Below, in pieces: positions 1-45,090 of a stretch of 45,090 nt of DNA. A program made the position numbers and the translations under genes. How positions within the stretch are numbered: the first letter of the stretch is position 1; the number at the start of each line of letters is the position of its first letter. The DNA is from a virus: positions 1 through 45,090 of IMG/VR virus record IMGVR_UViG_3300010885_033901; one strand, written 5' to 3'. Below the pieces are notes generated by a model. That model did no database searches. It saw only the letters and a list, made by a program, of their open reading frames with translations, and was not told where the DNA came from.

Positions 1-2
1 CT

Positions 3-275
3 AGTTCCCTTTACAAAGGGGGTGGATATATCTTTAATCTTCATGCTCAAAATCTGTATGGCTCTGGTTCACGATTTTTGAACTATGAAGCATTATATGT
101 AACTCTTGAAAAAGTTCGGGATGTATTACAAAAGGATGGATTTAAAGGAGTGATTGGAGTTCCTAAATACATGGGGGCATTTAGAGCTGGGGGCGATTGG
201 AGAATTGTTGAGAAAATGCTCGAATGCGTCTTTGAAGATTTCTCCGACATTGTTATTGTTGATTTTAATAAATAA
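3..275 (+). CDS. Macro-domain (ADP-ribose-binding/phosphatase-like) protein, C-terminal part
   Basis: The reading frame is open from the window edge to the stop at 273-275, so about 90 C-terminal residues of a 5'-truncated gene are visible. The pattern of an aromatic/Tyr-Glu-Ala helix, then a beta strand VIGVPKYMGAFRAGGDW, then a helix and a final hydrophobic strand ending in VDF, matches the second half of macro domains of the Appr-1''-p phosphatase (POA1-like) type. There a PxIGxGLAGGDW loop closes over ADP-ribose. Here the loop reads PKYMGAFRAGGDW. Phages of the T4 group often carry such proteins, probably acting on ADP-ribose 1''-phosphate or on ADP-ribosylated targets. The TTG at 78 is not the start, because homology-like sequence continues upstream of it. 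The N-terminal half lies outside the window. Confidence 0.65.
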   Translation, partial: SSLYKGGGYIFNLHAQNLYGSGSRFLNYEALYVTLEKVRDVLQKDGFKGVIGVPKYMGAFRAGGDWRIVEKMLECVFEDFSDIVIVDFNK

Positions 276-282
276 CACTACC

Positions 283-447
283 ATGAATACACATACAATA
301 CATGCCATCATTAATAACCTAATGCTTTTTTCTACTAGCCTTTGCACGGGGTATTGTTTATTTGGTCCTTATATGAATGTAATTGTACGAACATTTGCAA
401 TTATCGGAATCGTTAGTATGATTATTTCAGCCGCCTTAACATTATGA
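283..447 (+). CDS. Small two-helix membrane protein, unknown function
   Basis: A 54-residue product starts at an ATG 7 nt after the macro-domain stop. It has two hydrophobic stretches, about residues 13-33 and 35-54, separated by a short polar/Pro turn, so it is probably an integral membrane protein with two helices. Its stop overlaps the ATG of the next small gene (ATGA), which suggests translational coupling. No family is recognised. Such tiny membrane proteins are common in early regions of large phages, but no function can be assigned. Confidence 0.45.
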   Translation: MNTHTIHAIINNLMLFSTSLCTGYCLFGPYMNVIVRTFAIIGIVSMIISAALTL

Positions 448-557
448 AACTGCAATTCGAACTTACCCGATTCCTAGCCTGGACAGTAGGGCCTCTGATT
501 TCGATCTCGATTATGATCGGTCTGGGGATCTTCATTTGGAAATTAGTGATGAGTTGA
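444..557 (+). CDS. Tiny single-helix membrane protein, unknown function
   Basis: A 37-residue frame starts inside the stop of the preceding gene (ATGA overlap at 444-447). A charged N-terminal dozen residues is followed by a hydrophobic segment, about residues 13-34, ending near Lys-Leu-Val-Met-Ser. It is too short for most gene callers. The overlap with its neighbour and the clean amphipathic-plus-hydrophobic layout support it as a real gene paired with the upstream membrane protein. Function is unknown. Confidence 0.4.
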   Translation: MKLQFELTRFLAWTVGPLISISIMIGLGIFIWKLVMS

Positions 558-798
558 GGTTAAGGCTCCTAGGAGGAGATGCCTGGGTCCTAATGGAGGT
601 TCACCCTATTGGGGCTCAAATCAATGATTTGAAGCTAAAACTACTATTATGACCGTTGGAAACCAATGGTTTAGGAGTGTCTAGAACCTAGATTTGGCTC
701 AATTGTAGCAATTTCTGTCCTCATGGAAAAATCGGTGTCCTCCTAAGTGGTTGGTTTGTAATAGCCCAAACTATTTTCAACTTTAGCGAATTTAGTTA
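558..798 (+). other. Gene-free stretch rich in short hairpins
   Basis: No credible reading frame fills this gap. It contains several perfect short inverted repeats with 3-nt loops or none: CTCCTAGGAG, CAAATC-AAT-GATTTG, AAACC-AAT-GGTTT and CTAG-AAC-CTAG. An AGGAGGA / TCCTCCT pair also lies about 170 nt apart. It precedes a sigma70-like promoter at 799-827. It could be the structured 3' end of the upstream transcript or a small RNA. It does not fold as a tRNA. Confidence 0.3.
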
Positions 799-827
799 TG
801 TACAAATCGCGAAAAGTATGGTACAAT
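799..827 (+). promoter_or_regulatory. Sigma70-like promoter (TGTACA / TACAAT)
   Basis: TGTACA (799-804) and an extended TGGTACAAT whose -10 hexamer is 822-827 are separated by 17 nt. Predicted transcription would begin near 834, upstream of the small gene whose ATG is at 858. Placement of the promoter is one reason the GTG/ATG nearest 798 is rejected as a start. Confidence 0.5.
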
Positions 828-857
828 AAAGCCGTAAGCAACACTTCCCACCACCTC

Positions 858-1073
858 ATGATTACTACCATTCCTACCCTGATTGATCACATCCGCAAAA
901 TCAATGCCAAGACCCTCCAATGGATAAGTGAAGGCGAAGGTCGTGGTGCATGCACCTTCACCGAAGACCTCGCCCATTGGGCCGCATCCGGTATTACCAC
1001 TCCTGCCGAGTTCGATCACTACAACTCCCTGGTGACATTCTATGAATCCGCCAAGGATAAGCGGAATCGCTGA
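858..1073 (+). CDS. Small hypothetical protein
   Basis: A 71-residue soluble product. The ATG at 858 is chosen because the promoter -10 box at 822-827 lies downstream of the longer start at 798, which could therefore not be in the transcript. The protein has an amphipathic N-terminal helix, a central segment with a CTFTEDLAHWA motif and a charged C-terminus. No family is recognised. It precedes the DNA ligase by 27 nt and is probably co-transcribed with it. Confidence 0.5.
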   Translation: MITTIPTLIDHIRKINAKTLQWISEGEGRGACTFTEDLAHWAASGITTPAEFDHYNSLVTFYESAKDKRNR

Positions 1074-1100
1074 ACTACATCTCGTGGCTCTCTCTACAAT

Positions 1101-2219
1101 ATGAATACAATGACTAAACTACCTACACTATACTCACGCACCTCCACTGGTGCAACCCAGGAATGGACCATCGAAATCGAGGCCGATAAGTATCGCACTC
1201 TTCACGGCCAGGTAGGCGGTAAGATTGTCACAACCTCTTGGTTCAAGGCTGTGCCGACTAACGAAGGCCGGGCAAACTACCGGGATGGTAATGCCCAGGC
1301 TATTTTTGAAGCTACTGCCTGCTGGAAGAAAAAGATTGATGCTGGATCCTTCGAGGACATCAATGCTATTGATACTCCGACATTTGTTGAGCCGATGCTA
1401 GCTAAGAAATGGGAGGACCGTAAGGACAAAGTAAAATTTCCCCTCTATGCTCAGGCTAAACTGGACGGAATGCGAGCAGTAATTTCTAAGGCAGGTCCAT
1501 TCTCACGATCGGGTAAACAGTGGGTGACGATTCCTCATATTCTTAAAGAGCTTGAGATTGTTTTCAAGGAAATACCCGATCTCATCCTTGATGGTGAACT
1601 CTATAATCATGAGTTCCATGATGACTTCAATAAGATTTCGTCTCTGATTAAGAAGACCAAACCAACGGCAGCAGACCTTGCAGAATCTAAAAAGTTTGTT
1701 GAGTATCATTGTTATGACATCTGCGATAATAGTGCCGATTTTAATGTTCGCTCTGCACGGATTTCGGCCATCATTAAGAAATACAATCTCAAATATGTCA
1801 TCCCCGTTGCAACCTTTAAGGTGAGTAACCTTGCGGAACTTGATGAACTCTACGGAAAATTCCTTGAGGAAAACTACGAAGGTCAAATGGTCCGTATTAA
1901 TACTCCTTATGAATTTAAGCGGTCTGCCAACCTTCTGAAGCGTAAGACCTTTGTTGACGATGAATATAAGATCATTGAAATCGGCGAAGGTAATGGTAAT
2001 AGAAGTTCGATGGCAGGTTTCGCAGTAATGGAACGTGCTGATGGAGTTAGGTTTCGATCGAATATCAAAGGCTCTCATGACTTCCTTACGGACCTCTGGA
2101 ATAACCGTAGTAAGTATGCTGGAACTTGGGCTACGTGTAAATTCTTCAACTTAACTCCGGATGGTATCCCACGGTTTCCATACCTTATTAAACTCCGGGC
2201 TGGAAAGGGCCAAGACTAA
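1101..2219 (+). CDS. ATP-dependent DNA ligase with N-terminal WGR-like domain
   Basis: A 372-residue enzyme that seals nicks in duplex DNA through a lysyl-AMP intermediate. The nucleotidyltransferase motifs are visible. Motif I is AKLDGMRAV with the adenylated lysine at about residue 120. Motif III is ILDGELYNH, motif IV EGQMVRI and motif V LLKRKTF, followed by an OB-fold-type C-terminus. Residues about 8-80 (YSRTSTGATQEWTIEIE, then a segment ending GRANYRDGNAQA) resemble a WGR domain, a nucleic-acid-contacting module also found in PARPs. The fusion is known in some phage ligases. T4 gp30 is a larger, different ligase, so this is not its direct equivalent. The start could be the ATG at 1101 or 1110. 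No Shine-Dalgarno precedes either. GC content here is visibly higher than in the late region. Confidence 0.88.
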   Translation: MNTMTKLPTLYSRTSTGATQEWTIEIEADKYRTLHGQVGGKIVTTSWFKAVPTNEGRANYRDGNAQAIFEATACWKKKIDAGSFEDINAIDTPTFVEPMLAKKWEDRKDKVKFPLYAQAKLDGMRAVISKAGPFSRSGKQWVTIPHILKELEIVFKEIPDLILDGELYNHEFHDDFNKISSLIKKTKPTAADLAESKKFVEYHCYDICDNSADFNVRSARISAIIKKYNLKYVIPVATFKVSNLAELDELYGKFLEENYEGQMVRINTPYEFKRSANLLKRKTFVDDEYKIIEIGEGNGNRSSMAGFAVMERADGVRFRSNIKGSHDFLTDLWNNRSKYAGTWATCKFFNLTPDGIPRFPYLIKLRAGKGQD

Positions 2220-2220
2220 T

Positions 2221-2433
2221 ATGGAAATTGATAAGTTGACTGGATTGGTCATAGCCGTAAGGCAAGTACCCTTAAAGACTCGAAGAGTTTTGTCTGAAGA
2301 TACTGCAATGAACTATGATGAATGGTCCCAAGCTAATTACTTTATTGGCAAGGGAGAAAAATCCGAAATCCGAGATATTCTTGGTGTTCCGCAATTCACA
2401 ATTGAACAAGTAAAAAAGAAAACGTATCGATGA
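2221..2433 (+). CDS. Small hypothetical protein
   Basis: A 70-residue product whose ATG directly follows the ligase stop (TAATATG), which fits translational coupling. It is mixed alpha/beta, basic at the C-terminus (VKKKTYR), and has no membrane segment or recognised motif. Its stop overlaps the ATG of the next gene (CGATGAA). Function unknown. Confidence 0.55.
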   Translation: MEIDKLTGLVIAVRQVPLKTRRVLSEDTAMNYDEWSQANYFIGKGEKSEIRDILGVPQFTIEQVKKKTYR

Positions 2434-2735
2434 AATCACTCTCAGTAGATGATAACCTACCACTTTTAGCGGCCCAAGCAGTTGCTGGCGTTATTCAAGT
2501 TAGATGTCCGGTTGGACTCTCCATTATGTCAGCAGACGATGCATATCTCCTAATGAGTAATATCAAGGGGCAATTAGTGGCTATGGACTATAACTTTCCT
2601 CAACTATTTAAGGAGAGACTCGATGAGCTGCTATCAACTATGTCTGATGAAGAACTCTCCATTGAGTTCGACCCATGGACTAGAGAAGATGATTGGTCCC
2701 CTTCAGACTATCATACAAAAGGAGATATTATTTGA
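2430..2735 (+). CDS. Small acidic hypothetical protein
   Basis: A 101-residue protein with a 4-base ATGA overlap with the previous gene. The N-terminal half is helical and hydrophobic (LPLLAAQAVAGVIQV), the middle has an amphipathic helix, and the C-terminus is strongly acidic. No family recognised. The following sigma70-like promoter at 2736-2764 begins right after its stop, so it ends this mini-operon. Confidence 0.55.
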   Translation: MKSLSVDDNLPLLAAQAVAGVIQVRCPVGLSIMSADDAYLLMSNIKGQLVAMDYNFPQLFKERLDELLSTMSDEELSIEFDPWTREDDWSPSDYHTKGDII

Positions 2736-2764
2736 TTTACAAATGATCAAAATTGTGGTATAAT
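2736..2764 (+). promoter_or_regulatory. Sigma70-like early promoter (TTTACA / TGGTATAAT)
   Basis: A TTTACA box (2736-2741), a 17-nt spacer and a TATAAT box (2759-2764) preceded by TGG, an extended -10. Predicted start is near 2771, 10 nt before the ATG of the histidine phosphatase. Confidence 0.7.
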
Positions 2765-2780
2765 AATAATAGCATACGTG

Positions 2781-3359
2781 ATGAAGAAACTTTACTTGAT
2801 TAGACATGGTGAATCAGAGGCCAATGTAGATCCTCAAGTCTATCTTAAGAAGAATGATTTTGAGGTTGCTCTTACTGATCGTGGAGTAACACAAGCATTA
2901 GAATGTGCTGATAAACTCATAAAACAACTTCGAGCAAATCCTGTCATCTTCTATTCGCCATTCAAACGGGCCAAGGATACTGCCGAAATTATTGCACAAA
3001 ACCTTGAACTTGGAGATATATCATGTTCTCTAATAGAGGAACCTTTAATCTTTGAACGAGCCTGGGGAGAAGAGCTTAGTCATATCGTAGATAATACAGA
3101 TTTTGATAGGAAAAAATACTTTAGTTTTTATTATCGTGCCCCAGGAGGAGAATCATTCTCAGATGCATATCAACGGGTAGTTCTATTTTTCCAAGAACTT
3201 CATAGGATTAAAGATGAGCTGCCCGATGATATTGTTATTGTATCCCATGGTGAAATTATGAGATGTATGATAATGTATCTAAACAAATATTCAATCCTTC
3301 ATTTTGTTGAGCATAGAACAAATCCCAAAAACTGCGAAATCCTAGAATTTAACCTATAA
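2781..3359 (+). CDS. Histidine phosphatase / phosphoglycerate mutase-like protein
   Basis: A 192-residue member of histidine phosphatase branch 1. The phosphate-accepting motif LIRHGESEAN is at residues 6-15 with catalytic His9. A second-site Arg lies in YSPFKRAKDTA, and the proton-donor region is GGESF. The second catalytic His is in VSHGE at residue 156. These enzymes transfer phosphate through a phosphohistidine; the substrate cannot be told from sequence. The ATG at 2781 is preferred over the GTG three bases upstream because it sits just before the usual beta strand that leads into the RHG motif. It has its own promoter with a leader of about 10 nt. It is probably a nucleotide or signalling phosphatase acting on host metabolism. 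Confidence 0.85.
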   Translation: MKKLYLIRHGESEANVDPQVYLKKNDFEVALTDRGVTQALECADKLIKQLRANPVIFYSPFKRAKDTAEIIAQNLELGDISCSLIEEPLIFERAWGEELSHIVDNTDFDRKKYFSFYYRAPGGESFSDAYQRVVLFFQELHRIKDELPDDIVIVSHGEIMRCMIMYLNKYSILHFVEHRTNPKNCEILEFNL

Positions 3360-3368
3360 TACACATAT

Positions 3369-3575
3369 ATGACCACACCGAATAATACTGATAGCCTAAC
3401 CGAGTTGTTTCAAGCAGTTTGTGAAGGAAAAGTTACCATTGCAGCCGCAGTACAATCATTGCGAGATGCAGTAGAGGTAATTGAGGATGCAGCCTTCACT
3501 GCAGGGCATCTTGAAGGTGAAAAATATACTGCGGATAATGCTGCCAAATCACGCATTATTCTTCCATTCGTATAA
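3369..3575 (+). CDS. Small hypothetical protein
   Basis: A 68-residue, mostly helical acidic protein with the segment VTIAAAVQSLRDAVEVIEDA forming an amphipathic helix. A TATAAT box at 3355-3360 lies only 8 nt before the ATG, so an mRNA from it would have almost no leader, but no good -35 box is visible. Function unknown. Confidence 0.5.
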   Translation: MTTPNNTDSLTELFQAVCEGKVTIAAAVQSLRDAVEVIEDAAFTAGHLEGEKYTADNAAKSRIILPFV

Positions 3576-3582
3576 AATAAGA

Positions 3583-3611
3583 TTTACATTCAGTAACAAA
3601 TAATTTATAAT
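3583..3611 (+). promoter_or_regulatory. Sigma70-like early promoter with start at the ATG
   Basis: TTTACA (3583-3588), 17 nt, TATAAT (3606-3611). The +1 position, 7 nt after the -10 box, coincides with the A of the ATG at 3618, so the mRNA is predicted to be leaderless. Confidence 0.65.
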
Positions 3612-3617
3612 ACACAT

Positions 3618-3890
3618 ATGAAGAATCTAAACACAAAGGAAAATCTCGAGACTGCATTGAGTACACATATCCTAGATATTACCTTTATCAAGGTTGATGG
3701 TGAGCACCGTGCTATGAAATGCACCCGGGACGGATCCCGTATTCCGCATGAGTCATATCCAATGGCCAAACTAGAAGGCTCTAACGTAAGAGCCGAATCT
3801 GATGAAGTTGTAAAGGTATATGATTTGGATGCAGAAGGATGGCGGTCATTTCGTATTGATTCTCTGATTTCGGTAAATGTTTCCCTATGA
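3618..3890 (+). CDS. Hypothetical protein, predicted leaderless mRNA
   Basis: A 90-residue, probably beta-rich soluble protein with alternating short hydrophobic and polar stretches. It is preceded by a strong sigma70-type promoter whose predicted start is the ATG itself. It overlaps the next gene by 4 nt (ATGA at 3887-3890). No family recognised. The co-transcription suggests a link to the replication/late-transcription genes that follow. Confidence 0.55.
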   Translation: MKNLNTKENLETALSTHILDITFIKVDGEHRAMKCTRDGSRIPHESYPMAKLEGSNVRAESDEVVKVYDLDAEGWRSFRIDSLISVNVSL

Positions 3891-5104
3891 GCGCCTTTAA
3901 CAAATCCGGTAATGTTCACTCCCCGGATTTTAAATATACTGGGGAAGAACCCGATTTTCATGGATGGGAATCCTGGGATGTTGAGAAATTCTATACTAAG
4001 CGATCTCGCGCTTTGAACTTCTATAACTATTATCTGGCATCTCCTGATCTAAAACCTCTTGTCCTTACATGGATGAAGGTGCAGAACTATTCCAAGGATG
4101 CAATTTCTAGAATTAAGGAAGCATCTCCATCTGTTCTTCCGACTACCGTTGGAAAATTGATCCGCTGTTTTGATAGGGGTATGCCTCATATTCACCCCAA
4201 GGCACAAGAGTATTATAATCAATTGCCATTCCATGAAACTCCTCCGATTGCAAAGTCAGATCTGAAAGTTGTGAAGGAAGGAATTGATGCTGCTTTGGTA
4301 TTTCTTGGTGCTTATGCTATAGATGATTCTACTGTAGAAGCTAAGGTTAAGGTAGTTAGGCAATCACCTCTTGATCGTATTCGTGAAAATGTTCGTAAGG
4401 ACATCCTAATCGTTCTGGATGAGCTAATTGATCGCTGGGTGGATACATCACAGGGTGTTGCAACTATTAATGTTGCAGCTATGCTAAAGACATATAAGGT
4501 TCCTGCTCAAGGCTGTAAGATGATTATTGATTGGTTGGAATATCATCAGAGTGGATATAATGATGCTCTTGAAAAGAACTGTAATCAAGCAGTTGAGGGT
4601 TATAGTTACCTATCAAAACCAGATCTGAAGAAGATAGTAAAGTGTTTTGACGTTATGCTATCTGATGTAAGAATGCATTCAAAGGCAAAAATGGCTGACC
4701 GTAAGCCTCGTATTAAAAAGACTAAGGATGCGACTAAACAGATCCTAAAGCTTAAGTATCAGATTAACTCTTCAACATTTAATCTTGATTCTATCTCTCC
4801 TATCAGAATTCCAGGAGCACAACGATTGTATGTTTTTAATACCAAATATCGTACATTGGCTGTATACTTTGCAAAAGGATCTCCTGGATTTGCCGTTAAA
4901 GGTTCAAGCCTTCAAGACTGGGATATGGATGCAAGTTTTAATATAACTCTACGGAAGCCCAAGGATGTTCTCCTGGGTATCCTCGCGGCAACTCCCAAGA
5001 AGCTTGATAAGATCTTCGATGGAGTTAAGGTTGTTCATAAGAAAGCTTCTGGCAGGTTTAACGAGCATTGCATTATTCTGAAGGTTATTGAAACAAAACT
5101 ATAA
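3887..5104 (+). CDS. Conserved T4-like phage protein of unknown function
   Basis: A 405-residue protein of the kind found upstream of gene 33 in marine T4-like phages, where it is also unassigned. The N-terminal section has a conserved-looking Trp/Tyr-rich start (WDVEKFYTKRSRALNFYNYYL). A helical middle is followed by a basic segment, about residues 265-290 (MADRKPRIKKTKD), and a C-terminal beta-rich part with LRKPKDVLLGIL. The basic linker would suit nucleic-acid binding, but that is inference. It is translationally coupled to the 90-residue protein upstream and followed by gp33-like, gp59 and gp32, so a role in replication or transcription is plausible. Confidence 0.65.
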   Translation: MSAFNKSGNVHSPDFKYTGEEPDFHGWESWDVEKFYTKRSRALNFYNYYLASPDLKPLVLTWMKVQNYSKDAISRIKEASPSVLPTTVGKLIRCFDRGMPHIHPKAQEYYNQLPFHETPPIAKSDLKVVKEGIDAALVFLGAYAIDDSTVEAKVKVVRQSPLDRIRENVRKDILIVLDELIDRWVDTSQGVATINVAAMLKTYKVPAQGCKMIIDWLEYHQSGYNDALEKNCNQAVEGYSYLSKPDLKKIVKCFDVMLSDVRMHSKAKMADRKPRIKKTKDATKQILKLKYQINSSTFNLDSISPIRIPGAQRLYVFNTKYRTLAVYFAKGSPGFAVKGSSLQDWDMDASFNITLRKPKDVLLGILAATPKKLDKIFDGVKVVHKKASGRFNEHCIILKVIETKL

Positions 5105-5111
5105 ACAAACT

Positions 5112-5363
5112 ATGAGCACATTAGATATTGAAAAATTTATTCCCGTCATTACTAAAACTGAATTAATTGCAAAAACGGAGGCATTAGTACATAATGAAGG
5201 TATGCAATATATTGAGGCTCTTATTCGTATTTGTAATGATCTCGGCGTTGATCCGGAGGATATTTCAAAGTTAATCACAGGACCTCTTAAAGATAAACTT
5301 GAAGCTGAAGCAATGCGGAATCATCTTATTCCTCGTTCATCAAATTCAATAATGTTTGCATGA
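5112..5363 (+). CDS. 33: Late transcription co-activator gp33-like
   Basis: An 83-residue protein. In T4, gp33 binds the RNA polymerase beta flap and the sliding clamp gp45, replacing sigma region-4 functions so that gp55-polymerase can fire late promoters. The sequence MSTLDIEKFIPVITKTELI, then an IEALIRICNDLGVDPEDI helix-turn segment and a short tail, resembles gp33 of marine T4-like phages in length and pattern. The C-terminal residues SNSIMFA could serve as a clamp-binding tail, as in T4. The ATG at 5112 is used rather than an upstream one inside the preceding gene. It overlaps gp59 by 4 nt. The many TATAAATA late promoters downstream fit the presence of this factor. Confidence 0.65.
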   Translation: MSTLDIEKFIPVITKTELIAKTEALVHNEGMQYIEALIRICNDLGVDPEDISKLITGPLKDKLEAEAMRNHLIPRSSNSIMFA

Positions 5364-6007
5364 TAGTTCTCAGTAAAGATATTGGAATAGCACCATCGGA
5401 TGTATGGCAAGTGTATATGTCAATATCACTACACTTCAAATCTGGATCTAAATATGATGCTTTTAAGTTTAATTTTAAAGGACCTAAACTTAAAAGAGGT
5501 AGTGTAACAGAGGCAAGGAATAAATGGTCCCTTGAGAAGTTATCAAAAACGTATCCTAAGAAAAATGATCTTATCCTATATTTCCTAGCAAATATCCTTG
5601 AAGGAAATACTTGGATTGGCGGTATGAATGATAATACATATCATCAATGGTGCGCAAAGATTCAGCGCCTTGACTATACTTTTAAATCTGAAATGAGTAA
5701 TATGTTGAATGAATGTGAAAAATTTCATCTTCACTTTGATGAGGCGATTCTTCCCAAAGATAGATCCAACTTTCCTCTAATCTATACACTATATCAAAAG
5801 AAGACCCTATCACTAGAGTCTCTGGTTATCCTTGAGAATTTAGTATCATTTTCAAAAGATATAAATAATACTCTTAATGATCCGCTCGATATTATGTCTG
5901 ACATAAATCGGAGGATTCTTAAATATAGCCCTTTCCTTTGTTCAGAAATGAACTTGGATAAGAGCCGAGATATTATTATTTCTTTGTTTACAACGGTGAA
6001 CAAATAA
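5360..6007 (+). CDS. 59: Loader of gp41 DNA helicase, gp59
   Basis: A 215-residue protein; T4 gp59 has 217. gp59 binds forked DNA coated with gp32 and loads the replicative helicase gp41. Matching features are an N-terminal domain with VYMSISLHF and KYDAFKFNF, the RNKWSLEKLSKTYPKKNDL block (compare the T4 block around RRDKYFFQKLSEKY), the segment LANILEGNTWIG, and a helical C-terminal domain. It overlaps gp33 by 4 nt and its 3' end overlaps the gp32 promoter. Location next to gp32, its physical partner, supports the call. Confidence 0.88.
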   Translation: MIVLSKDIGIAPSDVWQVYMSISLHFKSGSKYDAFKFNFKGPKLKRGSVTEARNKWSLEKLSKTYPKKNDLILYFLANILEGNTWIGGMNDNTYHQWCAKIQRLDYTFKSEMSNMLNECEKFHLHFDEAILPKDRSNFPLIYTLYQKKTLSLESLVILENLVSFSKDINNTLNDPLDIMSDINRRILKYSPFLCSEMNLDKSRDIIISLFTTVNK

Positions 6008-6015
6008 TATATAAT
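5987..6015 (+). promoter_or_regulatory. Sigma70-like promoter of gene 32
   Basis: GTTTACA (hexamer TTTACA at 5987-5992), a 17-nt spacer, TATAAT (6010-6015), with the -35 region inside the end of gene 59. Predicted start is near 6022, giving a leader of about 67 nt. This is long for this genome and fits a regulated mRNA. Confidence 0.75.
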
Positions 6016-6026
6016 ATACTTTATAC

Positions 6027-6055
6027 GGAAGAGACTAGATAATTTAATTTCTTCC
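6027..6055 (+). promoter_or_regulatory. 5'-end hairpin in gene 32 leader, possible autoregulatory element
   Basis: GGAAGAGA (6027-6034) pairs with TTTCTTCC (6048-6055) through eight pairs, one of them G-T, with a 13-nt loop. From 6060 to the ATG the leader is an unstructured A/C-rich run. T4 gp32 represses its own translation by nucleating on a folded element at the mRNA 5' end and spreading along an unstructured leader. The architecture here is the same, although a pseudoknot is not evident. Confidence 0.4.
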
Positions 6056-6088
6056 ATATGATACAAAACAAAAATACAACAACATACA

Positions 6089-6387
6089 ATGCAAAATAAT
6101 ACATCAGGAGGGTTTGATTCCCTTAAGAAGAATAGAGACGCCGCAATTAACAAACTAGTAGTTGCAGCAGAAAAAACAGGTGGAGCCGCTAAAACTTACG
6201 GTGATGACCGTCTATGGGCTCCAGCAGTAGATAAAGCAGGAAACGGATACGCAGTGTTTCGTTTTCTTCCAGCCAAGGAGGGTGAAGATCTTCCATGGGT
6301 TCGTTTCTGGGATCACGGCTTTAAAGGTCCAACCGGAAGATGGTACATCGAGAATTCCTTGACCTCAATTGGTCAACCCGACCCCGT
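6089..6387 (+). CDS. 32: Single-stranded DNA-binding protein gp32, exon 1
   Basis: First exon of gene 32, to be joined with 6895-7537 (spliced length 313 residues; T4 gp32 has 301). gp32 coats single-stranded DNA cooperatively and coordinates replication, recombination and repair. This exon encodes the N-terminal cooperative-binding segment (basic, about residues 13-25) and the first OB-fold strands, with NGYAVFRFLPA and GRWYIENSLTSIGQ. Without splicing, translation continues into the intron and stops at 6406. After splicing, codon GT|A restores a DPVGEYNAAKWNSG block typical of marine T4-like gp32. No Cys occurs anywhere in the spliced protein, so the zinc site of T4 gp32 is absent, as in cyanophage homologues. 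No Shine-Dalgarno lies upstream; a GGAGG sits inside codons 7-8. Confidence 0.9.
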
Positions 6388-6894
6388 TAATTTTCTAGCG
6401 GCCTAAGACGGTAACGTCTTTTGCAAATTCGGTTAATTGCTGGAAACCCCTTAGAGTTAACAGTAGCTTCACTTACAAGTATTAAATTCAGTCATATTAT
6501 AAATAAAGTATGACTCAATATACAAACCTATTAACTAATAAAAAGTACATATACATATAATCTGCATATTAAAAATGTTGAAGATAAAATGTTAGGTGCT
6601 ATTAAAAATGGTTATAAAATAATAACATTAGTACTAAAAGGTAATGATGTTAGAAATGGTTTAGGTTTAGTGAATTCTAACAATCTGTTAAATTGGGCAA
6701 TCAGCAGCCAAGCTTTATTTGATATGATAATATTAAATGAAGAAGGTTCAACGACTATCCGTAAAGGAGTAGTACCAAGTGGTACGAAATGCCGAGAGTC
6801 CCTTGAGGACTGTGATATAGTCTGGTCTGATATGAAAGTATCAGTTGGGTAAAATCCCAGGGAGAGAAATAACGAACTCTCTTGAACATAAACG
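6388..6894 (+). ncRNA. Group I self-splicing intron interrupting gene 32
   Basis: Core elements of a phage group IA-type intron are present in order. P1: exon CCGT (6384-6387) with guide GCGG (6398-6401), giving the U-G pair at the 5' site. P2: hairpin GACG-GTAA-CGTC near 6407-6418. P element: AATTGCTGGAAA (6435-6446). P4/P5 partner and Q: GGGCAATCAGCAGCC (6695-6709). R: GTTCAACGACTA (6746-6757). A hairpin GTACC-AAGT-GGTAC follows, then P8 AGTCC/GGACT (6797-6811), S GATATAGTC (6814-6822) and P9 CTGATA/TATCAG (6827-6844). The 3' end GAACATAAACG ends in omega-G at 6894. The 3' half closely resembles the T4 td intron. P10 is supported: the guide segment TTTTCT pairs with exon 2 GGAGAA through two G-U and four Watson-Crick pairs. 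Splicing at 6387/6895 restores the gp32 frame exactly. Confidence 0.92.
6464..6684 (+). other. Intron P5-loop insertion with a broken or vestigial reading frame
   Basis: TTAACAG (6457-6463) pairs with CTGTTAA (6685-6691), closing an extended P5 whose loop is this 221-nt insertion. Inside, ATG at 6510 opens a 16-codon frame ending in YIYI-stop. A second frame, shifted by one base and open from 6535, continues as coding-like sequence (VEDKMLGAIKNGYKIITLVL). It has an ATG at 6589 but then runs straight into the intron core. No HNH, GIY-YIG or LAGLIDADG motif is visible. It may be the remnant of an intron-encoded protein with a single frameshift, or merely AT-rich loop sequence. Confidence 0.35.
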
Positions 6895-7537
6895 AGGAGA
6901 ATATAATGCAGCAAAGTGGAACTCAGGTATTGAATCTGATAAGGATGGTGTTCGCGATCGTAAGCGTCGCCTTCATTATGTTTCAAACATTCTGGTTATT
7001 TCAGATCCAGCCAATCCAGCTAATGAAGGAAAGCAATTTCTCTTTAAGTTCGGAAAGAAGATCTTTGATAAGATCATGGATGTTATGCAGCCTCAATTCC
7101 CAGGTGAAACTCCAACTAATCCATTTGATCTCTGGTTAGGTGCGAACTTCAAATTGAAGATTCGTAATGTGGAAGGTTATCGTAATTATGATAAGTCCGA
7201 ATTCGATAATGTTTCTGAATTGTTTGGAGGAGATGAAGAACGCCTTAAGGAAGTCTATGAAGGAATTTATTCATTGAATGATTTCATTGATCCTGCAAAC
7301 TATAAAACATATGATGAACTTCGCCGTAAGTTATATGAAGTCCTAGGTGAAGCAGCCCCTGGTAATTCAGTTGGTCCTACTATTATTGAACCAACCCGAT
7401 CATCAGTCGGCCGTACAGCACCTGAGCCTATTCAAGAATCAGATGATGCCCCTTGGGTAGGAGAAACTGCTTCTTCAGAAACGGAAGAAGATGATGATAC
7501 GAGTTTATCATACTTCGCTAAATTAGCGCGTCAGTAA
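6895..7537 (+). CDS. 32: Single-stranded DNA-binding protein gp32, exon 2
   Basis: Second exon, beginning with the third base of the Val codon at the splice junction. It contains the rest of the OB-fold core (NILVISDPANPANEGKQFLF, FGKKIFDKI, LWLGANFKLKIRNVEGYRNY) that binds single-stranded DNA. A helical segment (YDELRRKLYEVL) and an acidic C-terminal tail rich in Asp/Glu follow; in T4 this tail recruits gp59, gp43 and other replication proteins. A TTG-initiated frame from 6845 is only intron sequence in frame with the exon. A strong terminator follows 23 nt after the stop. Confidence 0.9.
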
Positions 7538-7560
7538 TTTATTAATAAAAATAAATAATA

Positions 7561-7596
7561 AAACGGCGTCTTACTTTATTGTAGGACGCCGTTTTT
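7561..7596 (+). terminator. Bidirectional intrinsic terminator after gene 32
   Basis: A 14-bp stem (arms 7561-7574 and 7581-7594, one T-G wobble) with a 6-nt loop and a T-run through 7596. The opposite strand also ends in a T-rich tail, so it can stop transcripts arriving from either direction, including those crossing the convergent tape-measure end. Confidence 0.9.
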
Positions 7597-7613
7597 AAGT
7601 GTGTATATACTAT

Positions 7614-7892
7614 ATGCTCTTTTTAATTAAACTATATACACTTTTAGATTGCGTAGATTGCCTTAAATATATGAAGGTAGTTGAGACGTATTGTAATAAA
7701 TTTTCAACTGAGTTACAAATTATTGATATTGATAATTTAGATAACCTCGATACTATTTTAGCAGCACGGATTCAATCAATTCCATTTACGGTATTTTATG
7801 ATATAGACGGTACTGTAAAGTTTACTTCTATGGGAGTAATGAATACAGAAGAATTTGATATGTTAATTTACAATAATCGTCATTCATTGTAA
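7614..7892 (+). CDS. Thioredoxin/glutaredoxin-fold small redox protein
   Basis: A 92-residue protein with an N-terminal beta strand followed by a CxxC motif (LLDCVDCLKYM, Cys at about residues 13 and 16). The central strand is IIDIDN, and SIPFTVFYDIDG supplies the conserved cis-proline loop. These mark a thioredoxin fold. Phage glutaredoxins usually feed electrons to ribonucleotide reductase, but none is in this window. The ATG at 7614 is preferred over a GTG at 7599, which lies too close to the terminator. Its 3' end overlaps the convergent tape-measure gene by 13 nt. It begins just after the gp32 terminator and no clear promoter is visible. Confidence 0.65.
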   Translation: MLFLIKLYTLLDCVDCLKYMKVVETYCNKFSTELQIIDIDNLDNLDTILAARIQSIPFTVFYDIDGTVKFTSMGVMNTEEFDMLIYNNRHSL

Positions 7893-9892
7893 ATATTATA
7901 CATTGCAGAACCTTGAGGAGATGGTGCTAATATACTTGTTGATGTATTTACATTGGATGATGATGATGATATATTAGTACTACCTCCAATATTATTAACA
8001 ATAACAGTTCCACCTGCACCGGCAGTAATACTAGCAGCCTGGTTTAATTCAACTCCGGCTGTTCCAGTCACTCCTTGAATTGCAGCTGCTTCATTGCCAG
8101 TATTTTTAGCTCTAAATTCAAAATTATGTCCTTCATAATCATTCCATGAGGTATACCCTGCTTGGCGAGCATCTTCGAACTTTGCAATCTCTTGAAGTTT
8201 TTTAATATCCAGATCATTAAGAGCAAGGATACCTTTCGATGCGTCAGCCAATGCTTTAATACCATCTGCTATTTTCTGAACTCCGTCTCCGATTTGAATT
8301 AGATTATATCCTTCCTTTGATAATCTAATTAATTGCTCAATTGGATTATCAGATCCCATTGAAAATATTTTTCCAAAGAATCCAGCCATACCAGATAATG
8401 CTTGAGATCCTCCAAGTGCTATAATTGCCAAACTTAGTTTTCCAAGAGCAATAGCAGAACCTGTTAATTTATCTGGATCAAGGACTTTAGTCATAGAGCT
8501 TAATCCATCCATAAAGTTAGTAATACCTATACCATTATCATCGCCCAAGGCCATTCTAAGAAGTTTAACACCCCCAGCAAATAATCCTAATCCGATTGCG
8601 CTTGCTGTAATTAATGGAACTGCGGTAGCAAGAGGAATTATACCAATCGAAAATGCGGTTAAAGCATCACCGGCTTTCATAAACTCATCCCAGTTAATAT
8701 CCTTCATTAAATTCATTGCATACGCAAATGGTATTAATGCTGCTCCAAGGGCTCCTATTGCAAGAGCACCTAGGAAAATAAATGGGGCGACTGCAGGTAT
8801 GCCAAGAACGGCAGCAGCTACACCTAGTGCTGCTATTCCTGCAGCAAGAACTCCTATAGTTTCAATACCTACCGATTTCATCATATCCAAGGCATATGCA
8901 AGGGGGATTATTGATGCTCCAAGGGCTGCTATAGTAAGTGCCCCCTGAAGTAATGTAGGAGATGATAATAACTTTGCTGCAACCCCAAGTGTTAATAGGC
9001 CGGTGGCAAAAACACCAATAGTACCAATACCAACAGACTTCATCATATCTAATGATTTTGCAAATGGTATCATTGTTATACCTAATAATGCCAGTGCACC
9101 AATGCCCTTCAAGACTTTCATATTACCAAGAGATTGTAATCCTAATGATAATCCAGTAAGTGTACCTTTAATTCCAGCTCCTATACCCTTTCCAACATTG
9201 GAGATACCTTTTCCAAAACCAGTTATGCCTTTTGGTGCTGATGTTACTACTGGAATATGAGCAGCCGGAACTCCAGCAGCTGCCGGTGGGGTAGAATGAA
9301 CAGCCGGAACTCCAGCAGCTGCCGGTGGGGTAGAATGAACAGCACCCCCAAGAGAGCCAAGAATATTTTGTAAGGTATTAGATATATTTGTTAATTGAGA
9401 AATAACTGTTTTTTCATATCCAGATGATCCTTTACCCTCTTTATTCTTTTTTCCAAATCCAAATAAACCACCAACCGAGCCAAGTATTTTTTTAGGCACA
9501 CTTAGAATATTACTAATAATACGATGAGGCATATTAATAATATTTTTAATACCACCCATAATATTCTTAGGAATATTCATAATGGTTTTAAATGGTGATA
9601 GCATCTTATCAAAGATACTATATGATGTACCTTTTTTAGCTCCAGAAGTACCACCAAAACCAATATTTTTAATAATCTTTAGAGTATCATCAAGAACTTT
9701 TTTTATTGAATTAATACTAGTATCAATAGAACTAAGATGTTCGGTATTTTTATCACCCAAAACATCTGGTTTAGGTGATAATACTTTTGATGTGAATGTA
9801 TCAACATTATCAAAGATAAGTTCATTGATGTGATTAGTATTCTTAATCTCATCAATAACTGTTTTTAAACTTATCTTTTCTGTTTTATCCAT
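7880..9892 (-). CDS. Tail length tape-measure protein (gp29-like)
   Basis: A 670-residue protein with a polar N-terminal 150 residues, a Gly/Phe-rich basic stretch (KKILGSVGGLFGFGKKNK) and an Ala/Pro repeat linker. The central hydrophobic region, about residues 240-430, has three similar units of some 55-60 residues; MMKSVGIGTIGV and MMKSVGIETIGV mark two of them. The C-terminus is Ser/Gly-rich. Hydrophobic helical repeats of the form LGALAIGALGAALIPFAYAM are typical of tape-measure proteins of marine T4-like phages. The protein sits inside the tail tube and sets its length. The gene follows the gp26/gp51-like pair with a 2-nt gap, the position of tape-measure genes after their chaperones. 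T4 gp29 is 590 residues. Confidence 0.75.
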   Translation of the reverse strand: MDKTEKISLKTVIDEIKNTNHINELIFDNVDTFTSKVLSPKPDVLGDKNTEHLSSIDTSINSIKKVLDDTLKIIKNIGFGGTSGAKKGTSYSIFDKMLSPFKTIMNIPKNIMGGIKNIINMPHRIISNILSVPKKILGSVGGLFGFGKKNKEGKGSSGYEKTVISQLTNISNTLQNILGSLGGAVHSTPPAAAGVPAVHSTPPAAAGVPAAHIPVVTSAPKGITGFGKGISNVGKGIGAGIKGTLTGLSLGLQSLGNMKVLKGIGALALLGITMIPFAKSLDMMKSVGIGTIGVFATGLLTLGVAAKLLSSPTLLQGALTIAALGASIIPLAYALDMMKSVGIETIGVLAAGIAALGVAAAVLGIPAVAPFIFLGALAIGALGAALIPFAYAMNLMKDINWDEFMKAGDALTAFSIGIIPLATAVPLITASAIGLGLFAGGVKLLRMALGDDNGIGITNFMDGLSSMTKVLDPDKLTGSAIALGKLSLAIIALGGSQALSGMAGFFGKIFSMGSDNPIEQLIRLSKEGYNLIQIGDGVQKIADGIKALADASKGILALNDLDIKKLQEIAKFEDARQAGYTSWNDYEGHNFEFRAKNTGNEAAAIQGVTGTAGVELNQAASITAGAGGTVIVNNIGGSTNISSSSSNVNTSTSILAPSPQGSAMYNIYNE
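9262..9339. repeat. Two perfect tandem 39-bp repeats in the tape-measure gene
   Basis: Copies at 9262-9300 and 9301-9339 are identical and encode, on the minus strand, a 13-residue unit of the form VHSTPPAAAGVPA. They form a flexible Ala/Pro linker between the basic N-terminal part and the hydrophobic region, and would change protein length in steps of 13 residues if copy number varied. Confidence 0.9.
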
Positions 9893-9894
9893 AA

Positions 9895-10077
9895 TTATTT
9901 TCTCTGTTTCTCTCGCTGTTCTTCTTCTTTAATATGATTTAATAATAGAGCTATATAAATTTCTCTCTCCCATGGTAGCATTGAATCTAATTCTGATAAA
10001 CTATATTTGTGATGCTGCATTAATGCAAAATTTGTTTGGTAATAGTTTACAAGAGATTCATGGGAGAGAGCTACTCG
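9895..10077 (-). CDS. 51: gp51-like extension in -1 frame of gp26 (tail assembly chaperone partner)
   Basis: A 60-codon frame lies between gp26 and the tape measure. It contains NYYQTNFALMQHHKYSLSEL and LPWEREIYIALLLNHI followed by a highly charged tail. This is the pattern of the short gp51 baseplate-hub assembly proteins of marine T4-like phages. No good start codon exists upstream of the conserved part; the only in-frame ATG is internal (the Met of LMQHH) and would give 41 residues. The frame is -1 relative to gp26, and gp26 ends in a slippery T TTT TTC. The likely product is therefore a gp26-gp51 fusion of about 294 residues made by frameshifting. It is too short and ATG-poor to appear as an ordinary gene. 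Confidence 0.7.
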   Translation of the reverse strand, partial: RVALSHESLVNYYQTNFALMQHHKYSLSELDSMLPWEREIYIALLLNHIKEEEQREKQRK

Positions 10078-10083
10078 AAAAAA
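9963..10083 (-). promoter_or_regulatory. Programmed -1 ribosomal frameshift signal at end of gp26
   Basis: Reading the minus strand, the heptamer T TTT TTC (10083-10077) is in the correct X XXY YYZ phase for the gp26 frame. A 6-nt spacer, GAGTAG, which contains the gp26 stop, follows. Next comes CTCTCTCCCATG (10070-10059), perfectly complementary to CATGGGAGAGAG (9974-9963), giving a 12-bp stem with an 84-nt loop. Slippage leads into the gp51-like frame. Confidence 0.75.
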
Positions 10084-10778
10084 CTTTGTGCGCCTACTAA
10101 GGTCATAGTGTTTGATTCATGACATTTACAGCATTCGAAGTTAATATCATGGGATAGTTTAGGTGATTCCGCAATAAATGTTTCAATAAGCTTCATTTGT
10201 GCTCTATTTAATGAATTAATGAATGTTGTCATTTCGGATTGTGATGTTTGATCTGCAGGATAAACTCCATCATTATCAAAGATAGATTCAATTGATGCAA
10301 TGATGACATCATTAATCATATCAGGAGTAGTCTTTAATTCATTCATAAGAACATTCATATCCTTTACTCTAATGTATCTCATATTAATACCAACCTTATC
10401 GGTTAGCATAATTATTTTATTTACTTTGGGGTCAATATTAAATATGATATTATCAATATTAACTTCGGTTTGGGTGAATGCTTCACATTTAGAACATTTA
10501 CAATTAATATCAGCTAGTTCACCGACTGATTTTGCACGGAGCTTAAGAAAAATATATTCAAGGTCAAACGTAGTTAAATCATTTGGTTCAACCTTATCGA
10601 ATGTACATGCTTTAATAATATCCTTCATTGCCTTTATGATCTCTTCATTATTAGAAGATTCTTGTGCTATAAGAAGGATCTTTTCTTCCTTAACAAGGAA
10701 TGGTCTATATTCAATAGTCTTCTTTGTTGAAGGAATATTGAGTGTATATTTTGGGGATTCTAGTATTGGTAATGCCAT
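10071..10778 (-). CDS. 26: gp26-like baseplate hub / tail assembly protein
   Basis: A 235-residue protein of the T4 gp26 family (T4 gp26 has 208 residues). The N-terminal part, IPSTKKTIEYRPFLVKEEKI followed by LLIAQES, is characteristic: phage variants share a 'Pro-Ser-x-Lys-Lys, then RPF-x-V-K-E-E-K' pattern. A Cys cluster CKCSKC at about residues 93-98 and ECCKCH near residue 216 could form a zinc ribbon. In T4, gp26 is needed for hub assembly around the tape measure. Its last codons form a slippery sequence, so a fraction of ribosomes should continue into the gp51-like frame. A late promoter TATAAATT places transcription start at its ATG. Confidence 0.8.
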   Translation of the reverse strand: MALPILESPKYTLNIPSTKKTIEYRPFLVKEEKILLIAQESSNNEEIIKAMKDIIKACTFDKVEPNDLTTFDLEYIFLKLRAKSVGELADINCKCSKCEAFTQTEVNIDNIIFNIDPKVNKIIMLTDKVGINMRYIRVKDMNVLMNELKTTPDMINDVIIASIESIFDNDGVYPADQTSQSEMTTFINSLNRAQMKLIETFIAESPKLSHDINFECCKCHESNTMTLVGAQSFFE

Positions 10779-10783
10779 ACTTT

Positions 10784-10791
10784 AATTTATA
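10784..10791 (-). promoter_or_regulatory. Late promoter (TATAAATT) of gp26
   Basis: TATAAATT on the minus strand. With the T4 rule that the octamer covers -13 to -6, +1 is the A of the gp26 ATG (10778), so the mRNA would be leaderless. Confidence 0.55.
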
Positions 10792-10796
10792 TGTAA

Positions 10797-11483
10797 TTAT
10801 TGAGTTGGTGGAAGAGGAATTGCTGGTGTAAATGGATTAGTACCTATTGATATAATTGGCTTCAGTGGTGCACCAATAGCAGATACCATAACCTCTGAAG
10901 AAAATGCTCTATATGCAAATGTGGCACCACATTTTGTTATACCACCTTCAGCAGAATTATCAAAATCAATTGCCTTTACCGTATGTGGATACGCATCAAA
11001 TAATGTAACACAATATATGCTTTCATTATATTCGTTTAATTGATATATTTTAATATCGGCCCGATAATCTTTATCATATGCAAGTATATATGTGTCATAA
11101 TTAATAATAAGACGAGCCCATGCATCAAGAATATTTTTTATAAAGTAATCATTAGTTAATATAAATGTCATATCAACATCATCTTCAGTATAACCAATTG
11201 GTATTTTAATATCGTGATGCCATGAACCGTAATCCATAGTATTAGTTGTACGACCAGGAAGACTTACGGTTTCACAGAAAAAGCTAAGATCATCATAATC
11301 ATGAATAGATGCTGTTAATTTTATAGGCGGTGATGCCGCTTTAAAAAGTGCATCAACTGCTGAAAAATCAACGGTAAATCTATTTGATTTTGCTAATCCT
11401 TGTCGTGTAATAATACGTTCCTTTAAACTTTGTAAAGTAGAAGATGTTGTATTTTTCCCAGGTGATGTTTTTCTATCAGCCAT
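10797..11483 (-). CDS. Tail-tube-fold protein (gp54/gp19 type)
   Basis: A 228-residue structural protein. A basic N-terminus (SLKERIITRQGLAKSNRFTV) is followed by a beta-rich core with VSLPGRTTNTMDYG, IPIGYTEDDVDMTFILTND and a closing ATFAYRAF strand. This order matches the gp19/gp54 tail-tube fold: an early strand with a 'LPG' loop, a middle 'dw..' helix (ILDAWARLI) and a final antiparallel strand of the form VTFAYR. The terminal TFAYR resembles the tube initiator gp54 more than the tube protein gp19, but the two cannot be separated with certainty. It lies 3 nt after the upstream gene, suggesting coupled translation. Confidence 0.65.
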   Translation of the reverse strand: MADRKTSPGKNTTSSTLQSLKERIITRQGLAKSNRFTVDFSAVDALFKAASPPIKLTASIHDYDDLSFFCETVSLPGRTTNTMDYGSWHHDIKIPIGYTEDDVDMTFILTNDYFIKNILDAWARLIINYDTYILAYDKDYRADIKIYQLNEYNESIYCVTLFDAYPHTVKAIDFDNSAEGGITKCGATFAYRAFSSEVMVSAIGAPLKPIISIGTNPFTPAIPLPPTQ

Positions 11484-11486
11484 ATA

Positions 11487-12083
11487 TTAATTTTCCATTA
11501 CTAATTTACGTGATTTTGACCAGATAGATGCATTTGATTCTCCTTTGAAATTATCAGATGGCATAAATAATGCAACTTCCCATTCTGATGGAGGAACTTC
11601 AACCGTTTTAGAAACAACATGATCTAATAAATAGTGCTTAAAACATGGCGCAAATGCCTTTAGTTTTGCTGTACTAGATAACATACTATACTTTAATCTG
11701 ATACGAGTACCTTCATCAAAGTTTTTATCAGATGTATAATCCATAAGTCTATCAAAGAAGATAGCACGAACTCTTGGGTGCAAATAATGAAGGTTTAGAC
11801 CGTAAAACCCGCCAGGAGCAGGCCCGATCATAATTATTAGAGGAAATGTATCATAGTAAGGAAGGGTTTTCTTTCCCTTAGGATTATACATAAACATAAA
11901 CATCCTTCCAATAAGAGGCTTTTTTCGAATAGTTAATGCTTCATCATTTAATATTCCTTTAGGTGTAATTGATGACCGCATTGACCTCAATTTTTGTATG
12001 AACCATTTTTGTGACTGGAGTGTGCGCGGAATGATTCCAGCCTGCTCAGCCTTAGTGTGAATATTTCCAAATAATGATGCCAT
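11487..12083 (-). CDS. Conserved virion-associated protein of T4-like phages, unknown function
   Basis: A 198-residue basic protein. The central block, GRMFMFMYNPKGKKTLPYYD followed by TFPLIIMIG and GGFYGLNLHYLHPRVRAIFF, is a signature shared by many large myoviruses. It is sometimes placed near head/tail completion genes. A link to the DNA end protector gp2 is possible because T4 gene 2 neighbours gene 4, as here, but residue-level support is lacking. The C-terminal WEVALFMPSDNF and Ser/Lys-rich tail are also typical of this group. It is preceded by a late promoter and by the inverted intergenic cassette. Confidence 0.6.
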   Translation of the reverse strand: MASLFGNIHTKAEQAGIIPRTLQSQKWFIQKLRSMRSSITPKGILNDEALTIRKKPLIGRMFMFMYNPKGKKTLPYYDTFPLIIMIGPAPGGFYGLNLHYLHPRVRAIFFDRLMDYTSDKNFDEGTRIRLKYSMLSSTAKLKAFAPCFKHYLLDHVVSKTVEVPPSEWEVALFMPSDNFKGESNASIWSKSRKLVMEN

Positions 12084-12095
12084 ATATACTATATG

Positions 12096-12103
12096 TATTT
12101 ATA
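12096..12103 (-). promoter_or_regulatory. Late promoter (TATAAATA)
   Basis: A perfect TATAAATA on the minus strand, giving a predicted start about 7 nt before the ATG at 12083. It lies at the edge of the duplicated intergenic cassette. Confidence 0.75.
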
Positions 12104-12107
12104 TTGG

Positions 12108-12281
12108 GTTTTGTGAATTATTACCTTTACAACTTTTTAAGATATGGTATAATGGATCTAGATTCTGCTGGATATGATCTAGCCGTAATAATTCAACTAA
12201 TAGTTCCAATTCCCGAAGGGAATAACCCGAAGGGTTGAATGAAGATACATAAGGTTCCCCTTTGGAAGAAATAGATTATTT
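12108..12281 (-). repeat. Intergenic cassette copy A (inverted relative to copy B)
   Basis: 174 bp whose reverse complement closely matches 39770-39942. It begins over the gp4 stop codon and ends at the downstream late promoter. Conserved parts are the TTCTTCCAAAG and ACCTTATGTATCTT blocks, two tandem hairpins (ATTCCC-GAA-GGGAAT at 12209-12223 and AACCC-GAA-GGGTT at 12224-12236 as read on plus), GCAGAATCTAGATC, and the promoter segment. A middle stretch of about 40 nt is diverged. It fits a transcription boundary between minus-strand genes. Confidence 0.85.
12126..12153 (+). promoter_or_regulatory. Sigma70-like promoter inside cassette A, firing away from the late gene
   Basis: TTTACA (12126-12131), 16 nt, and TATAAT (12148-12153) preceded by TGG. 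Predicted start is near 12160. The transcript would run over the two hairpins and then antisense into gp4. No reading frame begins downstream, so it may make a small RNA or an antisense transcript. Confidence 0.65.
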
Positions 12282-12761
12282 GATCTTGGGTTTTTTTGGT
12301 TTTGGAGCTCGTTCGATTATTATCTTTATACCTAATGAGGCCAAAGTTTTTTCATGCCATACTTCAAAAATCCACCCACGTTGACGGGCATATATATCAG
12401 CAGCTTCCCACTTACAACTATTTTTGACATAGGTCATTACCTCAGTAATATATCTTTTTGTTTGACGAGTAGGCTGCTTTGGTGGAATTGTTTCCTTTTG
12501 AGGCTTAATTTCTATTAAGTATGTTGCTCCTGTTTTAAATGTTATCTTTAAATCTACGAAATAACGATGCATTTTGCCGTCAGTTTTACACAGATAGGAT
12601 ACTACAACTTCTTCTGAACACCAACTGATGACATTGGGATTATCATCACAGAATCTAAATACCTGTCTTTCCCATAGTGATCTATATTGAATATTCTCGT
12701 AGTTGCCCGAATACTTTGAAATATTCTTTGGTTTGAACCTGCCCGAATAATATTTTCCCAT
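12276..12761 (-). CDS. 4: Head completion protein gp4 (nuclease-fold)
   Basis: A 161-residue protein; T4 gp4 (gp50/65) has 150. Matching features are the N-terminal SGRFKPKNISKYSGN, the RSLWERQVFRFCDDNPNVIS block, WCSEEVVVSYL, and HRYFVDLKI...YLIEIKPQKE. The last two give the D-(x)n-ExK arrangement of the TnsA/PD-(D/E)xK-like nuclease fold seen in this family. In T4, gp4 finishes heads after packaging so that tails can join. The C-terminus is Lys/Pro-rich. Its start lies 41 nt from the divergent gp48, and a late promoter octamer TAATAAATA sits just before the ATG. Confidence 0.85.
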   Translation of the reverse strand: MGKYYSGRFKPKNISKYSGNYENIQYRSLWERQVFRFCDDNPNVISWCSEEVVVSYLCKTDGKMHRYFVDLKITFKTGATYLIEIKPQKETIPPKQPTRQTKRYITEVMTYVKNSCKWEAADIYARQRGWIFEVWHEKTLASLGIKIIIERAPKPKKPKIK

Positions 12762-12765
12762 AAAC

Positions 12766-12773
12766 TATTTATT
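12766..12773 (-). promoter_or_regulatory. Late promoter (AATAAATA) of gp4
   Basis: AATAAATA on the minus strand with predicted start within 1 nt of the gp4 ATG. It forms a divergent pair with the gp48 promoter in a 41-bp intergenic space. Confidence 0.55.
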
Positions 12774-12787
12774 AGTAAATAAACATA

Positions 12788-12795
12788 GATAAATA
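12788..12795 (+). promoter_or_regulatory. Late promoter (GATAAATA) of gp48
   Basis: GATAAATA with predicted start near 12801, 2 nt before the gp48 ATG. Confidence 0.6.
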
Positions 12796-12802
12796 CTATG
12801 GT

Positions 12803-13687
12803 ATGGCTAACTTAATATTTCCATTAGACCTTCAAGGATCCTCCGCTAAACAACGACCATTGGTTGTATTTACTCAAAATACAACCAAAGTTACTGCAAA
12901 TGACGGAGCTATTTTTAATGGTTATGTAATGGATGATTCTGGCAATAGCCGTATTTATTTACCAATACCGCAATCAATTTCTGTTAATGATAAAGCCGAT
13001 TATGGATCTAAATCACTTGGTTTAGTCGGCAAGGAAATGTCACAATTAATGGTAGGTACTACAGATGCAAAGGCTATCGGTGAAAAATTATCAAATACTG
13101 GAAAGGATCTAAAAACGAGTGGATGGAAGGGTCTTATCTCAACAGCTATTCAAGGAATGTCTAGTGCTGGAGTTGGAGGCGTCTCTGCTGAACTCTCATC
13201 TGCTGCGAGTATTGGTTCTGGAACGGTGTTTAATCCATATGTAACTACTGAATTTACTGGAACGGAAACACGACAATTTACATTTAATTTTAAGTTAATA
13301 CCAACTAGTAAAGATGAGGCAGATCTAATTAAACAGATTGTTTCTGCTTTTAGATTAGGAGTTTATCCTAAAACAAAGAATGCTATTCAATTATCATATC
13401 CTCCGACATGGACAATTAGATTTATTGGCTATACTGAATTAGGAGCATTAAAAGATATAGATTTTCTTCCAAAGATATTTGAAACATACCTCCAAGATGT
13501 AACAACTACATTTAATGCTGGAGGTAATATGTGGAGAGTTGGCGGAGCACCTCTTGAAACAGATATTGTTTTATCATTTACAGAAACTCGAGCTCTTACA
13601 CTGGATGATATTAGTAAACTTGAAGCTATACCATATAGCCAAGGGGAATTTGATAAAACAATTACATTTGATAAGCAGCAACAATGA
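12803..13687 (+). CDS. 48: Baseplate tail-tube cap protein gp48-like
   Basis: A 294-residue protein (T4 gp48 has 364). In T4, gp48 caps the central hub and, with gp54, nucleates tail-tube assembly. A variable N-terminal part contains a Gly/Ser/Ala-rich loop, about residues 75-150. The C-terminal tube-like domain has FTGTETRQFTFNFKLIPTSK, then DEADLIKQIVSAFRLGVYPK, a PTWTIRFIG strand and a closing ETDIVLSFTETRALT. The strand order, with 'TFTWDLTPRS..D..I' and the final 'L-E-I-T-x-R-E', corresponds to gp48. It starts the plus-strand baseplate operon next to gp53. Confidence 0.75.
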   Translation: MANLIFPLDLQGSSAKQRPLVVFTQNTTKVTANDGAIFNGYVMDDSGNSRIYLPIPQSISVNDKADYGSKSLGLVGKEMSQLMVGTTDAKAIGEKLSNTGKDLKTSGWKGLISTAIQGMSSAGVGGVSAELSSAASIGSGTVFNPYVTTEFTGTETRQFTFNFKLIPTSKDEADLIKQIVSAFRLGVYPKTKNAIQLSYPPTWTIRFIGYTELGALKDIDFLPKIFETYLQDVTTTFNAGGNMWRVGGAPLETDIVLSFTETRALTLDDISKLEAIPYSQGEFDKTITFDKQQQ

Positions 13688-13726
13688 TTCAACAATTAGA
13701 GGCCAAACAAAAGGCAGGTGGGGGCT

Positions 13727-13734
13727 GATAAATA
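13727..13734 (+). promoter_or_regulatory. Late promoter (GATAAATA) of gp53
   Basis: GATAAATA in the 55-nt gap after gp48; predicted start near 13740, 3 nt before the ATG at 13743. Confidence 0.6.
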
Positions 13735-13742
13735 TTTAAATT

Positions 13743-14837
13743 ATGTCAACTAACTTTTTCTCAAAATATCCTAAGATTAATTATGATCTGTATGGGGATG
13801 GCTCCCTTATGGCATTAACTAACATATGCCAAGATGTTAAACTAATGGCATCAATGATTCCCGATGATGCTTCAACATATACCTATTATACTATTAAGAA
13901 CGGTGACCGTCCTGATGTAGTTTCCTATAATCTTTATGGAGATGTTCAATATTATTGGACATTCTTTATTCTTAATGAATCATTAAGAGCAGGTTTAAAT
14001 GGTGCATGGCCTTTATCGTATTATGCCTTAGATAAAATGATTGAATCTGAATATGGTCCCTATTCTGCAATTACATTTGAAGCACAGACATTAGAGTTTA
14101 TTGATAAAAATGGTGCAACAAAATATAGTTCAATAGATGGTACAGGAGATTCTGATTTTGCCTTAACTCCTCTTGATGAAAAATATTTGCCATATTTAAG
14201 ATTAACAACTGGTACCGATACATCATCTAAAATATATGCAAATATATTGAAATATGATATCCAAAGGCAACAATTAGTAATACATAATATAGTTGATGCA
14301 AATGGTAATTCATTTTCACGAGATGCATTTTTAGCCAATTCTGTTATTTCATATAAGTTATCATGGAATGAGTCAATATATGATACTGATCAAAATGGTA
14401 ATCCAGTTTTAGATGAAACTGGTAATTTCATTTATATTAATAATATAGCCTTAAAAGATGAATGGTTTACATTAGTATTAAATAACATTAAGGCTATTGA
14501 TAAAAGTGGATATGATACTGTTATTAGTACTAATTCTGATTTAGAACAATATGTATTTGGTAAAAATTATATACCAGTTAATAATACACTAGTCCCATAT
14601 AGATGGTCTATGTATTATAATGCTTCACATACAATATATAATCAGAACGGTATTACCGAATCTATATATAATATACTATTAGATCAAAAGTTAGAAATCC
14701 CTCAAATTATACCATCATTTATAAGTTTCCAGGATATGGAATTATCTGATAACGAAGAACGATCTAATATAAAAATCATTAGAAATGATAAAATAACAGA
14801 CTTTTCAAATTCGTATTTCTCTATATTAAATTCATGA
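13743..14837 (+). CDS. 53: Baseplate wedge protein gp53
   Basis: A 364-residue protein (T4 gp53 has 196), so it carries extra sequence. The N-terminal MSTNFFSKYPKINYDLYGDG and the block TIKNGDRPDVVSYNLYGDVQ, followed by YYWTFFILNES, are diagnostic. This LysM-like unit is conserved in gp53 of T4-like phages. After about residue 110 comes a beta-rich insertion with several Asn/Gly turns that T4 lacks. gp53 joins wedges to the hub. The stop overlaps the next ATG (ATGA). Confidence 0.85.
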   Translation: MSTNFFSKYPKINYDLYGDGSLMALTNICQDVKLMASMIPDDASTYTYYTIKNGDRPDVVSYNLYGDVQYYWTFFILNESLRAGLNGAWPLSYYALDKMIESEYGPYSAITFEAQTLEFIDKNGATKYSSIDGTGDSDFALTPLDEKYLPYLRLTTGTDTSSKIYANILKYDIQRQQLVIHNIVDANGNSFSRDAFLANSVISYKLSWNESIYDTDQNGNPVLDETGNFIYINNIALKDEWFTLVLNNIKAIDKSGYDTVISTNSDLEQYVFGKNYIPVNNTLVPYRWSMYYNASHTIYNQNGITESIYNILLDQKLEIPQIIPSFISFQDMELSDNEERSNIKIIRNDKITDFSNSYFSILNS

Positions 14838-16246
14838 GTATTAATACACGAAATACACCTAAGGGTATTGAGAATGATATTGCAACAGTTGCTTCATCAT
14901 TTAATCTAATAAAACTAGATATGTCTAACTCATCTGGTGATATCCGTGATATACGGCAATTAGTTGAATCATTTGTTATTGTTGAAGAACTATTCTCACC
15001 TGTTATTACATTTTCTGCTACTATTCGAGATACTGTTAATTTCTTTGAAGACTTTGGAGTTGCAGGACAAGAAATACTTGATCTTGAAATTGAAAAGATT
15101 AGCGATAATTCTACGATTAATTCATCAACTCCGACAAAAAATATAAAGTTAAAGTTGGCTGTTATGGAGTATCCAAACTATGAAAAGAAAGCATCATCTC
15201 CAAATATTCAACGATATAGCCTTATTGCCATTTCAGATTTTGCTTACTTATCGGCCCTAAAGAGAATATCCCGATCAGTTAAAAATGCCGTAATTCCTAA
15301 TATTACTAAGATCTTCAAGGATGATCTTAATGTAGTTATAGCAGATCCTCTAATTACATCAACATCTGCATTTGATGGTATTATAACTATTCAAAGTCCA
15401 TTAAGAGCAGCAGAGTGGTTAAGATCAAAATTATTTGATTCTGTTGGATCTCCTTTCTTTTTATATAATACTATAGCGGCCAATAAACCTACATTGGCAT
15501 CATGGTCATATTTTACAAAAAAGGCTGCATATAGAACATATGTATATCGTCAACTTTTACAAACGACTCCTAATACTGCAAATGCATATGCGGAGGCTAT
15601 TACTAGAATTCTTGAGATGCAATCTAATATGAAGTTAAATAAATTAGATCTTGCAAAAGGTGGTGCATTTGCTTCTACTGTTAATGTTACTGATTTTGGT
15701 AATAAAACATGGACACAACAAATATTTAATGCTGATAAATCTACTTCAGTTTTATCTACGAAACTATCATCTACATCTGATATAACAAAACAACTTGGTG
15801 CAGCATATGCAGAGTCCTTATCATTTTTTAATAATGGAACAACAGGCAAACCAACAAAATTAACAGATATGGCAAATGCCAGCATTGTTAATTTAAATGT
15901 TAATACTGTTGCTACTCCTGGTACAAATCTCAATTCAACATCGGGCCCGTTACTTTCCAATATAGCAAATGCAAAGGCTTTTGCTGCAAAAATGAGTTCA
16001 GTCACACACGAAGTAACTGTATTTGGTGATTTTAGTTTAAATCCGGGGACTAAAATCACCATTGAAATTCCAAAGGCAGTAAATGTTAAACGATATGATG
16101 AAGAAAATCCTAATGATAAACCAAATGATGATGGTTCTAATATAGATAGACGTATATCAGGAGACTATATAGTTACTGTTGCAACACATGCATTTGCAGA
16201 TGGACAATATACAACAAGCCTAACAATTGTTACAGATAAATTATGA
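14834..16246 (+). CDS. Baseplate hub protein (gp27-like position and fold)
   Basis: A 470-residue protein beginning with an N-terminal beta sandwich: IKLDMSNSSGDIRDIRQLVE, then SFVIVEELFSPVITFSATIR, and VAGQEILDLEI. Hub proteins of the gp27/gpD class bind the gp5-type spike through a trimeric ring of such domains. The C-terminal part has VFGDFSLNPGTKITIEIPK, followed by a SGDYIVTVATHAF strand, typical of these barrel domains. A long Ser/Thr/Asn-rich segment, residues about 250-390, is unusual. It overlaps both neighbours by 4 nt. T4 gp27 has 391 residues; the match is by position and pattern. Confidence 0.65.
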   Translation: MSINTRNTPKGIENDIATVASSFNLIKLDMSNSSGDIRDIRQLVESFVIVEELFSPVITFSATIRDTVNFFEDFGVAGQEILDLEIEKISDNSTINSSTPTKNIKLKLAVMEYPNYEKKASSPNIQRYSLIAISDFAYLSALKRISRSVKNAVIPNITKIFKDDLNVVIADPLITSTSAFDGIITIQSPLRAAEWLRSKLFDSVGSPFFLYNTIAANKPTLASWSYFTKKAAYRTYVYRQLLQTTPNTANAYAEAITRILEMQSNMKLNKLDLAKGGAFASTVNVTDFGNKTWTQQIFNADKSTSVLSTKLSSTSDITKQLGAAYAESLSFFNNGTTGKPTKLTDMANASIVNLNVNTVATPGTNLNSTSGPLLSNIANAKAFAAKMSSVTHEVTVFGDFSLNPGTKITIEIPKAVNVKRYDEENPNDKPNDDGSNIDRRISGDYIVTVATHAFADGQYTTSLTIVTDKL

Positions 16247-17298
16247 AGATCACAAATTGGTATACTGGAGTTGTTGAAAATACTAATGATCCATTACAGC
16301 TTGGGAGAGTTCAAGTTAGATGTATGGGATACCATACTCCCGATTTAACATTAATACCATCTAAGGATTTACCATGGGCAACAGTAATACTTCCAACAAC
16401 ATCTGCTGGACTTTCTGGTGTTGGTTCATCGGTCGGCTTAATGTCAGGTTCCTGGGTATTTGGATTTTTTAGAGATCTTGAAATGCAAGATCCTGTTGTG
16501 CTTGGTACTATGTCAGGTTCATCCTCTATTTCTGGATATGATAATAATAGAGGAACTACACCTATATTAGGATTTCAAGATCCGATGGGAACATATCCAT
16601 TAACAGCAGGCCATGATATTCCTGCTGGTGCACTTTCGTATGCAGGTAAAGGAAATCCAGCATATAATAATAAATTACAAGCATCAATGTCAATTTCCAG
16701 CGTTTTCATGGGAAAAGGTAATACTATGAATGCAACTGGAGTAACTGGGCCGAATGGAGTATCTGCCCCAACTGCATCGGGATCTGCGGCTGCTATAGTA
16801 CCAATTGCACAAGGTCAAATTGGTGTTATAGAAACTAATAATAACAATATAGGTCCTGGTATTGAAAAGTATTGGACTGCTGTTGGCGGGGGATATGGAC
16901 AGTCCTGGTGTGCCGCATTTGTATGTTGGTGTGTTCAACAGAGTGGTATACTTGATGATAAAAATAGGCCGAAAACAGCAAGTGCATTTGGATTAGAAAC
17001 TGAATGGGCCGCATCGCATCCATCAATTGTCCAAATTATAAGAAATCCTCGAGAAGCTCAACCTGGTGATATTGTTATATTTTCATGGGCATCTGGTAAA
17101 GGTCATGCAGGTATTGTAAAAGAACCAACCCCAAATGGATTCACCACAATTGAAGGTAATACAGTATCAAATGGCGTTGAGGGTGTATTTATGAAAAATA
17201 AAACATTGGCATGTGTACGAAGTTTACTTAGAATAAAGAGCGGATCTTCAAATAGTACTTCTACAGTAGGCGGTATTGCAGCAGCTGCCGGATTTTGA
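16243..17298 (+). CDS. 5: gp5-like baseplate spike protein with CHAP peptidoglycan hydrolase domain
   Basis: A 351-residue spike protein. Residues 1-100 form the gp5 OB-fold (WYTGVVENTNDPLQLGRVQV, then WATVILPTT and GSWVFGFFRD), ending in a conserved 'DPVVLGTMSG'. A Gly/Ser linker leads to a CHAP amidase/endopeptidase at about residues 185-330. It has the catalytic Cys223 in QSWCAAFVCWC, His288 in GKGHAGIV and an acidic/Asn partner in TIEGNT (Glu304/Asn306). T4 gp5 has a lysozyme in this place; here a CHAP domain takes over local cell-wall digestion during infection. The needle part is a separate gene downstream. Confidence 0.88.
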   Translation: MKITNWYTGVVENTNDPLQLGRVQVRCMGYHTPDLTLIPSKDLPWATVILPTTSAGLSGVGSSVGLMSGSWVFGFFRDLEMQDPVVLGTMSGSSSISGYDNNRGTTPILGFQDPMGTYPLTAGHDIPAGALSYAGKGNPAYNNKLQASMSISSVFMGKGNTMNATGVTGPNGVSAPTASGSAAAIVPIAQGQIGVIETNNNNIGPGIEKYWTAVGGGYGQSWCAAFVCWCVQQSGILDDKNRPKTASAFGLETEWAASHPSIVQIIRNPREAQPGDIVIFSWASGKGHAGIVKEPTPNGFTTIEGNTVSNGVEGVFMKNKTLACVRSLLRIKSGSSNSTSTVGGIAAAAGF

Positions 17299-17301
17299 AC
17301 C

Positions 17302-17309
17302 AATAAATA
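17302..17309 (+). promoter_or_regulatory. Late promoter (AATAAATA) of the needle gene
   Basis: AATAAATA in a 20-nt gap; predicted start near 17315, 4 nt before the ATG. Confidence 0.5.
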
Positions 17310-17318
17310 ATTTTATAT

Positions 17319-18158
17319 ATGGCAACAGGAGATTTTACCCAGACAGATCATTGGAATCCAAAACTTCCATCTGATGATTCTCAATATTCATCATCATCAG
17401 TTAATCAAACTCGTTCAGGACATGTATTTGAAGTTGATGATACACTTGGTAATGAGCGCATTGGGGAACATCATAAATCAGGAACATCTCGTGTAATTAC
17501 TGCAGATGGTTCATCAGATATTACAATTGTAGGCGATGCTTGGATAACTATTATTCGCGATGGTCATATACTTATTAATGGTGAGGTTAATGTAACTATG
17601 GCAAAAACAGTTAAACTTCATTGTAAGAAATTAGAACTTGAGGTTGAAGGAGATATGAATACAACTGTTCATGGTAGTTATAATCTAAAAGTTGATGGTA
17701 ATTATGCAGTTGAAGTTGTTCATGATATGTCTGAAAAGATAGCAGGAAATAAGATTACTGAATGTAAAGATCTTACACATACAGTCCATGGTAAGGTTTC
17801 GGAAACTATTTCAGCTGGATATACCGGTGTAGTAGGAGGTAATTATAGTATGTCAGCATCAGGATCTGCTGGTCTTACAGGCGGTTTCTTGGGGGCAACT
17901 CTTAACTCTATGGGTCAGACCTCGGTAGGTGGATCATTAGTTGGTATTTCTTCTCTATTAACTACAGTAGCAGGAACTGGAGGTATTCTTATTCAAGCTC
18001 CCGAAGTTCTTTTAGAAGAAGTTCTTCTAGTTTCAGGACCTACTACTTATTTTGAAGGATTAGATTTTATGAGTACGATAACTGGACCTGTTCCTCTATC
18101 ATTGCATGTTCATGAAGCTACAACTGAATTTGCTCCAACCCTAATACCAATGGTATAA
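17319..18158 (+). CDS. Baseplate spike needle protein (gp5 C-terminal / VgrG-like beta-helix)
   Basis: A 279-residue protein with a VgrG/gp5C-type start: SGHVFEVDDTLGNERIGEHH followed by KSGT. A triple-stranded beta-helix of short repeats comes next, with valine/glycine alternation, for example VEGDMNTTVHGSYNLKVDGN. The helix ends in Gly/Ser-rich segments and a final HVHEATTEFAPT. In T4 these parts form the C-terminal needle of gp5; here it is a separate polypeptide. A start-stop overlap (TAATG) links it to the next gene. Confidence 0.8.
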   Translation: MATGDFTQTDHWNPKLPSDDSQYSSSSVNQTRSGHVFEVDDTLGNERIGEHHKSGTSRVITADGSSDITIVGDAWITIIRDGHILINGEVNVTMAKTVKLHCKKLELEVEGDMNTTVHGSYNLKVDGNYAVEVVHDMSEKIAGNKITECKDLTHTVHGKVSETISAGYTGVVGGNYSMSASGSAGLTGGFLGATLNSMGQTSVGGSLVGISSLLTTVAGTGGILIQAPEVLLEEVLLVSGPTTYFEGLDFMSTITGPVPLSLHVHEATTEFAPTLIPMV

Positions 18159-20212
18159 TGACACACGAACCTAATTTTCTTTATATAACTATAGATCCAA
18201 CAAATCTTAAAACTGTATATAGTGATACTTTTTCAGGTGTTATTATTACTGATGTTGGATATTATACTGATGGTATAGGTATAGGCGGTGGAGAAGATAT
18301 ATATCATCCAGTATCAGCAGTTATTACAAAAAAATATTATAATAAAAATGGTACTCTTACTACTGATACCCCAACTAATATAGGAAGATATAATATTCGT
18401 ATTACTGCATCATTATCTCCTAGTCCACTTACTCCAGGAGTTCCTACTTCAAGTATGATTGGTTATTTTACATCATATGCGGAGACCAATGAACCATATT
18501 CAGGAAAAATAGAAATAGTAGATACTTCTAAAGCACTTGTTATTGATAAAGGTATAGCAACAATTACCATAGATCCAGAATCTCTAAATCATACATATAA
18601 TGATCGTTCTCCTGTGGTTACATACACAACAGAACCAGCCAATTTAAAGTGTTCTGTGACATATACTCCTGAAGGATCTACATCATCATCTGTAGTAGCA
18701 CCATCTGATGCTGGATCACATGGCGTAGTTCTAACTATAATGGATCGAAATTATAAATCAGTTGCACCCGCGTCTGGTACTCTTAGTATAGTTAATGATG
18801 TGAATGCAATGACAAAGACCCTTGATTTTAAAGGAGGTCTACTAAGCCCAGAAGGTAAGGCATCTCTTGCAGATCCAACAGGGTTTATTACCAATACTCT
18901 TTTAACAAGATTAGATGTTCCTCAGATTGCTGCAATATCTACTATCGCTTCTATTGGGGATTGTGCAAAATCATTACCAGATAAATTAATAGCAGCTATT
19001 GCCACAAAGTTATTAGGAATAATATTATCATATATTCCTGGTTTTGGTATAGTTAATTTAATTAAAGAAATTAAGGAGATAATGGAAGAAATCCAGAAGA
19101 TAATAGTAATGATTAATGCTATTAGAGCCAATCCACTTGGATTCCTTGATTCTGTTCTTGCTTCAACAGGAGTATATGCAGCTGTAAATGATCAAATTCA
19201 TGCATTAGAAAGTCAATTCCCTGCAATATCAGGAGGTGTTTCTGAAGTCCTAAAAGATATTGATAATATTTGTAATAAACAGGATTATAGTATATTTGGA
19301 TTACCTTCCCCGGGTAAATTAAAATCAGATCCAACTCTACGACCTACAGCAATGGCGCCAACTCCAATGCCTTTGTTTGATCAAACATCAAATAACTTAA
19401 AAACAGATTATGATGCATTATTAGTTCAATTAAAAGAGGGAATGACTAAGGATTCCGAAAAAATGAAACAATTATCAGATGGCGGAGATAAAACAGCCTT
19501 CGCAAATTATCTTACAATGATAACATCTGTTTCTAAACTCGGTTATTCATATCATGATGATATTTCAAAGACAACTGATTCTAGTAAAGATGAAATATTG
19601 CTTCAAAAATATATTGGTAATGTTAAAAGAGAACGGACAACATATTCTACATGGGATGCTGATACCCTATCAGAATTTGATAGACGTACTAATAGGGTAA
19701 AACTTGAGATATCTAGGTCACCTGATATTATTAGAGGATATTTTATGAAAAATACAGCAGTTCTACCTGGAGGTGCACAATCTGTGGGTGTAACTACATA
19801 TGGTCCAGCTGAAACGGATTCTAGAACCGCCCATGAAATAGAAATTGGAATTCAATCTATTAACGGAACCAGAGAAGGTGATATGGGTGCATATGGAATT
19901 CTGCGAAGTGGTTTAACTATAGCAAGTTCACGTTGGCCGGGCGGTTCTCTCATTGCATTAAAAAATCCAAATGGAAGCCCGTATAACCCAGCAGGAGTAA
20001 ATCCATCAGGAGTATATACTGTAACTGATACAGGTAATATGGAATTAACCTATGCTCGGCCTGATATATTTACCACTACTCCTAAATTATATACTGGTAC
20101 TGAATATGTTCAGGCATTTGTAGTATCTCTTGGAACACAATATGGACCAAGATATAAACAAGCTATGGCAGCACACCCAAATACAGTAAGTATGGCACTC
20201 AATAATGCATAA
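18158..20212 (+). CDS. Baseplate-linked multidomain protein with two MBG-like Ig domains
   Basis: A 684-residue protein not present in T4. Residues about 5-120 and 128-215 look like two MBG-type bacterial Ig-like domains; ITIDPTNLKTVYSDTFSG and ITIDPESLNHTYNDRSPV are the paired repeat starts. Residues about 240-330 are helical and hydrophobic (LPDKLIAAIATKLLGIILSY). A polar coiled region follows. The last 120 residues, with PSGVYTVTDTGN, resemble a small beta-barrel of the 3D/double-psi type, but that is weak. It sits between the needle gene and gp25, where a spike-tip or hub-associated virion protein would be expected. Confidence 0.55.
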   Translation: MTHEPNFLYITIDPTNLKTVYSDTFSGVIITDVGYYTDGIGIGGGEDIYHPVSAVITKKYYNKNGTLTTDTPTNIGRYNIRITASLSPSPLTPGVPTSSMIGYFTSYAETNEPYSGKIEIVDTSKALVIDKGIATITIDPESLNHTYNDRSPVVTYTTEPANLKCSVTYTPEGSTSSSVVAPSDAGSHGVVLTIMDRNYKSVAPASGTLSIVNDVNAMTKTLDFKGGLLSPEGKASLADPTGFITNTLLTRLDVPQIAAISTIASIGDCAKSLPDKLIAAIATKLLGIILSYIPGFGIVNLIKEIKEIMEEIQKIIVMINAIRANPLGFLDSVLASTGVYAAVNDQIHALESQFPAISGGVSEVLKDIDNICNKQDYSIFGLPSPGKLKSDPTLRPTAMAPTPMPLFDQTSNNLKTDYDALLVQLKEGMTKDSEKMKQLSDGGDKTAFANYLTMITSVSKLGYSYHDDISKTTDSSKDEILLQKYIGNVKRERTTYSTWDADTLSEFDRRTNRVKLEISRSPDIIRGYFMKNTAVLPGGAQSVGVTTYGPAETDSRTAHEIEIGIQSINGTREGDMGAYGILRSGLTIASSRWPGGSLIALKNPNGSPYNPAGVNPSGVYTVTDTGNMELTYARPDIFTTTPKLYTGTEYVQAFVVSLGTQYGPRYKQAMAAHPNTVSMALNNA

Positions 20213-20219
20213 ACTGTTG

Positions 20220-20227
20220 TATAAATA
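20220..20227 (+). promoter_or_regulatory. Late promoter (TATAAATA) of gp25
   Basis: A perfect TATAAATA with predicted start at about 20233, one base before the gp25 ATG at 20234. Confidence 0.75.
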
Positions 20228-20233
20228 TGATAT

Positions 20234-20665
20234 ATGAGTCGTGCATTATCTGATTATAATGATACCCGTGCAACTGTTGTCACGCGTAGACATCAGTATT
20301 CTGATATAGATCCTACATTTACCCTTCATCCAGTATATAATGATATAATGGCCGTAAATGATTTGGATGCAATTCGCACATCCTTATATAATCTTATTTT
20401 AACTAATACATACGAGAGACCATTTCAACCTCAGTTAGGTTCCGGATTAACTGCTCTTTTATTTGAAAATGTCGATGCCTTTACTATATTTGCAATAAAG
20501 GACAAAATCACATATATTATTCAAAAATATGAACCACGTGTAAAAATAATTAGTATTGAAGTACTTGATAATTCTGAACGTAATGCATATCAAATAACAC
20601 TAACATTTTCTGCATCATTCAATAGAGTCGCAGATGTAACTTTTTACCTAGTAAGAACACGATAG
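20234..20665 (+). CDS. 25: Baseplate wedge protein gp25
   Basis: A 143-residue protein of the gp25/lysozyme-like wedge family (T4 gp25 has 132). The conserved run ERPFQPQLGSGL, LLFENVDAF and the hallmark EPR motif in QKYEPRVKIISIEV are all present, followed by two antiparallel strands. gp25 is the sheath-initiating wedge component conserved from phages to type VI secretion (TssE). Confidence 0.93.
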   Translation: MSRALSDYNDTRATVVTRRHQYSDIDPTFTLHPVYNDIMAVNDLDAIRTSLYNLILTNTYERPFQPQLGSGLTALLFENVDAFTIFAIKDKITYIIQKYEPRVKIISIEVLDNSERNAYQITLTFSASFNRVADVTFYLVRTR

Positions 20666-20669
20666 ATAT

Positions 20670-22505
20670 ATGGCAACACCAAGTCAAAGAATTAATGTAA
20701 CAGAATTAGATTTTGATCAGATTAAACGAAATCTGATCGCATATTTTCAATTAACAGATTCGCCATTTAAGGATTGGGATTTCTCTGGATCTGGTCTAAA
20801 TATACTAATTGATCTTTTATCGCATAATACTCATTATAATGCAATGTTAGCTCATATGGCAGTTAATGAAACATTCATTGATTCTGCCCAACTTAGACCT
20901 AATGTTGTATCATCTGCAAAATTGATTGGATATGTTCCTGCTAGTTATTCTTCTCCAAAGGCAAATGTTACTATATCTGTTCCAATAGGAGATAATACTT
21001 CAGGCTCTATTACGGTTCCTACTGGAACTATATTTACAACTACTATCAATAATGTTATATATGAATTTACTAACATAGAAGATATTAATCTTACAGCTGA
21101 AGGCCTACTATATATTGGCACTGGAGATATATATCAAGGAACAATTGTTACCAGAAGATTTCAAGTAAATAATCTTCAATCTAGTAACCAATATATTATA
21201 GCCGATAAAAATATTGATATTAATTCATTACATGTTGCAGTATATCCAAGTGAAACTTCAGTCGACATTACAGTATATAATAAATTTACTGATATTGCTG
21301 GTATTAATGGATCTTCACCAATATATTTTATTAATGAAAATTATAATGGTAATTACTTTATTAGTTTTGGAAATAATATTTTTGGAAAACAACCAAATAA
21401 TCTAAGTGTTTTAGAATTAACATATTTAATTACTGCTGGTATTGATGCAAATGGAGCAAATTTATTTTTTACTACTGGTAGCTCTACTATTACTACAAAT
21501 GATGTTGCGTCGGGGGGATTATATAATGAGAGTATTGATTCTATTAAATTTAATGCTCCTATTAATTTTATTGCTCAGAATAGAGCAGTTACTGCCGATG
21601 ATTATAAAGCAATAATTAAAAAGGATTTTCAAAATGCACAAACTATTGCTGTATGGGGAGGAGAAGAAAATGATCCTCCATATTATGGCAAAGTATTCAT
21701 AAGTATTGCAAAATCAAGTGATTTACCAGGAGTACTTAATCAACTTACACTTAGTGATAGAGATGTAATAATGAAAATATTATCTGGTAAAAAAGTCCTA
21801 TCAATTATACCCGAAATAGTTGATTATGATTATGTTAATATAATTTTAGATGTGATGTTTAAATACAATAGAAACCAGACATCACAATCACAAATTCAAT
21901 TAGAAAATTATGTTTCTAATGTTGTTTCTAATTTTAATACTCAATATCTTCAATCATTTGATGGTGTATTTCGTCATTCATTATTATTAAAAACAATTGA
22001 TAATAGTTCACCGGCTATTTTAAACTCATTAGTGAGAGTTTATTTGTCAAAATCATTTACTATTCATGCTGGATTACCTACTATTCAGACTATAAAATAT
22101 GGATCTCCTCTTGCAGTAGAACATAATATGACTATTACTTTCTCAGGTTCCTGGACATATCATGGAAGGGTTTTATATCTTGGTGATATAGCCCATGCTT
22201 CTGATAGCAACTTAAGAACTGTTTACAGTTACTATATTGCCAATAATATGCCGGTTATAGATAACGCTAATATTGGTAATATTAATCTTAGTACTGGCAT
22301 AGTTGAACTTGATTATATAGATGCAGATAGTGATACTACAGTATCTCTTGATCTGATTCCAGCTTCAAATGATATTGCATCTTCACGAAATGTCCTACTT
22401 CAAATTGATACAAACAGAACTTCTGTTTATGCCGAGGTTGATACTATTTCAATTGGTGGAGCAAATAGAGCAGTTGACTATAGCACATTTAAAAGAGATC
22501 GATAA
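20670..22505 (+). CDS. 6: Baseplate wedge protein gp6 (J-like)
   Basis: A 611-residue protein (T4 gp6 has 660). The N-terminus has INVTELDFDQIKRNLIAYF, then DWDFSGSGLNILIDLLSHNT and HYNAMLAHMAVNETFID, which are classical gp6 signatures. The J-like domain includes NFIAQNRAVTADDYKAII and the WGGEENDPPYYGKVFISI block. gp6 dimers form the iris ring that holds the baseplate together with gp7 and gp25. It starts 4 nt after gp25. Confidence 0.92.
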   Translation: MATPSQRINVTELDFDQIKRNLIAYFQLTDSPFKDWDFSGSGLNILIDLLSHNTHYNAMLAHMAVNETFIDSAQLRPNVVSSAKLIGYVPASYSSPKANVTISVPIGDNTSGSITVPTGTIFTTTINNVIYEFTNIEDINLTAEGLLYIGTGDIYQGTIVTRRFQVNNLQSSNQYIIADKNIDINSLHVAVYPSETSVDITVYNKFTDIAGINGSSPIYFINENYNGNYFISFGNNIFGKQPNNLSVLELTYLITAGIDANGANLFFTTGSSTITTNDVASGGLYNESIDSIKFNAPINFIAQNRAVTADDYKAIIKKDFQNAQTIAVWGGEENDPPYYGKVFISIAKSSDLPGVLNQLTLSDRDVIMKILSGKKVLSIIPEIVDYDYVNIILDVMFKYNRNQTSQSQIQLENYVSNVVSNFNTQYLQSFDGVFRHSLLLKTIDNSSPAILNSLVRVYLSKSFTIHAGLPTIQTIKYGSPLAVEHNMTITFSGSWTYHGRVLYLGDIAHASDSNLRTVYSYYIANNMPVIDNANIGNINLSTGIVELDYIDADSDTTVSLDLIPASNDIASSRNVLLQIDTNRTSVYAEVDTISIGGANRAVDYSTFKRDR

Positions 22506-22508
22506 AAC

Positions 22509-24500
22509 ATGATATTAAGTGTAGTAGATGCAAAACCGCGTAATGTAGAATCTTCAAAGGTTTCAGGATTATATCCTAATGCCCTTCAAGATACATCTCC
22601 TATATCATTAATATCATTTATTGAACGATACTATGAGCATATTAATAGTATTGGATTACCGTCATATGAAATTTCAAATATAACATCCGATAAGGATATT
22701 GATATTGCTTCTGATAAGTACCTCACAAGTATTCAAAGTCTTATTGCAAAGACTATACCAAAAACATCTGTATTAGATAAAGTAACTCTCTATAAGATTG
22801 TTATACAGTATTATAATACTAGAGGATCTGAAGATAGTATTTATGCCTTCTTTAAGATATTCTATGATGAAATAGTAAGTATATTTTATCCTAAAGATTA
22901 TCTATTTGACTTATCATCTGGTTCTGGAAGTTGGGGAGAAATAGATTTTGCCAATATTGCCACATGTAATACTAATCCAAATAAAGAGTATCTTATAATT
23001 ACTTCCAATACAGTAATTGACCCAGGTGGTGAATATATAGTGACATTGCAAAATATTGGAAATAATATATGGTCATATAATGGATTAGATCCTACACAAA
23101 CATTAATTCCATATGTTGAACCATATAATAATATATATGGAGGATCCTATAATGAAACTCAAAGTGTACAGTGGATTTTTACATATGGTAATTTACAGAA
23201 TATAAGCATAAATACATCAATATATCCAGATGAAGCTATTTGGGGCCCAATGGTGGATGCTATTAATTATGATTCAAGTATCGTTATTTATGATAATGAC
23301 GATAATATCGATAATGTCATTTACAAATACCAATTTTCTATACAAGCACAATCAATAGATGCATTATATCACGGAAATACTATATATGATACATCAACAG
23401 TAAAAACTATTTATTCTGCAATAGAATTAAATCCTACTATATGGACTATTTTATTGGATACCAATATGTGGTCATATACAAATCATAAATCATTTGCATC
23501 TGACCAATATAAGTTGCATGATGGATATTATTGGCAGAAGTATTCATATGAAATTAAGTCAGGACAAAGTTCTAATGTATGGATGGATGATTATATAAAG
23601 TTTGTTCACCCAGCCGGATTACAATTATTTTCTGCACTATTACTTCAACTCGTGGCAAAAAGTGAATGGTATGCTAAGATTGCGTATGAACTCTCTAATT
23701 TTGAACTTGGTGTAAATAAATATCAGCCTCCAATATTAGGATATCATACACCTACATATCAACCAGGTTGGCTTAATAATAGGTCTAGAACCTATAATAT
23801 TATTGCAATGGCTCTTCGTAATGCTAATGTAGATGCATCTCTTATTCAGATGATATTAACAGATCTGAAGATAATTAAAGAGTCATCTAATAGTAGGAAT
23901 TCATTAATTAGATCTGATTATCAAACATGGTCTAAAAATATTGATAGTACCCAATTATGTGCTGCTTATTTTAATAAAACAATTGAGCAGGCCGAAGAAG
24001 AATATTCTAATATCAATATTTGTAATTTTAGTAATATTTCTGCATATATTACCGTAACTATACGCGAAAGAGATTACTTTTTATCTAAGACTATTCCATT
24101 AAATGTTAATGAAAATATATTTGATCCAAATTATTCAAGTGCTATTTTAGGAGATCTTGGTATTACTCCGCCAGGCTCTCTTTGGTTTAACTCTGCTGTA
24201 AATGCATGTTCTATATTATCGAATTTAAAAGTTAATATTGGAACAACTGGTGTTTCCTTAATACCTATATTTTCACCAGGAAACGATATTTATACAGCAA
24301 CTGTTGAAACATCTGATATAATTATTACTCCATATACAGATGATATAGCTGCTACTATTACTATTAATTCTTCTCCTCCAATTGCATCAGGAGCACCATT
24401 TACAATAACTTTGGCATCTGGTATTAACCATATTACAATAGCTACACAATCTCAAGACCTAGTTACATTAGAATATAAAATAACGATTACCGCACCATAA
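22509..24500 (+). CDS. Baseplate wedge protein in gp7 position (tail protein I-like N-terminus)
   Basis: A 663-residue protein between gp6 and gp8, the place of gp7 in T4 (1032 residues). The N-terminal 150 residues, LQDTSPISLISFIERYYEHI followed by VTLYKIVIQYYNTRGSEDSI and a YAFFKIFYDE helix, look like the short-helix bundle of P2-type tail protein I. The middle is rich in Tyr/Asn/Trp loops. Residues about 573-663 resemble a cadherin-like beta-sandwich (ends ATQSQDLVTLEYKITITAP), a domain also seen at the C-terminus of the 213-residue protein at 40.4 kb. Identity as gp7 rests mostly on position. Confidence 0.65.
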   Translation: MILSVVDAKPRNVESSKVSGLYPNALQDTSPISLISFIERYYEHINSIGLPSYEISNITSDKDIDIASDKYLTSIQSLIAKTIPKTSVLDKVTLYKIVIQYYNTRGSEDSIYAFFKIFYDEIVSIFYPKDYLFDLSSGSGSWGEIDFANIATCNTNPNKEYLIITSNTVIDPGGEYIVTLQNIGNNIWSYNGLDPTQTLIPYVEPYNNIYGGSYNETQSVQWIFTYGNLQNISINTSIYPDEAIWGPMVDAINYDSSIVIYDNDDNIDNVIYKYQFSIQAQSIDALYHGNTIYDTSTVKTIYSAIELNPTIWTILLDTNMWSYTNHKSFASDQYKLHDGYYWQKYSYEIKSGQSSNVWMDDYIKFVHPAGLQLFSALLLQLVAKSEWYAKIAYELSNFELGVNKYQPPILGYHTPTYQPGWLNNRSRTYNIIAMALRNANVDASLIQMILTDLKIIKESSNSRNSLIRSDYQTWSKNIDSTQLCAAYFNKTIEQAEEEYSNINICNFSNISAYITVTIRERDYFLSKTIPLNVNENIFDPNYSSAILGDLGITPPGSLWFNSAVNACSILSNLKVNIGTTGVSLIPIFSPGNDIYTATVETSDIIITPYTDDIAATITINSSPPIASGAPFTITLASGINHITIATQSQDLVTLEYKITITAP

Positions 24501-24506
24501 AACCCG

Positions 24507-24514
24507 TATAAATA
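24507..24514 (+). promoter_or_regulatory. Late promoter (TATAAATA) of gp8
   Basis: A perfect TATAAATA in the 25-nt gap after the gp7-position gene; predicted start near 24520, 6 nt before the ATG. Confidence 0.7.
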
Positions 24515-24525
24515 TAATTAATATC

Positions 24526-25923
24526 ATGTCAGCAATCATAACTGAAAACTTTCGTAGAAATAATACTACTTCATTTATAGCAGATACTGCTAGTAATTAT
24601 TATGTAGGTCTTGGAAAATCTGATAAATGGACATCTGATGAAGAAGCAGATCCAACTGTACCTGATCCGTATGGAACATATGCAGATGAATATGAGATTA
24701 AGAATAATTTAATTACTTTAATTGGTGTTAATAGTACTTCAATGGGTAAGGTAATTCCAAATATTAAATTTACATCCAATTCAAGATATAAAGAGTATCA
24801 ACCACTATCAGATAGTTGTTTTTATGCAACAACTGTAGGATCTGTAATATATTCTCCATGTTATGCAACTGTAGGCGGTTATATTTATTTATGTTTACGT
24901 TCAGGTACATCATATGCATCAATTGTACCTCAATATAACTCCTCTAATGTATATGCACCATTTACTAATAATGATGGTTATACATGGGTTTTAATTGATA
25001 TAATTGATACAAACTTAACTACTAATACTGTAACCGATCAATTCATTAGTATTACTCCAAATATATGTGCAGCAGGGCTTATTAATGCAATTGGTATTGG
25101 CTCTGGAGGTTTATTATATGGATTTGATATTATTTCTGGAGGATTAGGATATACTGCTAATCCAACACAGGCTGCTACATTTGTATATACTAATACAAAT
25201 GTAAGTCCTGTTTCGTATACAGTATCATTATCAGTTAATGTTAAAACAAATGTAAATACAGGTGCTATAACATCAATTACATTAAATAGTTCACCAATTG
25301 CGCCTTCACTTGTATTAACTGGATCATTAATATTAACTTCAATTACAGGGATAGGCCTTATATGTGCTCCAAGAATAGCGCCTGCAAAGGGTTTTGCATA
25401 TGCTCCGTATAAAGTATTACCCGCATGGTATGCAGCTGTCACTGTTAAAGCAGAATCATCAATTACTGGAGATGGATTTTATATTCCATATCGTCAGATT
25501 TCAATTCTAAAAGGTTTATCATATAAATTAGGTACAGTCAACCCAGTTACATCATTGGGTGCTTTACCGTATTTAGCTTTAGCCAATGCTCCTACTATAA
25601 CTCCAACAGTAGGCGATTTATTAACTGTAGTAGGATCTGACAGTTATATTTCTACAATATTTTATGATATATATGTAGAGTCTGCAACAGAACCTCTACA
25701 TCGTTTGTATTATCATCAAAATAATGTATCAGGTTATGCACCTATTAGTTCATCATCATCTGCAATTAACAAGGATGGTACTTCAATAGGTACTACACAC
25801 TCTGCTAAAGTAACAGCTGAATATATCGCTAATACAGGTGATGTTGTTTTTATTGAAAATCGTAAGGCAATTACAAGAGCAGAATCTCAAACTGAAGAAA
25901 TCAAAATCATAATTCAATTCTAA
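24526..25923 (+). CDS. 8: Baseplate wedge protein gp8
   Basis: A 465-residue protein (T4 gp8 has 334). N-terminal matches are FIADTASNYYVGLGKSDKWT and the YTWVLIDII strand. The C-terminus VVFIENRKAITRAESQTEEI, with KIIIQF after it, is the standard ending of gp8, mirroring T4's 'MENRPPI...DQTEEINILF'. The extra length is explained by an insertion at about residues 188-278 with a GGLGYTANP repeat of the GGxGY type. gp8 links the wedge to the periphery of the baseplate. The stop overlaps the next start (TAATG). Confidence 0.88.
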   Translation: MSAIITENFRRNNTTSFIADTASNYYVGLGKSDKWTSDEEADPTVPDPYGTYADEYEIKNNLITLIGVNSTSMGKVIPNIKFTSNSRYKEYQPLSDSCFYATTVGSVIYSPCYATVGGYIYLCLRSGTSYASIVPQYNSSNVYAPFTNNDGYTWVLIDIIDTNLTTNTVTDQFISITPNICAAGLINAIGIGSGGLLYGFDIISGGLGYTANPTQAATFVYTNTNVSPVSYTVSLSVNVKTNVNTGAITSITLNSSPIAPSLVLTGSLILTSITGIGLICAPRIAPAKGFAYAPYKVLPAWYAAVTVKAESSITGDGFYIPYRQISILKGLSYKLGTVNPVTSLGALPYLALANAPTITPTVGDLLTVVGSDSYISTIFYDIYVESATEPLHRLYYHQNNVSGYAPISSSSSAINKDGTSIGTTHSAKVTAEYIANTGDVVFIENRKAITRAESQTEEIKIIIQF

Positions 25924-28900
25924 TGTCAATTACTGCATACAGCAACACTTATTACGATGACTTTAATGTCAAGGATGCAAATGGAGAAACTGCTTCTACT
26001 AAGAACTTCCTTAGAATTTTATTTAAGCCTGGGTATTCTGTACAAGTTCGGGAATTAAATCAACTTCAAAGTATTCTGCAATCACAGATTAATCGTCTTG
26101 GATCATCTATATATAAGGACGGATCTGCTGTTCTTAAAGGAAATTGTACATTTGATAATAATATATCATCAATTGACATATCTACAAGTTTATCATTAGA
26201 TCTTAGTAACACAAAAATTATAAGTAATGATGTAAATGGAACACTCCTTACAGCAACATTACTTGGGCATATTACTATTACTGGAGGATATAGATTGTAT
26301 ATTCGATATAATAAGTCTTTACAAGATGTCAATAATTTAAATATTAGAACATTTGGTTCGGGTAATGCAATATATTCAGACGATATTGCCACATTTAATC
26401 AATCCCCAATCGGAACTTGGACTAAAAATGGATATGCTTGTGCGGCATTCCTAGATGATGGAATATTTTATACAAAGGGTTCATTTGTATGGACTCCGCA
26501 ACAATCTGTATTTCTTGATAAGGTTGCACGTGATACCCTTATTAATAAATTAATGATTCTGGGTGTTACTGAAGCAGTTGTAAATTATTCAACTGATGAA
26601 ACACTAAAGGATAATGCAACTGGAATGCCCAACTATTCTGCCCCAGGAGCAGATCGGTATACTATTGACCTATCATTGGCATTTATTGATGTTCCTAGCG
26701 AGGCTTCACCTCCATCTACGAATTATATTAGATTAATGACAATCAAAGATTCACAATCTCTTGATACTATTAAGAAAATTTATACATCACTTGATGATGT
26801 ATTGGCAAAACGAACATATGAAGAGTCAGGTGATTATACTTTAAGCCCATTTAAGATTACTTTACGAGAATTTTATAATGATGGTACTAATGGTGGACGA
26901 TATACTGTAGGCGAAATGCCAGTAGGATCCTATGCAGTTACCGATAATACCAATAATAAAAAAATAGCTGCTGGTGAAAAACTATATTCTGCTGCTCTAG
27001 ATCCAGCAGTTGCTTATATTAAAGGATATAGAGTTGAACTTACTAAAGTACGTGATTTATATGGTGAAAAGGCACGAACTCCTATTACAGGGATTCCTAC
27101 ATATTCTTCTGCCCGAGTTGGTGATTATGTTCTTGGCACATTTGCAGCTGGTTCACACCTACCTAATATAACAAATTTAAGAACTGAATATAATATCTAT
27201 GCTGCTTCTAATCATTATCATGGGTCTGATACATTAATTGGAACATGCAAAATTAGAGCAGTTGATGGTTATATTGGTTCATTTGATTCTGTTAGATTAC
27301 ATATAACAGAAGTTGTAGTTAATTCTGGGCGGTATCTATCAGATGCAGTAAGAATATATTCGTCTACTGCTCTAGTAGATTTTACTATTGCAACCCCAAT
27401 CAATATAATTGATTCTGCATATTCTACTAATTTATTCCCTATTCCCTATGGAACTACAAAAGTAGTAAAGGAGATGTCTTATACTTGTAATGAACTATTG
27501 GTAGGTTCTGGTACAGGCCCTACAACATTTAATATATCATCATCTTCCCATACATCAGGCGCTGTTTTTGGTGATATATCTAATATAATTTGTAGAACTT
27601 CCGCAGGTGTTATTCCTACTCCAGCGGGAATTATTTACACACCAACACAAATTACTATTCCTGGAGTTATTACGCATGCATTACTTCCAATTATTGTTAC
27701 TGAGCCAGAAGCAAATCCGCGATATCAAAAGACAAAAACTAATACATCATTAACTTCTGGTACACAAGAAACATTATTACCTACAGCTGTAGGTGTATAT
27801 ACTCGCATGTTAGCCAAAGGGGATGTTAAAAGTATAATATCTGTTTATACCGAAGCATATAGTGGCGGTTACCAGGGTAAGAATGTTACATCATTATGTA
27901 CTATAACAGATGATGGACAACGTGACACTTATTATACTAATTCTTCTATTACATATGCTGGCCCTGTTACTGATACATTGTATATTATGTATACCTACTT
28001 TGCACATTCAAGCGGGGATTATTTTACAGTAAATTCATATGGTATAGATTTTGATTATGGTACTCATGAAGGCGGTAATCTTTATGATGATATTCCTTCC
28101 TATAAAGGAGTTCGTCTATCTGATGTATATGATTTTAGAAGAATGAGATTACAAGTAGGGTCTGGCGAAGTTACTACTGCCCTTGATCCAGATTCAATTA
28201 TAACATCAACTGTTGACTATTTTATGCCAAGAATTGATACGGTTATAGTTGATTCCAATGGCATATTTGGTATTGTCAAAGGTGATTCTGCATTAGAACC
28301 AAAAATTCCGATTACCCCCAATAATGCAATTTCATTATATACACTAAATATTCCTGCTTATACATTTTCTCCAAAAGATATTACTGTAAACTATATTGAT
28401 AATCGCAGATATACAATGAGAGATATTGGCGGTATTGAAAAACGTATTTCAAATATTGAATATTATACATCTCTATCACTTCTAGAAACTTCAGCACAAA
28501 ATGCATCTATTATTGATGCTGGAGGCGACAGATATAAGAATGGCTATATTGTTGATGCATTTACAGGAAATTCTATAGGAGATCCAACTAATGTAGGATA
28601 TGCATGTTCAATGGATATGACCGTTGGACTTTGCCGTCCAAAATTTGATATGCGAAATTTGAGACTAGTTAAATCAGATACATCTAATGTAGCTGTTCAT
28701 GATCATATTATTACCTTAAAATATGATGAAAAGAATTTAATTGATCAATCTGTTGCATCTGATACTCTATCTGTAAATCCGTATGATATTGCTGTATTTG
28801 CCGGAAATATAAGTTTGGTTCCATCTACAGATAACTGGAAAGATACAACAACTTCACCAGATCTTATAGTAGATGATACTGGAGCATATGATGCTGTTGC

Positions 28901-31331
28901 ATTAACAGAAGCTTCCAATCCTGCATTTGGATACCATTGGAATGAATGGGCCACTAATTGGCAAGGTATAACTACAGAATCTACTTGGGTTGATCAAAAG
29001 AAAACAAATTGGTGGGGACATGTAACAAGTAGGGGCTTTTGGAATACTGTAACAACAAATCATCAATCGCGGACAGGGACTCTTACAACCCTAGGGTATA
29101 CCGATCAAACACAATCACTTGGAACACGAGTTGTTGATATTAGTTATATTCCGTATATCCGTTCTCGTAAGATCTATTTTAAAGCAGATAAACTTAAACC
29201 AAATACAAGACTTTATGCATTCTTTGATGGTATTAATGTAACTGCTTATTGTAATCAACTTACAAATACTCCTGCATCTATTGATAATGATAATAATACA
29301 GCAGTATATAAAAATCTACTTCCAGGAGAATCACCTTTAAGTATAACATTACCGATTATTACTACAGACCAATTTGGTAATGTTGAAGGAGAATTCTATA
29401 TTCCCAATACTGTTGCAACTAAATTTAAATGCGGTCAACGTATATTTAAATTAACAGATTCTCCAATTAATCTTGCAACTGATACAACAACAGTTGCTGA
29501 TACACAATATATTGCATCAGGAATAATAGAAACTTCACAAACAACACAATTATCAATTCGCAGCCCTGAGTTAGTTGTTACTGATCAAACTCAAGATCGA
29601 GGAATTGTAGTTCCTCCAGTTCAATATAGTGATCCCCTAGCTCAAACATTCCTAATTCCTAATGTTGAAGAAGGATTATTTGCCACAAGTATTGATTTAT
29701 ACTTTTCTGCAAAATCAAGTACATTACCGGTTACTGCATATATTGTTCTAGTTTCAAATGGTATTCCTACTCAGCAGATTATGCCATTCTCAACAGTAAC
29801 TATTGCTGCTGCTAATATAACTGTTGATCCTGATAACGGTGCTATTGCAACTAATTTCAAATTCTCAGATCCCGTTTATCTTCTAAATGGAACTGAATAT
29901 GCAATTGTGGTAACATCAAATTCCGCTGATTATAAAATTTGGGTTGCCACTGTTGGTAGTTTTGATGTTAAGACTAAAACTGCAATTACAAAGAATGTAT
30001 ATAATGGCGTTCTTCTTATGAGTCAAAATGCTTCAACATGGACTCCTGAGCAAACTAAGGATATGAAGTTCAGACTAAATTATGCTTCATTTAATACACA
30101 ATCAGCAGATGTTACATTTGATAAACATATAGATGGCGGTATTATTGGATTCAGTAACTTACCTACTGTAGGTGCAGCTGGTAATAGCTATATATCTGCT
30201 ACTGCTCCTGTGGTAACAATTTCACCACCAGGAACACCCGCTGTAGCAGGAACAATAACACTAGACGGTACATCTATATCTAAAACAGTATCAATACCGT
30301 TAACTGCGACAGGATCAAATTATACATTACCACCCCTTGTAACAATTTCAGCTCCTAATGCATCGGGTGGTGGCACACAGGCCAAGGCCCATGCAACAAT
30401 TGCTGCTGGAGCCATTACTGCAATCATTGTTACAGATGGAGGCTCTGGATATAATTCTGCAACCATTAATATAGCTCCTCCAGGAGTTACTGCATCAGCA
30501 ACAGTAAATATTAATCCTGCAACAAATGCTATTTCATCACTAACTATAACAAATCCAGGTTCAGGATATAATACCTTACCTACAGTTTCAATTCCAAAAT
30601 CAACAACCGGAGTTTGGTCAATTACTGCAATTTTAGATTCCATTGATATAACAATGTTTAATGTTAGTCAAAATTCTGCCGTAGTTAATAAGACAACACT
30701 TTCAAATTCCTTGGAGCTGGTCGGTGTAATATATCCAATTATTGCCAATGAAAATTATGCAATAACTACTCCTGGAGGATCTATAGTTCGATATGAATCG
30801 GGTACAGCAATATTAACATCAACATTAACATCAACATCGGCGTATCTAAGTCCTGTTATTGATATTGAACGTAATTCAATTGTTTGTATTAATAATATCA
30901 TCGGGCTAGATTATACATTAGCATTAGCGGGTACTCCTACTGTTTATAATCCCCTTGGTGTTTATTCTTCATTACTTGATACTGAATTAACATCAGATAC
31001 TGGTAATACATCAGCACGATATATTACTAGAACAGTTAATCTAAATTCAACATCAGACCGAGTTGATATTTATGTTAATGTAAATCGTCCGACCGCAGGA
31101 TCTAATATTCGGGTTTATGTTAAATATAATGAAGGTTCTACATGGAATCTATATAATCCTGATAAACAAATTGCAGTTTCATCAGATCCAAATTCATTTA
31201 CAGAAATTCATTATACAGACATAAATTCAAATACTCAATTTGTTTCATTTGCAGTAAAGATTGTTATGTTTTCAAATGATAAAACACAAGTTCCATTACT
31301 TAAAGACTTTAGAGCAATTGCAACATTTTAA
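25923..31331 (+). CDS. Giant baseplate/tail structural protein with DUF4815-like N-terminus
   Basis: An 1802-residue protein. The start, ITAYSNTYYDDFNVKDANGE followed by FLRILFKPGYSVQVRELNQL and QSILQSQINRLG, is the signature of large structural proteins that follow gp8 in marine T4-like phages (DUF4815 type). Residues about 1200-1400 hold a beta-jelly-like domain with DPLAQTFLIP. Residues about 1426-1562 hold GGSGYNSATINIAPP and GSGYNTLPTVSIP repeats. It probably replaces gp9/gp10-type fibre-attachment proteins and joins fibres to the baseplate. It has no T4 counterpart of this size. Confidence 0.7.
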   Translation: MSITAYSNTYYDDFNVKDANGETASTKNFLRILFKPGYSVQVRELNQLQSILQSQINRLGSSIYKDGSAVLKGNCTFDNNISSIDISTSLSLDLSNTKIISNDVNGTLLTATLLGHITITGGYRLYIRYNKSLQDVNNLNIRTFGSGNAIYSDDIATFNQSPIGTWTKNGYACAAFLDDGIFYTKGSFVWTPQQSVFLDKVARDTLINKLMILGVTEAVVNYSTDETLKDNATGMPNYSAPGADRYTIDLSLAFIDVPSEASPPSTNYIRLMTIKDSQSLDTIKKIYTSLDDVLAKRTYEESGDYTLSPFKITLREFYNDGTNGGRYTVGEMPVGSYAVTDNTNNKKIAAGEKLYSAALDPAVAYIKGYRVELTKVRDLYGEKARTPITGIPTYSSARVGDYVLGTFAAGSHLPNITNLRTEYNIYAASNHYHGSDTLIGTCKIRAVDGYIGSFDSVRLHITEVVVNSGRYLSDAVRIYSSTALVDFTIATPINIIDSAYSTNLFPIPYGTTKVVKEMSYTCNELLVGSGTGPTTFNISSSSHTSGAVFGDISNIICRTSAGVIPTPAGIIYTPTQITIPGVITHALLPIIVTEPEANPRYQKTKTNTSLTSGTQETLLPTAVGVYTRMLAKGDVKSIISVYTEAYSGGYQGKNVTSLCTITDDGQRDTYYTNSSITYAGPVTDTLYIMYTYFAHSSGDYFTVNSYGIDFDYGTHEGGNLYDDIPSYKGVRLSDVYDFRRMRLQVGSGEVTTALDPDSIITSTVDYFMPRIDTVIVDSNGIFGIVKGDSALEPKIPITPNNAISLYTLNIPAYTFSPKDITVNYIDNRRYTMRDIGGIEKRISNIEYYTSLSLLETSAQNASIIDAGGDRYKNGYIVDAFTGNSIGDPTNVGYACSMDMTVGLCRPKFDMRNLRLVKSDTSNVAVHDHIITLKYDEKNLIDQSVASDTLSVNPYDIAVFAGNISLVPSTDNWKDTTTSPDLIVDDTGAYDAVALTEASNPAFGYHWNEWATNWQGITTESTWVDQKKTNWWGHVTSRGFWNTVTTNHQSRTGTLTTLGYTDQTQSLGTRVVDISYIPYIRSRKIYFKADKLKPNTRLYAFFDGINVTAYCNQLTNTPASIDNDNNTAVYKNLLPGESPLSITLPIITTDQFGNVEGEFYIPNTVATKFKCGQRIFKLTDSPINLATDTTTVADTQYIASGIIETSQTTQLSIRSPELVVTDQTQDRGIVVPPVQYSDPLAQTFLIPNVEEGLFATSIDLYFSAKSSTLPVTAYIVLVSNGIPTQQIMPFSTVTIAAANITVDPDNGAIATNFKFSDPVYLLNGTEYAIVVTSNSADYKIWVATVGSFDVKTKTAITKNVYNGVLLMSQNASTWTPEQTKDMKFRLNYASFNTQSADVTFDKHIDGGIIGFSNLPTVGAAGNSYISATAPVVTISPPGTPAVAGTITLDGTSISKTVSIPLTATGSNYTLPPLVTISAPNASGGGTQAKAHATIAAGAITAIIVTDGGSGYNSATINIAPPGVTASATVNINPATNAISSLTITNPGSGYNTLPTVSIPKSTTGVWSITAILDSIDITMFNVSQNSAVVNKTTLSNSLELVGVIYPIIANENYAITTPGGSIVRYESGTAILTSTLTSTSAYLSPVIDIERNSIVCINNIIGLDYTLALAGTPTVYNPLGVYSSLLDTELTSDTGNTSARYITRTVNLNSTSDRVDIYVNVNRPTAGSNIRVYVKYNEGSTWNLYNPDKQIAVSSDPNSFTEIHYTDINSNTQFVSFAVKIVMFSNDKTQVPLLKDFRAIATF

Positions 31332-31334
31332 TAT

Positions 31335-31598
31335 ATGACTCCTCAACATACTATAAAGGTTGAATCAAATCCTACCCTGGTTAGAGATTCCTATTCGAAG
31401 GCCATTATCAATACAGATGTTTCGGCATATAATATGGTATGTCATCGCCGTAAACAAGTTGCAGATAATAAGGCGACAATTGATGATTTATATGCTAAAA
31501 TTAATGGTCTATATGATATTATAGATATTCTCCTTGATTGGAAAGAATCTGTTATTACTGCAAACCAAGAAAAAGTAAGCAAAATAAAGAATAAATAA
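31335..31598 (+). CDS. Small coiled-coil virion protein
   Basis: An 87-residue protein that begins 3 nt after the giant gene. Residues about 17-35 (RDSYSKAIINTDVSAYNMV) carry a conserved 'K-A-I-I/L-N-T-D' pattern seen in small proteins next to tail-fibre genes of marine T4-like phages. Residues 40-75 form a helix with regular hydrophobic spacing (TIDDLYAKINGLYDIIDILL). It is probably a trimeric coiled-coil connector, but its function has not been established. Confidence 0.6.
   Translation: MTPQHTIKVESNPTLVRDSYSKAIINTDVSAYNMVCHRRKQVADNKATIDDLYAKINGLYDIIDILLDWKESVITANQEKVSKIKNK
31590..31597 (+). promoter_or_regulatory. Late promoter (AATAAATA) overlapping the end of the coiled-coil gene
   Basis: AATAAATA overlaps the last codons and stop of the upstream gene. 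Predicted start is within one base of the fibre ATG at 31604. Confidence 0.45.
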
Positions 31599-31603
31599 GA
31601 CTA

Positions 31604-34507
31604 ATGAACGATAGCATTCCCTTTGACACTACTGTAGTTTCGGTAGCAGATACCTTTAATACCTGGCGTCAAAAGACAAATGGTATTATTGATAAAGTAA
31701 CATCTATTGATGGTTCTGTTACATCAATCATGTCTAGCCATGTAACACTTACAGGGCCTCAATCTATAGTAGGAGTTAAGACATTTACTAATGGAACTTT
31801 ATCTAATCCAGTTTTAAAAATTGATGCTGCTGGTTTATACTATGAGGGTTCTATTCTTAAGGCTACTACACCTCTTCAAGCAGATACTCTTATTGCTGCA
31901 ACTAATTTAAAACTTGGTTCTAATTCATATACTGTTCCTTCAGTTGGTGCTGGTAATACAAATTCATATCTAACTGGTAATACAGGAGCTTTATCCTGGT
32001 CAAGCGAGGCAGCATTAGTTCTACGACTTGCAGCAAGTATTCAAGTAATTCCTCCTGGTGTTATTGGTGCAGCTGTTCTCCCGGTTGGAAGTATTATTCC
32101 ATATACAGCTGCAGTATCACCTGGTGGGTGGAAACTATGTAACGGCGTAAGATTTCATGGAGTAGACTTTCCTGTACTTGCCCAGGTAGTATTAAATACA
32201 TATGGTGGCATTTATACTGCAGAAACTGATGGTTCTGTAATATCAGCCAAAGCATCTACAACGGGCACTATTGTAGATCTATATTCATATACCACAGGAA
32301 GTGAAGCTTATTGGTATACATTACCAGATCTTCGAGGACGTAATGTTATTGGAACTGGGCTGGGCGGTGATGGTATTGATACACCAAACTTTATAATTGG
32401 TGATAGTGCTGGATTATATCGCCATACCCTAATTTCTGCTGAATTACCATCACATACTCACGGAGTTGGTACTCTTCTAATAGGAAATGAAGGCGCCCAT
32501 ACACATCCATATGAGGATGTAATATATAGTGAGTATGGTGGTAATGTGTATTTTTCTTCTATGGGTTCGCGGGCAACTGATTATGATAATTCACAATATC
32601 AAATTGCACGCACAACTGGTAATGGAAGCGCTCACACCCACTCAATTACTGGAGCAACTGGAGCAACTGGCTCTTCCACTCCATTTTCAATCCTTCAGCC
32701 TTATCTATCATTAAATTATATTATCAAATCTACTCCAGATACAGTAGTTAATACTACTATTGCTGCTGGTGCTGGTATGGCATTTGCTGACTTTAGTTTG
32801 GCAGTTGGAGGAACTCATACACTTGCTGTTAAATATGATTCATCATTAACAATTAATGGATCTCAGCAATTAGGACTTGCAAATACTGCAGTAACAACGG
32901 CAAAAATTGCGGATGCCCAGATTACACCTGCAAAAATACAATCGGTCAGTGGTGGATATATTGATTGGAAAGCAGATGGTGCTTATTTCAAAACTGATAA
33001 ATTGGCAACAGTAACAGATTTATTTAATGCCAACCATTTAAAGGGTTCTGTTTTAAAATTACGAGAACGAGATTCGGCATTCCGAAATTCATCAGCATCC
33101 CAGTTTAATGATAATGCTTATATTGATACTGATCAGATGGTTGTTGTAAATGGTGCTAATACTAATAATCGTTTCGGATATGCTGATAAGACTGGGCATC
33201 AAATTATGCCCTTGCCTCTTAATAGAAAAGCCGCAAAGCTATTCATTTGTGCAAATTCAATGGCATGCCTTGATACAACTGGCCAATTGTGGGCAATAGG
33301 TAATAATGATCGTAATCAATTCAATATATCTGTTGTTCTTCCAGCATCTCCGCCGACTGTCTTATATGCATGGACTTTGGCTTTTGATAAAGTATATACA
33401 TATTTGTCATCATCACGAACAATTGCTACTGTGGTTCTTCATGATTATAATTGTTTTGTTATTGACTCAAATCATGATTTATGGGCTGCTGGATATAACG
33501 GATATGGACATTTAGGTATAGGAAATACTACTACAACTAATGCCTCAACTGCAAAATATCAAACTACTCCTACTCATTCAAATGTAGTAGATGTAACAAT
33601 GATTGGGCTTGACACAAGCGGATTTTGTGCGGTATGTATAATATTATCAACGAATAGTGTATTGTCATGTGGATATAACGGATATGGACAATTAGGAAAT
33701 GGAACAACTACTAATTCTTCAAACTGGGTTTCAGTTACATTAACTAGTGTTACAAGTAGTGCATCGGTTGGTACTTTATATACTCTACGAGGTTCTGGCA
33801 GCGACATTGCGTCTAGCTTTAGATTAGTTCATAATTCTGGAACATATGCATATGCTTGGGGATATAATGATTCGACTCTAGGATATGGTTATACTAATTC
33901 ATTTGGTATTACTGACCCAACTACAATAGCATACACAACTCCTACTAAAATATGGGATTCTTCACTACCTCTATATAATAATAGATCAATATCCAAACTA
34001 TATACAACAATTGGCGCATCATATGTGCTTACAACAGACGGACACATTTATGCAACCGGATCTAATTCATATGGGCATTTTGGAAATGGAAATAATACTG
34101 ATCTTCATATATGGACATTAATTGATAGTTCATTATCTGCATATATAATTGATGATTTATATGTTGGTGCTTCTGATAATTCTTATTATTCTTCAAATAT
34201 TGTTAAATGTCATAAAACCGAAGGTCTTATTACAACCTATTACTTATTCTCAGCCGGATGGAATGTACATGGAGAACTTGGTGATGGTTCCACAATTAAT
34301 AGAACTACTTGGACGCAGATTCCTATGAGTTCTGAAAATATTGCTAAAATTACAGATGTTCAAATTAGTTATAACTATGGAAATTATTTCCGTACATTTC
34401 TATTATTGGATGATGGAACACTATACTACACTGGAGGCAATGAATGGTATTTTGATCCAACTATTGGTAATACTGGTCTTCGCCAAGGGTTTAACAGAAT
34501 TAAATAA
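31604..34507 (+). CDS. Tail fibre with collar domain and RCC1-like propeller C-terminus
   Basis: A 967-residue protein. The N-terminal 150 residues include TLTGPQSIVGVKTFTNGTLS, an attachment-type segment common in fibres. Residues about 158-375 are a phage tail collar domain (LPVGSIIPYTAAVSPGGWKL, LCNG, then YTLPDLRGRNVIGTG and HTHG metal-binding-type histidines). From about residue 545 the sequence carries RCC1-type repeats: LWAIGNNDRNQF, LWAAGYNGYGHLGIG, VLSCGYNGYGQLGNG, HIYATGSNSYGHFGNG, LFSAGWNVHGELGDG. These predict a beta-propeller receptor-binding tip, an uncommon solution in phages. Confidence 0.85.
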   Translation: MNDSIPFDTTVVSVADTFNTWRQKTNGIIDKVTSIDGSVTSIMSSHVTLTGPQSIVGVKTFTNGTLSNPVLKIDAAGLYYEGSILKATTPLQADTLIAATNLKLGSNSYTVPSVGAGNTNSYLTGNTGALSWSSEAALVLRLAASIQVIPPGVIGAAVLPVGSIIPYTAAVSPGGWKLCNGVRFHGVDFPVLAQVVLNTYGGIYTAETDGSVISAKASTTGTIVDLYSYTTGSEAYWYTLPDLRGRNVIGTGLGGDGIDTPNFIIGDSAGLYRHTLISAELPSHTHGVGTLLIGNEGAHTHPYEDVIYSEYGGNVYFSSMGSRATDYDNSQYQIARTTGNGSAHTHSITGATGATGSSTPFSILQPYLSLNYIIKSTPDTVVNTTIAAGAGMAFADFSLAVGGTHTLAVKYDSSLTINGSQQLGLANTAVTTAKIADAQITPAKIQSVSGGYIDWKADGAYFKTDKLATVTDLFNANHLKGSVLKLRERDSAFRNSSASQFNDNAYIDTDQMVVVNGANTNNRFGYADKTGHQIMPLPLNRKAAKLFICANSMACLDTTGQLWAIGNNDRNQFNISVVLPASPPTVLYAWTLAFDKVYTYLSSSRTIATVVLHDYNCFVIDSNHDLWAAGYNGYGHLGIGNTTTTNASTAKYQTTPTHSNVVDVTMIGLDTSGFCAVCIILSTNSVLSCGYNGYGQLGNGTTTNSSNWVSVTLTSVTSSASVGTLYTLRGSGSDIASSFRLVHNSGTYAYAWGYNDSTLGYGYTNSFGITDPTTIAYTTPTKIWDSSLPLYNNRSISKLYTTIGASYVLTTDGHIYATGSNSYGHFGNGNNTDLHIWTLIDSSLSAYIIDDLYVGASDNSYYSSNIVKCHKTEGLITTYYLFSAGWNVHGELGDGSTINRTTWTQIPMSSENIAKITDVQISYNYGNYFRTFLLLDDGTLYYTGGNEWYFDPTIGNTGLRQGFNRIK

Positions 34508-34509
34508 TT

Positions 34510-36456
34510 ATGTCAGTATATAATAAAATCATATTAAAAAAATCAGGGACTAGCGCCGCTTTACCAGCTATAGGTGATCTTGATTATGGAGAATTGGCCT
34601 TAAATTATGCCGATGGAACATTATTCTATAAAAAAGATGAATCTACTATTTCAACAATAGCAGGTGGCAGTGGGAGTGGTTCAGTAAATGCTTTAAGTCC
34701 AATTTTTGTTGGTTATGATAATGATGGTGTTGGAACATCTGCTGTATCAATTGGTTATCAAAATTCTGCTGCTGGTGATTTATCAAGTGCTGTAGGATAT
34801 AGAAATAACACTGGAATTACTTCTGGAGTTAATTCTTCTGCATTTGGTTATTCTAATACAGTACAAGGTGTAGGATCTGTTTGTGTTGGTTATATTAATG
34901 CTACTACCTCAGATGGAGCCTCTGCTATTGGATATAAGAATAACTTTGGAATTGGAATTACTTCTGGAGTTAATTCATCAGCCTTTGGATACGCCAATGG
35001 TGCACAAGGGATAGGATCAAGCAGTTTTGGTTATAATAATATTACAACTGGAGATGGGTCAACTGCAATTGGATTTCAGAATAATTATGGTTTATTTGAA
35101 AATATTTCAGGTATTAACTCAACTGCCATTGGTAATAAAAATACAGCAACTTGTGTTAATTCATCTGCTATTGGTTCTAATAATACTGTAAATATAGATG
35201 GATCGACTGCTATTGGTTCTAATAATGCTATTTATGAGCTTACCCCAGGACAAGTTGGGGCATCTGCATTTGGCTATTTTAATGAAGCCGGCGGTACCAA
35301 TTCTTCTGCTATTGGTTCTAATAATAGAGCATATGGTGATTATTCATCAGCTATTGGTCATGGTAATTACTCTAATATCAATTCTAATTCTTCTGCTATT
35401 GGTTATATTAATAACACATATGGTAATTATTCATCAGCTATTGGTTATAATAATAACACATTTGCTGATCATTCATCAGCTATTGGTCATAATAATAGCT
35501 CGTATGGTAATTATTCATCAGCTATTGGTTATAATAATACTGTATCTAGTGATTATTCATCGGCTGTTGGTTCTAATAATACTGCATCTGGTGATGATTC
35601 ATCGGCTGTTGGTTCTAATAATACTGCATCTAGTGCTTATGTATCTGCATTTGGTTACGGTAATACTGCATCTGGTATTCACTCATCAGCTATTGGTTCT
35701 AATAATACTGTATATGATGATTATTCATCGGCGGTTGGTTATTCTAATAATGCATCTGGTGCTTATGTATCTGCATTTGGTTACGGTAATACTGCATCTG
35801 GTATTCACTCATCAGCTATTGGTTATATTAATACTGCATCTGGTGATGATTCATCGGCGGTTGGTTGCGGTATTCAAAATCATACTGCATATGTTCATGA
35901 ATTTGGTTATTATGATGGTGATGGTAATCGTTCGGCAATTAGAATCCACGGATTAACTGGAATGGTTGCGATGTCGGTTCAAGAGAGAGCAACAGAATAT
36001 TTAAATGCTGCAGCAATAGAGACCGTAACATATCCGACAACACGAATTGGTAATGAAGCACTCATAACACTTAATAATCATGGATATAAAGTTGGAAGTG
36101 CAGTTAACATTGAAGGCGCAACGGGGAGCTCAATTGGTTATAATGGAATAGGAGTAATAATTACAGGAGTTAACACAGATGTATTTACATATGCCGTAGA
36201 TGATACACTGCCAACACCAGCAGTAGGTACAATGACAGTTACTGCTGCTATTGGATCTGAACGTGATAATTATCTGGCATCAGGAATGATGGCACTACGT
36301 AAAAGCGGAGAAAATATCTTACTTGATTATAATGATGCAGGGACTATTAATACAAATTCAATAATAGGGGCATTCCTATCTGATGATGGTCATTATTATA
36401 AAATTGTTGTTACTGGTGCTGATGAAAATGCCACAATCGGCTTAGTAAAACTTTAA
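34510..36456 (+). CDS. Tail fibre with YadA-head-like beta-roll repeats
   Basis: A 648-residue protein. Residues 1-45 (KSGTSAALPAIGDLDYGELA then LNYADGTLFYKK) are the attachment module seen also in the last fibre of this window. Residues about 75-465 are built from 14-residue repeats of the form SSAIGxNNTASGDY. These are the left-handed parallel beta-roll units of trimeric autotransporter adhesin heads (YadA/Hep_Hag). Residues about 480-648 form a different C-terminal domain with GYKVGSAVNIEGA and SGMMALRKSGENILL. Trimeric fibre adhesin is the likely role. It starts 2 nt after the upstream stop. Confidence 0.82.
   Translation: MSVYNKIILKKSGTSAALPAIGDLDYGELALNYADGTLFYKKDESTISTIAGGSGSGSVNALSPIFVGYDNDGVGTSAVSIGYQNSAAGDLSSAVGYRNNTGITSGVNSSAFGYSNTVQGVGSVCVGYINATTSDGASAIGYKNNFGIGITSGVNSSAFGYANGAQGIGSSSFGYNNITTGDGSTAIGFQNNYGLFENISGINSTAIGNKNTATCVNSSAIGSNNTVNIDGSTAIGSNNAIYELTPGQVGASAFGYFNEAGGTNSSAIGSNNRAYGDYSSAIGHGNYSNINSNSSAIGYINNTYGNYSSAIGYNNNTFADHSSAIGHNNSSYGNYSSAIGYNNTVSSDYSSAVGSNNTASGDDSSAVGSNNTASSAYVSAFGYGNTASGIHSSAIGSNNTVYDDYSSAVGYSNNASGAYVSAFGYGNTASGIHSSAIGYINTASGDDSSAVGCGIQNHTAYVHEFGYYDGDGNRSAIRIHGLTGMVAMSVQERATEYLNAAAIETVTYPTTRIGNEALITLNNHGYKVGSAVNIEGATGSSIGYNGIGVIITGVNTDVFTYAVDDTLPTPAVGTMTVTAAIGSERDNYLASGMMALRKSGENILLDYNDAGTINTNSIIGAFLSDDGHYYKIVVTGADENATIGLVKL
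34740..35880 (+). repeat. 42-bp (14-codon) imperfect tandem repeats encoding beta-roll turns
   Basis: Successive 42-bp units vary but keep the codons for SAIG/SAVG/SAFG and NNT/GNT. Near the end of the array a block of about 67 bp (around 35632-35698) recurs 126 bp downstream, that is exactly three units away, without change. This points to recent unit duplication or recombination. The same periodicity creates a long false frame in +1. Confidence 0.85.
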
Positions 36457-36462
36457 TAAATA
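36455..36462 (+). promoter_or_regulatory. Late promoter (AATAAATA), predicted leaderless
   Basis: AATAAATA with the +1 base exactly at the A of the ATG at 36468. Confidence 0.5.
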
Positions 36463-36467
36463 TTTAT

Positions 36468-37355
36468 ATGAGAAGATATATTATACTACTTGGATACTTT
36501 GCTCTTACGGCCTTTGTATGGTCTACTCCTACTCCTATTACTCAGGCTGTTATGACTAAAGGCATTCAGAATATTGATGGAGTAAAGACCTTTACTACAT
36601 CATTAATTACTAGTCCAGGAGCTCCTATTTTAATTGGTACAACTAATCCATTACAATGGCCTGGAACAACGGGGCCACATGCTGCATTAGATGCTCTTGT
36701 CAGTATTCAAGATTTAACACCTAATTCAACTACTCATGGATTAATTGTACATACCTCAGGAACTCAAGGGAATGCTATTATTGGATTCTCTGAATCAGGA
36801 GCATCTGGTGTTAAAGCGTGGCAAAAGACATATGCTACATCAACTGCTCTTATAGTTGGAAGATCTGACCTTCTTACACCAGATCCGCTACATATCGGAA
36901 TGGATACACTAACTCCTTTAGTTGTAGCACATCAACCAGCGGCTGCAACTGCCTCATTAGTTAAATTAAGGGGAAGTGGTACTTTAGAGGTTAAAGCTAA
37001 TGGATCAGTAACAACTACTGGAGATGTTACGGCAAAATCATTTAATACCCTCCCGTGGACAATTAAAACATCAAGCCCAGTTAATGCTGTATCTGAAGGA
37101 AGATATTTAGTTAATATATCTTCTAGTACTGTACTTCTTAATACCCCAACTGGAGGAACACAAGCTGGTAATAAAGTTCGTTACTTTATTACTTCGGATA
37201 CATCTTGTGTTTTAACTTTAGATGCCGGAATTAAGATTGCCAGTTATGGAACTTTATTTCCCGGGACTTTTGATGTAAATAAACTATATATTGTTGAACT
37301 AGAATACTCTGGCTCATTCTGGATGCTAGAATCTATTATCGGTGGTTTTGAGTAA
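36468..37355 (+). CDS. Secreted fibre-like protein with N-terminal signal peptide
   Basis: A 295-residue protein with a classical Sec signal: MRRYIILLGYFALTAFVWS, basic n-region, hydrophobic core, and possible cleavage near Ser-Thr-Pro at residues 19-21. The mature part is fibre-like: IQNIDGVKTFTTSLITSP resembles the IVGVKTFT segment of the collar/RCC1 fibre, and the last 90 residues look like a beta-rich fibre tip (VRYFITSDTSCVLTLDAG). A signal peptide on a fibre-type protein is odd, because virion fibres assemble in the cytoplasm. It may be exported to the host envelope or the hydrophobic segment may anchor it in the virion. Confidence 0.6.
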   Translation: MRRYIILLGYFALTAFVWSTPTPITQAVMTKGIQNIDGVKTFTTSLITSPGAPILIGTTNPLQWPGTTGPHAALDALVSIQDLTPNSTTHGLIVHTSGTQGNAIIGFSESGASGVKAWQKTYATSTALIVGRSDLLTPDPLHIGMDTLTPLVVAHQPAAATASLVKLRGSGTLEVKANGSVTTTGDVTAKSFNTLPWTIKTSSPVNAVSEGRYLVNISSSTVLLNTPTGGTQAGNKVRYFITSDTSCVLTLDAGIKIASYGTLFPGTFDVNKLYIVELEYSGSFWMLESIIGGFE

Positions 37356-37363
37356 TATAAATA
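37356..37363 (+). promoter_or_regulatory. Late promoter (TATAAATA)
   Basis: A perfect TATAAATA straight after the upstream stop; predicted start near 37369, giving a leader of about 16 nt with the run AGAGAAAAACAAAC but no Shine-Dalgarno. Confidence 0.65.
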
Positions 37364-37384
37364 AATCCATAGAGAAAAACAAAC

Positions 37385-38359
37385 ATGAAAAAAATAAATA
37401 TATTAACACTAGTATCTATGGCGGCATTCTCCTTGAGTGCTTTTGCTGTAGATTTACCAGATTATAAAAATGAAACCGTTAGCACAAAGGAGAAAATTGC
37501 AGATGCTATGGTTTATAAATCAAATTCAGACCATATTGCATCTACGGCGGCTACTTCTTATCTATTAGTAACACCAGCAGGACCAGATTTGACTATTCAA
37601 GATAAACAGACTATTGCTGATGATGTTCTTGCAGATCCTACTTTTGGGGGAACACGAAGTTCTCAAGAGTCAGCACTCCTTGTTCAACAGGCTATAGCAT
37701 TTTTTGTAACACAAACAACTGGTTATGATGCACAACTTACTCTAATTGATGCCGAGGCAGCTTTATTTCCTAAGTTAGATTTAGCTTCTGCTGTAATTGA
37801 ACAAAAAAATAAATGTAAATGGGATCAAGCAGCTCTTCTAAGGACACATGGAGATAGAACTGGCGCTATTTCTTTATATACTGATATTATTAATACTACC
37901 AGTAAGCGAGTTGATCTACCAATTAATAAAGTTGCTGAAATTAAAATTGAAGTAATGGCTAAAGATGTTATGGAATGGGCTAAATTACGTTACTTCTTTA
38001 CATCATTTAATCAATCTCAAAAGGGAATTGATGCTGTTGCTGGAGCACTAAGATCATGTGATTTAAACCTAGTTAGATCAAATGCTTTTATTCAATATCA
38101 AAAAGATGGATCCGGGCCTAATATCTTATCTCCTATTAAATTACCAAATGGACTTACTATATTAGTAGATGATAATGTAGATGCTCTACGTCGTGCATTT
38201 AGTAAATTTAGCTCAGCCAAATCAAATGATGAATTAAATAATGCTGTTTCTAAAATTGCTCAAATTCTTAGAAATATTGACGGTAATCTCATCCGTGCTA
38301 ATGACTTTGTTGTTGCTCAAACAGCAGGCAAACCCTTTGAAATTGTTGAACTTAAGTAA
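37385..38359 (+). CDS. Secreted helical protein, unknown function
   Basis: A 324-residue protein with a clear Sec signal peptide (MKKINILTLVSMAAFSLSAFA, cleavage after the A-F-A at residues 19-21). The mature protein is predicted mostly helical, with blocks such as AKDVMEWAKLRYFF and DALRRAFSKFSSAKSNDELN, one Cys near residue 145 and one near 221. No enzymatic motif is seen. With the following gene it forms a pair of exported proteins in a late operon. Periplasmic or outer-surface action in the infected host, such as superinfection exclusion or lysis control, is possible but unproven. Confidence 0.6.
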   Translation: MKKINILTLVSMAAFSLSAFAVDLPDYKNETVSTKEKIADAMVYKSNSDHIASTAATSYLLVTPAGPDLTIQDKQTIADDVLADPTFGGTRSSQESALLVQQAIAFFVTQTTGYDAQLTLIDAEAALFPKLDLASAVIEQKNKCKWDQAALLRTHGDRTGAISLYTDIINTTSKRVDLPINKVAEIKIEVMAKDVMEWAKLRYFFTSFNQSQKGIDAVAGALRSCDLNLVRSNAFIQYQKDGSGPNILSPIKLPNGLTILVDDNVDALRRAFSKFSSAKSNDELNNAVSKIAQILRNIDGNLIRANDFVVAQTAGKPFEIVELK

Positions 38360-38362
38360 TAC

Positions 38363-38896
38363 ATGAAATTCCTTTTACTGAATATTTTTTTTATAGGAAC
38401 TATCTTTGCACAACAAGATAGTACTCCTTCAGATATATCAGTAAAAGTTAAACATATTCCAAAAGTTCAAGTTATAATTCCTTCTACAATTACAGTTCTT
38501 CCAACAATTGTAGAAGGGAACCTACCAGTACTACTTACATTATCTCAACTAGATCCAACTAAGTTAGCTGCCATTATTGCACCGGTTGATTCTCCTAAAC
38601 AGCCAATTAAAGTAATTGATACTACTATAGAGAGCTTATGCAATCAATTAATAGCATCAGGTAGTAGTATAACAACACTTAATCGACTACAAGTAACTCT
38701 AAATGTGATAGGTAAAGATCAATTTGTTAAATGGCTAAATATGAGAGATATACTATTTGATACTGATGCATATCCTGGTAATTGGTTGGGTATATCTATT
38801 ATTAAACTACGTAGCCGTATTGAAAAAGAAGGTTGTAGTGCTGGAGTTTTAGCTGATTATAATGATATTAAAAAGCAAATTTTTGCAAATAAGTAA
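38363..38896 (+). CDS. Secreted small protein, unknown function
   Basis: A 177-residue protein, 3 nt after the previous gene. The N-terminus MKFLLLNIFFIGTIFAQQDS is a Sec signal with cleavage near Ala-Gln. The mature part has a Pro/Val/Ile-rich beta segment (residues about 25-60) and a helical end with GKDQFVKWLNMRDILFD and a CysAsn/GluGlyCys pair that could form a disulphide. A faint similarity to AKDVMEWAKLR in the preceding protein suggests they share a helical motif. Function unknown. Confidence 0.55.
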   Translation: MKFLLLNIFFIGTIFAQQDSTPSDISVKVKHIPKVQVIIPSTITVLPTIVEGNLPVLLTLSQLDPTKLAAIIAPVDSPKQPIKVIDTTIESLCNQLIASGSSITTLNRLQVTLNVIGKDQFVKWLNMRDILFDTDAYPGNWLGISIIKLRSRIEKEGCSAGVLADYNDIKKQIFANK

Positions 38897-38947
38897 GTTT
38901 GACGAAAATTGATTGTATATAATAAGTATTTTTCTCTTAGAAAATCA

Positions 38948-38955
38948 TATAAATT
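38948..38955 (+). promoter_or_regulatory. Late promoter (TATAAATT) of the sulfotransferase gene
   Basis: TATAAATT with +1 exactly at the A of the ATG at 38961, so the mRNA is predicted to be leaderless. Confidence 0.55.
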
Positions 38956-38960
38956 AATAT

Positions 38961-39773
38961 ATGAAAAGCTTTATCTTTAATACTTCCATGCCAAGATCTG
39001 GCAGTGAACTTCTTCAAGTCCTACTTCATCAAAATCCAAAAATATATGGTAGTTCTACTTCACCACTTTTGGAATATATGTACGGTGCAAGATCTAATTA
39101 TAATCTCGCAGAAGTAAAATCACAAGACCCTCAACTCATGAAGGATGCATTTATATCAATGTGTTCAGCTATGGCACAAGGTTATTATGCTCCTATTACA
39201 GATAGATCTATAGTATGTGATAAAAATCGCGGGTGGTCGCATTATTTTGAATGGGCTGCTCAATGGAATCCTAATCCAAAAATGATTTGTATGGTTCGTG
39301 ATCTTCGTTCGATTATTGCATCCATGGAACGAATTTACCAAGCAAACCGACATAATCCAGAAGGTCCTGATAATCCTGTCAAGATGCAAAATATGACCGT
39401 CTCTCAAAGAGTTCAATATTGGTTAACATCACAACCAATTGGATTAGCTTTACAAAGAACAGCAGATCTATTCCAACGAGGTGTTGCAAAGGATATTTAC
39501 TTTATTCGATATGAAGATTTATGTGCATCTCCTCAAGAAAGTATGGATAAACTTTATGAGTATATTGGAGAAGAATCATATTTACATGATTTCAATAATA
39601 TAACTAAAGAGGTCTATGAGGATGATTCTCATTTTGGAATTTTTGGAGCCCATTCAGTAAAACCTCAATTAAAACCAAGTAAACTATCTGATTGGACTGA
39701 TGTATTAATTCCAGAAATTGCAACCAGTATTAAAGATAGCCATGCATGGTATCAAAATACTTTCCAATACTAA
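38961..39773 (+). CDS. Sulfotransferase family protein
   Basis: A 270-residue enzyme of the PAPS-dependent sulfotransferase fold. The 5'-phosphosulfate loop is SMPRSGSELLQ at residues 9-19, in place of the usual PRSGST/TTLL. The 3'-phosphate-binding segment is VRDLRSIIAS at residues 112-121 (Arg113, Ser121). A downstream FIRYEDLCASP motif is the standard 'RYEDL' region. These enzymes move sulfate from PAPS to sugars, lipids or tyrosine. Homologues occur in some cyanophages. Placed among fibre genes, it may sulfate a virion or host surface component. The gene is followed directly by intergenic cassette copy B. Confidence 0.82.
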   Translation: MKSFIFNTSMPRSGSELLQVLLHQNPKIYGSSTSPLLEYMYGARSNYNLAEVKSQDPQLMKDAFISMCSAMAQGYYAPITDRSIVCDKNRGWSHYFEWAAQWNPNPKMICMVRDLRSIIASMERIYQANRHNPEGPDNPVKMQNMTVSQRVQYWLTSQPIGLALQRTADLFQRGVAKDIYFIRYEDLCASPQESMDKLYEYIGEESYLHDFNNITKEVYEDDSHFGIFGAHSVKPQLKPSKLSDWTDVLIPEIATSIKDSHAWYQNTFQY

Positions 39774-39942
39774 TAATCTATCTCTTCCAAAGAACAACCT
39801 TATGTATCTTTATTCAACCCTTCGGGTTATTCCCTTCGGGAATTGGATTAGTTTATTCATATTAGGATATGTTTAAATCAAGCAGAATCTAGATCAATTA
39901 TACCATATCTTAAAAGTTTGTAAAGGTAATAATTCACAAAAC
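39770..39942 (+). repeat. Intergenic cassette copy B (inverted relative to copy A)
   Basis: 173 bp, the reverse complement of copy A with a diverged central part. It starts at the sulfotransferase stop codon and ends just before the late promoter of the next gene. Tandem hairpins with 3-nt loops are AACCC-TTC-GGGTT (39816-39828) and ATTCCC-TTC-GGGAAT (39829-39843). Relative to the late genes both copies have the same direction, so the unit moves as a functional 'gene end plus gene start' block. The hairpins may end upstream transcripts. Confidence 0.85.
39897..39924 (-). promoter_or_regulatory. Sigma70-like promoter inside cassette B, firing away from the late gene
   Basis: On the minus strand, TTTACA (39924-39919), 16 nt, TATAAT (39902-39897) preceded by TGG. 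Predicted start near 39890. The transcript would cross the two hairpins and enter the sulfotransferase gene antisense. Confidence 0.6.
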
Positions 39943-39953
39943 TAAAAATACTA

Positions 39954-39961
39954 TATAAATA
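39954..39961 (+). promoter_or_regulatory. Late promoter (TATAAATA)
   Basis: A perfect TATAAATA; predicted start near 39967, 15 nt before the ATG at 39982. Confidence 0.7.
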
Positions 39962-39981
39962 GATAATCAACACTAAATAAA

Positions 39982-40329
39982 ATGAGCCTATTAACACAAA
40001 ATACACATCCAGACATAACTCAGCGTGCGGCCCGTGCTGCTGAACAACTTAAATCGGTACCACAACAAATGATGGAGATGATGGTTAATCAGTGGAATAC
40101 TGCATATGATAATCTTTGGAATACTCGTGGTGATGTAACTTCAGCAATGAAATTAGAGGCTATTGGCACTTCAGGTGCAGAACTATTTAATGCATCTGCC
40201 GCATTTACCGAATTTATTTTAGTCCAATGTGCAGGAAAACGTCAAGATATTGTTACTACTATTACTACTAAAGTAAATGCAATTCCAGCACACACTATTC
40301 ATTCCGACGGGACTGTTACTCTTAATTGA
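39982..40329 (+). CDS. Small helical structural-type protein, unknown function
   Basis: A 115-residue protein, mostly helical with AARAAEQLKSVPQQMMEMMV and a middle helix bearing NTRGDVTSAMKLEAIGTSGA. A short beta end with Asp-Gly follows (IHSDGTVTLN). It has its own late promoter and its own terminator, so it is a single-gene unit between the cassette and the next fibre-associated operon. No family recognised; a virion or fibre-assembly role is only suggested by position. Confidence 0.55.
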   Translation: MSLLTQNTHPDITQRAARAAEQLKSVPQQMMEMMVNQWNTAYDNLWNTRGDVTSAMKLEAIGTSGAELFNASAAFTEFILVQCAGKRQDIVTTITTKVNAIPAHTIHSDGTVTLN

Positions 40330-40355
40330 GTTTATAAAATAATAAGTGTATCTCC

Positions 40356-40394
40356 AAATACTTTCTGATTTTATATCGGAAAGTATTTTTCTTT
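40356..40394 (+). terminator. Intrinsic terminator after the 115-residue gene
   Basis: A 10-bp stem AAATACTTTC (40356-40365) / GAAAGTATTT (40379-40388), a 13-nt loop, then a T-rich tail through 40394. The next late promoter begins 11 nt later. Confidence 0.7.
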
Positions 40395-40404
40395 TGTAAT
40401 GATG

Positions 40405-40412
40405 TATAAATA
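40405..40412 (+). promoter_or_regulatory. Late promoter (TATAAATA)
   Basis: A perfect TATAAATA; predicted start near 40418, 3 nt before the ATG at 40421. Confidence 0.75.
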
Positions 40413-40420
40413 CTACTATA

Positions 40421-41062
40421 ATGGCCACATATTCGGATATCAATATTGATCAGGGAAGTTCATTTTCGTCTACTATTACTGTCAAAGATGTCAATGGTCT
40501 CCCATTTGATGTTGTAGGATACTCCGCACGCGGCCAAATTAGAAAATCATATACATCTTTGACAGCAATTGATTTTTCAACTGTTATTCTTACTCCTACC
40601 ACACTAGGACATGTTGGTATTTCATTAACATCTGCTGTAACACGGGGGATGAAGCCTGGTCGTTATGTTTTCGATGTAGAAATTTATAATATTAGTAATG
40701 ATGTAATTAGAATTGCTGAAGGACAAGTTTCTGTATCGCCTGCGGCTACTCATATAGTAGCTCCCTTATCTACGGTTTCAGATCTATCTGAACTTATGTT
40801 AAGTTACGGTACATTAAACCCAGAATTTACACCTAAAACTCTATCATACACAATATCCTTTCCAAATCATACAACAGATATTGCCCTTACTCCAATTTCT
40901 CTTGATGATACTTCTACTATTAAAATTAATGGTATTCCAGTTATATCAAGAACCTCTAGTAATGGGATTGCTCTTATTCCCGGAGTTAATGTAATTACTA
41001 TAGTTGTTCTTGCTCAAGACGGAGTTTCAACCTCTACATATACAATAACCTGCACCATATAA
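40421..41062 (+). CDS. Virion protein with fibre-associated N-terminus and cadherin-like C-terminal domain
   Basis: A 213-residue protein. Residues 1-110 (INIDQGSSFSSTITVKDVNG, then VVGYSARGQIRKSY) match a beta-sandwich module common just before large fibre genes in marine T4-like phages; it is similar to siphophage BppU N-termini. Residues about 124-213 look like a cadherin-like beta-sandwich: LSYGTLNPEFTPKTLSYTIS, then IKINGIPV, PGVNVITIVVLAQDG and a final TYTITCTI. The same domain type ends the gp7-position protein. It overlaps the following fibre (TAATG), so the two are probably assembled together. Confidence 0.65.
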   Translation: MATYSDINIDQGSSFSSTITVKDVNGLPFDVVGYSARGQIRKSYTSLTAIDFSTVILTPTTLGHVGISLTSAVTRGMKPGRYVFDVEIYNISNDVIRIAEGQVSVSPAATHIVAPLSTVSDLSELMLSYGTLNPEFTPKTLSYTISFPNHTTDIALTPISLDDTSTIKINGIPVISRTSSNGIALIPGVNVITIVVLAQDGVSTSTYTITCTI

Positions 41063-44000
41063 TGGCTGACATTACATCCTATATTGTTCCAAATAATCCT
41101 TTAATGGGTAGTGTAAAATCGAATAATGATATTTCGGTTACTACATTTAGCTCAGGCGGTAACAGATTATCAGAATTAGTTGATGTAGATTTGTCCGATG
41201 TTTCAGATGGTGCATTATTAATCTATAATGGAGCATCATTAAATTTTGTTGCAACAACTCTTGCAAATAATTCCCATACAACTATTAGTGGAGGTTCTTA
41301 TTCTGGTATAGCTGGATCAACTATTCTTATTAAGAATTCAGGCATACATGGATCTAATCCTACTATAGCAAATATTGGATACGGAGAACTTGCCTTAAAT
41401 TATGCTGATGGTTTAATATACTATAGAACAGCAACAAATACAATAGGTTCATTTGAAGCAGCAGAACAAACTATTACTCTAACTGGAGATGTCACAGGAT
41501 CTGGTACTGGGAGTTTTGTAACAACTCTTAAGGATACAGGTTCAGCAGGAACATATAAAAGTATAACAACTGACTCCAAGGGAAGAGTTATATCTGGAAC
41601 TAACCCTACAACTCTTATTGGATATGGCATAACTGATGCAGCAACTTCTGTACAAGGTGGTAAGGCTGATACTGCTCTGCAACCAGGTGCAATTGGAGTA
41701 ACTATTCAAGGGTATTCATCCAATTTAGATTCTTGGTCAGGAAAAACTCCTTATGCTGGAACTATAACAGTTACATCAGGACAAACTCTTAATGTTACAA
41801 CAGGGGGTACATTAGGAACCGCAGCTTATACAAATTCAACAGCATATGAAGTTCCTCTTACCTTTACTTCTCCCCTTTCAAGATTATCTAATACAATATC
41901 ACTAAAAGGTTTAACTGGATTTGGTTCATCATATCAAGCCTTATGTACTAATTCTACAACGGATGGTTTAGAGTGGAGAACATTTACATCGAATCCTGGA
42001 ACAGTAACAACTGTTTCTGTATCAACTGCAAATGGAGTTTCTGGATCTGTTGAAAATGCATCATCAACTCCAGCAATATCAATTTCTCTTGGAACAATTA
42101 CTCCAACTTCTGTTAACGGTCTAACATTAGCAACTGCAACTGCTGGATTTACTATTGCGGGCGGAACTACTTCAAAAACTCTAACGGTTCCTCTTGATGC
42201 ATCTGTATCTGGTACCAATACTGGGGATAATGCAACTAATACACAATATAGTTCCCTTATAAGTTTTCCTGGGTTCGGCACAAGTCATTCAACTGCTGCA
42301 TATGGAGATGACTCAAGAATAGTTTTGGGTGGGACTTCATTACAACCCGGATCAATTGGTTCTACCATTGAAGCTTGGTCTGCTAATTTAGATACATGGT
42401 CGGGTAAAACTCCTTATGCAGGAACTATAACAATAACTTCTGGTTATACTCTTGCAGCTGGAACAGGAGGAACATTAGGAACAGCTGCTTATACAAATTC
42501 AACAGCATATGATATTGCTGGTGCGGCCGCAGCAATTACCCTATCAGGTCTTGGAGGTGTTCCTACATCTCGCACAGTTGCAGGCCATGCGCTAACCGCA
42601 GATGTAACTATTTCAGCATCTGACGTTGGATTATCATCTGTCACAAATGACGCCCAAACAAAAGCATCCATTGTTCCTAATACTACTCCATCTGCTGGTC
42701 AATTATTAATAGGCAATGCTGGTGGTACATCATATGCTGCGGTATCCGCTTCAGGTGATGCAACCATAGCTTCAACTGGTGTTATTTCTGTAACTAAGGT
42801 TGGAGGAGCTACCTTAGGAACTGCCGCATTTACGGCGGCTACCGCATATGATGCATCTGGATTGGCTGCATCTGCTGAGTCTGCTGCAAAGTCATATGCT
42901 GACGGTTTGGTAATTGGTCTAGTTGATGATCGTGGTAATTTTGATGCATCTGTAAATACATTTCCAACTACGGGAGGATCTGGAACATCTGGAGCAATTT
43001 TAAAAGGTGATCTATGGAGAATTTCTATAGTTGCTGCATCTGGTCCATTGGCTGGTTATACCATTGGCAGTTCAATGAGAGCCTTGGTTGATTCTCCTGG
43101 ACAAACAACTTCAAATTGGGCTCTACTTGAAGGTGCATTTCCTTATATTCCAGAAAATGATGCACATAGGTCACAAAGTATAGTTACAGATTTAGCTAGT
43201 ACAACTCAATATCCTTCTACAAAAGCAGTATATGATTGGGCGACTGGGGCATTTGCTCCAGGTTCTAGTGGAACATACGAAGTTCCTCTTACATTTACTT
43301 CTCCTCTAGCGCGATCAACCAATACAATATCTTTAAAAGGATTAACTGGTTTTGGTACAGCAGGTCAAACTCTTTGTACAAATTCTTCAACTGATGGATT
43401 TGAATGGAAAACATTTGTATCTAATCCTGGAACTGTTACAACTGTTTCTGTATCAACCGCAAATGGAGTTTCTGGTTCTGTATCAAATCCATCATCAACT
43501 CCAGCCATAACTATTACTCTTGGAGCCATTACTCCGTCTTCGGTTAATGGTTTAACTCTAACCAGTGCAACTACTGGATTTACTATTGCTGGTGGAACAA
43601 CATCTAAAACACTCACAGTCGCTCTTGATGCATCTGTATCTGGTACTAATACAGGAGATAATGCAGCAAATTCAAATTATAGTTCTCTTGTAAGTTTTCC
43701 TGGATTTGGAATAAGCCATTCAACTGCTGCATATGGAGATCATCTTCATACAGGCGTATATGATGTTGCTGGTGCTGCTGCTGCAATTACCCTATCAGGT
43801 CTTGGCGGTGTTCCTACATCTCGCACAGTTGCAGGTCATGCGCTAACCGGTGATATAACAATATCCGCTTCTGATGTTTCCTTAGGATCTGTTACCAATG
43901 ATGCCCAAACTAAGGCATCAATTGTTCCTAATACAGTTCCATCGGCTGGCCAAATTCTAGTTGGTAATGCTGGTAATACTGCATATGCAGCAGTATCCAC

Positions 44001-45090
44001 TTCAGGGGATGCAACAATAGCTTCAACTGGTGCTATATCAGTAACTAAGGTTGGAGGATCTACCTTAGGAACTGCCGCATTTACTGCCGCGACTGACTAT
44101 GCCACCGCTTCACATTCTCAAGCAGAATCTACCATAACATTTACTGATATAACCACAGGAAATGCCTCTACCACTTCTCATGGATATGCTCCTAGAGCAA
44201 CTGCTCCGTCATCTGGTTTATTATCGGTTCTTGCAATTGGAAATACAGAAACTGTTTATTCCAACAAGGCATTATTTGATACAACAAATCCTGCTGCGTT
44301 AGGAACTGTTGGACCTGGAACACAATTAATTGCTGCAAGAAGAGATCACGTTCATGCAATGCCTTCTGCTTCTGATGTTGGAGCATTATCGACAGGAGGA
44401 GGAACCCTTACAGGTAATCTGTTATTTTCAACAGATAATACACTTGATATTGGTGCAACTGCAGCAACTCGCCCTCGATCATTATATCTTGGAACCGGAT
44501 TAAAGATTCAAAGCACATCAAATCAAATAGTTACTGGAGCAAGTACAAATTTAACTACTCTTACCTTTCCTGCTTCATCTGGTGCTGTAACAGTAACAAT
44601 GCCAAATGTAAATGGTACAGTTGCTCTAACATCAAGCACCTTAGGAGGTTATGGTATAACTGATGCTCTTAATGTATCAGGTGCAACCACAGGAGCAACC
44701 TCTCAAGCCCAAGTATTTACAAATGGAGTTATTGCTCCCACTATTTCTGGTAGTGCTTCTGCTGTAGCGGCAGTAACACTTCAAGGTAATACTGCAACTG
44801 CATCTGGAACAAATATTGTTGGGGGTGCAGTAAATATAAATGCAACACCAGGAACTGGAACCGGGGTTAGCACAATTACTTTTAATACTGGTACTACCCT
44901 AACAACAGGAACTACTCTTCAGACATCAAGCGCCAAGATGACAATTCTTGGATCTGGCAATGTTGGAATCGGCACAGCTTCCCCAGCATCTACATCCATC
45001 CTTGAACTCTCCTCAACAACAAAAGGATTTCTACCACCCCGTTTATCAACAACTCAGCGTGATGCTATTACTACTCCCGCTGATGGGTTA
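41062..45090 (+). CDS. Long tail fibre, 3'-truncated by the window edge (at least 1343 residues)
   Basis: The ATG at 41062 overlaps the previous stop (TAATG) and the frame stays open to the last base, so 1343 codons are visible. Domain order: an N-terminal segment with RLSELVDVDLSDVSDGALLI; the YGELALNYADGLIYYR module shared with the YadA-like fibre; many TLTGDVTGSGTGSF-type beta-helical repeats; two large internal duplicates; a later GITDALNVSGATTGAT segment. Finally comes SPASTSILELSSTTKGFLPP followed by RLSTTQRDAITTPADGL, a motif that in other phages precedes the fibre tip or an S74 intramolecular chaperone, so most of the gene is present. Confidence 0.85.
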   Translation, partial: MADITSYIVPNNPLMGSVKSNNDISVTTFSSGGNRLSELVDVDLSDVSDGALLIYNGASLNFVATTLANNSHTTISGGSYSGIAGSTILIKNSGIHGSNPTIANIGYGELALNYADGLIYYRTATNTIGSFEAAEQTITLTGDVTGSGTGSFVTTLKDTGSAGTYKSITTDSKGRVISGTNPTTLIGYGITDAATSVQGGKADTALQPGAIGVTIQGYSSNLDSWSGKTPYAGTITVTSGQTLNVTTGGTLGTAAYTNSTAYEVPLTFTSPLSRLSNTISLKGLTGFGSSYQALCTNSTTDGLEWRTFTSNPGTVTTVSVSTANGVSGSVENASSTPAISISLGTITPTSVNGLTLATATAGFTIAGGTTSKTLTVPLDASVSGTNTGDNATNTQYSSLISFPGFGTSHSTAAYGDDSRIVLGGTSLQPGSIGSTIEAWSANLDTWSGKTPYAGTITITSGYTLAAGTGGTLGTAAYTNSTAYDIAGAAAAITLSGLGGVPTSRTVAGHALTADVTISASDVGLSSVTNDAQTKASIVPNTTPSAGQLLIGNAGGTSYAAVSASGDATIASTGVISVTKVGGATLGTAAFTAATAYDASGLAASAESAAKSYADGLVIGLVDDRGNFDASVNTFPTTGGSGTSGAILKGDLWRISIVAASGPLAGYTIGSSMRALVDSPGQTTSNWALLEGAFPYIPENDAHRSQSIVTDLASTTQYPSTKAVYDWATGAFAPGSSGTYEVPLTFTSPLARSTNTISLKGLTGFGTAGQTLCTNSSTDGFEWKTFVSNPGTVTTVSVSTANGVSGSVSNPSSTPAITITLGAITPSSVNGLTLTSATTGFTIAGGTTSKTLTVALDASVSGTNTGDNAANSNYSSLVSFPGFGISHSTAAYGDHLHTGVYDVAGAAAAITLSGLGGVPTSRTVAGHALTGDITISASDVSLGSVTNDAQTKASIVPNTVPSAGQILVGNAGNTAYAAVSTSGDATIASTGAISVTKVGGSTLGTAAFTAATDYATASHSQAESTITFTDITTGNASTTSHGYAPRATAPSSGLLSVLAIGNTETVYSNKALFDTTNPAALGTVGPGTQLIAARRDHVHAMPSASDVGALSTGGGTLTGNLLFSTDNTLDIGATAATRPRSLYLGTGLKIQSTSNQIVTGASTNLTTLTFPASSGAVTVTMPNVNGTVALTSSTLGGYGITDALNVSGATTGATSQAQVFTNGVIAPTISGSASAVAAVTLQGNTATASGTNIVGGAVNINATPGTGTGVSTITFNTGTTLTTGTTLQTSSAKMTILGSGNVGIGTASPASTSILELSSTTKGFLPPRLSTTQRDAITTPADGL
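41848..44090 (+). repeat. Two-block internal duplication in the long fibre gene
   Basis: Block 1 (about 41848-42308) recurs at about 43279-43740. Block 2 (about 42518-42850) recurs at about 43768-44090. Protein sequences align closely, with marker segments PLTFTSPL, VSVSTANGVSGS, GGVPTSRTVAGHALT and SIVPNT. The region between the copies holds a distinct stretch with RGNFDASVNTFPTTGG. It looks like fibre lengthening by segment duplication. Confidence 0.8.

Follow-up and report, generated by a model that had tools for sequence, protein, structure and literature searches.

The gp26 gene of the window (the whole stretch of marine T4-like phage DNA that was analysed, 45,090 nt, IMG/VR record IMGVR_UViG_3300010885_033901) ends with AGT TTT TTC GAG TAG, and a second reading frame stays open across its stop codon. 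The question raised by this junction is whether a short and a long protein are made from gp26 by a -1 frameshift, as in lambda G and GT, or whether the second frame is a gene of its own. The sequence signals, together with their behaviour in related phages, make it very likely that gp26 encodes a frameshifted pair of short and long tail chaperones, with a stem that is probably stimulatory.

Organization of the gp26 junction

The features of the locus in the window were as follows:

11483-10797, minus strand: gp19-like tail tube paralogue, upstream of gp26 (PHROG 45, E=2e-32)
10778-10071, minus strand: gp26, putative short form (TAC-N), 235 aa (Pfam T4_baseplate PF12322, E=2.5e-55; PHROG 150 baseplate hub, E=2e-60)
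10083-10077, minus strand: slippery heptamer T TTT TTC, in the 0-frame phase X XXY YYZ (from the sequence)
10077-9895, minus strand: -1 frame extension, the C-terminal part of the predicted long form, 60 codons plus the stop TAA (9897-9895)
10076-10071, minus strand: 6-nt spacer GAGTAG, which includes the 0-frame stop TAG (10073-10071) (from the sequence)
10070-10059, minus strand: stem 5' arm CTCTCTCCCATG, perfectly paired with 9974-9963 and covarying
10058-9975, minus strand: stem loop of 84 nt, with further internal helices in the MFE fold, predicted to extend the hairpin in the window
10020-10018, minus strand: earliest -1 frame start codon (ATG); annotations place the gp51 start at similar internal ATGs, for example in phage Syn1
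9974-9963, minus strand: stem 3' arm CATGGGAGAGAG, perfectly paired with 10070-10059 and covarying
9892-7880, minus strand: downstream 670-aa ORF with a strongly hydrophobic central region, probable tape measure protein

The PF12322 profile covered the whole of gp26 (187.9 bits against a cut-off of 24.5), and the extension matched PHROG 634 (E=5.3e-28) and positions 236-281 of PHROG 150 (E=7.7e-6). The -1 ORF was open from 10116; its first in-frame ATG, GTG or TTG was the ATG at 10020, which leaves only 41 residues. The ATG of the downstream ORF was located at 9892, 2 nt past the -1 ORF stop. This ORF is a probable tape measure gene by its position, length and composition, and phage records yielded no homologous protein for it at E<=1e-5. 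The heptamer phase, spacer, 12-bp stem, 60-codon extension and 2-nt gap given in the initial annotation were all confirmed base for base. The gp19-like ORF sits where other phages annotate the gp54 tube initiator and may be the gp54 gene. An antisense ORF of 161 aa (10300-10785, plus strand) overlapped gp26 and showed no sign of being a gene.

In the proposed mechanism, gp26 would be the short tail assembly chaperone (TAC-N). A fraction of the ribosomes would slip back one base on T TTT TTC and miss the TAG one codon later; these would read 60 more codons and produce a long form (TAC-NC) of 294 residues, in which GAQSFF is followed, after the shift, by RVALSHES. The 12-bp stem, placed 6 nt past the heptamer and closing the 84-nt loop, would probably hold the ribosome over the slip site. 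In the manner of lambda G and GT, the short and long forms would coat or recruit the tape measure protein encoded by the gene that follows. We infer from the sequence that ribosomes do shift at this site, with some efficiency.

The heptamer alone was unremarkable, as TTTTTTC occurred 5 times per strand in the 45 kb; its phase and its position with an open -1 frame, conserved in 246/248 related loci, exceed chance. The junction fold was more stable than shuffled sequences, with z = -4.4 when the slip site was included and -5.0 when it was left out, and 0/200 shuffles were equally stable. An Rfam search at the junction matched no family.

Related loci were collected from IMG/VR with the gp26 proteins of the window, KVP40, phiM12, YB07, Syn1 and I1_9 as queries (KVP40, YB07 and I1_9 gave one or two loci each), and annotated phage genomes were also added. 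The loci were picked by gp26 similarity alone, with the slip site ignored, and the count covered 248 loci whose gp26 end was complete. An in-phase T TTT TTN was found no more than 31 nt from the gp26 stop in 246 of them, which bears out the conservation expected at the gp26-gp51 junction. The last base of the heptamer was C in 196 loci, T in 47, G in 2 and A in 1. Beyond the gp26 stop, the -1 frame was open for 52-71 codons in untruncated loci, with one exception. One of the two loci lacking the heptamer, a metagenomic contig, read AGT GTT TTC at this position. The isolates with the site included Kyanoviridae (Syn1, Melnitz and Ochrobactrum phage OC), KVP40 (Vibrio), Ahp1 (Aeromonas), YB07 (Stenotrophomonas), phiM12 (Sinorhizobium) and I1_9 (Rhizobium), and ZPAH1 (Aeromonas), S13 (Cronobacter) and OLIVR5 (Agrobacterium) were added later. 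With two Phe codons present, T TTT would be expected from the codon usage of these genes in 69 of the 162 non-redundant sequences, and it was observed in 162/162; these sequences are related and were taken from the 246 site carriers, so that the implied probability is only indicative. In Rhizobium phage I1_9 the heptamer was T TTT TTG, with the amino acid altered and the T run kept. In most of the superfamily sampled, the short and long forms would come from one gene.

The long-range stem and its probable turnover

The frameshift could be real and the 12-bp stem a non-stimulatory by-product of the conserved protein motifs ALSH and PWERE, which are encoded by its two arms. Many relatives were without the stem, and it was poorly formed in the outgroups KVP40 and Syn1 (6/12 pairs each). 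RNAalifold over the whole mixed window clade gave no common structure, after which the named stem was scored pair by pair. In 67 ungapped sequences near the window, the 12 pairs were formed in 77.2% of cells compared with 72.2% in shuffled data (reached by 0/500 shuffles), the double changes numbered 55 compared with 29, and pairing was 35-59% with the partner slid.

The stem contains three wobble-wobble pairs, which join degenerate third codon positions (Ala3-Arg3, Leu3-Glu3 and His3-Pro3). Among 310 testable third-position column pairs from 98 sequences (the window and phiM12 query sets), columns 21/120 and 18/123, each pair about 100 nt apart, ranked first and second, with covariation p-values of 1.5e-9 and 2.0e-6, and the next best column pair had 2.9e-3. 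In the window set alone, these two wobble pairs ranked first and third of 287. Covariation of the third wobble pair (27/114) was not significant. Tree parsimony gave at least 8 and 7 switches between paired states for columns 21/120 and 18/123, and among disjoint close pairs the changes were compensated in 25/32 and 12/13, whereas 500 control column pairs averaged 18% and reached 60% at most. Because the wobble pairs covary with many switches, an RNA helix across 84 nt appears to be selected beyond its two protein motifs, and there is strong evidence from these sequences that the 12-bp stem is kept by selection in the window's lineages. A by-product of the motifs is an unlikely source of synonymous positions that covary this far above other column pairs with many independent switches, and of the rare codons (CTC, GGG) that cyanophages place in another hairpin at nearly equal spacing. 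The stem predicted to be conserved in relatives was found covarying in the window's lineages and missing from several others. These covariation figures concern the 12-bp stem, and the inner loop helices come from the MFE prediction for the window sequence alone.

The Syn1-related cyanophages mostly had a different partner. Their 5' arm ACTCTTCCA starts 7 nt past the heptamer and can pair with TGGAAGGGT 8 nt on, and this compact hairpin was formed in 86% of cells. Its covariation was not above shuffles and RNAalifold on the cyanophages gave three pairs only, so the support for this hairpin is codon choice. Rare codons were used at its positions: CTC in 42/47 sequences (background 5.6%), GGG in 29/36 (9.2%) and TTC in 40/52 (23%), with p-values that are inflated by the relatedness of the sequences. 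The spacing of the hairpins was alike across lineages (6-7 nt), and the 5' arms lay within the same protein stretch.

Across the wider T4 superfamily, the stem partner would vary by lineage around a retained slip site. It is probable that the stimulatory RNA turns over around a fixed slip site, judging by the 12-bp stem with its 84-nt loop, the cyanophage hairpin with its 8-nt loop and the other stems of the phiM12 set, with gene duplication taking the place of the whole device in the T4 lineage. The loci would offer many natural frameshift signals, together with an RNA element open to compensatory mutation.

Two loci of the phiM12 query set, L099 and L101, had a different stem of 9-14 bp after the same slip site. 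In L099, GATGTTGCATCAGG paired with CTTGATGCAGCATC and the 3' arm ended 65 nt past the heptamer; in L101 it ended at 60 nt.

Coding in the -1 frame

In codons located past the slip and before every ATG, GTG or TTG, single-base codon changes in the -1 frame were 1914 synonymous and 659 nonsynonymous, compared with 365:2269 and 297:2445 for the same codons in the two other registers; the counts were made on sequence pairs 70-97% identical, which are not independent. This pattern indicates selection at the protein level on the -1 frame before any start codon that could serve it. From the slip onward, the consensus was FFRIALSHDSLENYYKTNFALMQHHKYSLTELENMMPWER, and a product begun at an internal ATG would lose the first half of this conserved stretch.

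These results bear on an alternative in which the -1 ORF, gp51, is a small gene in its own right, with its own start and with reinitiation or coupling at the gp26 stop, and the T run merely encodes Phe-Phe. GenBank records do place gp51 at internal ATGs in Syn1 (43 aa), Melnitz and phiM12, the ATG overlaps the gp26 stop in KVP40, YB07 and I1_9, and Tequatrovirus gp26 keeps the two Phe residues without the slip site. However, the first -1 frame start in the window leaves 41 aa and loses the conserved RxALSHxSLxNYYxTNF, which is under protein selection where no start comes before it. The synonymous choice and the TTG of I1_9 showed that the bases are conserved and not just Phe-Phe, and T4 gp51 holds both domains in a single chain. 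An independent gene is thus very improbable as the explanation of the -1 ORF. The initial annotation would have been refuted by homologues with an intact gp51 start and no slip site; this comparison did not refute it, as 246/248 homologues keep the slip site, among them KVP40, YB07 and I1_9 with their ATG at the gp26 stop.

The first -1 frame ATG was codon 4 or 5 from the slip in 24/162 sequences, and the early ATG of KVP40 overlaps the gp26 stop. In sequences with an ATG at codon 4 or 5, a separate small protein could be made in addition to the predicted frameshift product. In cyanophages and relatives, the gp51 of the annotations (43-60 aa) is probably an extension that has been annotated too short.

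A further reading takes the junction for the result of faulty sequencing or assembly, or of gene decay, in which a homopolymer indel split one gp26-extension gene. In its favour, homopolymer runs are error-prone and one locus has five T instead of six. It has almost no probability and is refuted by conservation, as the identical arrangement and frame relation recurred in 246/248 loci from many sequencing projects and isolates.

The locus with five T instead of six was a Stenotrophomonas phage record (L172, 2200-2420), and the frame that results was neither 0 nor -1. A natural fusion was ruled out for it, since one T fewer leads to the wrong frame; the five-T run is probably a homopolymer error. 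GenBank gp51 starts at internal ATGs (about 43-53 aa) were seen among L082, L083, L086, L260 and L262, and the extension of Cronobacter phage S13 and Aeromonas phage ZPAH1 was without any annotation.

Relation to known tail chaperones and to T4 gp26 and gp51

Tail assembly chaperones made by -1 frameshifting, lambda G/GT among them, were reportedly described by Xu, Hendrix and Duda in 2004. The subject of a 2022 study by Vladimirov, Gautam and Davidson (Virology 566:9-15) is said to be the tail assembly chaperone genes of T4-like phages, which we take to be genes 26 and 51. The frameshift principle and gp26 and gp51 as tail assembly chaperones are already known. The link drawn in the initial annotation between the hub proteins 26 and 51 and the tail assembly chaperones is not new, having reportedly been made in the 2022 study. 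A chaperone role of gp26 would follow from the lambda G/GT work and from that identification of the T4-like tail assembly chaperone genes.

Like lambda G/GT, the locus has a short protein and a predicted -1 extended form, encoded in overlapping frames directly ahead of an ORF that is tape-measure-like in composition. The in-phase X XXY YYZ heptamer near the end of the short gene is conserved, and the coding -1 extension has no start of its own, with some relatives having an ATG that overlaps the gp26 stop. Unlike in lambda G/GT, the heptamer is different, gp26, at 235 aa, is the larger protein and comes from another sequence family, and a covarying long-range stem is present. A G/GT-like pair made by -1 frameshifting before a tape-measure-like gene, as first proposed from the window, is supported by the slip site in 246/248 loci, the coding -1 frame and the lack of an early start in the window.

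Frameshifted tail assembly chaperones of the G/GT type are summarised in a passage of PMC10885494, and the T4-like study of 2022 is cited there and in PMC12846349. A passage of PMC12846349 (2025) credits that study with poly-T slip signals in T4-like TAC-N genes; on this basis, the slip site has probably already been reported for some T4-like phages. The same source describes, in the passages concerned, a chaperone frameshift at a conserved GTTTTT in phage Adele and the Vandenendeviridae/Andersonviridae. In the Adele group, as predicted for the window, the -1 shift takes place on a T run where TAC-N ends (3' end), the genes precede the tape measure, and the -1 frame is uninterrupted (>200 bp in all its genomes; likewise open here), according to passages of PMC12846349. 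In contrast, the Adele group belongs to other phage families with the motif GTTTTT, and stem covariation is reported here only, as far as the passages of PMC12846349 go. In the open-access literature, no report was found of a covarying stem, of lineage-specific replacement or of this breadth, and the titles and abstracts listed described no gp26-gp51 frameshift in cyanophages or KVP40-like phages. The novelty rests on the covarying long-range stem and its probable turnover.

The AlphaFold model of gp26 had a pLDDT of 94 and matched predicted baseplate hub proteins of many phages. In Foldseek, gp26 had a weak match to HK97 gp13 (2ob9) at rank 14 (E 2.0, probability 0.28, target TM 0.40 over 76 columns), the only tail chaperone among the solved-structure matches listed, and a PDB sequence search with the gp26 profile gave chance matches only. 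According to a passage of PMC3004832, assembly of T4 needs gp51, which the particle itself does not contain.

Profile comparison aligned the gp26 family with residues 6-201 of the T4-lineage gp51 (E = 2.1e-17), and hhalign aligned the -1 extension with gp51 columns 200-253, its last ~50 residues (E = 1.9e-11). The T4-lineage gp26 and gp51 aligned with each other (E = 3.7e-19). The -1 sequence had been called gp51-like; this is true for the last ~50 residues of gp51, and the part before them (residues ~6-201) aligns with gp26. T4 gp51 and the predicted frameshift product thus share one build, in which the slip position marks the border between the domains, and this architecture (a gp26-like N-domain and a C-terminal extension in one chain) was matched only by the predicted product. 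T4 gp51 is already the long form, because it starts with ~200 residues paralogous to gp26 and closes with ~50 that match the extension. The statement that T4 keeps the two halves separate was not upheld, since in T4 the short form (gp26) and the long form (gp51) each have a gene of their own, the two genes being paralogues.

Although the same two protein domains occur in T4 and are homologous over their length, T4 has two paralogous genes and no slip site, compared with one gene and a predicted frameshift here. Genes 26 and 51 are divergent in T4. The T4 gp26 end is GAG TTC TTT, and its -1 frame meets a stop at once. Where a lineage has gp51 as a gene apart (Tequatrovirus, 44RR, phiP4-3, Ac42 and EC-F2), the gp26 end had no in-phase T TTT TTN, and the T4-lineage gp26 genes with a separate gp51 had no extension in the -1 frame. 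In the tree, the N-domains of T4-lineage gp26 and gp51 grouped together (support 99) and away from every frameshifting gp26. The slip would have been lost in the T4/44RR/Acinetobacter/Proteus/Pseudotevenvirus lineage, where the long form would have passed to a paralogous gene of its own, 51. Most simply, the frameshift would be the older state and duplication would have replaced it in the T4 lineage, a direction that we infer, as the deep nodes of the tree have weak support (23-56). The role of T4 gp51 as the putative long form of the tail chaperone, with gp26 as the short form, is now directly testable.

In the Pseudotevenvirus EC-F2 (L263:3001-4294), a long 51-like gene and a short 26-like gene were found in tandem on one strand.
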